Source: Pseudomonadales bacterium
GTDB taxonomy: Bacteria > Pseudomonadota > Gammaproteobacteria > Pseudomonadales > Azotimanducaceae
Direction: 5' to 3'
NCBI GenBank assembly: GCA_012103505.1
Contig: WLWP01000001.1
Span: 744,001-808,000, forward strand
DNA length: 64,000 nucleotides
Program-made: the position numbers and the translations under genes
Part shown: positions 1-64,000 of the stretch, piece after piece
Layout of the letters: each line of letters starts with the position of its first letter
Position numbering within the stretch: position 1 is the stretch's first letter
The notes under the pieces: model-generated
What the model saw: the letters and a program-made list of their open reading frames with translations, nothing else
Told to the model about the DNA's origin: nothing
Database searches by the model: none

Positions 1-407
1 GTGGTCGGGATCCACGACTGCTCTGTATTGTGGAGTCTCCAGCAGACGTCCTGGCGTTTGAAACAGCCGGTGGCTTCTCTGGTAGATACTTTGTGTTACA
101 CGGCAAGTTGTCACCTCTTGATGGCATCGGCCCGGAGGATCTGGGGCTTGTTCAACTGGGACGCCTGATACAAGGAGAAGTTGATGGTGCGGCGGACGGT
201 GATAAGAATCGTGTTGAAGAAGTCATCCTTGCAACTAATCCAAACGTCGAAGGTGAAGCGACCGCACATTACATTGTGCAAATGTTGAGTGCAGAACCCG
301 TGGTTGTGTCGCGGATTGCCCACGGCGTGCCGCTTGGTGGCGAAATCGAATATACCGATGGAGGAACCTTGGCTCATGCGCTACAGGGACGACGCAATAT
401 CGGTTGA
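1..407 (+). CDS. recR: Recombination mediator protein RecR, C-terminal part (5' end outside window)
   Basis: This is the end of RecR, the Toprim-domain protein that works with RecF and RecO to load RecA at gapped DNA. Reading from base 3, the frame is open from the window edge and begins with residues like [11 protein letters not shown], the Toprim start seen in Rec[16 protein letters not shown] and the ending [20 protein letters not shown] are hallmark RecR segments. About 134 residues are visible of a usual length near 200, so the zinc-finger and HhH part lies upstream. The last 32 bases overlap the start of rnd, suggesting co-transcription. The family call is secure. Confidence 0.95.
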
Positions 408-1485
408 GTGGATATCGGACAACGAGGCCCTAGAGGAAGCTTGCGGAAGGATCGGTTCAGTGTTGGCGTTAGACACTGAGTTCATGCGGACGAATACGTA
501 TTACCCAGTACCTGGGCTGTATCAAATAGGCCTGGAGGACGTTGTCTTTCTTGTTGACCCCCTAGCGATTACTGAATGGGAGCCGCTCAGAGAGGTATTT
601 GAGGACCCTTCAATTGTAAAAATAATGCATGCGTGTTTGGAGGACTTGGAACTTCTCTATCACCATCTTGGCACGCGGCTGCAACAGGTCTTTGATACGC
701 AATACGCGAATGCGTTTGTCACCGATCGCTTTAGCTTGAGCTATGCGGGCCTAGTTGAAGAGCGTCTTGGTGTGTCTCTGTCTAAACATGAAACTCGGTC
801 AGATTGGTTGCAACGCCCTCTTAGTGAGGAGCAGGTAGAGTACGCGGTTGAGGACGTGATTTACTTGCCAGCGATTTATGAGGCATTGAAAGCGGAGCTT
901 GAAGAGCGCGACCGACTGTCTTGGTATTATGATGATATGGCCGATCGGCAGCGTTATGACCCGATCAACCCCGCAGAATACTATCGCAATTTGAAACGGG
1001 GTTGGCAGCTCTCCGAGGAACAGTTAGCGATGTTTCAAAGCTTGTGCCAATGGCGCGAGCACACTGCGCAGAGTGAGAATGTGCCGCGTAACAGAGTTGT
1101 CTGGGACGAACATCTCTTTAACTTTGCTCAGCTTGATGAGTTAAGCGAGGCGGATGTGCGCGCAGCACTTCCTGGTAGTGTCGCGCGAAAATACGCAGAG
1201 CCTTTGGTCGCTGCGAGTCGTACCACGGCCGCTATGTCGGTACAGCCACTTCCGATACCCTTAACCTCGGCCCAAGGAATTGTTGTAAAAACATTGCGCA
1301 CGATCGGTCTCGAGAAAGCCACGTCCCTAGAGATGGCGCCGGAATTGATCTGTCGAAAAAGAGACTTGGAAGAGTGTGTTCGGGTTCATGCCAAAATGGG
1401 ACAGTTGTCAGACACGTATTCTACGTGGCGGATTGAAATCGTTGGCGATGATTGCCTATCAATTCTTGATGCCAGTGTGGTATAG
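376..1485 (+). CDS. rnd: Ribonuclease D
   Basis: RNase D is a 3'-5' exoribonuclease that trims tRNA and other small RNA 3' ends. The protein is 369 aa, close to the usual 375. The DEDD exonuclease motifs are visible: LALDTEFMR near residue 30, [10 protein letters not shown] near 90, and YAVEDVIYL near 165 as motif III. HRDC-type helical regions fill the C-terminal half. The start at 376 is chosen because GGAGGAA lies 9 bases upstream; an in-frame ATG at 358 has no such site. The gene overlaps the recR end by 32 nt and is followed by ycgL, an order also known from pseudomonads. Confidence 0.95.
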
Positions 1486-1530
1486 CTCGAGAGGGCTGAA
1501 AATGCGATGTAGTTATTGGAGGTTACGGAA

Positions 1531-1785
1531 GTGGCGTTAGAAGTTGATGTTTTCAAGAGCCCTCGACGTGATAATACCTACCTGATGTTGCCTGCTGATG
1601 CGAGTCTGGATTCCGTCCCAGAGCAACTGCAAACTCAATTTGGTGAGGCGAAACCGTTTCTCCGGTTTAAGCTTGATCAAGATCGACACTTGGCGCAGGC
1701 CGACCCCCAGGCTGTCTTGGCTGCTATACAAAGCCAAGGCTTCTATCTACAACTACCGCCAAACAAAGATGAAACCGGAGACTAG
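1531..1785 (+). CDS. ycgL: YcgL domain protein
   Basis: This small protein of 84 aa has the YcgL domain, whose biochemical role is not firmly known. The family signature is visible as an N-terminal [12 protein letters not shown] segment and a C-terminal [13 protein letters not shown] start at 1531 is preferred because TGGAGG sits 8 bases upstream; a TTG at 1516 would overlap that ribosome-binding site. The 3' end overlaps the next gene by 17 nt. Association with rnd and ycgN is conserved in gammaproteobacteria and suggests a shared transcript, not necessarily a shared function. Confidence 0.88.
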
Positions 1786-2218
1786 GTTCTGGGAACAAAA
1801 GTCGCTCGTTGAGCTGAACTCGGTGGAATGGGAGCAACTCTGTGATGGCTGTGGCCGTTGTTGCATGCTCAAGTTCGAAGATGAAGAAACGGATGAAGTA
1901 ACCTATACGGCCATGGTCTGCCATTTGCTAGATATGGAAGAAATTAGATGCACAAAGTATCCGCAGCGCCACGACCTAGTTCCAGATTGTGTTGTGCTCG
2001 ATGCTGCACGCGCTGAGTCCTTTGGTTGGCTGCCGAAGAGTTGTGCTTATCGCCGCATGGCAGAAGGGCGGGGTCTTGCGTGGTGGCACCCGCTCGTCTC
2101 GGGTACAAGCGAATCAGTTGTCGACGCAGGTATTTCTGTGCTTGGCCGCGTGGTGCCAGAGGACCACGTTCACCCTGAAGAGCATGAATCTATGGTTGTG
2201 ACTTGGGTGGATTACTAA
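1769..2218 (+). CDS. ycgN: YcgN/UPF0260 family cysteine-cluster protein
   Basis: The product is 149 aa and belongs to the YcgN (UPF0260, YkgJ-type) family. Its main feature is the cluster CDGCGRCC at about residues 26-33, followed by further conserved cysteines (VCHLLD, IRCTKYP, PDCV, KSCAYR), typical of the proposed Zn/Fe-binding domain. It also has the family motif LAWWHPL. The exact function is unknown. It starts inside the end of ycgL, so translation is probably coupled. Length agrees with the family (about 150 aa). Confidence 0.9.
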
Positions 2219-2590
2219 GTGTCGAATTATGCCTTGGCATGGGTGGTTGTGGTTTCGTTTGGTTTAGGGGGTGCTTTCGTGCTGCATCGGTTGCTTTACC
2301 ACACGAAGTGGTTGATCAAAGCGCCTGTGCTTGGGGCAACGCTAGCAATGTTCATCGCCGCCGCCCCAGTCCCACGGTTCGAGGGCCATTTTGCGCCAGC
2401 GTTTATCGTGTTTGTTTTTGAACTGCTGTTCCAAATCGATGGGCAACCCAACACGGCAGGTGGAATTCTTCTCCTCGCTATAGTGTTCGGTGCGTTGGCG
2501 GCTTGGCTCGTTGCGTTTGTAGTGCGCAAAAAACCTGATCAGGGCCATCCGGCCGAACAAGGCGTGGGTCCTAGCCGCAGCTCACGCTAA
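2219..2590 (+). CDS. Small integral membrane protein of unknown function
   Basis: This 123 aa protein is not recognised. It starts with a GTG directly after the ycgN stop codon, with no gap, so it is probably translated with it. Three hydrophobic segments are visible, at about residues 4-24, 34-50 and 60-108 (the last probably two helices), followed by a basic, polar tail (RKKPDQ onward). This suggests a 3-4 helix inner-membrane protein. Its place at the end of the rnd-ycgL-ycgN run is the only functional hint. Confidence 0.65.
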   Translation: MSNYALAWVVVVSFGLGGAFVLHRLLYHTKWLIKAPVLGATLAMFIAAAPVPRFEGHFAPAFIVFVFELLFQIDGQPNTAGGILLLAIVFGALAAWLVAFVVRKKPDQGHPAEQGVGPSRSSR

Positions 2591-2701
2591 GGCTCGTTGA
2601 AGTTCCCCGGCAGATTGGCCGTCTAAAGATCCGGGTCGAAATCCCTGCACCTCTCAAATCGACTGCTAGAATTTATAGATACCCATGGATGGGATGTTTG
2701 C

Positions 2702-4540
2702 ATGCGCTCGAGTGTCAAAAATATGACACTAATTTTTTTTCTGGTTCTGGGCTTCATATGGAGTTCAGTGGCAAGTGCTGCGCCTGATTTACGAATTGTT
2801 ATCGAAATGACCGAACGGGTTCAAGCTGCCGATGAACTCGAGCTCCGGTCGCATCTCGTGCGCGAGGTCGTGAATTTCTTGCCCCTTGATGGCACCGGTA
2901 GCGTTTGGGGTTATTCCGGTACGACCCAAAGGATGGTCAATCATGGCAAAACCGATCGTATGTGGCGCCAGGTTGCGGACATCCACGGCCGGCACTTGGC
3001 CGCACGGGGCCGTCGTGCAGATCCTGAGTCGGCATTAGGTCTTGCCCTGTGGGATTTCGAGAAGGTTGATCGAGGTCCGATAGATGTGATCTGGGTGAGT
3101 TCAGGGCACATTGAACTTGCCAATGGTCAAGACGGTGGCCAAAGCCGGGATCGGTTGCTGGCGGAATTCGCGGTTAAACTTCAATCCAAACGAGTGCGTC
3201 TGCACGCCATGGCGGTAGGTGCGACAGCGCCAGAAGATTTTGGCTTGATGCGACAGTTGGCGGAAGCCAGTGGCGGGCTCTTTCGGGAAGTGACTTCAGT
3301 TTCAGGGGCTCGGAGCTTTGCCGAAGATGTTCTACGTCTAGTTGGAGCGCATGCTGAAGCGCTCGTCGATAGCAAGGGGCGTTTCCAAATCGGACCAGGG
3401 ACGGAGCGTTTCACCGTTATGTGGGAAGCCGGTGCTAAAGGATCAGGTTTGCGTTCTCCAAGCGGCGAGACATTCAGTCGGATGAAGCCTTTAGCAACAG
3501 GCCGATGGCTACTGGCGCACGACTATGAAATGGCCACCATTGAGAACCCGGAGCCAGGGTGGTGGGAGGCGACAGGTGAAACACATAAAGTTGGTGTGTG
3601 GTCAGAATTAGAATTCTTAGTCGAAGGGTTGGTCTCACCCGTCGTACCGACAGATGAAACTTCCGCCTCGCTGCGGTTGTTTAGTGAGGGTGAGGAGCTG
3701 CGCTCAGCAGCGTTCCTGGATTTGTTGGATGTGCGTGCTTGGCTAGTCAAAGGTGGTGATAAGCAGGCGCTGCCTGTGGATCGAGATGGATCAAGTTACG
3801 AAATCTATTGTGTGCACCTGGAAGATGGGCCGCATGAACTTGAGATCGGAGTTATTGGCCCCACGTTTGCACAAAGTACGGTCAAGCCCTTTGTGGTGCG
3901 TAACCCGCTGCGGGCAGACATTCGCACTGGCACGGATTCAGCTGCTGCCTGGGTTTCATTTAGTCACCCAGACATTGACTATCGAACTATCAAAGCCAGC
4001 GCAAAAGTGCGCAAACCACCCCAACTTGGCGTCATCGTACCTGGCCAAAAGATGCCTGGCGGTATCTGGCAAGTCCCTATTCGGGTCGCTGACGGAATTT
4101 TAGAAATCACCTTCTCAATATCTGGTAACTATTTGAATGGAGAAGGTTTTTTTCTGAAAACGAAGCCTACTGCGCTAACCTTGCCTCTATCCGAAGGACA
4201 AGTCGAGACCTTCCTGTTTGATGCGAACGGGAAGCGCTTGAGTGAACAGAGAGAAGCACCGATCGCGCCCGAGCCGATTGCACATTTTGTTGCGTCTTCT
4301 CCTGAGGATCTCTCGATTGGTGCGCTTGGCGCCAGCGAAATTTCAGCTCAAAATCAGCGTGAGCAGGTCGAGCCAACGACCGTTGTTTCGAAAGCCATAA
4401 GCCTACCTGTGTGGTTTGTCGGGGTTATTTCCCTGATAAATTTGCTGTTGGTGGCTGGGATTTGGTGGTTTTTAAAACCTTCGGGACTCGTGCTAGAACC
4501 GCTTGTGCAGTCCGATTCTGAAGAGCCGCAACCGGCTTAG
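2702..4540 (+). CDS. Exported, membrane-anchored VWA-like protein (TIGR03503-like)
   Basis: The product is 612 aa with a signal peptide at residues 1-26, cleaved near VASAA. A von Willebrand factor A-like region follows over about residues 30-220, containing DVIWVSSGHIEL and RLHAMAVGA. The middle is beta-rich. A single transmembrane helix at about 569-591 is followed by a short cytoplasmic tail. The canonical DxSxS metal site is not obvious; the first strand reads RIVIEMTERV. The architecture resembles the TIGR03503 family of conserved exported proteins, a family match made from memory. It lies upstream of a MoxR-type ATPase and a second VWA protein, a grouping typical of MoxR-VWA systems. 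Function is unknown. Confidence 0.6.
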   Translation: MRSSVKNMTLIFFLVLGFIWSSVASAAPDLRIVIEMTERVQAADELELRSHLVREVVNFLPLDGTGSVWGYSGTTQRMVNHGKTDRMWRQVADIHGRHLAARGRRADPESALGLALWDFEKVDRGPIDVIWVSSGHIELANGQDGGQSRDRLLAEFAVKLQSKRVRLHAMAVGATAPEDFGLMRQLAEASGGLFREVTSVSGARSFAEDVLRLVGAHAEALVDSKGRFQIGPGTERFTVMWEAGAKGSGLRSPSGETFSRMKPLATGRWLLAHDYEMATIENPEPGWWEATGETHKVGVWSELEFLVEGLVSPVVPTDETSASLRLFSEGEELRSAAFLDLLDVRAWLVKGGDKQALPVDRDGSSYEIYCVHLEDGPHELEIGVIGPTFAQSTVKPFVVRNPLRADIRTGTDSAAAWVSFSHPDIDYRTIKASAKVRKPPQLGVIVPGQKMPGGIWQVPIRVADGILEITFSISGNYLNGEGFFLKTKPTALTLPLSEGQVETFLFDANGKRLSEQREAPIAPEPIAHFVASSPEDLSIGALGASEISAQNQREQVEPTTVVSKAISLPVWFVGVISLINLLLVAGIWWFLKPSGLVLEPLVQSDSEEPQPA

Positions 4541-4825
4541 ACGTTTTCCCGCACTTGCGACCCTTTTAGGGGTCAATTAAAGTACTTCCTTACGCTATGA
4601 GCGTCGCGCCGTGTGGGTACACAAAATGTAACCTGCCTACCTGTACGTTCCAGCCCTAAGATTCCTCTTGGTACCAGTCCGGGTAAGACCTGACAATCTA
4701 GGTCCTGGTGGAGTTTGGAACAACGATTTGATCCGTGGGGAAGCGGGTTAAAATTGGAACTGGAAAAGCAGACGTAAGCTCCATAGAGCAGTAGAACAAC
4801 AAACGAGTAACTAACGAGTAAATTA

Positions 4826-5674
4826 ATGATCTTTGAAAGTACAGAAGAATACATCTCGACCGACGAACTAAGCATGGCGGTCGACTCCGCAGTGAAGTTA
4901 GAACGACCACTCCTGATTAAGGGTGAGCCAGGTACCGGAAAGACGATGCTTGCTGAGCAAGTTGCAGCCAGCTTGAATATGGAGCTCATTGAGTGGCACA
5001 TCAAGTCGTCTACCAAGGCGATTAACGGCCTCTACGAATATGACGCGGTCTCACGACTGCGCGATTCCCAGTTGGGTGACGAGCGAGTCAAAGACATTCG
5101 CAACTACATCAAACAGGGTAAACTTTGGGAAGCTTTCGATCGCGACGAGCGCTGTGTATTGCTCATCGACGAAATTGACAAAGCAGACATCGAATTCCCG
5201 AATGACCTTCTGCAAGAATTGGATCGCATGGAGTTCTATGTTTACGAACTTGGTGAAACAGTAAAAGCGAAGCAACGTCCAATTGTGATCATCACATCGA
5301 ACAACGAGAAGGAACTACCCGACGCGTTCTTGCGACGTTGCTTCTTCCACTACATCAATTTTCCCGATAGAGACACAATGCAACAAATCGTTGAGGTTCA
5401 CTTCCCTGAACTTAAGAACGATCTGGTCAAAGATGCGATGGAAATATTCTTCGATGTTCGCAAGGTTCCTGGCTTGAAGAAGAAGCCGTCAACATCCGAG
5501 CTGATCGATTGGCTGAAGTTGCTTATGGCAGATGATATTCCGGATGAGATCTTGACGAATCGCGACCCAAGCAAAGCCATTCCTCCACTGTACGGTGCCT
5601 TGGTTAAGAACGAACAAGACGTGCACCTTTTGGAACGGCTCGCATTTATGAACAGAAGAGATAGCAGAGGCTAA
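4826..5674 (+). CDS. MoxR-family AAA+ ATPase
   Basis: This 282 aa AAA+ ATPase probably acts as a chaperone that remodels a metalloenzyme or membrane target together with the VWA protein encoded next. Walker A is GEPGTGKT at residues 33-40, Walker B is VLLIDEIDKAD at about 111-121, and ITSNNEKELPDAFLRRC contains sensor 1 and the arginine finger region. This organisation matches the MoxR class. Only 3 bases separate it from the CoxE-like gene, so they are almost certainly co-translated. A spacer of 285 nt lies upstream and could hold the promoter. Confidence 0.9.
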   Translation: MIFESTEEYISTDELSMAVDSAVKLERPLLIKGEPGTGKTMLAEQVAASLNMELIEWHIKSSTKAINGLYEYDAVSRLRDSQLGDERVKDIRNYIKQGKLWEAFDRDERCVLLIDEIDKADIEFPNDLLQELDRMEFYVYELGETVKAKQRPIVIITSNNEKELPDAFLRRCFFHYINFPDRDTMQQIVEVHFPELKNDLVKDAMEIFFDVRKVPGLKKKPSTSELIDWLKLLMADDIPDEILTNRDPSKAIPPLYGALVKNEQDVHLLERLAFMNRRDSRG

Positions 5675-5677
5675 AAC

Positions 5678-6844
5678 GTGCTTATCAATTTCTTTCTTAC
5701 GTTACGTAAGTACAAAATCCCAGTCACGATTCGTGAATTAATGGATGTGCTGGCAGGTTTAAAATTGCAATTGGCCTATGCCAATGTAGATGATTTTTAT
5801 CTGCTAACCCGCACAGCGATGGTCAAAGACGAAAAGAATTACGACAAGTTCGATCGTGCTTTCAGTGCCTACTTCAAAGGTTTGGACGACTTACACGGTC
5901 TGTTGGAATCTTTGATCCCAGATGAATGGCTGCGTCACGAGTTCGAAAAGTCTCTGAGCAAGGAAGACCTGGAACAGATTGAAGGTCTCGGTGGTCTGGA
6001 GAAATTGATCGAAGCCTTCAAGAAAGCCAAAGAGGAAGCTGAAAAGGCAGCCCAAGAAGGCAAAGAAGGTGAGGAAGGTGAAGAGGGCGATGCAGATCGA
6101 GACGGTAAAGATGGACCAAACGGTTTAGGCAAAGGCAAAAAGAAAAAGGCCAAGAAAGTTTGGGATGAGCGCCAATATAAGAACTTAGATGACTCTGTCG
6201 AGCTGGGTACGCGGAACATTAAGATGGCCTTGCGCCGACTCCGTAAGTTTGCACGAACTGGTGTGGACGAGGAGCTCGACATGGCCGATACCATTAAATC
6301 GACTGCTCACAACGGTGGCATGCTTGACATCAAGATGCGTCCAGAGCGGAAGAACACCGTCAAGGTACTTTTGTTCCTCGACATCGGCGGTTCGATGGAT
6401 GCGCACGTCAAAATTTGTGAGGAGCTTTTTTCAGCCACGCGCACAGAGTTCAAACACATAGAGAGTTTTTACTTCCACAACTTCATCTATGAGTCGGTAT
6501 GGAAAGACAATCGGCGGCGGATGAGTGAGCGTATTCCGACTTTTGAGGTACTGAACAAATACGCGCATGACTATAAAGTTGTCTTCGTTGGTGACGCTAC
6601 GATGGCGCCTTACGAAATTACCCATGCTGGCGGTAGCGTTGAGCATTGGAACGAGGAACCTGGTGCGCAGTGGTTAGAGCGGTTCACGGGTATGTATGAA
6701 AAACTTGTATGGCTGAATCCAACGCCGCAGGAAACTTGGGAGTACTCAACTTCTGTGACGATGACTCAAGATCTTGTTGAGGGCAATATGTTTCCGCTAA
6801 CGATCAAAGGTTTGGAAGAAGGAATGGGCCAACTATCTAAGTAG
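5678..6844 (+). CDS. VWA domain protein, CoxE-like, partner of the MoxR ATPase
   Basis: The protein is 388 aa. The first 100 residues are helical. A strongly charged linker at about 118-165 (Glu/Gly then Lys runs) leads to a VWA domain starting near residue 228. The metal-ion-dependent adhesion motif reads D235-I-G-G-S239, so the usual DxSxS has Gly in place of the first Ser. CoxE-like VWA proteins pair with MoxR ATPases in cofactor insertion or protein maturation, such as in CO dehydrogenase or nitric oxide reductase systems. No such enzyme is nearby, so the client is unknown. The start is a GTG 3 nt after the ATPase stop. A strong terminator follows. Confidence 0.85.
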   Translation: MLINFFLTLRKYKIPVTIRELMDVLAGLKLQLAYANVDDFYLLTRTAMVKDEKNYDKFDRAFSAYFKGLDDLHGLLESLIPDEWLRHEFEKSLSKEDLEQIEGLGGLEKLIEAFKKAKEEAEKAAQEGKEGEEGEEGDADRDGKDGPNGLGKGKKKKAKKVWDERQYKNLDDSVELGTRNIKMALRRLRKFARTGVDEELDMADTIKSTAHNGGMLDIKMRPERKNTVKVLLFLDIGGSMDAHVKICEELFSATRTEFKHIESFYFHNFIYESVWKDNRRRMSERIPTFEVLNKYAHDYKVVFVGDATMAPYEITHAGGSVEHWNEEPGAQWLERFTGMYEKLVWLNPTPQETWEYSTSVTMTQDLVEGNMFPLTIKGLEEGMGQLSK

Positions 6845-6862
6845 TATTTGATTGAGATAGTG

Positions 6863-6889
6863 AAAACGGCCGGTTTACCGGCCGTTTTT
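6863..6889 (+). terminator. Intrinsic terminator after the MoxR/VWA operon
   Basis: A perfect 11-bp inverted repeat (AAAACGGCCGG and CCGGCCGTTTT) flanks a four-base TTTA loop and ends in a T run. It sits 19 nt after the CoxE-like stop codon and 24 nt before hrpA. This is a textbook rho-independent terminator. Confidence 0.92.
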
Positions 6890-6913
6890 GTATGTGCGAT
6901 ATAGAAATCGGTA

Positions 6914-9900
6914 ATGACAAAGCAACTTCACGAAAATCCGACAGATGATCAGTTACTGCGCAAGGACGTGTTCCGTCGACGCCGTGGCAAGTTGAGCCAA
7001 CGGCAAACGGAACGGTCGATGTTGTTAGTAAACCGACGAGCTGAGGTACTACAAAGTTTAAACACAGAACTCACGCCTGACCTGCCGGTCAGTGATGCAG
7101 TAGAAGAGTTGCAAACCGCCCTCCATGAAAGCCAGGTAGTCGTTGTCGCCGGTGAGACAGGATCGGGCAAAACCACGCAACTACCGAAGTTGTTGTTACA
7201 AGCCGGGTTGGGGGTTCGTGGCTCGATCGCGCATACCCAGCCCAGACGCCTCGCGGCCAGAACGGTTGCGAATCGAATAGCGGAAGAAACGGGATGCCAA
7301 CTCGGACAGGGCGTTGGGTTTGCGGTCCGTTTCGCCGATGCAGTTTCGGACGAGACTTTGCTGAAGGTGATGACTGACGGTTTGTTGCTTAATGAGATTC
7401 GCAGTGATCGGTTCTTAGACGCCTACGACGCAATAATTATCGATGAAGCACATGAGCGGAGCCTCAACGTTGACTTCTTGCTTGGATATCTCAAGCGCCT
7501 GTTGGCGCGGCGAAAAGACCTTAAGGTGGTGGTTACTAGTGCCACGATTGATGTCGAGCGTTTCAGCAAATTCTTTAACAATGCGCCCATCGTCCAAGTT
7601 GGTGGTCGGACGTTTCCCGTGGAAATTGTTTACCAAGAAGAGCCCGAGGAACTTTTCGACGGAGTCGTAGATGCGTTAACAGATATCGAAACGCAACCTT
7701 ATCGGGGGGCGTCGGATGTTCTGATTTTCTGTTCTGGTGAGCGTGACATTTTTGATCTAGCCCATGACCTACGCCGCGCTTACCCAGATAGGTACGAGGT
7801 CTTGCCGTTGTACGCACGACTATCCTTTGCCGAGCAAAGGCCGCTGTGGGCGCATCGCACCCGGCGTCTGTTATCGGCTGTTTACGAGCCAAGATTTTGA
7901 CTCTCGACCAGATTTCACCGACCCCGAGATCCGACGGGTGAACCTCGCCGGGGTAGTTTTACAAATGGAAGCGTTCAATCTTGGTGACATTCAGACGTTT
8001 CCATTTGTCGATCCACCAGATCCACGCGCAATCAGAGACGCTATGCGCTTGTTGGATGAGCTGCAGGCCATCAAAGGCGGTCGATTATCGAAGATAGGTC
8101 GGCAGATGGCGCGACTCCCGATTGATCCAAGACTTGCTCGGATGTTGGTGGAGGCAAATCAACAGGGTTCATTGAAAGAACTGTTAATTGTAGTTTCGGG
8201 TTTAGCAGTACAGGATCCACGCGAGCGCCCGATGCAGAAAGCCCAAGCTGCGGATCAAAGTCACCAGGCTTTTGCCGAACCACGTAGTGACTTCCTCGGT
8301 TATCTCAAATTGTGGGAGTGGCTTGAAGAAGAAAAGCAAAACTTAACTAACAGTCGTTTCAAGCTGGTACTTGCCAAACGCTTCGTCAATTTTCTTCGCG
8401 TGCGCGAATGGCGAGAAGTGCACCGGCAGCTTAGAAGTGTGTGCCGGGACTTAGGGTGGCGTCTCAACGAAAGCCCTGCGAGCTACGGCGCGATACACGA
8501 AGCGATAGTCTCAGGCAGTCTGAGTCTAATTGCTCAACACGACGAAAAAGGGGTGTACCTGGGTGCTCGCAATCTCAAGCTCCGTATCTTCCCTGGCTCA
8601 GGGCTCGCAGATAAGACACCGAAATGGATCGTGGCTGGAGAGATAGCAGAAACTAGTCGAGTGTATGGGCGTTCGATTGCCAAAATTGAACCTGGTTGGA
8701 TTGAGCGGCACGGGCAACACCTCGTTAAGAAGAGGTATTCGGAGCCGAGTTGGAGTCCTAAGCGCGGTGAGGTGACCGCCAAGTTAACTGTAACTCTTTA
8801 CGGTCTTGTGCTTGCTGACAATCGCCTTGTGAGCTACGAAAAAGTAGACACCGTAGTTTGTAGAGATCTCTTTATTCGGGACGGATTGGTTGCTGGGGCG
8901 TTGGAGCCAATTCCTCAATTCCTACTCTCCAATCTGAAATTGGTGGGGCAAATCCGTGATCAAGAGGCAAAAGAGCGTCGCAGGGATCTCCTGATTAGTG
9001 ATGATGTGATTCACGCGTTCTATGACGAACGGTTACCAACGGGTTTGTGTAAGGCAGAAGATCTGCGTCGTTGGATCGAGAAGGGTAGTAACGCTCAAAC
9101 CCTCAGTTTCGACAGAGAATTTCTCCAACAGCAAGAGAGTGCCTTATCGGAAAGCGAGATGTATCCCGGTGAAGTCGCTATGGGAGATCTTAGGCTTCGA
9201 CTTAAGTATCGGTTTGCGCCAGGAGAGGTGGATGATGGCGTTACCCTGATTGCACCCGTTGGATTGTTGCACGAAGTGAGAGGGGAGGTATTGGAATGGT
9301 CGGTGCCAGGGTTTTTTGCCAGCGTTGTTGAAGCTTGGCTGAGGACCTTACCCAAGGCGAAGCGCAAACACTTAGCGCCAATGCCTGAGAAAGTTGAAGA
9401 ACTCAGCAAGTATTTGCTCGGGCAGGGGCGCTATCGTGAAGGACGATTGTTGTCACAACTTCAGAAAGTTCTGAAGGATTGGTATCGCGTAGACGTAGAT
9501 GAAGTTGATTGGGATCGCACTCGCATAAGTGATCATCTACGCATTTACGTGTCTGTTGTTGACGAACGGGGTAAGCGTATACGTGGCGGGCGGAACATCC
9601 TCGAGATAAAACAATCCGTGCAACGACAAGCCGAGTCTTTACCCGTGGCCGCTATTGAACAAAAAGAAGCGCTAGGTCTGACCGCGTTTCCTGAGGACGA
9701 AATCAAAGAGAGTCTGGTGCTTGGCAAGCGAACGAATAGAGTGATGAAGTTCCCTGGCTTGGTCGATCAGGTCGCGACAGTCGATATGCGTCTCTTCGAC
9801 GATCGAAACACCCGAGATCGCGCTCATCGTGGTGGGCTCGTACGTCTCGCTTTACTCGGATTAGGCAAAGTGGGTAGATACTTTCGCAAAGAACTCGATA

Positions 9901-10580
9901 AACATCCGCAGATGGGTTTGCATTTTGCCGCGCTTGGATCTGCCAGCGAACTCAAGGATGAAATACTCAGATCTGTCGTTTGGCGTTGCTACTTTGAAGG
10001 GTATGAACTGCCAACTGACAAGGGAGGATTTGAACGCCGGTTGCAAGAACATCGCTCGGAATTGGCGACAGTCTTCACAACTACAGTCGATGCCCTTGCC
10101 GAAATATTGGCGTTACGCTTCGAGTGCGGTAAAACGCTCACTACGCTCGATTCTAAGGCTTACGAGAAGAGCAAGCTGGATATAGAGACCCAGTTGTACG
10201 AATTGGTACCACGGGAGGTACTAAACGTCACGCCCGCCCAGTACTTTGACTTGGTACCGAGATATTTGCGCGGCATTGAACGGCGTTTGCATAGCCTGCC
10301 GGGTCATGTTCCGAAGGATCAGAAACAAATGGAGTTGATTGCGCCTTTTGAAGCTAGATTGGCGAAGTTGTCGACTAGTGAGTTATACAATGAAGCCACC
10401 GAGATGGATTTAAGGTGTTTACTTCAAGAAGTTCGTTTGACGTTGTTTGCTGAGCCGATAGCTCGGCAAAAGGTGGACAACCACCCCCTAATCCAAACCT
10501 ACGGTAAGCAGTGGAAGGCCTCGCCTAAGCGTCTTGAACAAGCACTGAACGCTGAGGAGCGTCGATTAGGGTTATTGTAG
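6914..10580 (+). pseudogene. hrpA: ATP-dependent RNA helicase HrpA, disrupted by an internal frameshifting deletion
   Basis: HrpA is a DEAH-box helicase of about 1300 aa that rescues stalled ribosomes. The first frame (from 6914) has Walker A GETGSGKT, DEAH and SATIDVERF, and runs to VLPLYARLSFAEQ near 7837. The second frame picks up at about 7836 with KGRCGR, then DSRPDFTDPEIRRVNLA, and runs intact to the C-terminal DUF3418-type region at 10580. Compared with the remembered family sequence, about 64 residues between LSxxEQ and KGRCGR are missing, including motif V (ATNVAETSLT) and part of motif VI. The deletion length must be 2 modulo 3. Without it the total would be about 1285 aa. Either the gene is inactivated or the assembly lost about 190 bases. 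Everything outside the junction looks functional. Confidence 0.88.
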
Positions 10581-10699
10581 CCCCCGCGTAGGAGCAATTC
10601 TGCAACCTTTGAACGAAATCAATTGATTGTGGTCCTAGAATAAGAACGTGTAGTCTAAGCGTTCGCGCAAAATTACTTAGATCCAGTGGAGAATTGTTG

Positions 10700-11113
10700 A
10701 TGTTGAATAGAAAAATGAAACCTGTAGCTGCTGCGGTTGGCTCTGCATTTGTTGCTTCCGTAGCTGCAACAAGCGGTGCATACGCCGAGGACCAGGTGTT
10801 TGCTGCCGATGAACTTGACCAGGGTTATAACCTACTCGCTGAAGCTGAAGGCAAGTGCGGCGAAGGTAAGTGTGGTGAAGGTAAGTGCGGCGAAAGTGAA
10901 GGCGACGATAAAGACGGCGAAGGCAAGTGCGGCGAAGGTAAGTGCGGCGAAGGCGACGACAAAGACGGCGAAGGCAAGTGCGGTGAAGGCAAATGCGGTG
11001 AAGGCGATGACAAAGACGCCGAAGGCAAATGCGGAGAAGGCAAGTGCGGTGAAGGCGATGACAAGGACGCCGAAGGTAAGTGTGGCGAAGGCAAATGCGG
11101 AGGCGCAGCCTAG
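10700..11113 (+). CDS. hvfA: HvfA-like precursor peptide with 11 EGKCG motifs (oxazolin/bufferin-type RiPP)
   Basis: The precursor is 137 aa. Residues 1-29 form a Sec signal peptide ending AYA before ED. A linker (residues 30-49) is followed by low-complexity sequence: EGKCG three times, then pairs of EGKCG separated by acidic spacers such as EGDDKD. All 11 cysteines lie in EGKCG motifs. HvfA peptides with this motif are known substrates of HvfB (DUF692, MNIO) enzymes, which turn the Cys residues into oxazolone/thioamide groups that bind copper. The two genes that follow encode exactly that pair of enzymes. The start at 10700 is chosen for the TGGAGAA site 6 bases upstream; a TTG two codons earlier is less likely. 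The likely role is periplasmic or secreted copper sequestration. Confidence 0.9.
   Translation: MLNRKMKPVAAAVGSAFVASVAATSGAYAEDQVFAADELDQGYNLLAEAEGKCGEGKCGEGKCGESEGDDKDGEGKCGEGKCGEGDDKDGEGKCGEGKCGEGDDKDAEGKCGEGKCGEGDDKDAEGKCGEGKCGGAA
10847..11101 (+). repeat. Tandem repeat array encoding EGKCG pairs and acidic spacers
   Basis: The core of the precursor gene is built from 51-nt units encoding EGKCGEGKCGEGDDKD plus Gly or Ala. There are three full units after a first, longer block (three EGKCG and a spacer with an extra ESEG start), then a final unit cut to EGKCGEGKCGG. Units differ mostly at synonymous third positions (AAG/AAA, TGC/TGT, GGC/GGT/GGA), which points to old repeats kept under protein-level selection. 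Copy number could vary between strains. Confidence 0.9.
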
Positions 11114-11145
11114 TCCAAGTAAAATGAGAGACTGAGGGCGTTACG

Positions 11146-12003
11146 TTGCTAGCAGTAGAAGCCGCGAATACGTTTCCCTTAGCAGGCGCAGGTCTAGGCC
11201 TGCGTCGAGGGATGTTTCAGATGCTCTCAGACTTAACCAATGACGACGTTGACTTCATGGAAGTCGCGCCGGAAAATTGGATCGGAATCGGCGGCCGCTT
11301 TGGCCGCCGTTTTCGTGAATACGCCGAAAGATTTCCTATTGTGTGTCATGGCTTGTCACTTTCGATTGGCGCTCCCGCGCCGTTGGATGTTGAGTTCGTC
11401 CGAGAAGTTGGTCAATTTCTACGCGAGTTTAACATCCGGGGTTACTCCGAACATTTAAGCTACTGTAGTGACGACAAAGGTCACCTATATGATCTTATGC
11501 CGATTCCATTCACGGAAGAGTCGGCCCATTACGTGGCTGGACGCGTACGCCAAGTACAAGACATTCTAGGCACCCAGATAGCCTTAGAAAATGTGAGTTA
11601 CTACGCAGCGCCAGGCCAGGAGATAGACGAACTCTCTTTTGTAAACACGGTTTTGCAGGAAGCGGATTGTTTACTGCTGCTTGATGTAAATAATATTTAT
11701 GTGAACAGCGTGAACTTTGGTTATGACCCCCACCACTATTTACAGAATTTGGATCTTAAGCGAACAGCGTATGTACACGTTGCCGGTCACTTTTGTGAGG
11801 CTGAGGACCTAAGAATAGATACACACGGAACGACCGTTGACGCCGAAGTTTGGTCCCTGCTCGAGGCAGCTTACGAGCTGATCGGTCCAGTACCGACATT
11901 GTTAGAGCGAGACTTCAACTTTCCACCTTTGCCAGAGTTACTAGGTGAGATCAATCAAATTCGAACTCTGCAAAAGGCCCCTAAAACCGTGCGTCCGAGT
12001 TGA
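11146..12003 (+). CDS. hvfB: HvfB-like DUF692 (MNIO) oxidative enzyme
   Basis: This 285 aa protein is a multinuclear non-heme iron-dependent oxidative enzyme of the DUF692/MbnB family, the core modification enzyme for cysteine-rich RiPPs. Visible family motifs are HGLSLSIG (H68), YSEHLSY (H103), LENVSYY (E148), LLLDVNNIYVN (D180), HVAGH (H211, H215), DTHG (D225, H227) and ERDFNFP (E254). These supply the His/Asp/Glu ligands of the iron cluster. A TTG start is used, with GAGGGCG 6 bases upstream. It lies 32 nt after the precursor gene, and its stop overlaps the start of the partner gene (TGATG). The predicted reaction is oxidation of Cys in the EGKCG motifs to oxazolone/thioamide. The family call is firm; the product chemistry is inferred from known HvfA systems. 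Confidence 0.93.
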   Translation: MLAVEAANTFPLAGAGLGLRRGMFQMLSDLTNDDVDFMEVAPENWIGIGGRFGRRFREYAERFPIVCHGLSLSIGAPAPLDVEFVREVGQFLREFNIRGYSEHLSYCSDDKGHLYDLMPIPFTEESAHYVAGRVRQVQDILGTQIALENVSYYAAPGQEIDELSFVNTVLQEADCLLLLDVNNIYVNSVNFGYDPHHYLQNLDLKRTAYVHVAGHFCEAEDLRIDTHGTTVDAEVWSLLEAAYELIGPVPTLLERDFNFPPLPELLGEINQIRTLQKAPKTVRPS

Positions 12004-12821
12004 TGTACAAAGGGCGAAACAGCCGAGATTTTGTTGAGACTCAAATCGAGTTCGCGTCTTATATTCGCAATCCAGAGCTCAACGACGAACCAGACGGAAT
12101 TGAGTCGCGTCGCCTGCGCATCTATGCAGAGCTATTTTTCAACAACGTTAAAAATTTCCTTTCTACTACTTTCCCGATCGCAAAGGCGTGCTTGGGCGAG
12201 GCGGACTGGCAAGCACTGTGTCGCGAATTCTTTCATCGACACCCAAGTGAGTCCCCTTATTTTGCTGAGATCTCGCAGGAGTTCTTAACTTTTCTAAGTG
12301 AGCGCTGTGCGCCTACAGATCGTGTTGACCGTACCACTGTTTCTTCAGAAAAGTTGGCAGGAGTTAAACTCAATGAAGAAAGGTTGTTGCCTGACTATTT
12401 GCTTGAGCTTTGTCACTACGAATGGGTCGAACTGAGTCTCGACCTGGCGGTTGCAGACCAGGGGGAGATGCTGAACGAGCAAGAAGTACTTGGCGAGATT
12501 CGCGTGTCTAGTGAAGCAAGATGCTTGAGTTATTCTTACCCGGTTCATCGAATTGGGCCAAATCATATTCCTTCGGGGCCGGAACAGACCTTTCTGGTGG
12601 TCTACCGTAAAGATGATGAGATTCGATTTTTGGAGACCAATCAACCGACGATGAGAGTTATGAATTTGTTGGCGTCCCATCGCGCAGACGATGCTCTGCT
12701 ACGCGTCGTCTCTGAACTTAAGTCTCCAGGAGCCGCGATTGATCAAGAACGTGTTGTTGCAAATGGAACGGCTCAGCTGGTGAAATTTGCCGAGCTCGGT
12801 ATCCTCAGGAAAAGGCTCTAG
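12003..12821 (+). CDS. hvfC: HvfC-like DUF2063 partner protein
   Basis: The product is 272 aa with an N-terminal DUF2063 domain. Family features are RRLRIYAELFFNN near residue 37, LSTTFPIAKACLGEADW near 52, and YFAEISQEFLTFL near 85. In known systems this protein forms a complex with the DUF692 enzyme and presents the precursor to it. The ATG at 12003 shares its A with the upstream TGA stop, so translation is coupled; a TTG one codon earlier is possible. No DoxX-type (BufD) gene follows, so the operon has three genes. Cytoplasmic location is expected. Confidence 0.9.
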   Translation: MYKGRNSRDFVETQIEFASYIRNPELNDEPDGIESRRLRIYAELFFNNVKNFLSTTFPIAKACLGEADWQALCREFFHRHPSESPYFAEISQEFLTFLSERCAPTDRVDRTTVSSEKLAGVKLNEERLLPDYLLELCHYEWVELSLDLAVADQGEMLNEQEVLGEIRVSSEARCLSYSYPVHRIGPNHIPSGPEQTFLVVYRKDDEIRFLETNQPTMRVMNLLASHRADDALLRVVSELKSPGAAIDQERVVANGTAQLVKFAELGILRKRL

Positions 12822-12905
12822 AGAGCCTATTTCCACTTGTATCTGGCTGCTATGAAGAGTAGGGTGCCGCTCGCAATTCAAGAGCATTCCGGCGCTACCC
12901 ATTCG

Positions 12906-14063
12906 ATGAATCTATTGGTGCTAGACCCGGGCCCTGGTTCGACAGAGGCACCAGCTATTGGCGCCCTCGGTAATCTGACGAACGACAGGCTGTCCGCGCT
13001 AGGCTACAAAACCCACTTAACAGCAGACACAACCGCGGCCTTAGAGATGGCCGAACAAGGTTCAGCTGCTTTGGTTTTCTGCTGTCAACAAAATGCGCTA
13101 GCGTCATTGCAGAATCTGAAAGCCGGGGTCGGTCTCTTCCTGGTGACCCAAGAGCCCTTATCCCATGGTGCCCTTGTCACGGCGATGCGTGCCGGTGTCG
13201 TTGACTGCTGGATTCTCGATCAAGACGACCAGATTGCGGCGCATATTGACAAGGCAATCAACCGCTCCGCCCATCTGCTTCGAGCGCTGAATGCTGAGGT
13301 CACTGAAATGCGATCTGAGTTGGAACGTGATCAGCGTGCTGGCCAGTACATACAGATGGGCATGCTACCCCCAAATCCGATGGCGATTGGGCATTTCCGA
13401 CTCCAGCATCGAGTCGAACCGTCATTGATTCTCAGCGGCGACTTTGTCGATTACTTTCAGATTACTGATCGCTATTTTGCTTGTTATGTCGCCGATGTTG
13501 CAGGGCATGGTGCGTCTTCGGCATTCGTGACGGTCCTGCTGAAGAATTTTTCACGGCGTCTGCGTCGAGAATACCGAGTATCCATGCTAGCTAACCCCGG
13601 CGAGATTTTGGCGTGGATAAATACGGAACTCATAGACCAAGGCATCGATAAGCATGTCGCGATGTTTTTAGCGACCATCGATATACGAGAAAACAAACTA
13701 CACTTTTCGAATGCAGCTCATTTTCCACCAGCCGTGATCGTCTCCGAACCAGGGGGAGAGTACTTGGAACAAAAAGGTAAACCCTTGGGCCTGTTCGAAG
13801 GTCTGTCTTTTGCGTCCAAACACACAGATTTTCCCGTTGGATCTCGCCTTGTGGTCTTTTCGGATGGCGTACTCGACCTTGTCCCGGACGAAACGATCCT
13901 TGCCAAGGAGGCCTACCTCGCACAGGCGATTGAGGACTGTCACTCAATGGACACATTATGGGCACGGCTTGATACCACCAGAATCGGTGCGGATGATGTG
14001 AGCTGTTTGATGATCCATCATGGCGAAGCGAAGTCTGTTGCATCTCATGAGCAAGTCGCGTGA
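12906..14063 (+). CDS. HsbR-like PP2C/SpoIIE phosphatase with a degenerate receiver domain
   Basis: The likely start MNLLVLDPG gives 385 aa; an ATG at 12852 would add 18 residues. Residues 1-120 resemble a response-regulator receiver, but the strand that should carry the phospho-acceptor reads ALVFCCQQ with no Asp, and the usual Lys near the end is absent. A short coiled coil (about 125-150) leads into a PP2C-type SpoIIE phosphatase domain with LSGDFVDYF, ADVAGHGASSAF, VFSDGVLDL and DDVSCLMI. In Pseudomonas, HsbR has this layout and controls the STAS protein HsbA; here a STAS gene overlaps the 3' end by 4 nt. The lack of Asp suggests control other than phosphorylation of the receiver. Confidence 0.82.
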   Translation: MNLLVLDPGPGSTEAPAIGALGNLTNDRLSALGYKTHLTADTTAALEMAEQGSAALVFCCQQNALASLQNLKAGVGLFLVTQEPLSHGALVTAMRAGVVDCWILDQDDQIAAHIDKAINRSAHLLRALNAEVTEMRSELERDQRAGQYIQMGMLPPNPMAIGHFRLQHRVEPSLILSGDFVDYFQITDRYFACYVADVAGHGASSAFVTVLLKNFSRRLRREYRVSMLANPGEILAWINTELIDQGIDKHVAMFLATIDIRENKLHFSNAAHFPPAVIVSEPGGEYLEQKGKPLGLFEGLSFASKHTDFPVGSRLVVFSDGVLDLVPDETILAKEAYLAQAIEDCHSMDTLWARLDTTRIGADDVSCLMIHHGEAKSVASHEQVA

Positions 14064-14563
14064 GTGGAAGAATATTGGTTGGTGATCACGGTGGGGTCTA
14101 CGTGCTTCGTTTCGAAGGTGATGTACGGGTCACCCTTTCAGGGTCATTCGACCACTATATGCAAAAAATGTTGGTCGATGGCAGCCTAGATTCAGTCTTA
14201 GTCGATCTAACGGATGCGGTCGCGATAGATAGCACTTCTTTAGGCGTACTTGCGAAACTCTCCATCCAGCTGCAAAAAGAGCGTGCGCGTTTGCCGACGC
14301 TGGTGTGCCAGTCGCCCGATATCCTCCGAGTTCTCAACAATATGGGCTTTGACGACGTGTTCGCGATTGTTGATGAGAATTTTCATCGCGATCAAAATCT
14401 TGCCGAACTTCCGATGGCCAACGATATGTCTGAGGAGACATTGCGTGGCCGAGTCATAGAAGCACACAAGGTCTTAATGGCGATGAACACGCAAAACGAA
14501 AAGACCTTCAAAGATCTTGTCGAGGCACTTGAGACGGAACAAACATCGGCACGAGCCTCCTAG
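14060..14563 (+). CDS. HsbA-like STAS-domain anti-anti-sigma factor
   Basis: This protein of 167 aa has an N-terminal STAS domain (about residues 1-105). The conserved phosphorylation segment reads AIDSTSLGVLAKL, with the target Ser/Thr in the helix start. A helical tail (about 120-167) follows, as in HsbA of Pseudomonas. The GTG start overlaps the phosphatase stop by 4 nt, so the pair is translated together. The expected role is as a partner switch between an anti-sigma factor (FlgM in Pseudomonas) and other targets, with the upstream phosphatase resetting its phosphorylation. Targets in this organism are unknown. Confidence 0.82.
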   Translation: MSGRILVGDHGGVYVLRFEGDVRVTLSGSFDHYMQKMLVDGSLDSVLVDLTDAVAIDSTSLGVLAKLSIQLQKERARLPTLVCQSPDILRVLNNMGFDDVFAIVDENFHRDQNLAELPMANDMSEETLRGRVIEAHKVLMAMNTQNEKTFKDLVEALETEQTSARAS

Positions 14564-14568
14564 TTTTG

Positions 14569-15006
14569 CTACTTGCTGTCTCTCGCGGCGAGTTTGGCGC
14601 GAATAAAGTCTTTGTGCGATACATACAGTAAATCGGCAATGCGTCTGACTATGTGCTCTTCCAACACATCAAGCTGGTCGTCTGCATAGGCGATACGCCA
14701 TAGTGCGGAGACAATTTCATACTTATCTGCTCGATCAAGAGTATCGTTTAGAGCGGTCGTGAATTGATGCAAGCCAACGCTTTCATCATGGAGTCTTCGA
14801 GTCTCGCGGAGAATTGCGGTGAACTGTTTGTCATCAATTGCGAAGAGGCGAGTCAGGTGGCTCCTTAGCTCGCCAATTTCGTCTTCCTTGATTTCATGGT
14901 CCGCCCAAATCACTTCGAACATTAAGGCTGCAGCAGCAAGCTCTACGGACAGCTGGGGTTCGGCATCCTCAGTCTCGGCAAATATGGACAACAATCGGTC
15001 GAGCAT
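14569..15006 (-). CDS. TerB-like (COG4103) helical protein
   Basis: This acidic, all-helical protein of 145 aa resembles the TerB/COG4103 family. Visible features are VELAAAALMFEVIWADHEIKEDE and the repeat-like LWRIAYADDQLDVLEEHIVRRI; the paired D-x-x-[IL]-x-x-x-E patterns are typical of TerB-like metal-binding helices. Its role is unknown; the family name comes from tellurite resistance operons but members are widespread. It shares one base with the dusA stop, so it is the downstream gene of a two-gene minus-strand operon. It converges on the STAS gene with a 5 nt gap. Confidence 0.75.
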   Translation of the reverse strand: MLDRLLSIFAETEDAEPQLSVELAAAALMFEVIWADHEIKEDEIGELRSHLTRLFAIDDKQFTAILRETRRLHDESVGLHQFTTALNDTLDRADKYEIVSALWRIAYADDQLDVLEEHIVRRIADLLYVSHKDFIRAKLAARDSK

Positions 15007-15968
15007 TAGGCTGCGGCACCTCGGTAAACCTGTTCAAAGGCATCTTGGAAGATCGACAAATCACCGGCTTGGAGTCGACGGTGGTCGCTCAGCGTGCGGC
15101 GAAATGAACGCGCACCAGGCATGCCATTGCAAGTTCCAAGCAGTGGTTTGATCAACGCCTGGAGACGAACGCCTTTTGTAAACTGTTTTGCAGCGTACTC
15201 GGCGTAGCTCTGCATCAGTGCCTGCCTATCGACCACATCAGAATCGCCTATGATTCGTTGGTGACAAAGGTTTAACAGGGAAGGGTCGTGAAACGCAGCC
15301 CTACCGATCATGACACCGTCTGACCAGGTTCGATAATCCTCGAATGTATCGAGGTCTGTAACCCCGCCGTTAACGATGATCTCTAGGTGCGGGAAGCGCT
15401 CTTTGAGGGCTCGGACACGTTCTGGTTGCAAAGGCGGTATGTCTCGGTTCTGTGCTGGACTCAATCCAGCAAGGATTGCGATGCGCGCGTGTACATAAAA
15501 TCGATGGCATCCTGCTTCGCTGACGGTTTCGACAAACGCGTCTAACAGCTCATCAGAATCTGCGCCATCAACACCGAGTCGGCACTTTACCGAAATAGGT
15601 CCGCGTGCAAGGTTTGTCATGGCTGCTACACAAGCGGCTACCCTTTCAGGCTGTTTCATTAGACAAGCACCGAAGGCACCATTTTGTACGCGGTCAGACG
15701 GACACCCCACGTTTAGGTTAACCTCGTCAAAACCCCGCTGAAAGGCTTCGTTAGCGCAGTAAGCCAATGCCTCAGGGTCGTTGCCGCCGAGTTGCAATAC
15801 CACGGGGTGCTCCTCCGGATTAAATGCCAACTGGTGCCACTGTTTACCGTGAGTAAGTGCGCCGGTGCTCACCATTTCGGTGAAGAGCACAGCAGAGGGT
15901 GAAAATAGACGATGTAGATACCGGCAGTGTCGATCTGTCCAGGCCATCATTGGCGCGACGTAGAGCAT
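15006..15968 (-). CDS. dusA: tRNA-dihydrouridine synthase A
   Basis: DusA is an FMN enzyme that reduces uridines 20/20a in tRNA D-loops. The protein is 320 aa. It begins with VAPMMAWTDRHCRYLHRL, then has QLGGNDPEAL, NLNVGCPSDRVQNGAFGACLM (with the catalytic Cys), VKCRLGVD, HARIAILAGLSPAQNRDIPPL and NGGVTDL. These mark subgroup A rather than DusB or DusC. It starts slightly shorter than E. coli DusA, and no strong ribosome-binding site is visible before the ATG, so an upstream start cannot be excluded. It is divergent from lpxC across a 417-nt spacer. Confidence 0.95.
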   Translation of the reverse strand: MLYVAPMMAWTDRHCRYLHRLFSPSAVLFTEMVSTGALTHGKQWHQLAFNPEEHPVVLQLGGNDPEALAYCANEAFQRGFDEVNLNVGCPSDRVQNGAFGACLMKQPERVAACVAAMTNLARGPISVKCRLGVDGADSDELLDAFVETVSEAGCHRFYVHARIAILAGLSPAQNRDIPPLQPERVRALKERFPHLEIIVNGGVTDLDTFEDYRTWSDGVMIGRAAFHDPSLLNLCHQRIIGDSDVVDRQALMQSYAEYAAKQFTKGVRLQALIKPLLGTCNGMPGARSFRRTLSDHRRLQAGDLSIFQDAFEQVYRGAAA

Positions 15969-16052
15969 GTTTGTAGTGTGCGTGAATGCTGACTTACTGG
16001 CTGTCTAGTATAACGGGTTCCGCCGGTTTCTGCGGCGGGTACGAATTGGATG

Positions 16053-16243
16053 AAAAGTGGAACGAATTCACAAAATTCGCCAAAAAGTGGAGGCTAGGTA
16101 CTTTGTTAAATGTTGCGATTTCATCCATTTTTCCCTCAACTAGGAGTTTAAAATAATCCTAACCTATTGAAAGTAAAAGAAAATATTCTTGTTACGAGTT
16201 GAAACATGTTGTTTCACATTCCTCCATATTTCTCTCCACTTTT
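16053..16243. promoter_or_regulatory. dusA-lpxC intergenic region with three copies of a 9-bp motif
   Basis: The AT-rich spacer 15969-16385 has no gene. It contains AAAAGTGGA at 16053-16061 and 16083-16091 (30 bp apart, about three helical turns) and its exact complement at 16235-16243. A separate inverted repeat, TGAAAC-5 nt-GTTTCA, lies at 16200-16216. These could be operator sites for lpxC or dusA, or chance in AT-rich DNA. No clear -35/-10 pair was found. Confidence 0.35.
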
Positions 16244-16385
16244 CCTTCATTTTCATTGAAATAGTTTGTATAGTTCTGCTCCAAGTTATTGATAGATAAG
16301 CGGTTCCACTAAGTAGGCCGTTTTTCTTGGAAATCAGAGTAGTCGCCAACATTACGTTGGCAGAAAGAAGCAGAGAGACACCTGT

Positions 16386-17306
16386 ATGTTGAGACAAAGG
16401 ACGATCCGAGAAGCAGTGCACGCTATTGGTATAGGTGTCCATTCTGGTGAAAAAGTTCGTATGACCTTACGCCCTGCCGGGGAGAACACAGGTATTGTGT
16501 TTGCAAGAAACGACGTGCGTGGTGGTAGCCCCATTCGTGCCTGTGCGGACAACGTCTCAGATACCACGCTGTCAACAAGCCTCGGGCGCGATGGTCTTCA
16601 AGTGGCGACAGTCGAGCACCTGATGTCGGCGCTTTGGGGTATTGGTATCGACAACCTTATCGTTGAGCTGAGCGCCGAAGAAGTGCCGATCATGGACGGC
16701 AGTGCCGCACCGTTTATCTATTTGATCAACACCGTTGGTATCGTCGAACAGAGTGCCCTAAAACAATTCATTCGGATTAAGCGAGAAATCGAAGTGACGC
16801 AAGGGGATGCAGTTGCGAAACTCAGCCCTTATGAAGGATTTCGTGCAGCCTACACCTTCGTTGCGGATCACCCGGTTTATAACAGATATCCCAAAATCGC
16901 TGAGCTTAACTTCAGCAACATCTCCTATGTTGATGAGGTGAGTCGCGCGCGTTCTTTTGGCCTCGTAAAAGAATTAGAACACGCTCAAGCGATCAACAAG
17001 TGCCTAGGCTCAAGTTTGGAAAACGCAGTCGGAATTGATGACTTTGCCGTCGTCAATGAAGATGGACTTCGCTACCAAGATGAATTCGTAAAGCACAAGT
17101 TGTTGGATGTGATCGGAGATCTGTATCTGCTCGGCAAGCCAATCCTTGGTGCGTTTGACGGGTACATGTCTGGTCATGCGCTCAATAACAAACTCGCTCG
17201 TGCGCTGTTGCGTTGTGAAGACGCATGGGAGTACGCGACGTATGATTCTGTCGAGGACGTTGAGGCGGGTGAGCCTATCCTGCACCCCGCAGCCATATCG
17301 GTCTAA
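16386..17306 (+). CDS. lpxC: UDP-3-O-acyl-N-acetylglucosamine deacetylase LpxC
   Basis: LpxC is the zinc deacetylase that catalyses the committed step of lipid A synthesis. The protein is 306 aa against 305 in E. coli. Zinc ligands are visible in TVEHLMSALWG (first His), HKLLDVIGDLYLLG (second His and Asp), and the catalytic His in MSGHALNN. IMDGSAAPF is also typical. lpxC usually follows ftsZ at the end of the division-cell wall cluster; here it stands alone after a long AT-rich spacer, between dusA and a convergent methyltransferase gene. Protein-level control by FtsH cannot be judged. Confidence 0.97.
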   Translation: MLRQRTIREAVHAIGIGVHSGEKVRMTLRPAGENTGIVFARNDVRGGSPIRACADNVSDTTLSTSLGRDGLQVATVEHLMSALWGIGIDNLIVELSAEEVPIMDGSAAPFIYLINTVGIVEQSALKQFIRIKREIEVTQGDAVAKLSPYEGFRAAYTFVADHPVYNRYPKIAELNFSNISYVDEVSRARSFGLVKELEHAQAINKCLGSSLENAVGIDDFAVVNEDGLRYQDEFVKHKLLDVIGDLYLLGKPILGAFDGYMSGHALNNKLARALLRCEDAWEYATYDSVEDVEAGEPILHPAAISV

Positions 17307-17333
17307 TTCTAGCAACTGCTTCTGCAACATCGT

Positions 17334-18662
17334 CTAGCCTTTGCGTTGCTGGGCGGTGCGCTCTGCTTGCATTGTTGTCAAAAAGTTACGAATCGCTTCC
17401 GTCGCATCGAGTATAGGCATCAACCGCTGTTCTTCGAGCACGACGGCCATGTCAGCGATTGATTTCTTACCGTCAATCAAACCCATAATGAAAGTTGCGA
17501 TACGTGTTGTCGTCAACTGTTCCTGGAATTCATCGTTCATCGGTACCGGAACCGAAATATCTGCCAACCAGTTTGGCATCCAAGTCGCTTGAACTGGGCG
17601 TGTCGTTCGTGGAGACGGTGCTCTTGCCAACAGCGTGTGTACCACTTCTGTTCGTTTCTGCCGGCTGTAGGGGGACTGTAGGTAGGGGAGCTCGTCGTCT
17701 CGTTGCGCAATGATCTCAAAACCTTCTTCAGTAGCCACTTCCGCTAGTTCCGCAGTGCTCAATCGTAGGCTAGGATCACTAGATTCAAAGCTGACTGAGC
17801 CGTGCATGAGCCACAAACCACCAGGCTTTAGCAGTGAGCTGACGTGCGCAAGTAAATCGCTTAGTGAAGCGTCCAGTACATCGACTAACCAAGATGTTAA
17901 GACAAGATCCAGCTGATTTGCGCTGAACGGTGCTGCAAGCGCATTGCCGCAAATCGAGTGAATATCATTCCGTACCGGTGGGGTTTGCAACGTGTGTTGA
18001 ATGGCCGTTGCACCCAGTGGGGCAATTGGAAATTCTGTGAGAGAGCTCGACTCGCCTTTAAACATTCGACCGGCGACAGCACAAAGTAGCGGATTGCTGT
18101 CTAGAGCGTACGTGCATCGGGCGTTGAGACCTGTGTGTAAATCGTAGGCTAGGCGGCCAGCACCAGATCCTAGGGTGAGAATGTCTGGTGCGCTCTTTAC
18201 ATGTCCTGAAAGTGTTGCGATGAGTAGCTGTTGCACCGCTTCGTTTTCTTCTGTACCCCAAACCCAGTCGCGGAAGATGTTGCGATTGTAGCTGTTGAGC
18301 CCATGGTGATCTGGTAGCTGAGTTTTCAGGGCAGTGTGAAGTTCGACAGCTAAAGGTTCGGATAGGTTTAGGTTGCCCAGGATTTTGGATAGCTCAGTCT
18401 TGTACTGCTCGAGGGCACTTTGTTCTACGGCGACGCGTGCACGTGTTGTTGTGAATGTACTATCAGTGGCTTGCGCGCGAGCAAAGTCGCGATCGATGCG
18501 TGCAAGCTCCATGTTGTAGCGGTTGCGCCAATCGAGCAACGCATTGACTGGATCTGGCCAGAGCCAAAATAAGTCGCCGAGCTGCGAATAAGTGATTGCA
18601 CATGAACTGCATCGCAACTCGGTGAGCGAGGAAAAGCAAAGTGGGCATGCCAAAGCCTGCAT
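17334..18662 (-). CDS. Class I SAM-dependent methyltransferase with N-terminal zinc ribbon
   Basis: The product is 442 aa. It begins with a zinc-ribbon pattern CPLC...CSSC at residues 6-20. A helical region follows, then a Rossmann methyltransferase core with ILTLGSGAGRLAYDL (motif I, near 162), ALDSNPLLC, DLVLTSWLVDVLD and LKPGGLWLMHG. The core recalls the carnosine N-methyltransferase (N2227-like) group. The C-terminal 80 residues resemble a small winged-helix-like domain (FIMGLIDGKKSIADMAVVL) of the kind found in peptide-modification proteins. The substrate is unknown. It converges on lpxC with a 27-nt gap. Confidence 0.7.
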   Translation of the reverse strand: MQALACPLCFSSLTELRCSSCAITYSQLGDLFWLWPDPVNALLDWRNRYNMELARIDRDFARAQATDSTFTTTRARVAVEQSALEQYKTELSKILGNLNLSEPLAVELHTALKTQLPDHHGLNSYNRNIFRDWVWGTEENEAVQQLLIATLSGHVKSAPDILTLGSGAGRLAYDLHTGLNARCTYALDSNPLLCAVAGRMFKGESSSLTEFPIAPLGATAIQHTLQTPPVRNDIHSICGNALAAPFSANQLDLVLTSWLVDVLDASLSDLLAHVSSLLKPGGLWLMHGSVSFESSDPSLRLSTAELAEVATEEGFEIIAQRDDELPYLQSPYSRQKRTEVVHTLLARAPSPRTTRPVQATWMPNWLADISVPVPMNDEFQEQLTTTRIATFIMGLIDGKKSIADMAVVLEEQRLMPILDATEAIRNFLTTMQAERTAQQRKG

Positions 18663-18685
18663 GTAGGTAGGTCCCAGGAGGAAAG

Positions 18686-18720
18686 CCTGTCCAGTCTACA
18701 AGATATAGAGGCTGGACAGG
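18686..18720 (-). terminator. Hairpin after the DUF1501-like gene
   Basis: A 9-bp perfect inverted repeat (CCTGTCCAG and CTGGACAGG) with a 17-nt loop lies 9 nt downstream of the DUF1501-like stop on the minus strand. The trailing sequence is CTTTCC, so the T run is weak. It may terminate the minus-strand heme/LamG/DUF1501 operon before the methyltransferase gene. Confidence 0.5.
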
Positions 18721-18729
18721 TGTGATTGC

Positions 18730-20342
18730 TTACACGGGGTTGCTGATCGTGCCGCTGACGATGGGCTCAAAAGCAGTCAAACTATCCTGTAATGTTGAGT
18801 TACCTAAACCGTGGTTAGGCAAGGCAGTACCAAAACTGCTTGTTCGCCATGGAGTGCCATGTAGTTCAGTACCACGGTCTCGGCCAGAAGATTGACGTTG
18901 TTAGCTGCTGGCGTGGCTGCTGTCTCAACTGATCCATCCGGACGCATGTAGCCGAGCTGTTGATGGATAGCCTGCTCTTCAGGCGTGCCACCGACCAGAG
19001 TTGGCCGACCCCCAGGATTGTAAACAAGGAAAAACGTCGCTGCGGTCTGTTGGTTGTCACTGGTCCATTCGCCTTTGCCTCTACCATCGACGGTGTTATC
19101 GATTACACCATTTGATGACAAAGAACCATCCGACATTAGGTAGAGCATTAGCGGTACGCCTCGGATAGCGGCGTATTCCAAGCAAGCACCCATACACTGT
19201 CCGGCACGAAAGTCTTTGACTTCGCCTTCTTAGCGGCGACCGCCGTGGTAGTCGTAACCACCCATCTCGACTGTACCTGCACCGGCAAAGCCATTGATCA
19301 CCATCTTCATGACTGAAGCTGTTTTCTGGAATTCTCGCGCAGACCGGTCACCAGCATTGAATTCAAGATCAGTAAAAATACCTGTGCCGCCAACGATCTC
19401 GGGGTCACCAGCTGGGTCGAGTGTAGTCGGATCGCCGAAGCGATCGGCAAGATCCGCACTCTTTAAATAACCGCACTTGACCAGGTCCTTGACCACGTCG
19501 TCTGGTGTGATGGGGTTGCCATCAATGTCTACTGCTTGCATCTTCTGATCGCTGATGCGATAGATCGATTCCATCACGGCAACTGCGTCTTGTTGTGCGA
19601 GTACGGAGGTCAGGTCGCCAATATCTACAAGGCCGGTGACGTCGCTTGGACGGTCCACCTTTGTCGGTCGCATGGTCAGGTCGATCATTGACTGAGGTGC
19701 CATCGAGTTGCCACCAGAGTCCGAGTTTTCCGAACCAATTAACTGCAGCAGCGAACCATCAGCGTCAGCAGCGGCGATTCCGTACATCGGATTGTGCGGG
19801 TTGTTGCCTGTGTCGTTTTCTGAACGTGCTGGAATCACCGCGCCGTTTATATTTGCCGCTGTGCCTGGTGATACCCGAGTCATCATGCCTCGTAGGAATG
19901 CGCTATCCGAATGAAAGGCGAGTCCAAGGGTTTGGTCAATAAAATCGTTGGTATTTGTTTGCGGGTTCAAGATTGGCGGTATCATGTCGCCCGGCAGGCC
20001 TTGTCGTTCATAACCGGCGGTTGTGAGGAAATCGAGTTGGCCGCCTTGTTGACCGACCAGTACATTTGATCCTGCTTGATTGGATCCGCCAGCTAAATCG
20101 AACGCGATAAACGGAATTTTTCCAGCGCCTTGAGTCGCGATTCCGCAACTGCTTATTAGGGGTAGAAGATCTGGCGCCAACGCGGCTTGTACGTTACCTG
20201 GCAGGGTGACTGTGGCACCCCCGATGACAGCCGCTGATCCCATAATAAAACCCTGAGACAAAAACTCGCGGCGAGTTCGTGGCCGAGCATGATCTGGGTG
20301 ACGCAGTGGATCGTCATATTTGCGTTTTCGTAGTTTGCGCAT
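18730..20342 (-). pseudogene. DUF1501-like Tat-exported protein, broken by an ochre stop and a frameshift
   Basis: The N-terminus carries a twin-arginine motif (TRREFLSQGF, about residue 23) and a hydrophobic stretch, so Tat export is expected, followed by a DUF1501-like body (FIAFDLAGGSNQAGSN). Two lesions are visible. An in-frame TAA at 19230-19232 follows GGYDYHGGRR, yet the same frame continues with EGEVKDFRAGQCMGACLEYAA and on to LNYMALHGEQ. Then, at about 18837-18840, one base is missing: the next frame gives FGTALPNHGLGNSTL and ends properly in SGTISNPV at 18730. Repaired, it would be about 537 aa. It follows the heme/LamG gene and has a good AAGGG site before its ATG. Confidence 0.85.
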
Positions 20343-20387
20343 TTTTAGCCCTTTTGTAGAGTTTGGCTCTGAATTCGTTTTGGTCAG

Positions 20388-22855
20388 TTACTGAACAAGC
20401 ATCGCGGCACTGCCTAACACAGATGCACACGCTGCCTTAACGACGCGCTCAGTCCGGTCTGATTCACAGCTACCGCCACAAGCGATGAGACCATCGACGA
20501 GACTGTTCACTTCTGCGCGGAGAGCGACGAGATCCGGTTGAGTCCCGATCCCGTTACCGACCATGTTATCTATGAGCGGGTCAAGGAGCAGGTCACGGTC
20601 ATTGAACGCGGTCACTTGGCTCGTGCCGAATGGAAAACCAGGGAAGTACGCGGTACGCAGACCCGGGTCGTCAACCAACACGGAACAGTACTTGATCGCG
20701 AGTTGTGTGATGCCCATTTGTTGTGAGGATATAAACCCAGCGATGTTCGGCGTAACAGGCATAGCCTGGTGCACGAGTTGATAGGTCGTTGCGACTTCGT
20801 TGTTGGAAGAAGGGATATCTATCACCAGCGACATCGTTGCGTTGATTTCTGCAAAGTCGCGGATGCCAAGCTCCGGACTTCTAGGCAAGTCTGGTGGCGG
20901 AGGTAATGGTGACGGATCCGCCTCAACAACGACGTTTGTCTCACCGGCTAGGACTTCGAAGGTTAGGAAGAACTCGTCCAGAGCTGGACCTTTCTCCAAT
21001 GGAATAACCGTGCCGAGATCAGAGAGCCTCTGGAATCCTTCTACCGCGTAGGCAGCATCGGTAATGTCCGTATCAAGAGCGGCGAAAGCTTGGCCTACAG
21101 CGGCTTCACGTCCGTTGATACCAATCCGAACGCCCGATATCGGGATCGATCCTGGTGTAGCTTGACTGTCGAGAATCGCGAAGAACGGCTCGTCAAAGAG
21201 ATAACTATAAGAGTCGAATTGACTGACTTCGAAGACGATGTAGGCATCGGTAATACCAATGTGATCGCTGACGTTAAACAGTAAGAAGTACTTCTCGCCG
21301 ACGCCAATGTCGAAGTTTTGCAAGATTTGATCGCTAGTGAGCGCGCGATTGTGTACCGCTAAGAGGCGCACTGTGCCAGCCCAGCGATTGTCGTTGTCGA
21401 CTTCGCTCGCAACGGCAAACGCAAACGTGTCATCCCAGTCGTTGAGTAAGCCACCCGGAACGGCGTCAGGATCGTCGGTGAAGGCGCCGTTGACATAGAT
21501 GCTGCGACCATTGGCTGGATCGTAGGTCACCACGACATGCTGAAGAGTTGCTTGCAGGTCTTCATCAGCGTCAGCTGTGGAGAGTTGTGGTTCTCCCCCT
21601 TGGTCAGTCTGGTTTGAGCGGTTAAAGGTATCGTAGTTGTACAACGTTTGACCGAGCATGAAGTTTCGGTTCATTGATCCGCCAGAGTAGGTCACGATCC
21701 GCGCAGGACCATCTTGGGTTACGTTCCCTGGGGCGACCCAGGCTTCAATTGAATATTCGCCTGTTGCCGTGATCAGGTTGCGTAGCTTTGCACTTGCTGT
21801 GGTTGAGCCTTGCGCTTTGCCATCAATAAATTGCACACCCCAACCACCGACCCAGTTGTAGGCCCCACTGAGTGATAGGTTCAGCTTGGCTCGATCCCAG
21901 AGGTGTCGTACACCGTTGTGCCGCTGCCGGTCTTAAACTCATATAGCGCGATGACATTGGTTTCGTGGCGACCACCGGCCGAAGATATTATGCCGTCTAC
22001 GAGTGACAACGCTTTTGATGTGACCAGGCTAGGATCCACCTGTGTCGGCGTTATAGCATCAGAAAAAGTCGTGATCGCGGCCTGCATAGCGCTTGAGTTA
22101 CTCGGACAATCGTCCCAGCAGTTGTGGAATTCTGAACCGAGTCTGATGACGAACCGAGAATTAGCAGGTGTTTCTAGATCCATTCTCGTCAAAGCTGCTG
22201 AATACGCTGCGTCTACATCGGTACTCGCGAAGAATGGACTTTGTGGTACAGCTGCGGAGTCTGCATGGCAACCAGCGCAGTAAGTATTGAGAAGTGGATA
22301 GACAGTAGTACTGAACAGCGTAGAGTCAGCAGGGAAGTTCTTACTAGAACCGGGGTCTAGTAGAGGTGGCGCCTCCAATTCGATTTCACGTCCTTGAGAA
22401 CCTAAGGCGCTGCCTGCCCAGTTCGAAATATACGACTCAATGATGTCCCCGCAGGCGTCATCGCTCGCGAGCCAGCAGTTATGTCCACCGCGAACTTTTT
22501 GCACCATTAACGAATTGCCTGGGTCGGCCAGGTCAACAATGCTGTTGGCTTCCGAATAGGCAAGATTGATATCGTCAGCCCGGACAAATCGAGGGTTCTG
22601 AGTTTCGTTGTGACAAGAGCCACAACGGTTGTTAGGGACGAGGTTGTCCCACAACGCGAGTTTAAAGGATTGCACGTCCGCCGTAGCTGGCGCCGGTCCC
22701 GTGTAATTTCCCACACTAGGATTGCTCGTTAGCGGGTTTTCAGATGTACCCGCACCGCTGCCGCTGCCGCAAGCAGAGAGGATGATGATCAGGCCGCTTA
22801 GGAAGACTGCGTGCATCAAATTGTTTTTAGAACTTATATAGCTAGACATTGACAT
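20388..22855 (-). pseudogene. Diheme/LamG lipoprotein gene split by a one-base frameshift
   Basis: The first part (from about 22855 or ATG 22849) has a lipobox IILSAC, two c-type heme motifs (CGSCH and CAGCH) and cysteine-rich NCWDDCPS segments. It runs into ALYEFKTGSGTTVYDTSGIEPS and a TGA at 21881-21883. The next frame continues directly with LNLSLSGAYNWVGGWGVQFIDG and a LamG/concanavalin-like domain (YSIEAWVAPGNV, HVVVTYD, NRALTSDQI), ending at 20388. FDTSG-to-GAYNWV is a typical LamG entry, so this is one gene of about 820 aa with a base missing near 21884-21887. It is probably a surface or periplasmic lipoprotein for electron transfer or ligand binding. It sits between the CxxCH gene and the DUF1501-like gene. 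Confidence 0.85.
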
Positions 22856-22860
22856 CACCC

Positions 22861-24063
22861 TTAGATACCCATGCAGTACACGGCTGCTTCAGCGAAAGTG
22901 TTTCTCAGTCGGTATCCATTTGACTGAAGTGACGTAACCATTGTGTCTATTTGTGCTCTGTCCACACTGTCTTCGGGTGGGCGTAAGCAGACGTTTTGGA
23001 ATACTTTCTCGACTTGGCATTGTGCAAACGCTTGGGTGTTTGCCAGTTCTTGACCTAAAGAAGACGCGCCGTTACCCGAGCCTGTCAATGCTGAGTCCCA
23101 ACCTAGGAGCTTGTTTTGGCCGTTCCGCCAGTAGTTGGTCCAAGCGTCGTCGGGGGTGATGAATCCATGTTCGAAGTTGAGGTTATTGTTGTAGTACTTT
23201 TCCTCAACCTGAGTGCCAGTTACGGGATCTGCTTCGCCATTATCGTTGTAGTTTATCTGACCATTGGCGCCATCTGGATCGTTCATCACGTCGTATTCGT
23301 AATCGTAGTAGGCAAACGCCTGAGCCATCGCATCCATGCCGGAGTGGCAACCGATACAGTTGTTTAGAAAGACTCGACTGTCGCCACCAGGGCTTCTAGA
23401 GACATCCTGCCGGATTCGATCTGGCACGCGGGTGACGTCATGTACTTGTTCCATATCCCTGCAGAGATGGTTGAGCATTGTGAAACGAAACATTGCTCTA
23501 TTCGTGCCGTCTATAAAAAACGCCTTTGCCGCAGAACGGGTGGTTAACACGCCAGCTGCGGCGTTAGCAGAGACATCAGAATTGGCCGATTGAGTGGTAG
23601 CGACCAAATTGGCTTGCAGATCAATGCCTTGATCTTCAAGTGCTTCATAGTGTGCGTTTGACGAAGGTGAATAGGCAGGGATGCCACCGCCGCTACCAAT
23701 GTAGAGAAGGTCTGCGGATAGAATGCTGCGAAAATCTACATCGTCGCGCACAACGCCAACGACTGTAGCGATGTAATCATCTAAAGGTACAAAAACCGAT
23801 TGGTCTCGATTGGTCCACGGTGCAGCGAAATTCTTGAGGGTGATGGTATAGAAGGCTGGTGCTTGAGTTGCGATAAGCGCAGCTGCCATCGGACCGCCAC
23901 CTATATCGATCTCGTCGCGCATGTTTGCCAATGTAGTTGCATCCGGTGGAACACCAGCTATTCGGTCGTGTAGGCGTTTAGCCTGATCTGTAGAGTCTGC
24001 CCAGGATGGTAGGGCTATGACTAAACTTAGATTGATCAAGAGCGCAGCGATTGCCGATCTCAT
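22861..24063 (-). CDS. Exported protein with one c-type heme motif
   Basis: The product is 400 aa with a signal peptide of about 22 residues (ending PSWA). One heme attachment site, NNCIGCHSGMDAM, is near residue 238. Further cysteines occur in LNHLCRDM, FAQCQVEK and VYCMGI. The rest is not recognised. It is the first gene of the minus-strand heme/LamG/DUF1501 set, separated from the next by 5 nt, and is divergent from the HzsA-related gene. A periplasmic electron-transfer role is likely but unproven. No lesion was seen. Confidence 0.7.
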   Translation of the reverse strand: MRSAIAALLINLSLVIALPSWADSTDQAKRLHDRIAGVPPDATTLANMRDEIDIGGGPMAAALIATQAPAFYTITLKNFAAPWTNRDQSVFVPLDDYIATVVGVVRDDVDFRSILSADLLYIGSGGGIPAYSPSSNAHYEALEDQGIDLQANLVATTQSANSDVSANAAAGVLTTRSAAKAFFIDGTNRAMFRFTMLNHLCRDMEQVHDVTRVPDRIRQDVSRSPGGDSRVFLNNCIGCHSGMDAMAQAFAYYDYEYDVMNDPDGANGQINYNDNGEADPVTGTQVEEKYYNNNLNFEHGFITPDDAWTNYWRNGQNKLLGWDSALTGSGNGASSLGQELANTQAFAQCQVEKVFQNVCLRPPEDSVDRAQIDTMVTSLQSNGYRLRNTFAEAAVYCMGI

Positions 24064-24420
24064 GAATTACTCCTCAACGCTTTGTACAACACGCGGGGCT
24101 TTCATGGCCCGGTTTTCGTGACCGCGGTATCGGCCCCGGTCCTTGGGGGATATCTCCACCTAACCCTGCAGTAGGCTTAGAGCGCATAGAATCCGAAAAT
24201 ATGCTCGTTCGCGCCGTGAACTAGTCGATGTTTCGTTTGTTTTTATTGATTTGTGTCAACAACTGCGCTGTGACCAGGTTCACGTTTTGTTGTCGCTACC
24301 TTGTGAAAAAATACGACGCAATTGTAAAAACCGATGGGGTCTGCTTTGACCGCACTTTTAAAGGCGTCCTCAGATGAGGCTGTTGTGCCGAAGCTTGTAT
24401 TAAAAAGGTGGTGGACCAAG
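24064..24420. other. Divergent intergenic region between the two heme gene sets
   Basis: No gene is visible. The region separates the minus-strand CxxCH gene from the plus-strand HzsA-related gene and should carry both promoters. A near-palindrome GGGGATATCTCC lies at about 24148-24159, and TGACCAGGTTCA near 24270 is another imperfect dyad. No convincing -35/-10 pair was identified. Confidence 0.4.
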
Positions 24421-27102
24421 ATGCGATCAATTCCAGTATTTGGTTTCGCACTCCTATTGGTGGCTTGCGGTAGCGGCAGTGGTTCTGGCAGCTCGTCCTC
24501 TGCCTTGGGTAGTGGGCAGGACCCGGATCCGGTAGTGGTGGATTTTCCCGTTGCCTATGTGAACCGTCCTTTGCTAACCGATGACAACGATAATCTTCTA
24601 ACAACTCAGGTTCGTCGTGCCGTAGACTTCTTTCCTGGCGCAGAACTTTTATTGCGAGATCGTGCGTCTCCTTCCGCTGCTGAAATAAATCTCACGGTAG
24701 GGATCTTTCCCGATGATGTGGATGGCAATCCGCCTTTGTATGATGTGAAGGATCTAGCTGTATCCCACGATGGCTTGCGTTTGGCTTTCGCGATGCGTGC
24801 GCCAGAAGATCCCGACTTAGATGATGACGAACAGCCGACTTGGAATATCTGGTTGCATGATCGGGAGCTTGGAACCTCCGCTCGAGTGATAGCCTCAGAC
24901 ATTGTTGCAGAAGCCGGTCAGGACGTAGCGCCGAGTTTTTTGCCTGATGGACGAATCGTTTTTTCCTCGACCCGCCAGCGACAGGCTAAGGCAATTCTAT
25001 TAGATGAGGGTAAACCTCAATTTTCCGGCTTGAATGAGGATCGCAACGAAGAAGCATTGCTGCTGCACGTGATGGATGTTGATGGCAGCAACATCGAGCA
25101 AATTACCTACAACGCAAGTTCCGATCTTGATCCAAGCGTGATGAGCGATGGACGAGTGGTTTATGCCAGATGGGATCGAGTTGCGGGACGGAATCGGGTC
25201 AGTCTTTATAGATCTAATCCCGACGGTCGCGGTGCAGAACTTCTCTATGGCGTTCACAGTCACGATACGGGACCTGACGGTGACAACATTGAGTTCGTGC
25301 AGGCGAGCGAACTTCCCGACGGACGTCTACTCGTGATGATGCGACCATCTGGCGCACAAGCTCGTTATGGTGCGGTTCCTGTCGCGATCGATGTTAACAA
25401 TTACGTAGAGCACGATCAGCCAACGTTTGCGAGTGCAGGATTGCTTGCCGATGCGCAAGAAATTTTGGTGCCTGGTGACATTCACTTGGATGAAGACAGA
25501 CCGGCTCTCCAAGGTAGATATGCGCATGTGGCGCCACTCTTTGATGGCACGTCGCGTTTTATCGTGGCCTGGAGTCAGTGCCGCCTGTTGGATACTACTA
25601 GCGACCCACTTGACCCGGTCATCTTACCCTGTACCCCTGACAATTTAGCCAACGTAGTGATGATTGAAGCCGACCCGCTGTACGGTGTTTGGATGCATGA
25701 CGGTGTGGAAGACACACAACAACCGATAGTGCTCCCGACAGAGGGACGAGCGATTTCAGAGGTAATCGTTCTCGAAGCCAAAACTGCGCCACCGGTGATT
25801 CTCGATGGAACACCTGGCCTAGACTTAGATGCTGACTTAGTTAGTGAAGCCGCCGGGGTGCTACATATTCGGTCTGTATATGACTTTGATGGAACGGAAG
25901 TTGCTGACATTGCAGCTTTGGCTGACCCTGGCTTGACCACAGCCGAGCAGAGACCAGCACGCTACCTGCGGTTGGTTAAGTCCGTGGCGATTCCCGATGA
26001 CGATATTGTGGATCTAGACGGGACTGCGTTTGGTCGCTCTCAAGCACAGTTAATGCGAGAAATTCTAGGCTATGCGAATGTCGAGCCGGACGGTTCGGTC
26101 AAGGTAAAAGTGCCCGCGAATGTGCCTTTTTGGGTTGAAGTGCTCGACTCCGATGGTGCTCGCATAACCGCTCGTCACAACAATTGGATGCAATTACGAC
26201 CTGGCGAAGAACGCGAGTGTAGTGGGTGTCACACGCCGACCAGTGAGCTGCCACACGGGCGGGTTGATGGCGAAGCACCATCAGTAAACGCCGGTGCACC
26301 CGTTGATGGCTCGCCATTTCCGAATACGGATCCAGCTTTGTTTGCCAACTCTGGCGAATCTATGGCAGAGGTCCTGACACGTATCAATGGTGTCCCAGAC
26401 CCTGATATGGACCTTAACTTTACTGATGTGTGGACAGATACCAATGTGCGCGCCGCAGATCCGGACACCGCCTACCTTTATAGCGACTTATCGACAGTGC
26501 CACCTGTGGTGACAAGTTGTGTCTCCAGTTGGCAGTCGAATTGCCGAATTACTCCTCATTATCCCTTGCACATACACCCGGTTTGGAGTGTCGACAGAAC
26601 GGTTTTCGACGTGGATGGCATTACCGTTTTGCGTGATGACACCTGCACGTCCTGTCATGCCGACCGTGATGCCATGGGTGCAGCCATGTTGCCGCTTGCG
26701 CAGTTAGATCTAGCAGATGGTCCAAGCGCGGATGAGGCGGATCATCTAAAAAGTTATCGGGAGCTTTTGTTTAATGACAATGAACAGGAAGTGGTCAACG
26801 GCGCCCTTCAAGATGTCTTAGTGCAGGCGACGGATGGGAACGGCAACCTGCTTTTTCAAACGGACGCCAATGGTGATCTGATATTGGACATAGACGGCAA
26901 TCCAATCCCAGTTCTCGTTTCTATCAATGTCACCCCAACTCTAAACGTGGCTGGGGCGTTACTGAGTCCTGAGTTTTTCACGATATTTAGAGCTGGTGGC
27001 ACGCATGCTGGGCGACTAAGCGATGCAGAATTGAAGTTGATCGCAGAATGGATAGACATTGGTGGGCAATATTACAACGACCCATTTGCGGTCCCACCGT
27101 AA
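24421..27102 (+). CDS. HzsA-related c-type heme lipoprotein with TolB-like propeller
   Basis: The protein is 893 aa from the ATG at 24421, chosen because it gives a proper lipoprotein signal (FGFALLLVAC, with Ser/Gly-rich tail) and has AAGGTGG upstream. WD40/TolB-type repeats are visible, such as SHDGLRLAFAMR, PSFLPDGRIVFSS and PSVMSDGRVVYAR. Two heme motifs follow: CSGCH at about residue 600 and CTSCH near 742. The layout matches proteins annotated as related to the hydrazine synthase alpha subunit. There is no sign of anammox genes, so hydrazine synthesis is not implied. It is probably an envelope electron-transfer or small-molecule redox protein, and first of a plus-strand run with outer-membrane barrels. 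Confidence 0.75.
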   Translation: MRSIPVFGFALLLVACGSGSGSGSSSSALGSGQDPDPVVVDFPVAYVNRPLLTDDNDNLLTTQVRRAVDFFPGAELLLRDRASPSAAEINLTVGIFPDDVDGNPPLYDVKDLAVSHDGLRLAFAMRAPEDPDLDDDEQPTWNIWLHDRELGTSARVIASDIVAEAGQDVAPSFLPDGRIVFSSTRQRQAKAILLDEGKPQFSGLNEDRNEEALLLHVMDVDGSNIEQITYNASSDLDPSVMSDGRVVYARWDRVAGRNRVSLYRSNPDGRGAELLYGVHSHDTGPDGDNIEFVQASELPDGRLLVMMRPSGAQARYGAVPVAIDVNNYVEHDQPTFASAGLLADAQEILVPGDIHLDEDRPALQGRYAHVAPLFDGTSRFIVAWSQCRLLDTTSDPLDPVILPCTPDNLANVVMIEADPLYGVWMHDGVEDTQQPIVLPTEGRAISEVIVLEAKTAPPVILDGTPGLDLDADLVSEAAGVLHIRSVYDFDGTEVADIAALADPGLTTAEQRPARYLRLVKSVAIPDDDIVDLDGTAFGRSQAQLMREILGYANVEPDGSVKVKVPANVPFWVEVLDSDGARITARHNNWMQLRPGEERECSGCHTPTSELPHGRVDGEAPSVNAGAPVDGSPFPNTDPALFANSGESMAEVLTRINGVPDPDMDLNFTDVWTDTNVRAADPDTAYLYSDLSTVPPVVTSCVSSWQSNCRITPHYPLHIHPVWSVDRTVFDVDGITVLRDDTCTSCHADRDAMGAAMLPLAQLDLADGPSADEADHLKSYRELLFNDNEQEVVNGALQDVLVQATDGNGNLLFQTDANGDLILDIDGNPIPVLVSINVTPTLNVAGALLSPEFFTIFRAGGTHAGRLSDAELKLIAEWIDIGGQYYNDPFAVPP

Positions 27103-27121
27103 TCGAGGAGTGCCGACAAGG

Positions 27122-27892
27122 ATGGACGGCTTGAAGATGATTAAAAAGACACTTGTCACGGGCTTGTTGCTCATAGCATTTGGGCAAGCTAACGCCGTGT
27201 CCTTTTTTCAGGACTACTACCCCGAGGTTGTCGTTTCAGACCCGTATATTGAGTTGCGGACAGGTCCAGGTCGTGGTTATCCGATTTTTTATGTTGCCGG
27301 GCAGGGCGACGCTATCACACTGCTAAAAAGCAAAACCGAATGGTACAAAGTCAGAGTGTCCTTGCCACGAGAAAAAGAAGGCTGGGTGCATCGTTCGGAA
27401 CTTCAGCACACCTTAGATTTGGATGGCAATGAGGTGGATTTTGGTTCGTTAGGGCTCGGTGACTTCGCCAATCGGCGGTTTGAATTCGGCTTCAACGGCG
27501 GTGATTTTGGTGGTGCTAGTTCGCTTACGGGGTACATAGGTTATGCGTTGACGCCAAACATCACTTTTCAGATTGAAGGCACCCAGATACTTGGGGATTT
27601 TTCAGATGGTGTGATGGGTTCCGCAAACATTGTCATGTATCCGTTTCCAAAGTGGCGCCTGTCACCTTATTTCACTATTGGCAGCGGCATAATCCGAACC
27701 AAACCGCACACAACTATTGTGCAAGCCGAAGACCGCGAAGATGAAATCGCTCACGCGGGCATCGGTGCAAATTTGTATCTGAGTGATCGCTTCATGCTGC
27801 GCATGGAATATAAGCGCCATACGGTATTAACAAGTCGGGATGACAACGAAGAGGTAGATCAATGGAAAGCAGGATTCAGCGTTTTCTTCTAA
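27122..27892 (+). CDS. SH3-domain outer-membrane beta-barrel protein
   Basis: The product is about 256 aa with a signal peptide ending GQANA. A bacterial SH3-like domain occupies about residues 35-95 (YIELRTGPGRGYPIFYV, LKSKTEWYKVR, GWVHRSEL). The remainder is beta-rich and ends in GFSVFF, the terminal aromatic expected for an outer-membrane barrel. The start at 27122 follows a GAGGAG at 12 bases; ATG 27137 is an alternative. The 3' end overlaps the next gene by 31 nt. Confidence 0.72.
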   Translation: MDGLKMIKKTLVTGLLLIAFGQANAVSFFQDYYPEVVVSDPYIELRTGPGRGYPIFYVAGQGDAITLLKSKTEWYKVRVSLPREKEGWVHRSELQHTLDLDGNEVDFGSLGLGDFANRRFEFGFNGGDFGGASSLTGYIGYALTPNITFQIEGTQILGDFSDGVMGSANIVMYPFPKWRLSPYFTIGSGIIRTKPHTTIVQAEDREDEIAHAGIGANLYLSDRFMLRMEYKRHTVLTSRDDNEEVDQWKAGFSVFF

Positions 27893-28524
27893 ATCTTTTT
27901 ATAGGTTTTACAGGTGTGTTAGTCGGTACAACACCGGCGTTTGCCGCCAAACCTGAGGCTCTAGAGCTAGAACCACTGATCGTTCGGGAAGAAGAACGAC
28001 GTGATGTGGATGTCGATCGGATAGACAGCGAAAACTTCGAGATCGGTGTCAGCGGCGGCATCATGCATATCGAGGATTTCGGTTCGGACGCTTCGACAAG
28101 CTTACGCTTCGCATACCACATTACAGAAGATTTTTTTGTCGAAGCGAGCTACGGCCAGAGTACGCTCGGTCAAACTAGCTTTGAGCGACTAAGTGGTGGC
28201 TCGCCTTTGCTTACGGATGAAGAAAGAGACCTAACTTATTACAACGTAGGCATCGGGTGGAACCTGTTTCCAGGCGAATCGTTTGTTGCCGGACGCTGGG
28301 CTTTCAAAGGCAGCCTCTACGTCATTGCTGGAGCCGGTAGCACCGAGTTTGGTGGTGATGATCTCTTTACGATAAACGTTGGTGTGGGCTATCGACTGAT
28401 CGCGACCGATTGGCTCGCGTTACACGTTGGTGTGAAAGATCACTACTTTGAATCCGATTTACTCGGTGAAACGGAAGGCAAGCACAACATTGAGCTCGCT
28501 GGTGGCCTGACGTTCTTCTTCTAG
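27862..28524 (+). CDS. Outer-membrane beta-barrel protein (TIGR04565-like)
   Basis: This 220 aa protein has a signal peptide (ending AFAA), a short charged linker (LIVREEERRDVDVDRID), and alternating beta strands ending LAGGLTFFF, a typical C-terminal barrel signal. Segments such as FEIGVSGGIMHIEDFGS and NVGVGYRLIATDWLALHVGVKDHYF fit the small outer-membrane barrel family often found beside an SH3-barrel gene. It overlaps the preceding gene by 31 nt and lies 9 nt before the DUF4266 gene. Confidence 0.75.
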   Translation: MESRIQRFLLNLFIGFTGVLVGTTPAFAAKPEALELEPLIVREEERRDVDVDRIDSENFEIGVSGGIMHIEDFGSDASTSLRFAYHITEDFFVEASYGQSTLGQTSFERLSGGSPLLTDEERDLTYYNVGIGWNLFPGESFVAGRWAFKGSLYVIAGAGSTEFGGDDLFTINVGVGYRLIATDWLALHVGVKDHYFESDLLGETEGKHNIELAGGLTFFF

Positions 28525-28533
28525 GAAAACGGT

Positions 28534-28764
28534 ATGAGAATTAGACACATAGTCATCGCGCTTTTGCTCGCTTCAAGCGGCGGATGCGCAAGTATGGAAC
28601 TCAAACCTTGGGTGAGCCCTTACGAAAGAAACAACCTCGCAGACCCAATCATGAGTTTCAGTTGAGACCCGGTTGCAGCCGCCTATCTCCATCACGTTTA
28701 TCAAGCCCGTGAGGGCGCACGTGGTGCTGAAGGGGGTTCAGGTGGTGGTTGTGGGTGTAACTAG
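28534..28764 (+). pseudogene. DUF4266 small lipoprotein with an in-frame TGA
   Basis: The frame opens with a lipoprotein signal (LLLASSGGC) and the family signature WVSPYERNNLADPIMSFS. A TGA then occurs at 28663-28665, and the same frame continues with DPVAAAYLHHVYQAREGARG and ends in GGGCGCN, the DUF4266 C-terminal signature, at a TAG (28762-28764). In relatives the position of the TGA is normally Arg or similar, so a CGA-to-TGA change is the simplest explanation. No UxxC or SECIS-like context supports selenocysteine here. The full product would be about 76 aa. The next gene starts 1 nt after the final stop. Confidence 0.82.
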
Positions 28765-28765
28765 A

Positions 28766-29902
28766 ATGTTGCGGAAGCTCTCTTATTTAGTCATAAGCGT
28801 CGTGCTGAGTGCGCCAAGTTTTGCTGCGGTGCTACCCGAAGATCGAGCAGATGTCATGTACCACGGCTACGACGGCGGTGGACTTGAAGTAGTAGGGCCC
28901 TCCGTTTTAGTCCGCAAAGGTGTCAAAGACAAGGTTTCTATTTGGGCGAACTACTACGTCGACATGATCACCAGCGCCTCGATAGATGTGGTCTCTACCG
29001 CCAGTGAATACACTGAAGAGCGTGAAGAGAAGAGCCTCGGCGTCGACTATCTTTATGGCAAAACGTTCATGGGTTTGTCATACACTAATTCTGAAGAATC
29101 GGATTATTCCGCTCACTCTGTACGTTTTGGCATTAGCCAAGACTTCTTTGGTGACCTGACAACACTAGGCATTAGCTATGCGCGAGGCTTCGATACGGTC
29201 CGGCGTAATGGTGATGACACTTTCGAAGAAGAAACAGATAGGCAAACCTATCGTGTTGATTTAACGCAAGTCTTGACCCGTAACCTAATCGTCAACCTTA
29301 ACTACGAGGGTGTCACGGACGAAGGTTTCCTAAACAATCCGTACCGCCAAGTACGTTTTCTGGATCCAAGTGCTGCGTTGGGCTACAGCTATGAAGCTGA
29401 GCTATACCCACGAACGCGCACAAGCTCGGCGCAAGCGCTGCGAGCGATGTATTACCTGCCATATCGAGCATCGGTAAAAGCAGAGTTCCGTAATTACTCT
29501 GACTCCTGGGGAATAGGGGCAACCAACATGGAGTTGGCCTACACGCACCCATTTGGTGAGAGTGGTGTGGTCTTAGAGATGAAGTATCGTTTCTACGATC
29601 AGACATCTGCAGACTTTTATAGCGATCTTTTTCCACGCTCCAACGCGCAAAATTTTCTTGCCCGGGACAAGGAGCTTGCATCTTTCCAGACCCAGACTAT
29701 CGGTGCTGGTGTCAGCTATGAGTTCGACGCTAAATGGCTGCCATGGATTAAGCGCGGACAAGTAAGTTTATTTGTCGATTATATTGATTTTCAGTATGAC
29801 GACTTCCGCAACGTCACCGCGACAGGATTTGCACCTGGTCAAGAACCGGCCTACGGTTTTGATTCCACCGTTACTCGATTCTTCTTTTCTCTCTACTACT
29901 GA
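28766..29902 (+). CDS. DUF3570 outer-membrane protein
   Basis: The product is 378 aa from ATG 28766. A signal peptide (VVLSAPSFAA) is followed by EDRADVMYHGYDGGG, a family opening, and by a beta-rich body with many aromatic strands, ending FFFSLYY. DUF3570 proteins accompany DUF4266 lipoproteins, and this pair is kept here even though the DUF4266 gene carries a stop. In other genomes a thioredoxin-like gene and an ApbE flavin transferase often join the pair; neither is present locally. An outer-membrane role is inferred. Confidence 0.8.
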   Translation: MLRKLSYLVISVVLSAPSFAAVLPEDRADVMYHGYDGGGLEVVGPSVLVRKGVKDKVSIWANYYVDMITSASIDVVSTASEYTEEREEKSLGVDYLYGKTFMGLSYTNSEESDYSAHSVRFGISQDFFGDLTTLGISYARGFDTVRRNGDDTFEEETDRQTYRVDLTQVLTRNLIVNLNYEGVTDEGFLNNPYRQVRFLDPSAALGYSYEAELYPRTRTSSAQALRAMYYLPYRASVKAEFRNYSDSWGIGATNMELAYTHPFGESGVVLEMKYRFYDQTSADFYSDLFPRSNAQNFLARDKELASFQTQTIGAGVSYEFDAKWLPWIKRGQVSLFVDYIDFQYDDFRNVTATGFAPGQEPAYGFDSTVTRFFFSLYY

Positions 29903-29954
29903 TCTAGCGCACGGAGCCACGTCAGAATTCGACAACGGCGTTGAATCACACGCT

Positions 29955-29975
29955 ATTTGTCACACGATTTGTCAC
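29955..29975. repeat. Direct repeat ATTTGTCAC x2 upstream of nqr
   Basis: Two exact copies of ATTTGTCAC start at 29955 and 29967, 12 bp apart, within the 450-nt spacer 29903-30352. They lie about 40 bp upstream of the candidate promoter and could be an activator site. This is inference only. Confidence 0.35.
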
Positions 29976-30011
29976 GTTAGGATCCGAAAAGAAGACAAGA
30001 TCGTCAAATTA

Positions 30012-30041
30012 TTGGCATTGGCTCGCTAGGGTCTTTATAAT
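30012..30041 (+). promoter_or_regulatory. Candidate sigma-70 promoter for the nqr operon
   Basis: TTGGCA at 30012-30017 and a perfect TATAAT at 30036-30041 are separated by 18 bp. It lies about 310 nt upstream of nqrA, leaving a long leader. Within the leader, an imperfect inverted repeat (TGTCACCT and AGGTGTGACA) lies at 30222-30246. No other gene fills the spacer. Confidence 0.5.
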
Positions 30042-30352
30042 TCGCGCGGCCTTCCAGGGGTGGTTCTGTTATCGCCTACTTGTTTGTCCAAAACTCCGTT
30101 CGCTTACCGTCCAATCGGCTGTCTTTGTCAGCCAAAAACGAAGACGAGGGCTAGGATACTCTGAGACGTGAGAGAACTCAGAATTAGTGTCTAGACTTAG
30201 TCGAGGGAGTTGTGCAGATGGTGTCACCTCTTATACAGGTGTGACAGCGAATGAACAGGATGAACCCAAAGCAGGCTCGCGCAAAGAAAGCGCGCTGAAA
30301 CACGAAGTTTTATAACTTATCGAAGACTCAACAAGACAAGCTCAGAGCACGA

Positions 30353-31699
30353 ATGATCAAGCTAAATAAAGGGCTCACCCTTCCGATCGCCGGTTTGCCA
30401 ACACAAGCGATTGAGGATGGTAGGGCGATTCGCTCCGTTGCAGTGCTTGGTAACGACTATCCTGGGATGAAACCGACAATGGCGGTAGGTGAAGGGGAAA
30501 CCGTCACTAAGGGTCAGGTACTTTTCTCCGACAAAAAGAACGAAGGTGTCATTTACACTGCGCCTGCATCAGGCACAGTCACAGCGATAAACAGAGGTGC
30601 AAAGCGTGCTTTGTTGTCGGTAGTCATCGAAGTCGCTGATGATTCGCAAACGACGACATCTCAACCAACTGCCTATGAGGCATTTACTGACCTTACTCGA
30701 GAGGCAATTACCGAAATACTGGTTGCGTCCGGAGATTGGGTCGCGCTGAGGACCCGACCGTTTGCACGCGTACCTGCCATCGGTACGGCACCTAACTCGA
30801 TTTTCGTAACTGCTATGGACACCAATCCGTTGGCAGGTGATCCCGCTGTCATTATTAATGATAAGGCGAGTGAGTTTTCTGCCGGGCTCGAATTGCTCGC
30901 AAAGCTCACTGATGGTGGCGTGCATGTCTGCCACGCACCGGGGTTATTTTTGCCAACCGGCGAAGACGCCCGCATCGTCGCCCACGAATTCTCAGGGCCG
31001 CATCCGGCTGGCCTACCAGGCACACACATTCACTTTATCGATCCGGTCAGCACTAACAAGACAGTTTGGTACATCAACTATCAAGATGTGATCGCGTTCG
31101 GTCATCTCTTTCTTACTGGCTCAGTTCTAACAGAGCGGGTAGTGGCTTTGGCCGGTCCGGGTGTTGCGAATCCACGTCTGATAAAAACCGTTCAGGGCGC
31201 AAGTCTTGATGAGCTCACAGCAGGGGAGTTAAAAGGCACCGAACAGCGCGTTATCTCTGGCTCAGTTCTGGCTGGGCGGACGGCAGAAGGTCCAGAGGCC
31301 TATCTTGGTCGTTATCACAATCAGGTCTCCGTTCTGCCTGAGGACAAGGAGCGCCGATTGCTTGGCTATCTCACTCCGGGTGTGGACAGTCATAGCGTCT
31401 TCCCAATCTATCTCTCCAAGTGGCTGGGCGAGAAGAATATGAAATTCAGTACCAACACAAACGGCAGTCCAAGAGGGATGGTGCCGATAGGTACTTTTGA
31501 AGAAGTCATGCCTCTCGATATTTTGCCGACGCAATTGTTGCGTAGCCTGTTGGTTGGAGATTTGGAAACGGCTGTGAATCTTGGGTGTCTTGAACTTGAT
31601 GAAGAAGACATCGCGCTGTGTACCTACGCATGTCCTGGCAAATATGAGTATGGACCCGTGCTAAGAGATGTGCTCACGCAAATTGAGAAGGAGGGTTGA
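30353..31699 (+). CDS. nqrA: Na+-translocating NADH:quinone reductase subunit A
   Basis: NqrA is the peripheral quinone-interacting subunit of the sodium-pumping respiratory NADH dehydrogenase. At 448 aa it matches the family. It begins with [15 protein letters not shown], and contains [23 protein letters not shown] and ECxC-like [19 protein letters not shown] near the end. It opens a six-gene operon in the standard order A-F. The ATG has only a weak ribosome-binding site, although the upstream promoter candidate is good. Confidence 0.97.
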
Positions 31700-31700
31700 T

Positions 31701-32885
31701 ATGAGTTTGCGATCCTTCATGGACGACATCGCGCCAAATTTTGAAAAAGGTGGCAAATTTGAGTGGGCTTATCCAGCCTACGAAGCGATCGATACAGCGC
31801 TTTACACGCCTGGACAAGTCACCGGCGGCGCTGCTCATCTGAGAGACGGGTTAAATCTCAAGCGCATCATGATGACCGTTTGGTTTTGTGCATGGATCCC
31901 CGCGTTGGTGGGCAGCTATTTTATCGGGCTGCACGCACTGGAGGCTATGCAAGCAGCTGGGGTCAGCGAAGTGGAAGGCTGGAGAGGGATCTTTATTAAC
32001 TCCCTCACGGGTCTAAACCCAGCCAGCGTTTGGGATTGTGTGGTGCATGGTCTGGCATACTTTTTACCGCTATATATTGTGGTGTTTGGTGTCGGTATCG
32101 CCTTTGAAATATGGTTTGCCTCTGTGCGTGGCCATGAAGTCAACGAAGGCTTCTTCGTTACCTCGATTCTATTTGCGCTAACACTGCCACCTACGATCCC
32201 CCTATGGCTTGCTGGTCTTGGGATCATTTTCGGAGTCGTTATCGGCAAAGAGGTATTCGGTGGCACCGGTAAAAACTTCTTGAACCCAGCGTTAACTGGG
32301 CGAGCATTCCTATACTTTGCCTATCCAGCGTCGATGTCTGGAGATCAAATCTGGGTGGCAGTAGACGGCGTTACGCAGGCTACACCCTTGGGTAACGCGG
32401 CGCTTGGGCTTGATTATGGCTTGGAGTGGATGACCGCATTTGTGGGCATGATGCCGGGCTCAATTGGTGAAACTTCAACGCTCGCGATATTGATTGCGGC
32501 GTTGATCTTATGCCTAACGAAAATCGCGAGTTGGCGAGTGATGGCAGGCGTTTTTCTAGGTATGGCGCTAACGGCGAGCTTGCTCAATGTCATTCCTTCA
32601 ACAAATCCCATGTTTACCATGAGCCCGCAGTGGCACTTGGTTTTGGGTGGCTTTGCGTTTGGCATGGTCTTTATGGCAACAGATCCTGTATCTGCTGCGA
32701 TGACCAATACCGGACGCTGGTTCTATGGCGCACTCATCGGATTGATGTGTGTCCTAATACGGGTTGTGAATCCAGCGTTCCCGGAAGGCATGATGTTAGC
32801 CATTTTGTTTGGAAACTTGTTTGCGCCCCTGATTGACCACTTTGTGGTGCAGTCCAATATAAAGCGGAGGTTGGCCCGTGGCTAA
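31701..32885 (+). CDS. nqrB: Na+-translocating NADH:quinone reductase subunit B
   Basis: This membrane subunit of 394 aa carries a covalently bound FMN. It starts at ATG 31701 behind AAGGAGGG, inside the window after the nqrA stop. About ten hydrophobic helices are visible. The probable flavinylation threonine lies in [10 protein letters not shown], corresponding to the D-G-x-S/T-x-A-T segment of NqrB. MAxDPVSA ([11 protein letters not shown]) is the RnfD/NqrB signature. FMN attachment needs an ApbE enzyme, which is not encoded in this window. Confidence 0.97.
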
Positions 32886-33678
32886 TTTCGACAAAGACAG
32901 CTTGAGTAATACTTTTATCGTCGCGTTGGCCATGTGTTTGCTCTGCTCGATAATCGTTTCTGGTGTTGCGGTGGCGTTAAAACCAACCCAACAGGCGAAC
33001 AAAGAGCTCGACCAAAAGCAGAACATTCTTCGGGCCGCTGGCATGTTAGCCGAGGGTAGCAATCTCTCTGCAGAAGGACTGACCGTGGATGAGTTGTTTG
33101 CTGAATTCACTGTCCGCGTAGTGGATTTGGAGTCGGGCAATTTTTTGGATGATGTCGACGCCGGTTCTTTTGACCCTATAAAGGTAGCCAAGGACCCGAG
33201 TAGATCGATCGCACTGTCTTCGGATCAAGACATAGCGACCCTTCGCCGTCGAGAGAATATTTCCCTTGTTTACATCAAAACGGTCGACGACCAAATCGAC
33301 AAGTTGGTTTTGCCCGTACGCGGCTACGGCCTTTGGGGAACATTGTTCGGATACTTAGCACTAGATGCGGATCTCGAAACAGTATCCGGTTTGGGCTTTT
33401 ACTCCCACAAGGAGACCCCTGGGCTAGGTGGCGAAGTTGACAACCCCAATTGGAAGAAGCTTTGGCCAGGGGTTCAGCTCTTCGATAGCGCTGGTGATCC
33501 TGGTGTTCGTATCGTTAAACGGCGTTCTGTGGCTGGCAACGAGATGGCCGCGAGAGAAGTGGACGCGCTTTCCGGCGCTACTTTCACGACGCGCGGTGTA
33601 CAAAATTTGATCAATTTCTGGATTGGTGATTTGGGCTTTGGGCCAACGCTCCAGAAGTTAAAACTGGCTAATGGGTAG
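32878..33678 (+). CDS. nqrC: Na+-translocating NADH:quinone reductase subunit C
   Basis: NqrC is 266 aa with one N-terminal membrane helix (about residues 12-32) and a periplasmic domain bearing covalent FMN. The flavinylation motif SGATFTT is near residue 230 ([13 protein letters not shown]). [11 protein letters not shown] is also family-typical. The GTG start overlaps nqrB by 8 nt. Confidence 0.97.
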
Positions 33679-33686
33679 GCGGAACG

Positions 33687-34349
33687 ATGTCACAACAAAA
33701 TGAAGTACTCGTAGACCCGATTTTTAACAACAACCCGATTGCGTTGCAGGTACTCGGTATCTGTTCAGCTTTAGCGGTCACGATCAGCATGTCGCAAACC
33801 TTAGTTATGTGTGCGGCTGTGATATTTGTTACGACCTTTTCAAATCTAGCTGTGAGCTTGGTAAGAAATCGCGTGCCAACCAATATCCGAATTATTGTCC
33901 AGATGACGATCATCGCATCTCTGGTCATCGTCGTAGACCAAGTGTTGCAGGCAGTCGCCTATGACATTTCAAAGAGCCTATCCGTATTTGTCGGCCTGAT
34001 TATTACGAACTGTATTGTCATGGGCCGTGCTGAAGCATTCGCGATGCAGAATGGACCCTATCTTTCTGCGCTGGACGGGTTTGGTAATGCGTTAGGCTAT
34101 TCAGTGATTCTCATTGGGGTTGCACTAATCCGAGAGCCTCTCGGTGCAGGTACACTCATGGGTTACGAAATTTTACCGACAGTTAGCAACGGCGGCTGGT
34201 ACTACTCGAACGGTTTGCTACTACTTTCCCCAAGCGCATTTTTCATCATCGGCTTCTTTATCTGGGCGATCAGAAGTTGGAAGAAGGATCAGGTTGAAGA
34301 GCCCGAGTACGAGATTGCCGACAATGTGCAGTATCGGGAGGCAATGTAA
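33687..34349 (+). CDS. nqrD: Na+-translocating NADH:quinone reductase subunit D
   Basis: NqrD is a 220 aa integral membrane subunit with six helices; together with NqrE it forms the transmembrane Na+/iron-sulfur core. Conserved segments are [20 protein letters not shown] at the N-terminus and [14 protein letters not shown] in the middle, containing the conserved Cys of the intramembrane cluster. It lies 8 nt after nqrC, behind GGCGGAA. Confidence 0.97.
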
Positions 34350-34351
34350 GC

Positions 34352-34960
34352 ATGGAACATTTTCTCGGTATCTTCATAAGAGCCGTCTTCATTGAAAACA
34401 TGGCGCTGACGTTCTTTTTAGGGATGTGTACATTCATCGCGATTTCGAAAAAGATCAGCACAGCGATTGGTCTCGGCATCGCAGTGGTCGTCGTGCTTGG
34501 CATCACTGTTCCGGTCAACAATTTGATTTTCAATCATTTGCTCCGTGAAGGAGCCCTGTCTTGGGCTGGCTTTCCTGATGTTGATCTTAGCTTTTTGGGC
34601 TTTCTGTCTTATATCGGTGTGATTGCGGCGATGGTCCAGATACTTGAAATGGTCCTCGATAAGTATGTACCGGTGCTATACAACGCCCTCGGCGTGTTTT
34701 TACCGCTGATTACGGTTAATTGCGCCATCCTAGGTGCGTCTTTAATCATGATCGAACAAGATCAGACGTTTGCCGAGAGTGCTGTCTTCGGTCTAGGTGC
34801 TGGCGTCGGTTGGGCATTGGCGATCACGGCATTAGCGGGTGTAAGAGAAAAACTCAAGTACAGTGATGTTCCAGAAGGACTTCGCGGATTGGGTATCACC
34901 TTTATTTCAGTGGGGCTTTTGAGCCTCTGTTTCATGTCGTTTGGCGGCATCGACATTTAG
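34352..34960 (+). CDS. nqrE: Na+-translocating NADH:quinone reductase subunit E
   Basis: NqrE has 202 aa and six membrane helices. [19 protein letters not shown] near the N-terminus and [12 protein letters not shown] in the middle hold the conserved cysteines that face those of NqrD. It starts 2 nt after the nqrD stop, so translation is likely coupled. Confidence 0.97.
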
Positions 34961-34978
34961 CGGGTTTGGTTAGTTAGC

Positions 34979-36208
34979 ATGTTAGATACGACTGTTCTTC
35001 TAGGTGTTGTGATGTTTACAGCGACTGTGTTGTCGCTGGTGTTGATCATCTTGTTTGCTCGCGCGCAGCTAGTGAACTCGGGCGATGTGACGATTGAAAT
35101 AAACAATGACCCTGAAAAAACCATCCAAGTACCCGCTGGCGACAAGTTGCTCGGAACACTCGCAGCCAAAGGAATATTCCTCGCCAGTGCTTGTGGCGGT
35201 GGTGGAACCTGTGCCCAGTGTCGATGTCGGATTGTTGATGGCGGCGGCAGTATTCTATCGACTGAAGAAGGTCACTTTACTCGGGGTGAAATTAGAGAAG
35301 ATTGGCGTCTGTCCTGCCAAGTTGCTGTCAAGCAAGACCTCAAGATTGAAGTGCCAGAAGATGCAATTGGTGTAAAGCGTTGGGAGTGTGAGGTTACGTC
35401 GAACCCTAATGTGGCTACCTTCATTAAAGAACTCAACCTCAAGTTGCCGGAAGGCGAGAACGTGGCCTTTCGAGCCGGTGGATACGTTCAGCTTGAGATA
35501 CCGCCTTACGATATGGACTACAAAGAAATCGACGTGGAAGAGGAATATCACGAAGATTGGGACCGCTTTGATGTCTGGAAGTATCATGCGAAGACCGATG
35601 ACACGATGATTCGCGCCTACTCGATGGCAAATTATCCAGAAGAGCGGGGCATACTAAAGTTCAATATTCGCGTTGCGAGCCCACCTCCCGGTATGGATGT
35701 TCCGCCTGGCGCGATGTCCTCTTACGTCTTTAATCTCAAGCCAGGAGACAAGCTAACCGTATTCGGTCCGTACGGAGAGTTCTTTGTTCAAGATACACCT
35801 GCTGAAAAGATCTGGATCGGTGGCGGCGCTGGTATGGCGCCCCTGCGTTCACAAATATTTGATGAGATTAAGAGCAACAACTCTGAAGTGAAGATGAGCT
35901 ACTGGTATGGCGCGCGCTCCTTGCGGGAGATGTTCTATGTTGAAGAGTTCGATGATCTCGCCCGCGATCACGACAACTTCGAATGGCATGTCGCACTGTC
36001 TGATCCTCTGCCTGAGGATAACTTTGACGGGCATATTGGGTTTATCCACCAAGTAGTGCTCGACAACTACCTCAAAGATCATCCCAATCCAGAAGATTGT
36101 GAGTATTACCTATGTGGACCACCGCCCATGACCGCCGCGGTACTGCAGATGCTCGATGACTTGGGTGTTGAACCCGAGAATATCCACCTTGATGACTTTG
36201 GCGGCTAG
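34979..36208 (+). CDS. nqrF: Na+-translocating NADH:quinone reductase subunit F
   Basis: NqrF (409 aa) is the NADH-oxidising entry point. It has an N-terminal helix, a 2Fe-2S ferredoxin domain with [12 protein letters not shown] and a fourth Cys in RLSCQVAV, an FAD domain with RAYSMANYP, and an NADH domain with [15 protein letters not shown] and YYLCGPPPM. It ends the operon. The usual downstream apbE and nqrM are not found here, and the next gene points the other way. Confidence 0.97.
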
Positions 36209-36209
36209 C

Positions 36210-36230
36210 ACGACTGAACAAGAGTCGTTT
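36210..36230 (+). terminator. Weak hairpin after nqrF
   Basis: ACGACT at 36210 and AGTCGT at 36223 form a 6-bp stem with a 7-nt loop, followed by TT then CCTT. It lies directly after the nqrF stop, between converging genes, and may terminate the operon, though the T run is poor. Confidence 0.35.
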
Positions 36231-36258
36231 CCTTAGAGCTAGTCTTTGGATGGTTACG

Positions 36259-37926
36259 CTAGTCTGCTAAGTCGGATTGAAAGGTCCCGTTAAAGCGGAT
36301 GCCAAAAAAGTCTCCGTCATGCCATACCGGCCGTTGCTCAGCATTCGCCACCGTGTCCAATATTTTGGCTTTCAAGTCAGCAAATTTAGCCCCTGCCTGC
36401 CAGTCTATGGGTTGAGTAAGATCATCCGAAGGCTGGTGGTAATGAGTTTCTAGGTGGGTCATATAGGCTTCGCCACCACCGTCCGCATGTCCAGTTGCAA
36501 GCATGACTGAAGGGATCCCTTCTTCAACGAAGCGGTAGTGGTCTGAACGAGTGAAAATGCCTTGTTCGGGAAACGGATCTGGCGAGACCTTAATACCCAT
36601 AGATTGCGCAGCGGTCTCGATAGCCTCATTCAATGTCGACCGAGCGCCGCCATAGACGATGACATCGGTGAAGTTATAGGTGAGTACCGGCATGTCTAAG
36701 TTGATGTTAGCGACCAGATTTTCTTTCGGGACTGTGGGATTAACGGCAAAGTATTGTGCACCCAGAAGCCCCTTTTCCTCGGCAGTTACCGCTAGGAAGA
36801 TGATGGTTCGGCGAGGCTGAGGACCTGCTTTGAGAAGTCTGGCTGCCTCGATCAAGGTAGCAACTCCAGCGGCATTGTCGAGGGCTCCATTGTTGATCGT
36901 GTCTTCGGCATCGATAGGCGAGACGCCAATGTGATCTAAGTGCGCTGTGAGCACGACGACTTCATCTTTCAGCAATGGGTCGCTGCCTTGGATAACTCCA
37001 ACGACGTTTGGCGACTCGATATCCTCGAGATCTGTGTTTGCACTTATGTTGATCGTGAGACCGGTATCAAACGTTGGAGTTACTCCACTGTCTGTTTGGG
37101 AAGCTTTGATGACTTCATCCCAATCTCGTTCGATGTGTTCGAATATCTTTTTAGCCCCAGCGATTGAGAAACTCGCGCCCCCAAGGAGGTTCGGCGAACG
37201 CGTGTAGATTTGGCCATGCTCGTCGAGCCATCCCATCCCCGCTGTATCGAGCATGCCGCTTTTGACAAAGCGAACGAATGGAAATATCGCTTCTGTTGTA
37301 GGCGTGGCCAAACTTGCGGTCCCGATGGCCCCACGAGCCGAGGCTTCGCGACGTTTTTGTGCACCGTAATAGGCTCGTTCTTCGCTCTGCAGATGGGTTG
37401 GGGTGTTGCGCAGCGTCATCACCACTTTGTCTTTCACATCCAGCCCGGCAAAGTCGTCACGATCATCAGCTTCGACCACCACGCCATATCCTGCAAAGAC
37501 GAGTGGGGCGCTGATGTTCACGACCGAATTGCCGACGTTGGCACCCACGACGTAGTCAACGTTTTCCATTAGGTCTAAGCTCACGCCAGCGCCATCTACT
37601 ATGGACAGAGAGATGGAGTCTCGATCGCGAATGCCTCGGCGCAGCGGTACTTGCTGGAAGTACGTGCCATCATCGCCACCCGGATCTAGTTGTAGTTCAA
37701 GAAAAGCGTCGGCCACATATTTTGCTGCAGTCTGGTACCCCGGGGTACCAGGCTCTCGGCCTAGCAGGTCATCACTCGCTAAGAAAGAAACGTGTTTTTT
37801 GAACAGTTCTGCGCTTGCTTGATTGTTGAGAGTCGACTGAGTTTCGGTAGTGGCCGTCGGTGTACAAGCGGTGACAGCGATCAGCAAACCGAGTCCAGTG
37901 AGCAAATACATTCTCTTTCGGTTCAT
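36259..37926 (-). CDS. M28-family metallopeptidase lipoprotein
   Basis: The product is 555 aa with a lipobox (LIAVTAC, about residue 21), so it is anchored to an envelope membrane. Zinc-site motifs of the M28 di-zinc aminopeptidases are visible: LTAHLDHIG (His, near 315), NNGALDNAAG (bridging Asp), VTAEEKGLLGAQYF (catalytic Glu and ligand), NINLDMPV (Asp) and RSDHYRFVEEGIPS (final His). A PA-like insert lies at about 145-190. It overlaps the upstream M81 gene by 4 nt. The likely role is periplasmic peptide trimming, last in a three-gene minus-strand operon. Confidence 0.9.
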   Translation of the reverse strand: MNRKRMYLLTGLGLLIAVTACTPTATTETQSTLNNQASAELFKKHVSFLASDDLLGREPGTPGYQTAAKYVADAFLELQLDPGGDDGTYFQQVPLRRGIRDRDSISLSIVDGAGVSLDLMENVDYVVGANVGNSVVNISAPLVFAGYGVVVEADDRDDFAGLDVKDKVVMTLRNTPTHLQSEERAYYGAQKRREASARGAIGTASLATPTTEAIFPFVRFVKSGMLDTAGMGWLDEHGQIYTRSPNLLGGASFSIAGAKKIFEHIERDWDEVIKASQTDSGVTPTFDTGLTINISANTDLEDIESPNVVGVIQGSDPLLKDEVVVLTAHLDHIGVSPIDAEDTINNGALDNAAGVATLIEAARLLKAGPQPRRTIIFLAVTAEEKGLLGAQYFAVNPTVPKENLVANINLDMPVLTYNFTDVIVYGGARSTLNEAIETAAQSMGIKVSPDPFPEQGIFTRSDHYRFVEEGIPSVMLATGHADGGGEAYMTHLETHYHQPSDDLTQPIDWQAGAKFADLKAKILDTVANAEQRPVWHDGDFFGIRFNGTFQSDLAD

Positions 37927-39455
37927 CTGGAAGTGCCTGTGGAAAATTCTTCACGTGTGACATTGCTCCCTTTGCCGTCGTCATCCAGCGGGTAAATGGG
38001 GCGTCGCACGTTAGCAAAAGTGACTTGCGAATAATCTGATGTACACACGCCTCGCCCTGCACACTCTATAATCTCTTTCGCGATGGGCTTAAAGCCAACA
38101 CGATAGTGTATGCGGCTCTTCAGCATCAGATATCTACGTTGGGTTGGCTCCATACCTAAGGCGCGAAAACACTCAGGGTCGTAGGGTTCGACGTGGCGTG
38201 AAACAACAGCAATGTCCACGGACCCGACGCTCAAGACTGCACTTCGACCCATATTGATTGTTAACCCGCGGGACATCTCGACGCGAGCCTTAAACTTGCC
38301 GTTGGAAATGAGTTTGACTTCGCCTGTCAGAGTAAGCGGGCTCGATTGAACTTCTAATGCGGGCATTTTTAATTTGCCGCCCAATTCCACTGTGACGGTG
38401 TTACCAACACCAGCGGCGATCATTTCTTCGACGACGGCTGGGTCGTAGAAGCCAAAGACAGCGACGTCTTCGATACCCGCATCAAGTATGGCGGCCAGAA
38501 CTTCCGTGGTGTCCATCGTGCCACCGCTCGCTGTGTTGTCGTAATGGTCTAGGAGAATTACAGGACCCTCCCCAGATGCTTGCGCTGCCTTGTCAGCACG
38601 AGCAAAGGACTGTTCCAAGGGTTCGATCTCATAAACAAATTTAGATCGTTCTTGCCATGCAAAGTCGAGCAAGCTTTTACAAACTGCCTGCGCCTTGGTC
38701 GCACTGTTGTCAGTAATCACAACGCATGACAAACCGGCGTCATGAATGTCAGCGTGCGGAAAGCCGGTAAACAAACTCACTCCGAGACAGTCCGTCGCTT
38801 CGTGCTCGCGTGTTTTTGCTTGTAGTTCGTCGTTTGGAAAATCATCCGTGCCCTGCCGCATGACGTGAGGGAGCATAGGTGCTTGTTCGAGATGCATGAC
38901 TGGTTTGCAACGACCTTCCAACATATCAAAGAAGATGTTTGCCGATCGTCTCGCAGTGCCATCCATGTCGATATGCGGATAGGTTTGGTAACCGGTTAGG
39001 ACGTCACAGTTAGCGAGCATTAGATTCGTGACATTGGCATGCATGTCTAGGGCCACGCAGACCGGCAGGGATGGGCACTCAGCACGAACTCTGCGCAATA
39101 GCTCGCCTTCACCGTCATCATGACTTTTGGTTGCCATGGCGCCGTGCAGATCGAGCAGTAGTGCATCAACCCTCTTAGCTAGTGAGACGATGTCGCTGCA
39201 CATGTACTCATATGCGTCATCTTCAACGCGACCACTGGGAGGTGCGCCAGCGGCGATGCCCATTTCAATCTCGGCGCCTCGCTGTGTTGCGACTTCTATG
39301 TAGCCCCCTAAGCAGGAGGCAGTGTCTGTGAACACATCGATCGCAGCTTGACCTTGCATAGGCGCGGCTCTCCCGCCGGAGAACCGCTCCAAGTCTGTCA
39401 TTACTGGAGAGAAGGTGTTGGTCTCGTGACTCATCATGGCAATGCCAACTTTCAT
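37923..39455 (-). CDS. M81 family (MlrC-like) metallopeptidase
   Basis: The protein is 510 aa from ATG 39455, chosen for the GAGGAG seven bases upstream; an ATG at 39509 would run into the selenoprotein gene. Family motifs are SHETNTFSPVMTDL, LDLHGAMATKSHDDGEGEL, ALDMHANVT, GYQTYPHIDM and LDHYDNTASGG. MlrC was named for microcystin-product hydrolysis, but most relatives have unknown substrates. It lies 20 nt after the GrdB-like gene and overlaps the M28 gene by 4 nt, so the three form one operon. Confidence 0.88.
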   Translation of the reverse strand: MKVGIAMMSHETNTFSPVMTDLERFSGGRAAPMQGQAAIDVFTDTASCLGGYIEVATQRGAEIEMGIAAGAPPSGRVEDDAYEYMCSDIVSLAKRVDALLLDLHGAMATKSHDDGEGELLRRVRAECPSLPVCVALDMHANVTNLMLANCDVLTGYQTYPHIDMDGTARRSANIFFDMLEGRCKPVMHLEQAPMLPHVMRQGTDDFPNDELQAKTREHEATDCLGVSLFTGFPHADIHDAGLSCVVITDNSATKAQAVCKSLLDFAWQERSKFVYEIEPLEQSFARADKAAQASGEGPVILLDHYDNTASGGTMDTTEVLAAILDAGIEDVAVFGFYDPAVVEEMIAAGVGNTVTVELGGKLKMPALEVQSSPLTLTGEVKLISNGKFKARVEMSRGLTINMGRSAVLSVGSVDIAVVSRHVEPYDPECFRALGMEPTQRRYLMLKSRIHYRVGFKPIAKEIIECAGRGVCTSDYSQVTFANVRRPIYPLDDDGKGSNVTREEFSTGTSR

Positions 39456-39475
39456 ACCGCGCTCCTCGCTAAGGC

Positions 39476-40411
39476 TTAAACTGCTTTTGTATCGGCTAGG
39501 AAGATGCACGTAGGGCAGCTTCCATCAACCGCCTGCGCGTCTGATTCGCTTTGATACTGTGGTGTATCGAAGCGCTCAACGCGATTATCGGCATGCTCAT
39601 TCGAACTTTGGTCCGATTGCTTGTGAGGTCTCATGACACTGTCTTTCCAACTGTGGTCTGTGGCCCACTCGAAAGGTAAGTGGCTGATCTGCCCAGGTTC
39701 TGCTTGCGCAAATGCCTCTAATGTTGCGGTCATGATGGCGTCTTGCTCGCTGCCGTTGTCTCTGCGACCAGCGGTGTGCCCGAGAGGGTAGTCGAGATAT
39801 ACAGCTCGCGGCGGATTGACGGCTGCCGTGATGGAGAGCGCGCTCGACATGCACAGTGTTGGTATGCCCCGACGTTCGATCTCTTTTGCGATCAGTCCCA
39901 CGGACTGGTGGCAGACAGGTCAGGCAGGGACCAATAACGCTAGATCAACTTCGTCGGTTACGAGTCTATCTGCAATTGCTGGTGCGAGAATGCTCTCGAC
40001 TTTGCGTGTGGAGTAGATCCCACCCATAAATGTGTAGGCTTGACGTGCCAAGGCGCCGAGCTTGCCAGCGCTGACCATCCGTTTAAGCGTATCGACGGGG
40101 AAAACCACATTCATGTCATCGCGAGCGTCAGTCAGATCGTATGCGAAATGTGTGGCCCGTCGTTCACTAACTGGTGCATCGACATCAATTTCTCTGTAAC
40201 TAAAGTCGTCCTTAAAGTGGAACGCGACTTGCCCCTTGAGATAGATACCTCCGGATGCGACAAGCGATATTTTGGCATCGGCAATGGGTTTTGCGAGAGG
40301 AGTGAAGGGCGGCGGTTCTTCTGCGTGTACCCACTGATAGGGTGGGTAGCCAAGAGATGCGTACTGATCTCGTGTCCTTTGAATGTAGTCGATTGGTGCT
40401 TGTGCTGACAT
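39476..40411 (-). CDS. GrdB-family (glycine/sarcosine/betaine reductase B-like) selenoprotein
   Basis: The full gene has 311 residues if the TGA at 39920-39922 is read as selenocysteine (residue 164). Upstream ends DEVDLALLVPA; downstream in the same frame runs P-V-C-H-Q-S-V-G-L-I-A-K-E-I-E. U-P-V-C-H-Q is the redox motif of the GrdB/PrdB-like family, in which the U position is Sec or Cys, so the TGA coincides exactly with the catalytic residue. A perfect 6-bp hairpin with a GTG loop begins 13 nt after TGA, where bacterial SECIS elements lie. The C-terminus adds a CPTC pair. True glycine reductases belong to anaerobic clostridia; proteobacterial relatives have unknown substrates. It is first in an operon with MlrC- and M28-like genes. 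Annotation software would split it at 39920. Confidence 0.85.
39893..39922 (-). promoter_or_regulatory. Sec codon and candidate SECIS hairpin
   Basis: On the minus strand, TGA (39920-39922) is followed by 12 nt and then CAGTCC-GTG-GGACTG (39907-39893), a perfect 6-bp stem with a three-base loop holding G and U. The loop lies 19-21 nt after the UGA, within the usual bacterial SECIS range of about 16-37 nt. Confidence 0.7.
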
Positions 40412-40559
40412 TTTCCCTCAAACCTGACCCGTCGCATGAGACTGTAGCAAATCCGGTTGCAAACCTCAGTGATGATGTTCTGGCGCGTAGCCATCGATTT
40501 TTACCATCGGATGAGATATATCTGAACGCAGCATTTTATGGGAAATTCTAAGGGGAAAC

Positions 40560-41339
40560 ATGAGCGATCTACTGTACGAGGTGAATGACCATGTCGGAGT
40601 CATCACGCTGAACCGACCGGAAGCGATGAACTCTTTGACCTATCAGCTCTATGCTGATCTCGAAGACACCGTACGAAATAGCGAAGCGCGCGCACTGATC
40701 ATCACAGCCACTGGTCGGGCATTTTGCGCGGGTGACGACGTGAAACAGATCCTAGGTAATCCAGAGCCTGCACCGCAGGAGTTCAGGGACCGTTCGAAGA
40801 AGACGGGTGGTTTAACGCCTGCAGCTGATGCTTTGTTGCACACGGATATACCGGTTATCGCCGCCGTCAATGGCGCAGCCGTTGGTTGGGGTATGGAACT
40901 TGCACTGATGGCAGATATACGCGTGGCTTCTGTGAATGCGAAATTTGGTGAGCTATTTGTGATTCGCGGGCTCTGTTGTGATGCGCCGGGTCTGGGTCGC
41001 CTGGCACAGTTGGTTGGCCGAGAAAAAGCCGCGGAGTTGCTATTTACGGGCGAGCTGATCGATGCGGAGACCGCGCACGCTATCGGTCTCGTCGGTCGTG
41101 TGGTGCCACACGAGGATTTGATGGATCAAGCTCATGAAATTGCTGGCAAGATTGCGCGCAATCCGCCGTTGGCCGTCCAAGCTCTGAAAGCTGGACTTAG
41201 GCACACATTGGAACCTGATTGGCGGGACACGGGTCGGTGGGCGAGTGAACAAATCGGCAGACTGCGAACGACGGAAGATTCGAAGGAAGGCGTCGCGGCG
41301 TTCTTAGAAAAGCGTGAGCCAGTTTACACGGGCCGGTAA
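40560..41339 (+). CDS. Enoyl-CoA hydratase/isomerase family protein
   Basis: This 259 aa crotonase-fold protein begins VGVITLNRPEAMNSL and has the oxyanion-hole pair AFCAGDDVKQ and NGAAVGWGMELALMADIRVAS. The first catalytic Glu of classical hydratases (in FGxPE) is replaced: here it reads FGELFVIRG. The second Glu position (KAAELLFTG) is kept. It may therefore be an isomerase or another crotonase. It is divergent from the selenoprotein operon and starts after AGGGGAA. The substrate is unknown. Confidence 0.85.
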   Translation: MSDLLYEVNDHVGVITLNRPEAMNSLTYQLYADLEDTVRNSEARALIITATGRAFCAGDDVKQILGNPEPAPQEFRDRSKKTGGLTPAADALLHTDIPVIAAVNGAAVGWGMELALMADIRVASVNAKFGELFVIRGLCCDAPGLGRLAQLVGREKAAELLFTGELIDAETAHAIGLVGRVVPHEDLMDQAHEIAGKIARNPPLAVQALKAGLRHTLEPDWRDTGRWASEQIGRLRTTEDSKEGVAAFLEKREPVYTGR

Positions 41340-41375
41340 GCCCACTGGTCGAGCTGATCTTGTTCGGGTTGCGGA

Positions 41376-41801
41376 CTAACGATCAGTCCAGCCAGGACCA
41401 CTGGAATCTGCCAGTTCACCATCGATGTAGACACTGACCTTGTTTGTATAGAACGAGGCATACTTAGCGATGGGTAGGCATTCGTCATAGGGATCAAGGT
41501 AGGCCCAGATGGCATCTTCTATGCGCCCTTGCTCGGTCTCAATGTGCCAGTAGCTCGCATAGCCTTTGAAAGGGCAGTAGGTCTGCGTGTCCGATGACGT
41601 GAGTGCGCCATGGTTGAGATCCTTGGTCGGCAGGTACCAGACTGGCTTGTGTTTGGTTTCATTGAGTAGGACGGCGTCGTCGCTACTCGCGACAACAAGC
41701 TCTCCAGCTTTGACTTCTACTTTCTGGCCGAGTGGTTGGGTCGTCACTTCGTAGGCGGGATGCTTTTCGAATCCCGGGGCTGGATTGGACATGGCGTTCA
41801 C
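41376..41801 (-). CDS. DUF427 domain protein
   Basis: The product is 141 aa (or 138 from the ATG at 41792). DUF427 signature segments are visible: VVASSDDAVLLNETKHKPVWYLP, TYCPFKGYASYWHI and AIWAYLDPYDECLPIAKYASFY. The function is unknown; the fold is a beta-tent. It lies between the enoyl-CoA hydratase and the NAD-dependent oxidoreductase, on the other strand. Confidence 0.88.
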   Translation of the reverse strand: MNAMSNPAPGFEKHPAYEVTTQPLGQKVEVKAGELVVASSDDAVLLNETKHKPVWYLPTKDLNHGALTSSDTQTYCPFKGYASYWHIETEQGRIEDAIWAYLDPYDECLPIAKYASFYTNKVSVYIDGELADSSGPGWTDR

Positions 41802-41851
41802 TATTACGATGGCTTGTCGCTGAGCTTATCAGAATTGAGGGGATGGGAACT

Positions 41852-42943
41852 ATGGCAACCGCCTTAGTCGTTGGAGGCACCGGACCGACCGGACACTTTG
41901 TGGTCAACGGCTTGATTGCTCGAGGGTTTGAGGTGGCCATCTTGCATACAGGTCGACATGAGGTCGATGAAATACCAGATTCTGTTGAGCATATACATAC
42001 AAATCCATTTGCTATTGACGAACTCAATGCGGCTATCGCCGACCGAACTTGGGATCTGGTCATTGCAACCTATGGAAGGCTGCGAGCAACGGCCGCAGCA
42101 TTTGTCGGTAAAACTGGGAAATTCATATCAGTTGGTGGTGGTCCAGCTTATCGCGGATATATGAATGCGGACGCAACCTATCCTACTGGCATGCTCGTCC
42201 CGGTACCCGAGGAGGCGCCAAAAACGCGCAGCGAAGAGGAAGATGGCAAAGGCTATCGAGTGCTTCGAAGTGAAGAGGTGGTCTTCGACTTACATCCAGA
42301 CGCGTCGCACTTTCGTTACCCTTATATCTACGGCAAATATCAAGTCGTGCCGAGAGAATGGCCAGTTGTCCGCAGGATACTAGACGGGCGCAAAGAATTA
42401 GTTTTGCCTGACGGCGGGCACTACCTCAATCACCATGGCGCGGCAGCCAATATGGCGCACGCGGTCTTGTTGGCGGTCGACCATGCTGGACCCGCAGCAG
42501 GTCAAATCTATAACTGCGGAGACGAGCGGGTTCTGTCGCTCGCGCAGGTCGTTCAAGTACTTTGCGACGCGCTTGAAGCTAAGTTAGAAGTTGTTTCGAT
42601 GCCCTATGAGCTAGCGGTTAGCGCACGACCGATGGTCGGTCAACCCTGGACAAGCCATCGTGTATTTGACTTGTCCAAGATCAAGACGCAGCTAGGTTAC
42701 AAGGATATCGTCGATCCAGTGGAGGCGCTTAAGACCGTTGCCGTTTGGTTGCGGGACAACCCGATAGGTGAGAGAGGCGAACGGGGATTGCAGGATCCGT
42801 TCGACTATGCAGCAGAGGATAGACTGATTGCCAACTGGCGTACAGCGGTGGCCTCAATGTCAGATCCGGCCTTCGATCGCCTACCCGGTTTTACTGGCAG
42901 CTATAGTGGCCCAGGCGGCTCGGTCAGAAAATCAGAATGGTAG
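41852..42943 (+). CDS. NAD-dependent epimerase/reductase family protein
   Basis: The protein is 363 aa from ATG 41852, with GAGGGG 9 bases upstream. An N-terminal Rossmann motif reads VVGGTGPTGHFVVNGL. SVGGGPAYRGYMN and RYPYIYGKYQVVPREWPVVRRIL are typical of the extended/atypical SDR or isoflavone-reductase-like group; the usual YxxxK is not clear (YRGYMN). The C-terminal half has YNCGDERVLSLAQVVQ. It leads a run with MaoC and acyl-CoA dehydrogenase genes, which suggests a shared catabolic pathway. Confidence 0.8.
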   Translation: MATALVVGGTGPTGHFVVNGLIARGFEVAILHTGRHEVDEIPDSVEHIHTNPFAIDELNAAIADRTWDLVIATYGRLRATAAAFVGKTGKFISVGGGPAYRGYMNADATYPTGMLVPVPEEAPKTRSEEEDGKGYRVLRSEEVVFDLHPDASHFRYPYIYGKYQVVPREWPVVRRILDGRKELVLPDGGHYLNHHGAAANMAHAVLLAVDHAGPAAGQIYNCGDERVLSLAQVVQVLCDALEAKLEVVSMPYELAVSARPMVGQPWTSHRVFDLSKIKTQLGYKDIVDPVEALKTVAVWLRDNPIGERGERGLQDPFDYAAEDRLIANWRTAVASMSDPAFDRLPGFTGSYSGPGGSVRKSEW

Positions 42944-42998
42944 TCAGTGTCTGGCTGAGCCTAGAGAATTCAACCCTACAAATAGAAAAGGAATAAAA

Positions 42999-43532
42999 AT
43001 GGTCGCAGAAGCAAAACCAGTTGGTGAGCAGCGGTTCCGAGAGTCATACGGGCGCTACCTCGAAGATTTTAACGTCGGTGATGTTTATGAACACCGCCCA
43101 GGCCGAAGCATCACCGAGACAGATAACACGTGGTTTACTTTGTTAACGATGAACCAGCATCCGCTTCATTTTGATCGCGAGTACGGTAGCAAAACAGAAT
43201 TCGGGCAGGTCTTGGTGAATTCCTGCCTGACAATTTCACTCGTAACAGGAATGTCAGTTTCCGACATTTCCCAGAAGACGATTGCCAACTTAGGCTGGGA
43301 CAAGGTGCGATTGTCTGGCCCCGTTTTTATTGGTGATACCCTGTATGCAGAATCCACCGTGTTGTCGATACGCGAGTCCAAGAGTCGCCCTAATCAAGGC
43401 ATCGTTACAGTCGAGAGTGTGGGTAAAAAACAAGACGGCACACAGGTCATCAGCTTTGAGCGCTCCATGCTCATCCCTAAGCGCGGCTTCGCGATTGATG
43501 ACGAGTTCGCTGCGGTAGAGATTTTTCAATGA
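42999..43532 (+). CDS. MaoC-like dehydratase
   Basis: This 177 aa hot-dog fold protein has RSITETDNTWFTLLTMNQHPLHFDREY and FGQVLVNSCLTIS, matching the hydratase-2/MaoC catalytic segment (Asp and His in D-N-x-W... N-x-H-P-L-H). It hydrates or dehydrates enoyl-CoA thioesters. The ATG at 42999 has AAGGA upstream. Its stop overlaps the acyl-CoA dehydrogenase start by 4 nt. Confidence 0.88.
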   Translation: MVAEAKPVGEQRFRESYGRYLEDFNVGDVYEHRPGRSITETDNTWFTLLTMNQHPLHFDREYGSKTEFGQVLVNSCLTISLVTGMSVSDISQKTIANLGWDKVRLSGPVFIGDTLYAESTVLSIRESKSRPNQGIVTVESVGKKQDGTQVISFERSMLIPKRGFAIDDEFAAVEIFQ

Positions 43533-44659
43533 ACGATGATCAAATAATTCTGGATGCAGTAGACAAATTCCTCGACAAGGAGGTTAAGCCTGTAGCGAAA
43601 GATCTTGAGCTTGCAGATGAATATCCCCACGAAATTGTAGAAAAGATGAAAGTACTGGGCCTCTTTGGTGCCACGATTGGCACCCAATATGGCGGTATGG
43701 GTCTTACCGCTGTGACCTACGCGCAAATAGTCGAGCGAGTTTCGGCAGTTTGGATGAGCGTGTGTGGGATCTTTAATTCGCATCTCATTATGTGCGCTGC
43801 GCTTGAACGATTTGGCACTGAAGACCTTAAGGAACGTTACTTGCCGCGCATGGCGACGGGTGAGTTGCGTGGTGGTATCGCGCTGACGGAGCCTGATTGC
43901 GGTACAGACCTACAAGCCATTCGAACCCGAGCCACTAAGGATGGGGAAGAATATGTCGTGTCTGGTACGAAGCAGTGGATCACGAATTCGGTTGAAGGAA
44001 ATATACTCGCGGTTCTAGTCAAAACAGATTCGCAGATCGAACCTAGGCACAAGGGGATGAGTCTTCTCCTCGTAGAAAAGTCATCAGGCTATCAAGCGCA
44101 CAAACTGAAGAAGCTTGGGTATCGTGGGGTGGATACTGGGGAGGTGGTTTTTTCAGATCTGCGAGTCCCACGAGACCAGTTGATCGGTGCCGATGAAGGT
44201 CGAGGCTTGCAGCAAATTCTGTCGGGTCTCGCTCTGGGTCGGATTAACGTTGCGGCACGGGGCGTGGGAGTCGCCAAGGCGGCTTTGGATGCGAGTGTCT
44301 CATACGCCCAGATACGCAAGACGTTTGGTGAGCCCATTGGCCAACATCAAGCGATACAGATTAAGTTGGCGGATATGGCGACAAAGGTTGAGGCTGCACG
44401 ACTCTTGACCGATAAGGCAGCGCGCGCGTACGACAGTGGCGAGCGATGCGATCTAGAGGCGGGGATGGCAAAACTCTTCGCCACCGAGGCTGCGATGGAG
44501 AACAGCAACGAGGCTTTGCGAGTGCATGGCGCCTACGGCTATTCGCCAGAAAATGTCGTTGAGCGATATTACCGGGATGCGCCTCTTTTGGTCGTTGGCG
44601 AGGGGACTAACGAGTTACAGCGAATAATAATAGCGCGCCAGTTATTAGAGCGAGGTTGA
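43529..44659 (+). CDS. Acyl-CoA dehydrogenase
   Basis: The product is 376 aa with the full acyl-CoA dehydrogenase layout: N-terminal helical domain, beta domain with GGIALTEPDCGTDLQAI and KQWITNS (FAD contacts), and a C-terminal helical domain with RKTFGEPIGQHQAIQIKLADM and DAPLLVVGEGTNELQRIIIARQLL, where a Glu near GTNE is the probable base. It overlaps the MaoC gene by 4 nt. Together with the epimerase-like gene it forms a probable CoA-thioester catabolic operon. The chain length is unknown. Confidence 0.93.
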   Translation: MNDDQIILDAVDKFLDKEVKPVAKDLELADEYPHEIVEKMKVLGLFGATIGTQYGGMGLTAVTYAQIVERVSAVWMSVCGIFNSHLIMCAALERFGTEDLKERYLPRMATGELRGGIALTEPDCGTDLQAIRTRATKDGEEYVVSGTKQWITNSVEGNILAVLVKTDSQIEPRHKGMSLLLVEKSSGYQAHKLKKLGYRGVDTGEVVFSDLRVPRDQLIGADEGRGLQQILSGLALGRINVAARGVGVAKAALDASVSYAQIRKTFGEPIGQHQAIQIKLADMATKVEAARLLTDKAARAYDSGERCDLEAGMAKLFATEAAMENSNEALRVHGAYGYSPENVVERYYRDAPLLVVGEGTNELQRIIIARQLLERG

Positions 44660-44754
44660 CCCGCGGTAACTGGAGCTAGGTAGGGATAGGAAGAGGAAAA
44701 GGGCTAACTTAAGAAAAGGACTCAGAAAAGGACTCAGAAAAGAAAGTGCCGCTC

Positions 44755-44961
44755 CTAGGCAGCGTGACTGAGTTCTCCGGCGCGTGCGCTCAGGGATTTT
44801 TGTGTCAGATCATCAATTAGGTCAGCGGTAAAATCCCGACATCCGCCGCAACCTGTACCCGCACCAAGCTCCGCTTGGATCGATAGGAAATCTCGATGAC
44901 CATCGGCAACTGCTTGCTTGATTTGTCGATCGGTAACGCCGTGGCACATACATACATACAT
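44755..44961 (-). CDS. bfd: Bacterioferritin-associated ferredoxin
   Basis: Bfd (68 aa) is a small 2Fe-2S protein that reduces bacterioferritin and releases stored iron. The cysteines C4 and C6 (YVCMCHGVTD) and the pair in GAGTGCGGCRD give the Bfd ligand pattern. The start at 44961 gives the proper N-terminus MYVCMCHG; a longer frame upstream is not supported. It is divergent from bfr across a Fur-box-bearing spacer. Confidence 0.92.
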   Translation of the reverse strand: MYVCMCHGVTDRQIKQAVADGHRDFLSIQAELGAGTGCGGCRDFTADLIDDLTQKSLSARAGELSHAA

Positions 44962-44976
44962 GGGGTGAGTATAAAT

Positions 44977-44995
44977 AGAAATGATTCTCGATTGC
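44977..44995. promoter_or_regulatory. Candidate Fur box, bfd side
   Basis: On the minus strand this 19-mer contains GAGAATCATTT and matches about 11 of 19 positions of the classical Fur consensus. It lies 16 bp upstream of the bfd start. Iron regulation of bfd is common in gammaproteobacteria, so the site is plausible. Confidence 0.5.
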
Positions 44996-45029
44996 AATAT
45001 CATTGTAAGTCGTTTTAGTCTTGTCGGAT

Positions 45030-45048
45030 GCGAATAATTATCGTTATA
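45030..45048. promoter_or_regulatory. Candidate Fur box, central bfd/bfr spacer
   Basis: The minus-strand 19-mer (GATAATTATTC core) matches about 13 of 19 positions of the Fur consensus, the better of the two sites. It lies about 83 bp before bfr and 69 bp before bfd and could act on either divergent promoter. Confidence 0.55.
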
Positions 45049-45130
45049 TATCAATAGCTTATAGCTTATATGTTTTGCTTTTTGACACGATTGTAGGCAA
45101 ACTGCGCCTGCCCCATTTGCAAGGAATGCT

Positions 45131-45598
45131 ATGAAATCCCTCGATCCGAAAATCATTGAGCATCTTAATATTGTGCTTAAGAATGAGCTAACCGCGATAA
45201 ATCAGTATTTTCTGCATGCGAAGATGCTGCAGGATTGGGGTTTGACCGAGATTGCTAGCCATACGAAGGGCGAGTCTATCGATGAGATGAAGCACGCAGA
45301 TACGCTCATTGAACGTATCCTTTTTCTCGAGGGTCTGCCGAATCTACAAGATCTTGGCAAACTGATGATCGGCGAAAACGTCCAAGAAATACTCGAGTGT
45401 GATCTGAAGCTCGAGATGTTGGCCATGCCAGCGTTACGTGACGCGATCGGATATTGTGAAACTCAGAGCGACTATGTGAGTCGACAATTGTTTCGTGATA
45501 TTTTGGACTCCGAGGAAGAGCACGTCGATTGGTTAGAAACCCAGTTGGGTTTGATTGATAAGATGGGGCTCGAAAATTACATTCAAGCAAAAACGTAG
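45131..45598 (+). CDS. bfr: Bacterioferritin
   Basis: Bacterioferritin (155 aa) stores iron in a 24-subunit shell with heme b between subunits. Ferroxidase ligands are visible at E19, Y26, E52, H55 ([13 protein letters not shown]) and, later, in LECDLKLE and [11 protein letters not shown]; the heme-binding Met is in IDEMKHA (M53). [14 protein letters not shown] and [11 protein letters not shown] match the family closely. Divergent bfd and Fur sites indicate iron-responsive control. Confidence 0.96.
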
Positions 45599-45670
45599 AT
45601 GAGTATTGGGGTGCGGCAATTCTAGGCAAGGGTCCGCAACAATGCCATGCACAGAAAGGGGAAGGAAGGA

Positions 45671-46051
45671 GTGAAGCTCAGAGTACGTGGCAATACGCTA
45701 CGACTGCGATTGACGCGCAGCGAAGTGGATACCATTGGGGCAGGTGAGGTCGTGGAGGAAGTGACTCAGTTTCCAGATGGTAGTGAATTCTGCTACCGGC
45801 TAGTCCCAGGTCATGCGGAAGAGGCAAGCCAAAACTCCAACGATGCAGGTCACACGATCACGATAGAAGTTCCCAAAGGTCGTGCGGCTACCTGGGCGGA
45901 ATCTAATGAGGTTGGTTTTTCCGGGGATGAGCCGTTTGACGTTGGTTCGTTAGCCATCTTGATTGAAAAAGACTTTTCTTGCGTCACCCCGCGCAGTGGT
46001 GAAGAAGAACTCGATACATTTCCTAATCCAAACGCGGAAGGTGTCGCTTAA
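45671..46051 (+). CDS. Conserved hypothetical protein (DUF7009-like)
   Basis: The product is about 126 aa from a GTG start at 45671, preceded by a purine-rich stretch; an ATG at 45647 adds 8 residues. It begins KLRVRGNTLRLRLTRSEV, then EFCYRLVP and TITIEVPKGRAATWAES, and resembles small proteins annotated as DUF7009. The chain ends in an acidic tail (EEELDTFPNPN). No function can be given. It converges on mobA with a 9-nt gap. Confidence 0.65.
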   Translation: MKLRVRGNTLRLRLTRSEVDTIGAGEVVEEVTQFPDGSEFCYRLVPGHAEEASQNSNDAGHTITIEVPKGRAATWAESNEVGFSGDEPFDVGSLAILIEKDFSCVTPRSGEEELDTFPNPNAEGVA

Positions 46052-46060
46052 AGCACACCT

Positions 46061-46630
46061 TCAAGTCACTAGGTCACCTACTTCGTTAACGTTCAAAAAC
46101 CAATCCGGCTTGGGCACGTCAACTGACCTAATACCTGCCGTTTCCAGAAACCGCCAAACTTCGCCATGTCCTTCCTGAATAAACACTCGCAGCTTCGGCC
46201 CAAGGCTAGTGCGTAAAATCATGTGTAGGTTCTGTTGCCGTTGGCCATCATGAGCGACGACACCAGCATCTGCCTCTAACAGCTGCTCGGCGAGTAGATG
46301 CCACCAACTTACCGGCAAACATGGCGAGTCTCCCGGACTGACTAACAACCAATCAGTGCTGGCTCGTTCGAGACCGCCAAGCACGCCGTTTAATGGCGTT
46401 GCGAGATCGGTGCCAACCTCACGGTCGGTAAACGTTCTACCGCGCTTTTCGTATTCATCCAGGTTTCGGTTTGCGCTTATCAGCAGTGGCAGATCTGAGG
46501 CGGAGGCGACTACGAGGTCGAGCATCGGTGTGCCAGAATACGGGATTAGAGGTTTATCTTGCCCGCGCATTCGAGACCCCATGCCGCCACAGAGGATGAG
46601 TAACGAGAGGTTGTCGGATGACATCTTCAT
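46061..46630 (-). CDS. mobA: Molybdenum cofactor guanylyltransferase
   Basis: MobA attaches GMP to molybdopterin to form the guanine dinucleotide cofactor. The protein is 189 aa. The nucleotide-binding loop LCGGMGSRMRGQDKPL is at residues 13-28, followed by LATPLNGVLGGL and LVSPGDSPCLP (metal Asp), and a C-terminal NVNEVGDL. No molybdoenzyme is encoded in this window, so a molybdoenzyme elsewhere in the genome is expected. Confidence 0.92.
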   Translation of the reverse strand: MKMSSDNLSLLILCGGMGSRMRGQDKPLIPYSGTPMLDLVVASASDLPLLISANRNLDEYEKRGRTFTDREVGTDLATPLNGVLGGLERASTDWLLVSPGDSPCLPVSWWHLLAEQLLEADAGVVAHDGQRQQNLHMILRTSLGPKLRVFIQEGHGEVWRFLETAGIRSVDVPKPDWFLNVNEVGDLVT

Positions 46631-46747
46631 GGCGTTACAAACTACAATCCTTTAGTGGCAGTTGGAAGGGCTTAGCTTGAATCAGGTGTCTTGACTAAAA
46701 GCCACGTATCGACTTTGCTAGAGCGTACCTATTAGAGGAATAACGAC

Positions 46748-47509
46748 ATGGATTTATTTACCTTGCGCAAGTTGCGGCAATTATCGGTCTCGTTTGTCGT
46801 GATCGGCTTACTGGGGGCCTGTACGACGACAACAGGTGGTTCGAGCACTGTACCCTCGGCCGAACTCCCAGCGCGTCCCGAGGCGGATGTTGCACGCGAC
46901 GATGGTCGCAAGCCTTTTGCTGTATTGGATTTTTTAGGCGTTGAACCAGGCATGAAAGTGGTGGATGTTCTCGCCTCTTCTGGTTATTACACCGAGGCTC
47001 TTGCTCACGCGGTGGGTCCGGAAGGCACCGTGTACGCACAGAATCCAGCGATCCTGTTGCGATTGTTCGGTGGTAGAAACGATAAGGCACTGAATGCACG
47101 GCTCATGGGCAACAGGTTATCTAACGTCCGGCGCCTAGACAGAGAATTTGATGACTTAGGCTTAGTTGCAGGGAGCATTGACGTTGCTGTGACCACCTTG
47201 AATTTTCACGACTTATACAACCGCGACCCCGAGCAGGCGGCAGGTATGTTGGCTGTGCTCAAGGGTGTACTGAAACCAGGTGGTGTACTGGGAATCATCG
47301 ACCACAACAGCAACGACGGTGCTGATCATGCAACCCTCCATCGGATGCCTGTCAGTGATGCGATCGCCGCAGCAGAGGCAGCCGGTTTTACGGTCGAGAC
47401 GAGTGATGTGCTCGCCAACCCGGAAGATGATCGTACCCAAGGCCCTTTCACCGAAGGACTGCGTGGGTACACCGATCGGTTTGTCCTAAAGCTTACTAAA
47501 CCCGAATAA
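46748..47509 (+). CDS. Methyltransferase-like lipoprotein
   Basis: The product is 253 aa with a lipobox (VIGLLGAC, about residue 25) and a class I methyltransferase fold: MKVVDVLASSGYYTEALAHAVGPEGTVYAQ (motif I region), DVAVTTLNFHDLYN, and LKPGGVLGIIDHNS. An enzyme of this fold behind a lipoprotein signal is unusual since SAM is cytoplasmic, but such predicted methyltransferases are common in gammaproteobacteria. The function is unknown. Confidence 0.8.
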   Translation: MDLFTLRKLRQLSVSFVVIGLLGACTTTTGGSSTVPSAELPARPEADVARDDGRKPFAVLDFLGVEPGMKVVDVLASSGYYTEALAHAVGPEGTVYAQNPAILLRLFGGRNDKALNARLMGNRLSNVRRLDREFDDLGLVAGSIDVAVTTLNFHDLYNRDPEQAAGMLAVLKGVLKPGGVLGIIDHNSNDGADHATLHRMPVSDAIAAAEAAGFTVETSDVLANPEDDRTQGPFTEGLRGYTDRFVLKLTKPE

Positions 47510-47518
47510 TTCTATGAT

Positions 47519-48661
47519 CTAGGCTTGGGGTTTCAATGCGAATTGACCCCAGGCCTGCGCGCTGTTCGGCCAACTCAATGCCGCATGATTTGCAGCGGTT
47601 TGGATATCGCGCCAAGCGCGCTGCAGTGGATTGCTGAGTTTGGCGCTATTGCCTCCAGCGTTCGACATCATCGTATTGGTCGCATTGGTAACTAGTCTTA
47701 CGCAGTAAGCAGTGTCACGCGGTATCCGGACGGCTTCGGCTGCGGTGATTGGTCGTGCTGTGTCAATCACTTTGAAATTTCGTTCTAAAACGAGTCCAGC
47801 TGCATCGATAGCAGCCGCGCATTCAGCGACGATAAGTTGTGAGGCGGCTTGCTCGGATTGCTTCGCTCCTGTCATCTTGTTAACCCGCTGCTCGGTATAG
47901 GCTCGAAATTGCTCTAAAGCCCCGAGACCTGTCCCGTAAATCGGTGATGCCAGTATCGCGACTAGGGCGGCATGGAACGGCGAGCGAAACAAATCCCCGT
48001 GATGAATGCCGTGTCCAGGACCTTCGTTGATCATTAGTGAGGGTAGATGAGCGGCTCGGTGGATCGGCACAAACACGTTCTTAAGCGTGACATCTTTACT
48101 GCCCGTCCCAGCCATCCCGACCACGTGCCAAGAGTCATCATCAACGACTACTTCGTCTTTGGGAATCATCATGAACCAAGGTCCGGTTGGCCGGCCGTCG
48201 ACACTCTCCGTTACCAAGCCACATAGGAAAACCCATTGGGCGTGATCTACCCCGGATAAAAATGACCACGTCCCATTTGCGATGAGCCCATCGCTTTGCA
48301 TAGTCGCCCTGCCAGTGGGTGCGAAGGAAGCGGAAGAAAAGACATCTGGGTCCGCAAAATATTCGTCCTGAGCAGATGCGCTGAAACCGGTGGCCATCCA
48401 GTTGTGTACGTTACCAACCGCAGAAACCCATGCGGTCGACATGCAACCACCGGCTAGCGTTGAAATAACTTCCGATAGGGTGGAAAAGCTAACTTCTTGG
48501 CCGCCATAGAGCTTGGGAGTCACAAGGTTAAGTAAGCCTGCCGAACGGAGATCTTTGAAAAGATCCGTATCGACAACGCCCTTGGCTTCATGAGAGTCGG
48601 CGTGCTCGCGTAGACGGGCTTGGTAGTTACCAGCCGCCTCGGTAAATGATGTTTGGCTCAT
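47519..48661 (-). CDS. Acyl-CoA dehydrogenase-like flavin monooxygenase (HsaA-type)
   Basis: The protein is 380 aa with the acyl-CoA dehydrogenase fold of group D flavin monooxygenases. Segments such as AGLLNLVTPKLYGGQEVSF, NGTWSFLSGVDHAQWVFLCG and VVGMAGTGSKDVTLKNVFVPIHR fit HsaA-like oxygenases rather than true dehydrogenases; the catalytic Glu typical of dehydrogenases is not seen at the C-terminus. It is divergent from the GMC oxidoreductase gene and may share its pathway. Confidence 0.82.
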   Translation of the reverse strand: MSQTSFTEAAGNYQARLREHADSHEAKGVVDTDLFKDLRSAGLLNLVTPKLYGGQEVSFSTLSEVISTLAGGCMSTAWVSAVGNVHNWMATGFSASAQDEYFADPDVFSSASFAPTGRATMQSDGLIANGTWSFLSGVDHAQWVFLCGLVTESVDGRPTGPWFMMIPKDEVVVDDDSWHVVGMAGTGSKDVTLKNVFVPIHRAAHLPSLMINEGPGHGIHHGDLFRSPFHAALVAILASPIYGTGLGALEQFRAYTEQRVNKMTGAKQSEQAASQLIVAECAAAIDAAGLVLERNFKVIDTARPITAAEAVRIPRDTAYCVRLVTNATNTMMSNAGGNSAKLSNPLQRAWRDIQTAANHAALSWPNSAQAWGQFALKPQA

Positions 48662-48719
48662 GGCGATTTTGAAATACGATGGTTGTTAACGAGGTAGTAT
48701 GCCAGTGCAAGGAGAGTAT

Positions 48720-50249
48720 ATGTACGATGCAATTGTGGTCGGAGCAGGGAGTGCCGGGTGTGTGGTTGCTGCTCGGCTGTCTGAAAATCCAAATTTGCGT
48801 GTGGCCTTGGTTGAGGCAGGACCGGACTACCCGCAGTTGGATCAAACGCCATTTGATCTGGTCAACAGCCACAACAATTCCTACCGAGATCATGACTGGG
48901 GGTTTTCTTACGAGCCAACGTCTGGGCGCGAAGATCGATTCCCGCGCGGACGTGTGACGGGTGGCTCGAGTGCGGTCAATACGACCATCGCGCTCCGTGG
49001 TGTACCGGAAGACTACGATGAGTGGGCGAGTTTAGGAAATGATGGCTGGGCCTGGCCAGATGTCCTGCCCGCGTTCAAACGATTGGAGCGGGATCTCGAC
49101 TTTCCGGATGCGGACTATCATGGTGATAGTGGACCAATAACAATCAGACGTTATCCAGAGGGCGAGTTGGTGAACGCTCAGTCTGCGTTTTTGAGTGCAG
49201 CTAAGAAACTTGATTACCCGTTTTGCGCGGATGCAAACGATCCCGATGGTTGGGGGGCCGGCCCTCACCCCATGAACAAGTTAGGTCGACTACGCGTATC
49301 TGCTGCAGTGGGGTATCTCGCACCTGCTCGTATCCGCCCGAATCTAGACATCATCGCAGACACCATGGTCTTGCGTCTGCTCATGGATAAACGCAAATGT
49401 ACTGGCGTTGAAGTACGTGATCTTGATGGCCACGTGCACCAAATTAACGCGAAGCTGGTTGTGCTCGCTGCTGGTTCTCTCATGTCGCCGGGTATCTTGA
49501 TGCGGTCGGGTCTTGGGCCACGACGAGAGGTCGAAGGGATAGGTGTGGAATCAATTGTTGATTTGATGGGGGTTGGCGAGAATTTGTCAGATCATCCTGC
49601 AACGGCGGTCTTGTGTGAACTTAAAGATGGCGTGGCAGTCGATTTTGACGGACCTATCATCCAGACGATATTGCGCTATACCGCGGAGGGTTCGGAGAAG
49701 AGGAACGACCTGCAAATTGAGCAAATTAGCTTTGCTGGGCGCCCAGATGGTCCTCCGCAGTTTGTTATAGCGCCCGTGCTTGAGTATCAATACGGTCGTG
49801 GCAAATTAACCACCCTAAGCGCAGATCCATCGGCTGCGCCACGAGTGGAAAATAAATTCTGCGAGGATGAGAGAGATCTCAATCGACTCGTGGACTGTTT
49901 GATAGATACGCTGGCGTTTGTCGAAGCGGAACCCCTAAAAGGCATGATCTCGTCGCTCGTCTTTCCAGATCCAAGTCGTGGTATTGAGCGGCAGGATCTT
50001 GAAACGCTGTGCCGTCGATTTGCTGGTAGTGGCTATCATCCGTGTGGAACTCTAAAAATGGGACCACAAGAGGATGAAACAGCGGTTGTAGACTCTCGCG
50101 GTCGCTGCCATGGTGTCGAGCAGCTTGTTATTGCTGATGCCTCCATAATGCCCAGCGTGCCGCGCGCAAACACTAACCTGACCTGTTTGATGATTGGTGA
50201 GAAAATTGGTGAATGGTTACGCACTGAACCACAAAATTTTGGATTGTAA
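48720..50249 (+). CDS. GMC family FAD oxidoreductase
   Basis: The product is 509 aa from ATG 48720, behind AAGGAGAG. The FAD motif VVGAGSAGCVVAARLSENP is at the N-terminus, GRVTGGSSAVNTTIALRG is the second GMC signature, and the C-terminus has GSGYHPCGTLKMG (catalytic His) and SVPRANTNLTCLMIGEKI. It oxidises an alcohol, choline-like or other; the substrate is not evident. It is followed 2 nt later by a D-aminoacylase-like gene, forming an operon. Confidence 0.92.
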   Translation: MYDAIVVGAGSAGCVVAARLSENPNLRVALVEAGPDYPQLDQTPFDLVNSHNNSYRDHDWGFSYEPTSGREDRFPRGRVTGGSSAVNTTIALRGVPEDYDEWASLGNDGWAWPDVLPAFKRLERDLDFPDADYHGDSGPITIRRYPEGELVNAQSAFLSAAKKLDYPFCADANDPDGWGAGPHPMNKLGRLRVSAAVGYLAPARIRPNLDIIADTMVLRLLMDKRKCTGVEVRDLDGHVHQINAKLVVLAAGSLMSPGILMRSGLGPRREVEGIGVESIVDLMGVGENLSDHPATAVLCELKDGVAVDFDGPIIQTILRYTAEGSEKRNDLQIEQISFAGRPDGPPQFVIAPVLEYQYGRGKLTTLSADPSAAPRVENKFCEDERDLNRLVDCLIDTLAFVEAEPLKGMISSLVFPDPSRGIERQDLETLCRRFAGSGYHPCGTLKMGPQEDETAVVDSRGRCHGVEQLVIADASIMPSVPRANTNLTCLMIGEKIGEWLRTEPQNFGL

Positions 50250-50251
50250 TT

Positions 50252-51748
50252 ATGCATGACTTAGTTGTCCGCAACGTAAAGATACTGGATGGCCTCGGAG
50301 GAGAGGCGACAATTGGGGATGTGGCTGTCGTAGGAGATCGAATTGCTGAACTTGGCGAGATCAGCGCGACCCGTGCTGAAGTTGAGATCGATGGCGCAGG
50401 ACAGTATTTAGCGCCCGGTTTTGTCGATACCCATGCCCACGATGACGGCGCATTTTTTCGTCATCCCGGCATGGAGTTTAAGCTCGCTCAAGGTGTGACA
50501 ACTGTTGTTAGTGGCAATTGCGGGTTCAGTGCGATCCCCGCTGATGCTGAAAAAGATTCTGTTGCCGCTAGCGGTGGCATCCTAGCCGGTCTCGAAGGAG
50601 AGTTCTCGGACCTTAATGGTTACTTTGCTGCCGTTTTAGAACGAGCGCCTGCGATTAACAACATGATGTTAGTGGGACACAACACTATTCGCTCTCTTGT
50701 TCTAGGCGACGCGAAACGTGCGCCATCTAAAGACGAGTTGCGAACCATGCGTCAACATGTGAGTGATGCATTGGAGCAGGGTGCGTGCGGATTTTCTACA
50801 GGACTGATTTATCGTCCTGGTCGCTACAGCGATACGGAGGAAGTGATTGCACTTGCGGAAATGGCGCGACCTCATGACGCTCTATATACGACGCATATGC
50901 GCAACGAAGGGGATCGCTTGCTGGAGGCGGTTGACGAAAGTCTGACGATTGGCAAGGAGTCCGGTGTTCACCTCCATATCAGTCATCACAAGTCAGCTGG
51001 TCCGGGTAACTGGGGCAAGGTACGCGACTCCCTATCAAAGGTTGACTCTGCAATACGGGCACGACAGGCAGTGACGTTAGATGTCTACCCATACACCGCA
51101 GGTTCTGGGCGTATGATTGAGTACTTTAATCTAGAGCGCCCAAGCCCAGAACTCGCCGCCGTGATTCGGATTGCGAGCTGTCCGGCGTTTCGTGAGTATG
51201 AAGGCCGGATGCTTAAGGACATCGCAGAGGAAAAAGGACTGTCCCTAGAAGAAGCGGTGCTGCATGTGTTAACAGCACCGAAAGGTGACCGTACAATTTG
51301 CATTCAATTCATCATCGACGAAGCGGACGTCGAGACTAACCTTGCTCACGCAGACATGATGGTAGGGTCTGATGGTATCCCTGACTTGCGTGGACGTCCA
51401 CACCCGCGGTTGTTTGGCACGTTTCCTCGGATTTTGGGCCACTATGTGCGCAAGCGCGGCATACTTACGTTGCCGGAAGCGGTGCGTCGCATGACCTCAC
51501 TGGCGGCGAGTACATTCGGCTTGCACGATCGCGGCGTCATTCGGGAAGGTGCGTTCGCGGATCTAGTTTTGTTTAATGCGGACACCGTGATCGATCTCGC
51601 CAGCTACGATGATCCAAAGCAAGAACCTGAAGGCATTAACTGCGTTGTTGTGAATGGCAAGGTTGCCTACCAGAACGGTGAGCATCGATATCCTGGCACG
51701 GGTAAGATGTTGCGTTTTCGCCGTAGTGCATACGGTGAGCCTGAATAA
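50252..51748 (+). CDS. N-acyl-D-amino-acid deacylase family amidohydrolase
   Basis: The product is 498 aa with the D-aminoacylase layout. DTHAHDDGAFFRHP carries the HxH site, VVSGNCGFSA the metal-bridging Cys, TTHMRNEGDRLLEAVDES and HLHISHHKSAG the further metal ligands, and MVGSDGIPDLRGRPHPRLFGTFPRIL the substrate loop. Members release D-amino acids from N-acyl forms, including N-acyl-D-glutamate. It starts 2 nt after the GMC stop and precedes a crotonase gene, suggesting an operon for a modified amino acid or amide. The substrate is inferred by family only. Confidence 0.9.
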   Translation: MHDLVVRNVKILDGLGGEATIGDVAVVGDRIAELGEISATRAEVEIDGAGQYLAPGFVDTHAHDDGAFFRHPGMEFKLAQGVTTVVSGNCGFSAIPADAEKDSVAASGGILAGLEGEFSDLNGYFAAVLERAPAINNMMLVGHNTIRSLVLGDAKRAPSKDELRTMRQHVSDALEQGACGFSTGLIYRPGRYSDTEEVIALAEMARPHDALYTTHMRNEGDRLLEAVDESLTIGKESGVHLHISHHKSAGPGNWGKVRDSLSKVDSAIRARQAVTLDVYPYTAGSGRMIEYFNLERPSPELAAVIRIASCPAFREYEGRMLKDIAEEKGLSLEEAVLHVLTAPKGDRTICIQFIIDEADVETNLAHADMMVGSDGIPDLRGRPHPRLFGTFPRILGHYVRKRGILTLPEAVRRMTSLAASTFGLHDRGVIREGAFADLVLFNADTVIDLASYDDPKQEPEGINCVVVNGKVAYQNGEHRYPGTGKMLRFRRSAYGEPE

Positions 51749-51772
51749 TAATTTTTAGAACGAGGAGAAGCG

Positions 51773-52570
51773 ATGAGTTTCCTTAACAAGGAACGTCACG
51801 AACATGTGCTGTTGATGACGATGTCCAGTCCGGACACTAGGAACGCGTTGACGAGCGACGAACAGTTTGAGGAGTTCGAACAGAGCTGCGCTGAAATCAA
51901 CGACGACATGTCTGTTCGTGCTGTTGTACTAACTGGTGAAGGTAGTGCCTTCTGTGCTGGCGGTAACGTCAAAGATATGCGGGATCGAACTGGACTTTTT
52001 TCCGGTGACCCATTCGATCAGGCTGATGCGTATCGCAAAGGTATCCAGCGCATCCCGAGAGCGATTTATGCGCTCAATGTGCCTATCATCGCAGCGGTTA
52101 ATGGACCAGCAGTTGGTGCTGGATGTGATCTCGCGACTATGTGCGATATACGCATCGCGGGCGAGCGAGCGATGTTTGCAGAGAGTTTTGTGAAGCTTGG
52201 CATTATCCCCGGCGACGGTGGCGCTTGGTTCCTACCCCGAGCAGTGGGATTCAGCAATGCCTGTAAGATGGCTTTTACGGGTGATCCCGTCAAAGCACAA
52301 GAAGCGTTAACCATGGGTTTGGTTTCTGAAGTTGTTGAAGAGGAGAATCTTGTCAGTCGCTCCTTAGATCTGGCAACAAGTATCGCAAACAATCCTCCGC
52401 ACGCAGTTCGTCTAACAAAGCAGCTAATGCGATCAAGTGAGAGAGCGTCTCTCGATGAACTCTTGGACAAATCTGCAGCGTTCCAGGCAGTTTGTCATGC
52501 CGAACCGGACCATCAGGAAGCCGTAGCGGCGTTTTTTGAAAAACGCCTCGGCGAGTACCGTAAGTCCTAG
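51773..52570 (+). CDS. Enoyl-CoA hydratase/isomerase (PaaG-like)
   Basis: This 265 aa crotonase has AFCAGGNVKDM and NGPAVGAGCDLATMCDIRIA for the oxyanion hole. In the catalytic region it reads FAESFVKLGIIPGDGGAWFLPRAVG, with Asp where hydratases have Glu, as in PaaG-type isomerases. It follows the amidohydrolase by 24 nt behind GAGGAG. Its likely reaction is isomerisation or hydration of an unsaturated acyl-CoA. Confidence 0.88.
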   Translation: MSFLNKERHEHVLLMTMSSPDTRNALTSDEQFEEFEQSCAEINDDMSVRAVVLTGEGSAFCAGGNVKDMRDRTGLFSGDPFDQADAYRKGIQRIPRAIYALNVPIIAAVNGPAVGAGCDLATMCDIRIAGERAMFAESFVKLGIIPGDGGAWFLPRAVGFSNACKMAFTGDPVKAQEALTMGLVSEVVEEENLVSRSLDLATSIANNPPHAVRLTKQLMRSSERASLDELLDKSAAFQAVCHAEPDHQEAVAAFFEKRLGEYRKS

Positions 52571-52593
52571 GCTAGATTTGCTGGTGAGTTGAT

Positions 52594-52615
52594 GGGTCGC
52601 TTTTTAGCGCGACCC
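52594..52615. terminator. Hairpin between convergent crotonase and SDR genes
   Basis: GGGTCGC and GCGACCC form a perfect 7-bp stem around an 8-nt loop. It overlaps the last codons of the SDR gene (minus strand) and lies 23 nt past the crotonase stop. There is no clear T run outside the stem, so it could be a bidirectional terminator or a chance palindrome. Confidence 0.4.
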
Positions 52616-53380
52616 TTGGCCATCATCGATTTTGATATAGGTACCGGTCACGGCTTCAGACGCAGGTGACAAGAAGTACATCAATGTGCTGTCCATTTGT
52701 GCAGGATCACAGATGCGTTTTCTTGGGAAGTGTTGGGCGATGTCACCCATGCGTTCTAACATGCCATCCATCATTTCCGACGAGAAAGCACCCGGTGCGA
52801 TTGCGTTAACGTTGATATTGTATCGGGCCCACTCGACTGCGAGACATTCTGTCATCCGCACTATCGCAGATTTAGTAATGGAGTAGAGGGCGGCACCGTT
52901 GCCACCATAATTAAACCCGCCGACTGATGAGATATTAATCATGCGTCCCGGTTGTTCTGCAGCGATCAGGCGCCGGGCGATCTCGCACGATAAAACATAG
53001 GGTCCGCGAAGGTTTGTGTCGAAGACAGAGTCGATAAGATCGAGTGACATTTTGTGAGCACGCTGTGCGTCTGGAATACCAGCGTTGTTAACGAGGATAT
53101 CTATGGTACCTAGTTCGCTTTCGGCTTGGTTGACGCAGTTCAAGATCGAATCGTTGTCCTGCATATCAAGTTGTATCGGCAGCGCTTGGCCACCCGCAGC
53201 GTTTATTTCTTCGGCTAGAGCCTCGAGACGGTCAACACGTCGTCCAGTTACGGCAACTTTTGCACCGGCGGCGGCAATAACTTGCGCGAAGCGACGTCCC
53301 AAACCAGAAGTGGTACCAGTTACCAAGGCGACTCTTCCGGACAGGTCGTTGGAAACATTGGGTAAAGGATAATCGGACAT
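52604..53380 (-). CDS. Short-chain dehydrogenase/reductase
   Basis: The protein is 258 aa with the classical SDR pattern: VTGTTSGLGRRFA (TGxxxGxG), VNNAGIPDAQ (NNAG), NISSVGGF with catalytic Ser, and the active site ALYSITKSAIVR (YxxxK). The substrate is unknown. It converges on the crotonase and points away from the PhyH gene, so it may be monocistronic. Confidence 0.93.
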   Translation of the reverse strand: MSDYPLPNVSNDLSGRVALVTGTTSGLGRRFAQVIAAAGAKVAVTGRRVDRLEALAEEINAAGGQALPIQLDMQDNDSILNCVNQAESELGTIDILVNNAGIPDAQRAHKMSLDLIDSVFDTNLRGPYVLSCEIARRLIAAEQPGRMINISSVGGFNYGGNGAALYSITKSAIVRMTECLAVEWARYNINVNAIAPGAFSSEMMDGMLERMGDIAQHFPRKRICDPAQMDSTLMYFLSPASEAVTGTYIKIDDGQGSR

Positions 53381-53484
53381 ACTTCCTCCCTAAATCAGTA
53401 TGAAAAGAGCTTGTCGACGCGCCTTAACAACGAGCCGAAAAGCTGGCAGTGTAGCAGCTCATGTGTTCTTGATGGCAGTCCTAA

Positions 53485-54243
53485 ATGCAATTGTCGAAAG
53501 CACAGGTCACGCAGTATGAGCAGGATGGATATCTTCTGTTGCGGGGTCTGATCGAAGAAAAAGATCTAGTAAAGTATGACGCTAGATTTCGCGAGTATGT
53601 GATGAGCCAGCGAGCTCTTCCCGCTGATATGAAGATCATGCAGGACGTTATGGTCGTTAAGGGCGAAGTCAATCCGGAAACTCCGGTGCACAGCGTGAAC
53701 AAACTCTTGTGTCTGGAAAATGATGACGTTTTGTTCTCTTTCGCACATCACCCAGAGTTGGTAAGTGCTGTGCAGTCGCTGTTGGGGACAGAGTTGTACA
53801 CTGTGTCGTCAAATGTATTCAACAAGCCTCCAGGTGTCGATGGTCGTCATCCGATGCACCAAGATCTAAGGTATTTTCGCCTTCGACCTGCCAGCGGGAT
53901 TGTTGGTGTGTGGACTGCGATGTTACCTGCAACTAGAGAACACGGATGTCTCGCTGTGATCCCAGGTACACACCGAGGAGATCTGTTAGATCACGCTAAT
54001 CCAGACTGGGATTTTGTGAATCACGGGTTCTTTGGCATAGATGGAATAGATCTCGAACAGAGAGTTCATATGGAAATGGAGCCCGGTGATACACTCCTGT
54101 TCCATCCTCTCATTGTGCACGGCTCCGGGAGAAATCGGACGGAGGATTTTAGGCGGGCAATCTCAATTCACTATGCAGCAGGAAGTTGTGAGTCACCTAA
54201 GGAGAATTGGCAGAACGTTGGCTTAACACGCCGCATTTCTTAG
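53485..54243 (+). CDS. Phytanoyl-CoA dioxygenase (PhyH) family protein
   Basis: This 252 aa Fe(II)/2-oxoglutarate oxygenase has the HxD metal pair in HPMHQDLRYFRLRPA and the distal His in FHPLIVHGSGRNRTEDFRRAISIHY, with the Arg that binds 2-oxoglutarate. The family hydroxylates acyl-CoAs and many small molecules; the substrate here is unknown. It converges on a GNAT gene with a 5-nt gap. A second PhyH gene lies 0.6 kb downstream. Confidence 0.9.
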   Translation: MQLSKAQVTQYEQDGYLLLRGLIEEKDLVKYDARFREYVMSQRALPADMKIMQDVMVVKGEVNPETPVHSVNKLLCLENDDVLFSFAHHPELVSAVQSLLGTELYTVSSNVFNKPPGVDGRHPMHQDLRYFRLRPASGIVGVWTAMLPATREHGCLAVIPGTHRGDLLDHANPDWDFVNHGFFGIDGIDLEQRVHMEMEPGDTLLFHPLIVHGSGRNRTEDFRRAISIHYAAGSCESPKENWQNVGLTRRIS

Positions 54244-54248
54244 TTCCC

Positions 54249-54722
54249 TCAGTCAAACCATTTGATGGCGCGTATCAGCTCAGAATCAAAACCATTGCTC
54301 GAATAGAGAGAACGAGCTCGGTGGTTGGCAGAGAAGACGTGTAATGACAGTGATTTAGCGCCGCGTTGTCGACAAGATGATTCGCTATGTTGCAACAGGG
54401 CGCGACCGAGACCTTTTCCTCGGGCAGATGGTGCGACCACAATGGCTTCTAAATGGGCGCTTGGCGCATGACTCATAAGTTCATCTCGCATTGTGATCAG
54501 TACCAAACCCAATATATTGTCATCTCGGTCCACGGCTACGTCAGCAAAAGATTGCGGGGCATCTCCCGCTAGTGTGACACGAAGCAAATCTGCGTCCCCC
54601 ATCCATAGATCCTGTGCGTCTCGTTTTTCAGGAATCTCGAAGTCGGCAAGCTCTGGCAAAATTGTGAGCATGATTTCAAGGTCATGGCTTGTCGCCGACC
54701 GGATTTGATACTTAGGGGTCAT
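54249..54722 (-). CDS. GNAT-family N-acetyltransferase
   Basis: The protein is 157 aa. AHLEAIVVAPSARGKGLGRALLQH gives the acetyl-CoA pyrophosphate loop (R-x-x-G-x-G) and LSLHVFSANHRARSLYSSNGF the C-terminal Y/F segment. The acceptor substrate is unknown. It is probably monocistronic. Confidence 0.9.
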   Translation of the reverse strand: MTPKYQIRSATSHDLEIMLTILPELADFEIPEKRDAQDLWMGDADLLRVTLAGDAPQSFADVAVDRDDNILGLVLITMRDELMSHAPSAHLEAIVVAPSARGKGLGRALLQHSESSCRQRGAKSLSLHVFSANHRARSLYSSNGFDSELIRAIKWFD

Positions 54723-54795
54723 GGAATAGGCTGCACATCAAGTGGAGTTTGCGGGAGGTTGGGGTGTCCGGCTGTAGTCGGGTCGGGTGGTTGCC

Positions 54796-55689
54796 TCAGA
54801 ACACTTTGCCCTTGTCACGCAGCGCGGTCACTTTGTACTTTGTCAGACTGGCTTTAGCTGCATCTATTTTTGGCGTCGAGCGCATGGCAGGACCATCGTA
54901 CTCGGGTTCGAATAGCCGATGCGGATCGTCCCCATTCACAAAGCCGAGATAACTGCCGCCATAGTTGTATCCGATCAGTCGGCGTAACTCTTCTGAGAAT
55001 TCCTGTGCCACTTCTGGGGGATGTGCCAGATACTGATTTTCTTCCTGGCGTAGCCAACCCAAACTGTATTGCAGTGCCATACCGGTGCGATTCTGGTCAC
55101 TGTCGTTCGTGCCGCCGCCGTGAATCGTCCCGCCAAGATAGATGAGCACGGATCCCGCGGGCATCTCTGCGTGCACAGTTTCCTCTGGGAGTGGTCGTCG
55201 CTCATCCGTCCAGAGATGGCTACCTGGGACCACTTGGGTACCGCCATTTGCGGTGTCGAAATCTGAAAGCGCCCACATTGTCGGCATTAAGGTAGTGATA
55301 CCAAGATGCGACAATGGCTGTGCTTGTGCGCCTGGCTCCAAGTGCATCACACCAGAGAAATTGAGTTGGTAATTAGTCGCATAGTCCAGCAATACAGCCT
55401 CTGCCATTGCTAATACAACCGGATGAGTGACCAGCTCTCTTGCTGCTATCGATTTTTTGAGGATACCACCAAGCCGTTTTGTTCTTTCTCCGAGAAACTC
55501 GTCGTGCCCGAAAGGTGCATCCGCAATGTGCGGGATGAGATCCGTATGCGTTCGCCGGGCAAGATCTACTGCGAGTTCTTCGATGATGAGATAACCCTGG
55601 TCCAAGAGTTGATCGCGCATGTCAGTTAGAGGCAGATCTGGGTTGACGAGATTTAGCGGTGAGGGTGGCGTGGCGTTAAGTGTATTCAT
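54796..55689 (-). CDS. Second PhyH-family dioxygenase
   Basis: The product is 297 aa. It has PLSHLGITTLMPTMWALSDFDTANGGTQVVPGSHLW and LIYLGGTIHGGGTNDSDQNRTGMALQYSLGWLR, with the distal His and 2-oxoglutarate Arg; the first site is less clear than in the other PhyH gene, where the pattern is HxD. It is typical of PhyH-like proteins in marine gammaproteobacteria. The substrate is unknown. Confidence 0.85.
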   Translation of the reverse strand: MNTLNATPPSPLNLVNPDLPLTDMRDQLLDQGYLIIEELAVDLARRTHTDLIPHIADAPFGHDEFLGERTKRLGGILKKSIAARELVTHPVVLAMAEAVLLDYATNYQLNFSGVMHLEPGAQAQPLSHLGITTLMPTMWALSDFDTANGGTQVVPGSHLWTDERRPLPEETVHAEMPAGSVLIYLGGTIHGGGTNDSDQNRTGMALQYSLGWLRQEENQYLAHPPEVAQEFSEELRRLIGYNYGGSYLGFVNGDDPHRLFEPEYDGPAMRSTPKIDAAKASLTKYKVTALRDKGKVF

Positions 55690-55737
55690 AATTGCGGCGT
55701 TGTGGTCAAAGGTTCGATTCTTATTGAGGTAAATACG

Positions 55738-56229
55738 TTAGAGGCGGCGCAGCTCGACGATAGGAATAACGCGATCAGTCCGGCGTTGGTAATCGGCGAA
55801 AACAGGTATGTGTGCTGAAACATTGGCATAAAGTTGTGCGCGCTCGGGTTCTTCGATCGCTACCGCCAATGCTGGGAAGGTCTCGGCCCCGAGTTCGACG
55901 CTGACCTCAGGGTGTGCGATTAAGTTCGAGTACCAAGTTGGGTTAACGGGTGCGCCGCCTCTTGAGGCGATGACCAAAATTCTTTGATCGATGTCGATAT
56001 GGGCCAAGGGGATCGTACGCTGTTTACCGCTTTTCGAACCGGTTGTTGTGAGCAGCAAGAACGGACTGTCTGCGAGTTCGCCGGTTAAAACACCGTTGTT
56101 GGCTCGAAACTCGGCGATCAGCGCTTGGTTGAAGCTTCTTGTGAATTTACCAGGACCTCCGGGCGAACGAATCTCGCCAGCCAATCCTTCGAGCAAGTTC
56201 CCAGAAGTTAGGTCGATCTTATCGGACAT
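55738..56229 (-). CDS. Deazaflavin-dependent nitroreductase (DDN/DUF385) family protein
   Basis: The product is about 163 aa from ATG 56229, behind GAGGTGAG. It shows the DDN split-barrel pattern: LTTTGSKSGKQRTIPLAHI, ILVIASRGGAPVNPTWYSNLIAHPEVSVEL, with the C-terminal VIPIVELRR. In mycobacteria these use F420; in proteobacteria the cofactor could be F420 or another flavin. No F420 biosynthesis gene is seen here. Confidence 0.85.
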   Translation of the reverse strand: MSDKIDLTSGNLLEGLAGEIRSPGGPGKFTRSFNQALIAEFRANNGVLTGELADSPFLLLTTTGSKSGKQRTIPLAHIDIDQRILVIASRGGAPVNPTWYSNLIAHPEVSVELGAETFPALAVAIEEPERAQLYANVSAHIPVFADYQRRTDRVIPIVELRRL

Positions 56230-56411
56230 AAGTGTCTCACCTCTCATTTCGCACGATTGTCGCAGCATATTCGTATTGGGTATCTTACTCGTATTTTTTC
56301 AGTCCAGACATGACTGATAAACCGAGGAATTAGAATGACTACTGAACTCTCCCTGGTTAAGGTCGTCTGACACGCATCCTGCAGAAAACTAATCGTTGAG
56401 GGGGTGACGAG

Positions 56412-56768
56412 ATGTACGTGAACGGATACTTATTGAGCGTGCCCGAGGATAAAAAAGATGCCTATGTGGCGATCGTTAACGTCTTTGTAGAAGTCGCTAA
56501 GGAATATGGCGCTCTAGAGATTTTTGAGAATTGGGAACTCGAAGTCCCTGATGGTGAGCAAACGGATTACCGCAAAGCGGTCCAGGCTAAACCTGGGGAG
56601 AAGATCGTTTTTTCCTGGGTAGTTTGGCCTGATCGACGGGCTGGGGCCGTCGCCCATGAACACATGTGGGAAGATCCTCGATGGGATAATCTAGGAGAAT
56701 CTCCAGTGGACGCGAAACGGATGGTGATGGGTGGATTTGAACCGATCGTGGCTTACCGTAAAGAGTGA
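56412..56768 (+). CDS. DUF1428 family protein
   Basis: This 118 aa protein has the DUF1428 pattern: MYVNGYLLSVPEDKKDAY, AVQAKPGEKIVFSWVVWPDR and KRMVMGGFEPI. The fold is a dimeric alpha-beta barrel like the antibiotic monooxygenase group. The function is unknown. It precedes a DUF1801-like gene by 27 nt, and the two could be co-transcribed. Confidence 0.9.
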   Translation: MYVNGYLLSVPEDKKDAYVAIVNVFVEVAKEYGALEIFENWELEVPDGEQTDYRKAVQAKPGEKIVFSWVVWPDRRAGAVAHEHMWEDPRWDNLGESPVDAKRMVMGGFEPIVAYRKE

Positions 56769-56795
56769 GCGGATCCTCCAGGTGACTGTGTTTTG

Positions 56796-57185
56796 ATGGA
56801 CGGTGTTTTCAGATTGTCCGGCGCGGACAAGTGGGATCCTGATATTGATCAGTGGCTTGCAGATCAGAAGGGTGAGCTAGGTACATTGGCGCTGGCGTGG
56901 TTTTCGAGGCTGCGTGAATGCGGAGGTGATATCCGAGAGTTAATGCATGATGGCTACCCGCACGTGTGCGTAGATGACGTGGCGTTTGCTTACGTGAATG
57001 TTTTTAAAGCGCACATTAACCTAGGCTTTTTTAACGGCGCTCATCTGTCAGATGACGCCAACCTGCTGCAAGGAACGGGCAAACGGATGCGCCATGTGAA
57101 ACTTGGTCCTGGTCATGACGTCGATGAAGGACAACTTTTACGACTGATAGCCGACGCGTATCGAGACATACAAACCAGAGCGTAA
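56796..57185 (+). CDS. DUF1801-like protein
   Basis: The protein is 129 aa from ATG 56796. Segments ECGGDIRELMHDGYPHVCVDDVAFAYVNVFKAHINLGFFNG and MRHVKLGPGHDVDEGQLLRLI recall DUF1801 (YdhG-like) domains. The function is unknown. It is followed by the permease gene after 65 nt. Confidence 0.75.
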   Translation: MDGVFRLSGADKWDPDIDQWLADQKGELGTLALAWFSRLRECGGDIRELMHDGYPHVCVDDVAFAYVNVFKAHINLGFFNGAHLSDDANLLQGTGKRMRHVKLGPGHDVDEGQLLRLIADAYRDIQTRA

Positions 57186-57250
57186 GTAAGAGTGTCAGTA
57201 GTAGTGCAATTCGCCAAAATTTTGATCATGGCCAAATAATCAGTTGGCCC

Positions 57251-58588
57251 GTGCAGCAACATAGTAAGAGTTATCGTTTCACGCCCGCGGCGGCAGTTAG
57301 TGTCGTTGTCGCGAACATGATCGGGACGGGCGTTTTTACTAGTCTTGGTTTCCAGTTGTTGGATATTGAGTCCGCTTCGATTGTAATTTTCCTATGGGTG
57401 TTAGGCGGCATACTAGCGTTGTGTGGCGCGCTTTGTTATGCAGAACTCGGGGCTGCCCTGCCGCGGTCCGGCGGAGAATATAATTATCTCTCCAGGATTT
57501 ATCACCCGAGCCTAGGATTTGTCTCTGGGTGGGTGTCAATGACGATTGGCTTTGCAGCACCAACAGCGCTAGCTGCGATGACAGCGGGACGCTATCTACA
57601 GGCAGCTGTACCGGAAGTTCCAAGTATGTTGACCGCCGTGGGAATGGTCTTGCTCGCAACGCTGTTCCATGTTCGTAGTCGACGCGGTAGTGCTCGCTTC
57701 CAACAAATATTTACCGTGCTGAAGGTTGTTCTAATTGTCGGTTTCGTTGTGGCCATCGCTTGGGTCGTACCTGAGCCGGTATCAAACCAGTGGGCTGTGG
57801 ACCTATCTTTGCTTGGCACAGGTGGCTTTGCAGTAGCACTGATCTTTGTCAATTATGCCTACACGGGCTGGAACGCCGCCACCTACATCGCGGGTGAGGT
57901 TGCCGATCCCAAACGCACGCTTCCTTGGATTCTCCTTGCTGGGACTGCGTTTGTGACCGTTATCTATGTGTTGTTGCACTTTGCGTTTTTGTTATCGACC
58001 CCAGCAGAGGCCATGGTGGGTCAGATAGAGATTGGCTACATCGTGGCCGGGCACGTGTTTGGTGCAGAAGGGGGTAGGATTATTAGCGTTGTCTTGGCTG
58101 TGCTCCTACTTTCGACGGTGAGTGCGATGGTGTTGGCCGGACCACGGGCTCTACAGATGATTGGGCAAGATATCGAACCGCTGAAATTTTTAGCGAAAGA
58201 GAATACCGATGGCATACCAGTCGTCGCTGTTGCGACCCAGAGCGCTTTGACTATCGGTTTGGTGCTAACGTCTTCTTTTGACGCGATATTGGTTTTTTCT
58301 GGATCCGTGTTGGCATTGAACACGCTTTTAGCGGTTTTAGGGGTTATCGTGCTGCGCTACAGAGAGCCAGAGCTTGTTCGACCCTTTCGTGTTCCTGCCT
58401 ACCCTTGGCCAGTTCTGATCTTTGCCACTATCACCGTTTGGACGTTGTTTTACCTTGTCTTTGAACGACCCACTGAGATGGTGTTTGCTGTTGCGGTTAT
58501 CGCAAGTGGCTGGTTGTTCTACTGGCTCAGCCACGCTAGGGTGCGCTCTCAAAATTCAGATCAGAATGAGGATCCACATGGAACTTGA
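57251..58588 (+). CDS. APC-family amino acid permease
   Basis: The product is 445 aa with about 12 membrane helices. The N-terminal motif VVANMIGTGVFTSLGFQLL is the APC substrate-binding helix, and ALPRSGGEYNYLSRIYHP follows, as in amino acid-polyamine permeases. The GTG start has no strong ribosome-binding site. The 3' end overlaps the crotonase gene by 11 nt, so amino acid uptake and CoA metabolism may be linked. The substrate is unknown. Confidence 0.92.
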   Translation: MQQHSKSYRFTPAAAVSVVVANMIGTGVFTSLGFQLLDIESASIVIFLWVLGGILALCGALCYAELGAALPRSGGEYNYLSRIYHPSLGFVSGWVSMTIGFAAPTALAAMTAGRYLQAAVPEVPSMLTAVGMVLLATLFHVRSRRGSARFQQIFTVLKVVLIVGFVVAIAWVVPEPVSNQWAVDLSLLGTGGFAVALIFVNYAYTGWNAATYIAGEVADPKRTLPWILLAGTAFVTVIYVLLHFAFLLSTPAEAMVGQIEIGYIVAGHVFGAEGGRIISVVLAVLLLSTVSAMVLAGPRALQMIGQDIEPLKFLAKENTDGIPVVAVATQSALTIGLVLTSSFDAILVFSGSVLALNTLLAVLGVIVLRYREPELVRPFRVPAYPWPVLIFATITVWTLFYLVFERPTEMVFAVAVIASGWLFYWLSHARVRSQNSDQNEDPHGT

Positions 58589-59384
58589 AGAAAAATTCGA
58601 TGATGGCGTTGCTGTATTGACTATGAATCGTCCCGCAGCTCGCAACGCTATGGGTGCTGAAATGATGGCCGCTATGACGGAAGCTTTACCGCGCTTGGCC
58701 GCCGATCGTTCAGTCCGTTGCGTCGTTCTCACTGGCGCGGGCGGAGCGTTTTGTGCCGGAGGAGATGTCAAAGGATTTGCCTCTCAAGCGGGTAGCAATG
58801 ATACGGCTAAACCGAAGGGGTTTGATCTAGAGGGCCGATCCCAAGGTTTACGTGCGGGCATGGAACTCTCGCGCATTTTGCACGAGATGCCAAAGCCAAC
58901 ACTGGCTGCGATTCCAGGACCTGCTGCTGGTGCAGGGTTTTCGCTAGCACTGGCATGTGATCTGCGGATAGCGATTGATACTGCGAAAATGACCACAGCG
59001 TTTTCCAAGGTCGGACTTTCCGGTGATTATGGTGGCTCGTTCTTTTTGCCATACATCGTTGGCCAAGCAAAAGCGCGCGAACTCTACTTCAGTGCTTCAG
59101 TGATTTCTGGGCAAGACGCGTTTGATATTGGTTTGGTAAATCGGGTTTCAGGCGCCGACACTTACGAAGCAGACGTTGCGCAGTTTGCCCGGGAGCTCGC
59201 TGACCTTCCCACGGTGGCGGTGGGTTACATGAAGAAGAACCTAAATTCAGCCTACGGTGGCAGCTTGGCGGACACTTTCGATCGCGAAGCGCTACACATG
59301 ACGCGGTGCTTTATGACTGATGATCACAAAGGTGCAGCGAAGGCGTTTGTTGAGAAACGCGCCCCGGAGTTCAAGGGCGGCTAG
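58578..59384 (+). CDS. Enoyl-CoA hydratase/isomerase, third paralogue
   Basis: The product is 268 aa from ATG 58578 (GAGG upstream, inside the end of the permease). AFCAGGDVKGF and PGPAAGAGFSLALACDLRIA form the oxyanion hole. The catalytic segment FSKVGLSGDYGGSFFLPYIVG has Asp in place of the second Glu, as in the paralogue at 51773. It is followed 4 nt later by the SNF transporter, so permease, crotonase and transporter form one operon. Confidence 0.9.
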   Translation: MELEEKFDDGVAVLTMNRPAARNAMGAEMMAAMTEALPRLAADRSVRCVVLTGAGGAFCAGGDVKGFASQAGSNDTAKPKGFDLEGRSQGLRAGMELSRILHEMPKPTLAAIPGPAAGAGFSLALACDLRIAIDTAKMTTAFSKVGLSGDYGGSFFLPYIVGQAKARELYFSASVISGQDAFDIGLVNRVSGADTYEADVAQFARELADLPTVAVGYMKKNLNSAYGGSLADTFDREALHMTRCFMTDDHKGAAKAFVEKRAPEFKGG

Positions 59385-59388
59385 TACT

Positions 59389-60726
59389 GTGGCTGCGACA
59401 CAAGGTTGGAGCGGCCGCTTCGGGTTCTTGATGGCATCCATAGGATTCGCCGTCGGGCTCGGCAATATCTGGCGGTTTCCCTATGTAACTGGCGAGAACG
59501 GCGGATCAGCGTTCGTTTTGGTCTACTTAGCTTGTGTATTTGCGATCGGCGTACCAATTCTGATGGCCGAAGTTTTACTCGGGCGGCGTGGACAGGGGAC
59601 GCCCCCGGCTAGTTTCGGTGCGCTCGCGAGCGCATCGGATCGCAGCTCAAGTTGGGCAGTAGTGGGCTACCTCAATCTTCTGACCGCGTTCGCGATTTTG
59701 GTTGGATATGGTGTAGTCGCTGGCTGGGTCATCTTCTATCTCGTGGAAGCACTGTCTACTAGCTTTAACGGGTTCGATGCCGCAAGTTCGCAGAATTTAT
59801 TCGCAACCCTGACATCCGACACGGTTGCGGTCCTTCTTTGGACCGTGATTGCCTTAGGTGCGGCTGGTCTCATCATTGCGGGTGGTGTCAAAGGCGGGAT
59901 CGAGCGGGCTGTGACTGTGTTGATGCCGCTGCTGTTCCTATTGTTGCTTGGCCTTGCTGTATTCAACCTTTTTGCTGGTGGGATGCCTGAGGCGATTGAC
60001 TATTTGTTTACGCCTGACTTTTCTAAATTAGACGGCTCTGTGATCCTTGCTGCAGTGGGACAAGCTTTCTTTTCCATCGGCGTTGCGATGGCGGGTATGA
60101 TGATGTTCGGCGCCTATTTGCCTAAGGATATTTCGATCGCTGGCAGCGCCTTCATCATAGTAATTGCGGATACTTTGGTTGCTGTGCTCGCTGGGTTGGT
60201 CATTTTTCCGATGGTTTTTGCCAATGGTCTAGACCCGGCCGGTGGACCAGGACTAATTTTTCAAACACTTCCTGTTGCCTTCGCGCAGATGGCAGGAGGA
60301 TATGTAATCGCACCGTTGTTCTTCTTGTTGCTGTCTGTTGCGGCCGTTACGTCGATAGTTGGATTGATCGAACCGATCGGAGTCTGGGTTTCAGAAAAGT
60401 TCCAATTGTCCCGACCACGAACCACAGTGCTTATTGTCGCCGTGCTGATGGGTTTTAGCGTTGTCAGCGCGCTGAGCTACAACGTCTGGCTTGACGTATC
60501 ACTACTTGGAATGTCGCTAGGAACATTGATTGACTTTGTACCGAACCAAATCATGTTGCCAGTAGGTGGATTTGCGATCGCAATTTTTGTTGGTTGGTTC
60601 GTGAGCAAAGAGATTAGCAGTGAAGAGCTTGGGCTAAGCAACCAACCCTTTAAAATTTGGTATCAGCTACTGCGTTACGTTGTTGGTCCTGCTGTTTTTC
60701 TGATCTTTGTCGGTGGTTTGATCTAG
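59389..60726 (+). CDS. Sodium-dependent (SNF family) transporter
   Basis: The product is 445 aa from GTG 59389, 4 nt after the crotonase stop. The first helix carries the family signature SIGFAVGLGNIWRFPYVTGENGGSAF, which holds Na+ site residues. About 11-12 helices are visible. It probably imports an amino acid or similar solute with Na+, which suits the Na+-pumping Nqr encoded upstream. The substrate is unknown. Confidence 0.93.
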   Translation: MAATQGWSGRFGFLMASIGFAVGLGNIWRFPYVTGENGGSAFVLVYLACVFAIGVPILMAEVLLGRRGQGTPPASFGALASASDRSSSWAVVGYLNLLTAFAILVGYGVVAGWVIFYLVEALSTSFNGFDAASSQNLFATLTSDTVAVLLWTVIALGAAGLIIAGGVKGGIERAVTVLMPLLFLLLLGLAVFNLFAGGMPEAIDYLFTPDFSKLDGSVILAAVGQAFFSIGVAMAGMMMFGAYLPKDISIAGSAFIIVIADTLVAVLAGLVIFPMVFANGLDPAGGPGLIFQTLPVAFAQMAGGYVIAPLFFLLLSVAAVTSIVGLIEPIGVWVSEKFQLSRPRTTVLIVAVLMGFSVVSALSYNVWLDVSLLGMSLGTLIDFVPNQIMLPVGGFAIAIFVGWFVSKEISSEELGLSNQPFKIWYQLLRYVVGPAVFLIFVGGLI

Positions 60727-60727
60727 C

Positions 60728-61576
60728 GTGCAGTTAACCTATCGCACGAGCGTTAATCGTTGGGAGTGTGACGAGAACGATCACATGAACGTTCGCTTTT
60801 TTTTGAGAAAGCACTGGGAAACGCTAGCCGGTGCTTTGCTAGATCGTAGCGAAGTTGAGTTGCAGTCTAACAAGCGTGTCCACCACCTTAGGTTTCTCCA
60901 AGAAGCCCGAATTGCGACACCGATCAGCGGTTACATCGGCGTTGTCGAAATGCCCAGTGGCCAACGTCGTTATAGCACTGAATTACGTCAGTCCTTTACA
61001 GACGAAGTTTTGAGTGCGTGCCTGCACGAGGTGGGACCGGAGCCGAATGTTGTGACAGATACGCTCGCCGATCATAACGGACCTCGAGGATTAGCGGATG
61101 CAAGTTCTCAGTACATCGGGGTCGCATACGGAGAGCTATCTGCACGCGGTTTCGTGCAAATCGGTGCGGGTCGAATTAGTGCATCGGAATGTAGCGAAGT
61201 AGGAGTACTCTCAGCACACGGCTTTATGGGACGACTGTCAGACTCGATGCCCCACCTTTGGGGTGCGATCCATGTAGGCGGAGTTTTGGATGAGGCGGAA
61301 GGGGGCGCAGTTCTCGAGTATCGCCTGGAATACTTCAATCCCCTTCATGCTGAGAATAGCTATGAGATTTGGTCTGGCCTCCGTGGCGTAGGACCTAAAA
61401 GACAAGAGTTTATACACTTGATGTTCGCAGAAGGAGGCAAACTCGTGCTCGCAGCAGAGGCTGTGGGGGTGCGCCTCGACTTGATCGCACGCAAAGCAAA
61501 AACTCTTTCAGAGGGTGTCCAGAGTGAAATGCGCAGTCGCATCGTACGGGCACCTGATCAATCGTCGCAGGAGTAA
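60728..61576 (+). CDS. Acyl-CoA thioesterase-like protein (double hot-dog)
   Basis: This 282 aa protein has a GTG start 1 nt after the transporter stop. Its N-terminal 4HBT-like segment reads VNRWECDENDHMNVRFFLRKHWET, where the Asp/His pattern matches thioesterases of the YbgC type; the C-terminal half has LEYRLEYFNPLHAENSYEIWSGL, a second hot-dog. It likely hydrolyses acyl-CoA or acyl carrier thioesters, with unknown specificity. It is the last gene of the permease-crotonase-transporter run. Confidence 0.78.
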   Translation: MQLTYRTSVNRWECDENDHMNVRFFLRKHWETLAGALLDRSEVELQSNKRVHHLRFLQEARIATPISGYIGVVEMPSGQRRYSTELRQSFTDEVLSACLHEVGPEPNVVTDTLADHNGPRGLADASSQYIGVAYGELSARGFVQIGAGRISASECSEVGVLSAHGFMGRLSDSMPHLWGAIHVGGVLDEAEGGAVLEYRLEYFNPLHAENSYEIWSGLRGVGPKRQEFIHLMFAEGGKLVLAAEAVGVRLDLIARKAKTLSEGVQSEMRSRIVRAPDQSSQE

Positions 61577-61577
61577 T

Positions 61578-62324
61578 ATGCGCAAATTTGTGGTTCTGAT
61601 CGTTGGTTTGGTGGCGTTGGCTGGGTTGGCATTTGTCTTTCCCGTAGTCGACTGGTTGCGCGTTGCTGTCGAGTGGATTCAAGCCAACCCGTCCTACAGT
61701 TGGCCTTTGTTTGTGGTGCTTTATGCCACCGCAACAGTGCTGATGTTACCTGGTTCGGTGTTAACACTTGCAGCGGGCTACGTCTTTGGACTCAGCACTG
61801 GGTTTGTGATCATTTCGATTAGTAGCGTTCTCGGTGCGACACTAGCATTCTTGACTGGTAGATATTTTGCGCGGGATTGGGTCTTGTCCAAACTGCAAGG
61901 GATCCCAAGGTTTCGGGCGCTAGATGCAGCCATCGGTCAGCACGGTGCTTTGGTCGTATTCCTAACTCGCTTGTCTCCAATTTTTCCGTTTAATTTGCTC
62001 AACTATGCTCTGGGTCTTACGCAGGTACGTTTGTTGACTTACGTTCTAGTGTCTTGGGTGGGCATGATGCCTGGCACCTTGTTGTATGTGTACTTAGGAC
62101 AAGCAGGTTCGGATCTAACAGCACTCTTCTCAGGTCAAATTGGCGATAGTGAATACGGTGCTTTGCTCTTTTACTTTGGTCTCGCGGCCTCACTTGTTTT
62201 GGTGGTTGTTATCGCTCGCTACAGCGGACGGATGTTGGAAGCCCAACTTGCCAACCAGGAGGAGGCAGATCTTGCAGACAGTAAGCAGGCGCCGTCGAGC
62301 GAGCAAACTGGTGGAGGGTCGTAG
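61578..62324 (+). CDS. TVP38/TMEM64 (VTT domain) membrane protein
   Basis: The product is 248 aa from ATG 61578, with AGGAG upstream and 1 nt after the previous stop. VTT-domain motifs are GSVLTLAAGYVFGLSTG and FLTGRYFARDWV, followed by FLTRLSPIFPFNLLNYALGLT and MMPGTLLYVYLG. About five helices are visible. Such DedA-like proteins may flip lipids or transport small ions. It precedes a mercuric-reductase-like flavoprotein by 1 nt, and this pairing is frequent in proteobacteria, implying a joint role. Confidence 0.92.
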   Translation: MRKFVVLIVGLVALAGLAFVFPVVDWLRVAVEWIQANPSYSWPLFVVLYATATVLMLPGSVLTLAAGYVFGLSTGFVIISISSVLGATLAFLTGRYFARDWVLSKLQGIPRFRALDAAIGQHGALVVFLTRLSPIFPFNLLNYALGLTQVRLLTYVLVSWVGMMPGTLLYVYLGQAGSDLTALFSGQIGDSEYGALLFYFGLAASLVLVVVIARYSGRMLEAQLANQEEADLADSKQAPSSEQTGGGS

Positions 62325-62325
62325 C

Positions 62326-63786
62326 ATGTCATATAGCGGCAGTCAGTATGATGAGACGACCGGAGCACTGTTAGCACCACCAGATTACGTCAACCCAAAA
62401 CCACAACCAAACTATCATCTGGTTGTTGTTGGGGCGGGTCCCGCAGGGCTTATTGCGTCTATAGGTGCGGCAGGACTTGGGGCTAAGGTTGCTCTGATTG
62501 AAAAACATCGAATGGGTGGCGATTGTCTCAATGTGGGTTGTGTGCCCTCAAAAGCCATCCTCACTTATACCGAAAATCACCCCGACGCCGACTTCCAAGA
62601 TGCATTTAGCTTCGCACGGCAGATACGAGCTGAAATAGCACCGCACGATTCAGTTGATCGATATACAGACCTCGGTGTCGACGTTTTTTTAGGTGAGGCC
62701 AAACTACCTGCTTCTGGCAAAGTTCAAGTCGGTGATCAGGTGCTTGCCGCGCGTCGAGTACTCATTTGCACTGGTGCTCAAGCCGCAATTCCACCGATTC
62801 CTGGACTCAGTGAAGTAGATCCCCTGACCAATGAGACTGTGTTTGATCTCACTGAACAACCGCAGAGTATTGGCATTCTAGGTGCGGGTGTTATTGGTTG
62901 TGAACTCGCCCAAGCATTCGCAAGATTGGGCACCAAGGTACACCTATTTGAGATGGCCGATCGCGTCTTACCCCTAGAAGATAATGAAGCAAGCCAGGTG
63001 GTTCACGAAGCGCTTAAACGGAGCGGAGTGGCGCTACATTTGGCTAGCCCTGTGCAACGGATTGAAACCGTTAGTGGAACGATTGAGGTTCAAACAGAAC
63101 ACGATAGCAAAACCGTTGAGCGAATTTTGGTTGCACTCGGACGAAAACCCAATACGGCGAACTTAGCTTTGCAGTCAGCTGGTGTTGCGGTTGATGAATT
63201 TGGTTTTGTTGTCACCGATCAAAAACTCCGTTCTACGAACAAGACGATATTCGCAGCCGGTGATTGCACCAGTAAATATCAGTTCACCCACAACGCTGAT
63301 GCTCAGGCACGAGTCGTGGTACAGAACGCATTATTTGCAGCGACTGCAACGACAGCCAAACACGTCGTTCCACGTTGTATATATACGAGTCCGGAAGTCG
63401 CCGCCGTAGGCTTGAGTGAACGTGAGCTTCTCGCAAGTGGGGTTGAGTACGATGTCTATCGTGTTGAGTTCTCAGAGCTCGATAGAGGACGCGTGCAAGT
63501 TGATACAGAAGGCTTTGCTAAAGTGTTCACTAAGGTTAAAAGCGATGAGATTTTGGGCGCTTGTATCGTCGGGCGTGACGCTGGTGAACAGCTTGCTGGG
63601 ATATGCATTCTCATGTCCAATGGGCTTGGCTTGGCTGCCTTGGGTGGCACTATCTTGTCTTATCCGACACGAAGCGAATTTTTGAAACGCTTAGCGGATG
63701 GATACAATCGCACGCGTATGACACCCTTCGTCGCGAAGCTGTTTAGTTGGTGGCTTTCGTTCACGGGTAAGAGTGACCGTGCGTGA
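62326..63786 (+). CDS. Mercuric-reductase-like FAD/NAD disulfide oxidoreductase
   Basis: The protein is 486 aa from ATG 62326. VVVGAGPAGLIASIGAAGLGAKVALIEKHRMGGDCLNVGCVPSKAIL shows the FAD motif and the redox-active CxxxxC pair. GILGAGVIGCELAQAFARLG binds NAD(P), and FAAGDCTSKYQF contacts FAD. The C-terminal dimerisation domain lacks the paired cysteines of MerA and ends without a clear HPT motif. So it is a lipoamide-dehydrogenase-like enzyme whose substrate is probably not mercury. It is co-transcribed with the VTT gene. Confidence 0.88.
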   Translation: MSYSGSQYDETTGALLAPPDYVNPKPQPNYHLVVVGAGPAGLIASIGAAGLGAKVALIEKHRMGGDCLNVGCVPSKAILTYTENHPDADFQDAFSFARQIRAEIAPHDSVDRYTDLGVDVFLGEAKLPASGKVQVGDQVLAARRVLICTGAQAAIPPIPGLSEVDPLTNETVFDLTEQPQSIGILGAGVIGCELAQAFARLGTKVHLFEMADRVLPLEDNEASQVVHEALKRSGVALHLASPVQRIETVSGTIEVQTEHDSKTVERILVALGRKPNTANLALQSAGVAVDEFGFVVTDQKLRSTNKTIFAAGDCTSKYQFTHNADAQARVVVQNALFAATATTAKHVVPRCIYTSPEVAAVGLSERELLASGVEYDVYRVEFSELDRGRVQVDTEGFAKVFTKVKSDEILGACIVGRDAGEQLAGICILMSNGLGLAALGGTILSYPTRSEFLKRLADGYNRTRMTPFVAKLFSWWLSFTGKSDRA

Positions 63787-63842
63787 GCTTGTGCCTGAGC
63801 TTGTGCGTTAGCCAAGGATACGAAGGATCATCAAGGATAATC

Positions 63843-64000
63843 ATGAAAGATAAGTTACTAAGAGCCTGTACGCTCCTATTGGTATTCGTGCTGGCGGGCT
63901 GCTCAGGTCCAGAACAAACCGTTACACCCTATCAAAGCACTGCAACGATCCATGACTTCATGTATTGGGCACTCGAACCAGCAGCCGATGTGATATGGGA
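63843..64000 (+). CDS. Lipoprotein, N-terminal part (continues past window)
   Basis: The frame opens with a lipoprotein signal (VFVLAGC, about residue 20) and continues with TIHDFMYWALEPAADVIW to the window edge. EPAADVIW recalls a group of small proteobacterial lipoproteins of unknown function, often near cytochromes. Only 52 residues are visible. It lies 56 nt after the flavoprotein gene. Confidence 0.7.
   Translation, partial: MKDKLLRACTLLLVFVLAGCSGPEQTVTPYQSTATIHDFMYWALEPAADVIW

Follow-up and report, generated by a model that had tools for sequence, protein, structure and literature searches.

Which known pathway do three adjoining plus-strand genes, hvfA, hvfB and hvfC, represent in the window, i.e., the whole 64,000-nucleotide stretch of Pseudomonadales DNA analysed here, and does the lack of a doxX gene beside them mark a new variant? 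An initial annotation had read the set as an HvfA/B/C-type operon for a copper-binding, cysteine-modified peptide in a minimal three-gene version. The gene order follows from the window sequence and its open reading frames (Table 1), and the HvfB, HvfC and KCGExKCG domain models are all passed, in agreement with the HvfA/B/C-type identity. We are confident that hvfABC is a captophorin operon of the EGKCG type, related to oxazolin, fontiphorin and the Microbulbifer Mmr peptide; within this family, it is unremarkable apart from a lead on its regulation that can be tested.

Table 1. Features of the hvfABC operon and its immediate neighbours, in window coordinates.
Feature	Position	Strand	Description and evidence
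hrpA, C-terminal part	7764..10580	+	DUF3418, OB and HA2 domains; upstream neighbour, outside the pathway
Candidate ECF-sigma (sigmaE-like) promoter, TGAACG-N15-GGTCCTA	10610..10637	+	Likeness to relatives' sites
GGAG, Shine-Dalgarno-like	10688..10691	+	8 nt before the ATG of hvfA; sequence
hvfA	10700..11113	+	Precursor, 137 aa, 11 EGKCG; NF050137 (general KCGExKCG precursor domain model), 116.3 bits, cut-off 19.5
Predicted Sec-type signal peptide of hvfA	10700..10786	+	29 aa, AYA^ED; by eye
Leader motif FAADELDQGY of hvfA	10799..10828	+	Relatives' motif F-x4-[LMV]-x2/3-G-[YF]
Core of hvfA	10847..11101	+	11 EGKCG; four 17-residue units EGDDKD[GA]EGKCGEGKCG
hvfB, MNIO (DUF692) maturase	11146..12003	+	285 aa; NF003818, PF05114, 3BWW
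TGATG, hvfB stop/hvfC start overlap	12001..12005	+	Sequence; ATG of hvfC at 12003
hvfC, DUF2063/PME1 partner	12003..12821	+	272 aa; NF050145, PF09836, PF22106, 3DEE
rssB-like SpoIIE phosphatase	12852..14063	+	PF07228, 99 bits; NF045505, 201.2 bits, below cut-off 700
rssC-like STAS protein	14060..14563	+	PF01740, 44.5 bits; NF045506, 168.7 bits, below cut-off 250

All three reading frames of the operon are intact. TTG at position 11146 was taken as the start codon of hvfB, since the next in-frame ATG seen, at 11209, would truncate the conserved GAGLGLRR sequence. The TGATG coupling between a DUF692 (MNIO) gene and its DUF2063 partner, as described in the annotation, is present, and both products pass their family models. 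Upstream, hrpA is split into two overlapping open frames (6914-7900 and 7764-10580); in many relatives, it is a single open frame of about 1300 aa, and the split in the window is either a true frameshift or an assembly error.

The precursor HvfA carries EGKCG at residues 50, 55, 60, 74, 79, 91, 96, 108, 113, 125 and 130, matching the annotated number, and all 11 of its cysteines fall within these motifs. Its export, likewise claimed by the annotation, is predicted by inspection of the N-terminus, which displays a basic n-region, a hydrophobic stretch and an AYA site; this terminus is conserved in 17 aligned relatives. The leader motif given in Table 1 is present in 72 of 83 relatives' precursors (those with at least two [KR]CG, recovered for 83 of the 97 listed loci described below), and FAADELDQGY is a probable docking segment for HvfC. 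When the four 17-residue units of the core are compared in six pairs, which are not independent, 36 synonymous changes over 58.0 sites are found vs 4 non-synonymous changes over 248.0 sites; the predominance of synonymous differences indicates that the repeated protein sequence is maintained. In the NCBIfam search, the precursor stays below the cut-off of the oxazolin HvfA equivalog NF050188 (74 bits vs 95), and it is the only EGKCG-type precursor match in the window's genome. The AlphaFold model of unmodified HvfA, limited by 18 aligned sequences and by the unmodified state of the cysteines, reaches only low confidence over its whole length (mean pLDDT 43.9), and its helices are confined to residues 10-24 and 36-51. 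The published model of a Buf_EGKCG type 1 member is a beta-helix (PMC12452194); the low-confidence HvfA model shows none and, thus, lends this fold no support.

The hvfB product passes the HvfB model NF003818 (423.5 bits vs a cut-off of 360), which places the DUF692 enzyme inside the HvfB/BufB clade, a placement on which the annotation had beforehand made its reading depend. It further matches PF05114 (MbnB_TglH_ChrH; 334.3 bits) and PDB entry 3BWW (E 7.5e-78), stays below the cut-offs of the ApyH and ChrH models, and reaches 48 bits vs a cut-off of 325 for the MbnB equivalog. HvfC lies above the thresholds of NF050145 (229 bits vs 142), PF09836 (DUF2063; 92.5 bits vs 27.2) and PF22106 (NGO1945_C), and matches PDB entry 3DEE (E 3.6e-6). 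The HvfB pocket residues R20, R21, D256 and F257 are kept in 96, 97, 98 and 98 of 98 aligned sequences, respectively. Judged by motif and similar spacing, with FonB itself outside the alignment, they are likely equivalents of FonB Arg15, Arg16, Asp249 and Phe250, which are reported to govern selectivity or to act as the proposed base for Lys-Cys substrates (PMC13097082). The window's genome contains one MNIO gene.

Since three-gene clusters have already been published, the operon adds one more member to an established family, and the absent DoxX does not define a new variant; the gene content given in the annotation stands. According to the available text of the sources cited here, the fon cluster of Fontimonas thermophila comprises only MNIO, PME1 and precursor and is called a minimal case (PMC13097082), and mmrABC of Microbulbifer is presented as a set of three genes (PMC12538549). 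fonABC shares with the window its gene content, the EGKCG repeats and probable counterparts of the Arg/Arg and Asp/Phe residues, but seven modified sites are reported for it (PMC13097082), compared with 11 motifs known from sequence alone in the window. mmrABC, whose product is bulbicupramide, likewise has three genes and paired EGKCG cassettes, yet its spacers are Lys-rich and it has five to eight cysteines (PMC12538549), whereas the window has acidic DDKD spacers and 11 cysteines. The Haemophilus influenzae oxazolin operon has paired EGKCG motifs and the HvfB/HvfC families in common with the window, as well as a signal peptide, which in the window is predicted, but includes a DoxX-like HvfX, and six cysteines are modified (PMC13419390); in the window, DoxX is not among the eight neighbours screened. 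The bufferins Buf1/Buf2 and methanobactin also depend on an MNIO superfamily enzyme acting on cysteine; however, their precursors belong to other families, and the window's HvfB scores under the BufB and MbnB cut-offs.

For EGKCG precursors, HvfB/HvfC-type pairs are reported to remove 4 H per cysteine (PMC13097082, PMC12538549). The resulting ring has been reassigned from oxazolone/thioamide to 5-thiooxazole (PMC13097082; introduction of PMC13419390), and the ligand named in the annotation has to be revised correspondingly. In other species that have this enzyme pair, EGKCG peptides bear the ring and bind copper (PMC13097082, PMC12538549): fontiphorin and gonophorin bind Cu (PMC13097082), and bulbicupramide binds Cu(I) but not appreciably Fe(III), Ni, Zn or Mn (PMC12538549). 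From these relatives, we infer the chemistry and copper binding of the window operon; the homology favours the cysteine modification and copper binding proposed in the annotation. HvfC, the RRE-bearing partner, would hold the precursor via the leader FAADELDQGY, and the iron enzyme HvfB would act on each Lys-Cys pair before export, taking four hydrogens. Oxidation of the cysteine and ring closure with the preceding Lys carbonyl oxygen would yield 5-thiooxazole, giving a product with up to 11 rings and a mass change of about -44 Da. The predicted signal peptide would then carry the matured chain, acidic and probably flexible, into the periplasm, where its thiolates could bind Cu(I) and buffer excess metal.

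The genomic surroundings were compared across 97 non-duplicate MNIO loci, i.e., the best 80 by similarity to the window's HvfB plus 17 from genome relatives, a sample that leans to close relatives; 26 of 123 locus ids had been removed because they duplicated another place or came from the window's own genome, and the window is not among the 97. In the loci listed, 38 have hrpA upstream of the hvf genes, 33 have a DoxX gene no more than 3 kb away, and the two occur together in none (0/97); flanks were adequate for the no-DoxX call in 36 of the 38 hrpA-linked loci (2 too short) and for the no-hrpA call in 24 of the 33 doxX loci (9 too short). Neither gene is present in 14 adequately flanked loci, and 12 are beyond judging. 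Downstream, rssB follows in 32 of the 38 hrpA-linked loci, is missing from four with an adequate flank, and two are cut. The gap between hvfC and rssB, taken over the 36 loci with rssB, amounts to 0.7-1.4 kb in 23, to at most 0.2 kb in eight, and is larger in five; of the 22 gap proteins, 10 were searched against Pfam, and every one of these is MlaA. hrpA-hvfABC-(mlaA)-rssBC is, hence, a recurrent neighbourhood, which is added here to what is known of the family. Microbulbifer loci such as L009 and the window have the hrpA-rssBC surroundings in common; mlaA lies between hvfC and rssB in L009 but is missing there in the window, with one match elsewhere in the window's genome. Among the eight window neighbours run through Pfam (VWA/CoxE-like, HrpA C-terminal part, SpoIIE, STAS, TerB, Dus, LpxC and methyltransferase), there is no copper, metal-sensor or DoxX gene, consistent with the absence of DoxX noted in the annotation; five DoxX matches lie in the genome away from the hvf genes. 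In an HvfB tree, built by a quick method with SH-aLRT support only and with row labels predating the DoxX correction, the window falls into a set of 19 rows (itself included; SH-aLRT 97), of which 18 are hrpA-linked and one has an unreadable flank. The hrpA-linked loci cluster yet form no single clade, with five changes of linkage over the linked, doxX and neither rows and eight when unjudged rows are added.

Within the genus, 37 genomes were sampled (the window's included; 12 of them under 90% complete, and the genomes not independent). Of these, 29 carry hrpA and rssB on the same strand of a single contig, and eight are unreadable. hvfB is found between them in nine of the 29, with 2.3-3.4 kb between match ends, and not at the junction in the other 20, where hrpA and rssB are 145-328 bases apart; six of these 20 have hvfB elsewhere and 14 have none. 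hrpA-rssB is an old neighbour pair, and hvfABC was inserted into or lost from the space between. Because the pair also occurs without hvfABC, the rssBC neighbourhood is weaker as a functional clue, and a sigma-S link through rssBC was dropped as evidence. This either/or junction allows a natural comparison of related genomes that have the operon with others that lack it.

A lead on regulation comes from the aligned upstream regions of the window and seven relatives, eight in all. Six of the seven relatives read [GT]GAAC[CT]-N15/16-GGTC[AT]TA or near it, and the seventh, L003, has such a site just outside the aligned stretch. For 78 loci, the window included, 300 bases or more of upstream sequence were available; in these, [GT]GAAC-N15-18-GGTC precedes hvfA in 14 of 38 hrpA-linked regions (the window being one of the 38), in none of 22 doxX regions and in 1 of 18 others, compared with 42 of 4286 background stretches. 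Since the pattern was chosen after viewing eight of these regions, a fair count takes only the 30 remaining hrpA-linked regions, of which 6 contain it (L009, L012, L049, L059, L063 and L115). In 500 rounds of Markov resampling of the 38 regions, the mean was 0.42 and the maximum 4, vs 14 observed. With a leave-one-out weight matrix, the 99th percentile of background (scored with the full matrix) was exceeded in 18/38 hrpA-linked, 3/22 doxX and 3/18 other regions, and the 95th in 25/38, 8/22 and 3/18, respectively. Given these 8 of 22, the signal may extend beyond the hrpA-linked form, and doxX loci may carry a related, weaker one. The window's own site, at the 98.7th percentile of background, is weak when taken alone and, thus, only suggestive. 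Two higher-scoring sites in the window, at 21673 and 23285 on the minus strand, lie within long open frames and are probably chance matches.

The element resembles the Escherichia coli sigmaE promoter (-35 GGAACTT, -10 TCAAA; PMC2893595), and ECF control of such clusters has a precedent in H. influenzae, where the homologous DoxX/COG3767/COG3220/DUF2063 cluster is RpoE2 (ECF)-dependent and HOCl-induced (PMC7907618). By these likenesses, ECF control of the window operon is only suggested; hvfA expression may depend on an ECF-type sigma factor acting in trans, in response to envelope or oxidative stress, and not on a local copper sensor. For the copper-responsive transcription that the annotation proposed to test, there is no local indication: the eight neighbours include no copper or metal-sensor gene, the upstream element looks ECF-like, and the Microbulbifer MmrA-C proteins went undetected in proteomes with added copper (PMC12538549). 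A search of a limited set of papers that did not ask for the motif itself met no published conserved promoter for the hrpA-linked, doxX-less form; the recurrent element offers a concrete test of the operon's regulation. A scan for sigma-70 promoters and terminators was uninformative (2 and 3 sites vs 1.8 and 2.7 in shuffles). As a separate observation, L002, L003, L112, L118 and L119 share a further stretch before the hvfA start codon, approximately CCAACGGGCC...GAGGGAGCC in the better copies, perhaps a leader-RNA hairpin, which is missing from the window.

As to other copper functions, neither TIGR01511 nor PF00122 finds a P-type ATPase in the window's genome (G000; 5.8 Mb, rated 99% complete), while both match in 14 of 14 control genomes. 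A strong P-IB ATPase match (E below 1e-100) occurs in 9 of the 10 genus genomes with hvfB beside hrpA or rssB (among them G031, whose contig ends before hrpA), the exception being the window's genome, vs none of the 27 others, seven of which have hvfB elsewhere; when completeness of 90% or more is required, the counts become 9/10 and 0/15. Both hvfB at the junction and the P-IB match appear to track a single lineage whose genomes are mostly larger, and their association is therefore at least partly by descent. Besides G000, 27 of the 37 genus genomes have no strong P-IB match. Heavy-metal RND models gave 14 matches, none over the cut-off. An 18.4-kb contig of G000 (C4, L140) encodes a CopA-type oxidase, CopB, DoxX and a CsoR-type repressor family match. 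Its GC content is 44% and its tetranucleotide correlation to the window 0.31, compared with 0.93-0.95 for four window pieces and 0.84 and 0.92 for two other chromosome stretches. C4 is likely a contaminant or mobile element, and its CopA/CopB-type genes were not accepted as the organism's own; given that the congener stretch L115 scores only 0.47, a deviating composition is no proof of foreign origin.

Against this background, other readings of the locus can be weighed. That the operon belongs to the bufferins proper (Buf1/Buf2), outside the EGKCG group, is exceedingly improbable: the enzyme superfamily is the same and the BufB model is matched (E 4.6e-76), but the score of 255.6 bits lies under the BufB equivalog cut-off of 310 while that of HvfB is exceeded, the precursor has no DUF2282 match in the Pfam and NCBIfam model search, and its cysteines are confined to EGKCG, so that the model scores already contradict this assignment. 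Very unlikely, too, is an unexpressed relic kept by its stable neighbourhood alone. The many genus genomes without hvfB at the junction, the weak promoter copy and the absence of the mlaA that relatives have in this position would suit a relic; the three intact frames, the few non-synonymous differences among the repeats and the retained enzyme residues all argue for a maintained operon.

More weight is due to the view that the main role of the modified peptide is not copper buffering but the scavenging of hypochlorite or other oxidants, or the binding of gold or silver, within an ECF-controlled stress response. The ECF-like element, the RpoE2/HOCl control in H. influenzae, the eight neighbours and the undetected Mmr proteins all point in this direction. 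Moreover, in the available text, the authors of the Microbulbifer study are reluctant to assign copper protection to Mmr and unable to say under which conditions or for what purpose the operon is expressed (PMC12538549). Considering the copper binding of fontiphorin and gonophorin and the metal preference of bulbicupramide, we nevertheless judge such a role rather unlikely. For the captophorin operon itself, a wider and distinctly speculative proposal, to which we give little credence, would be that the doxX-less, hrpA-linked form belongs to a sigmaE-like (ECF) envelope-stress set and serves as the main periplasmic copper buffer, replacing Cu(I) export where the P-type ATPase is apparently absent. 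If true, envelope-stress control would explain why Mmr went undetected with copper alone.

Two loci harbour precursors with deviating motifs. In the closely related L112 (69% for HvfB across the tree alignment), the precursor at 8768-9136 on the minus strand combines six EGQCG with four EGKCG, and the precursor of L120 bears EGMCG; these variants constitute natural tests of the residue permitted before the cysteine.
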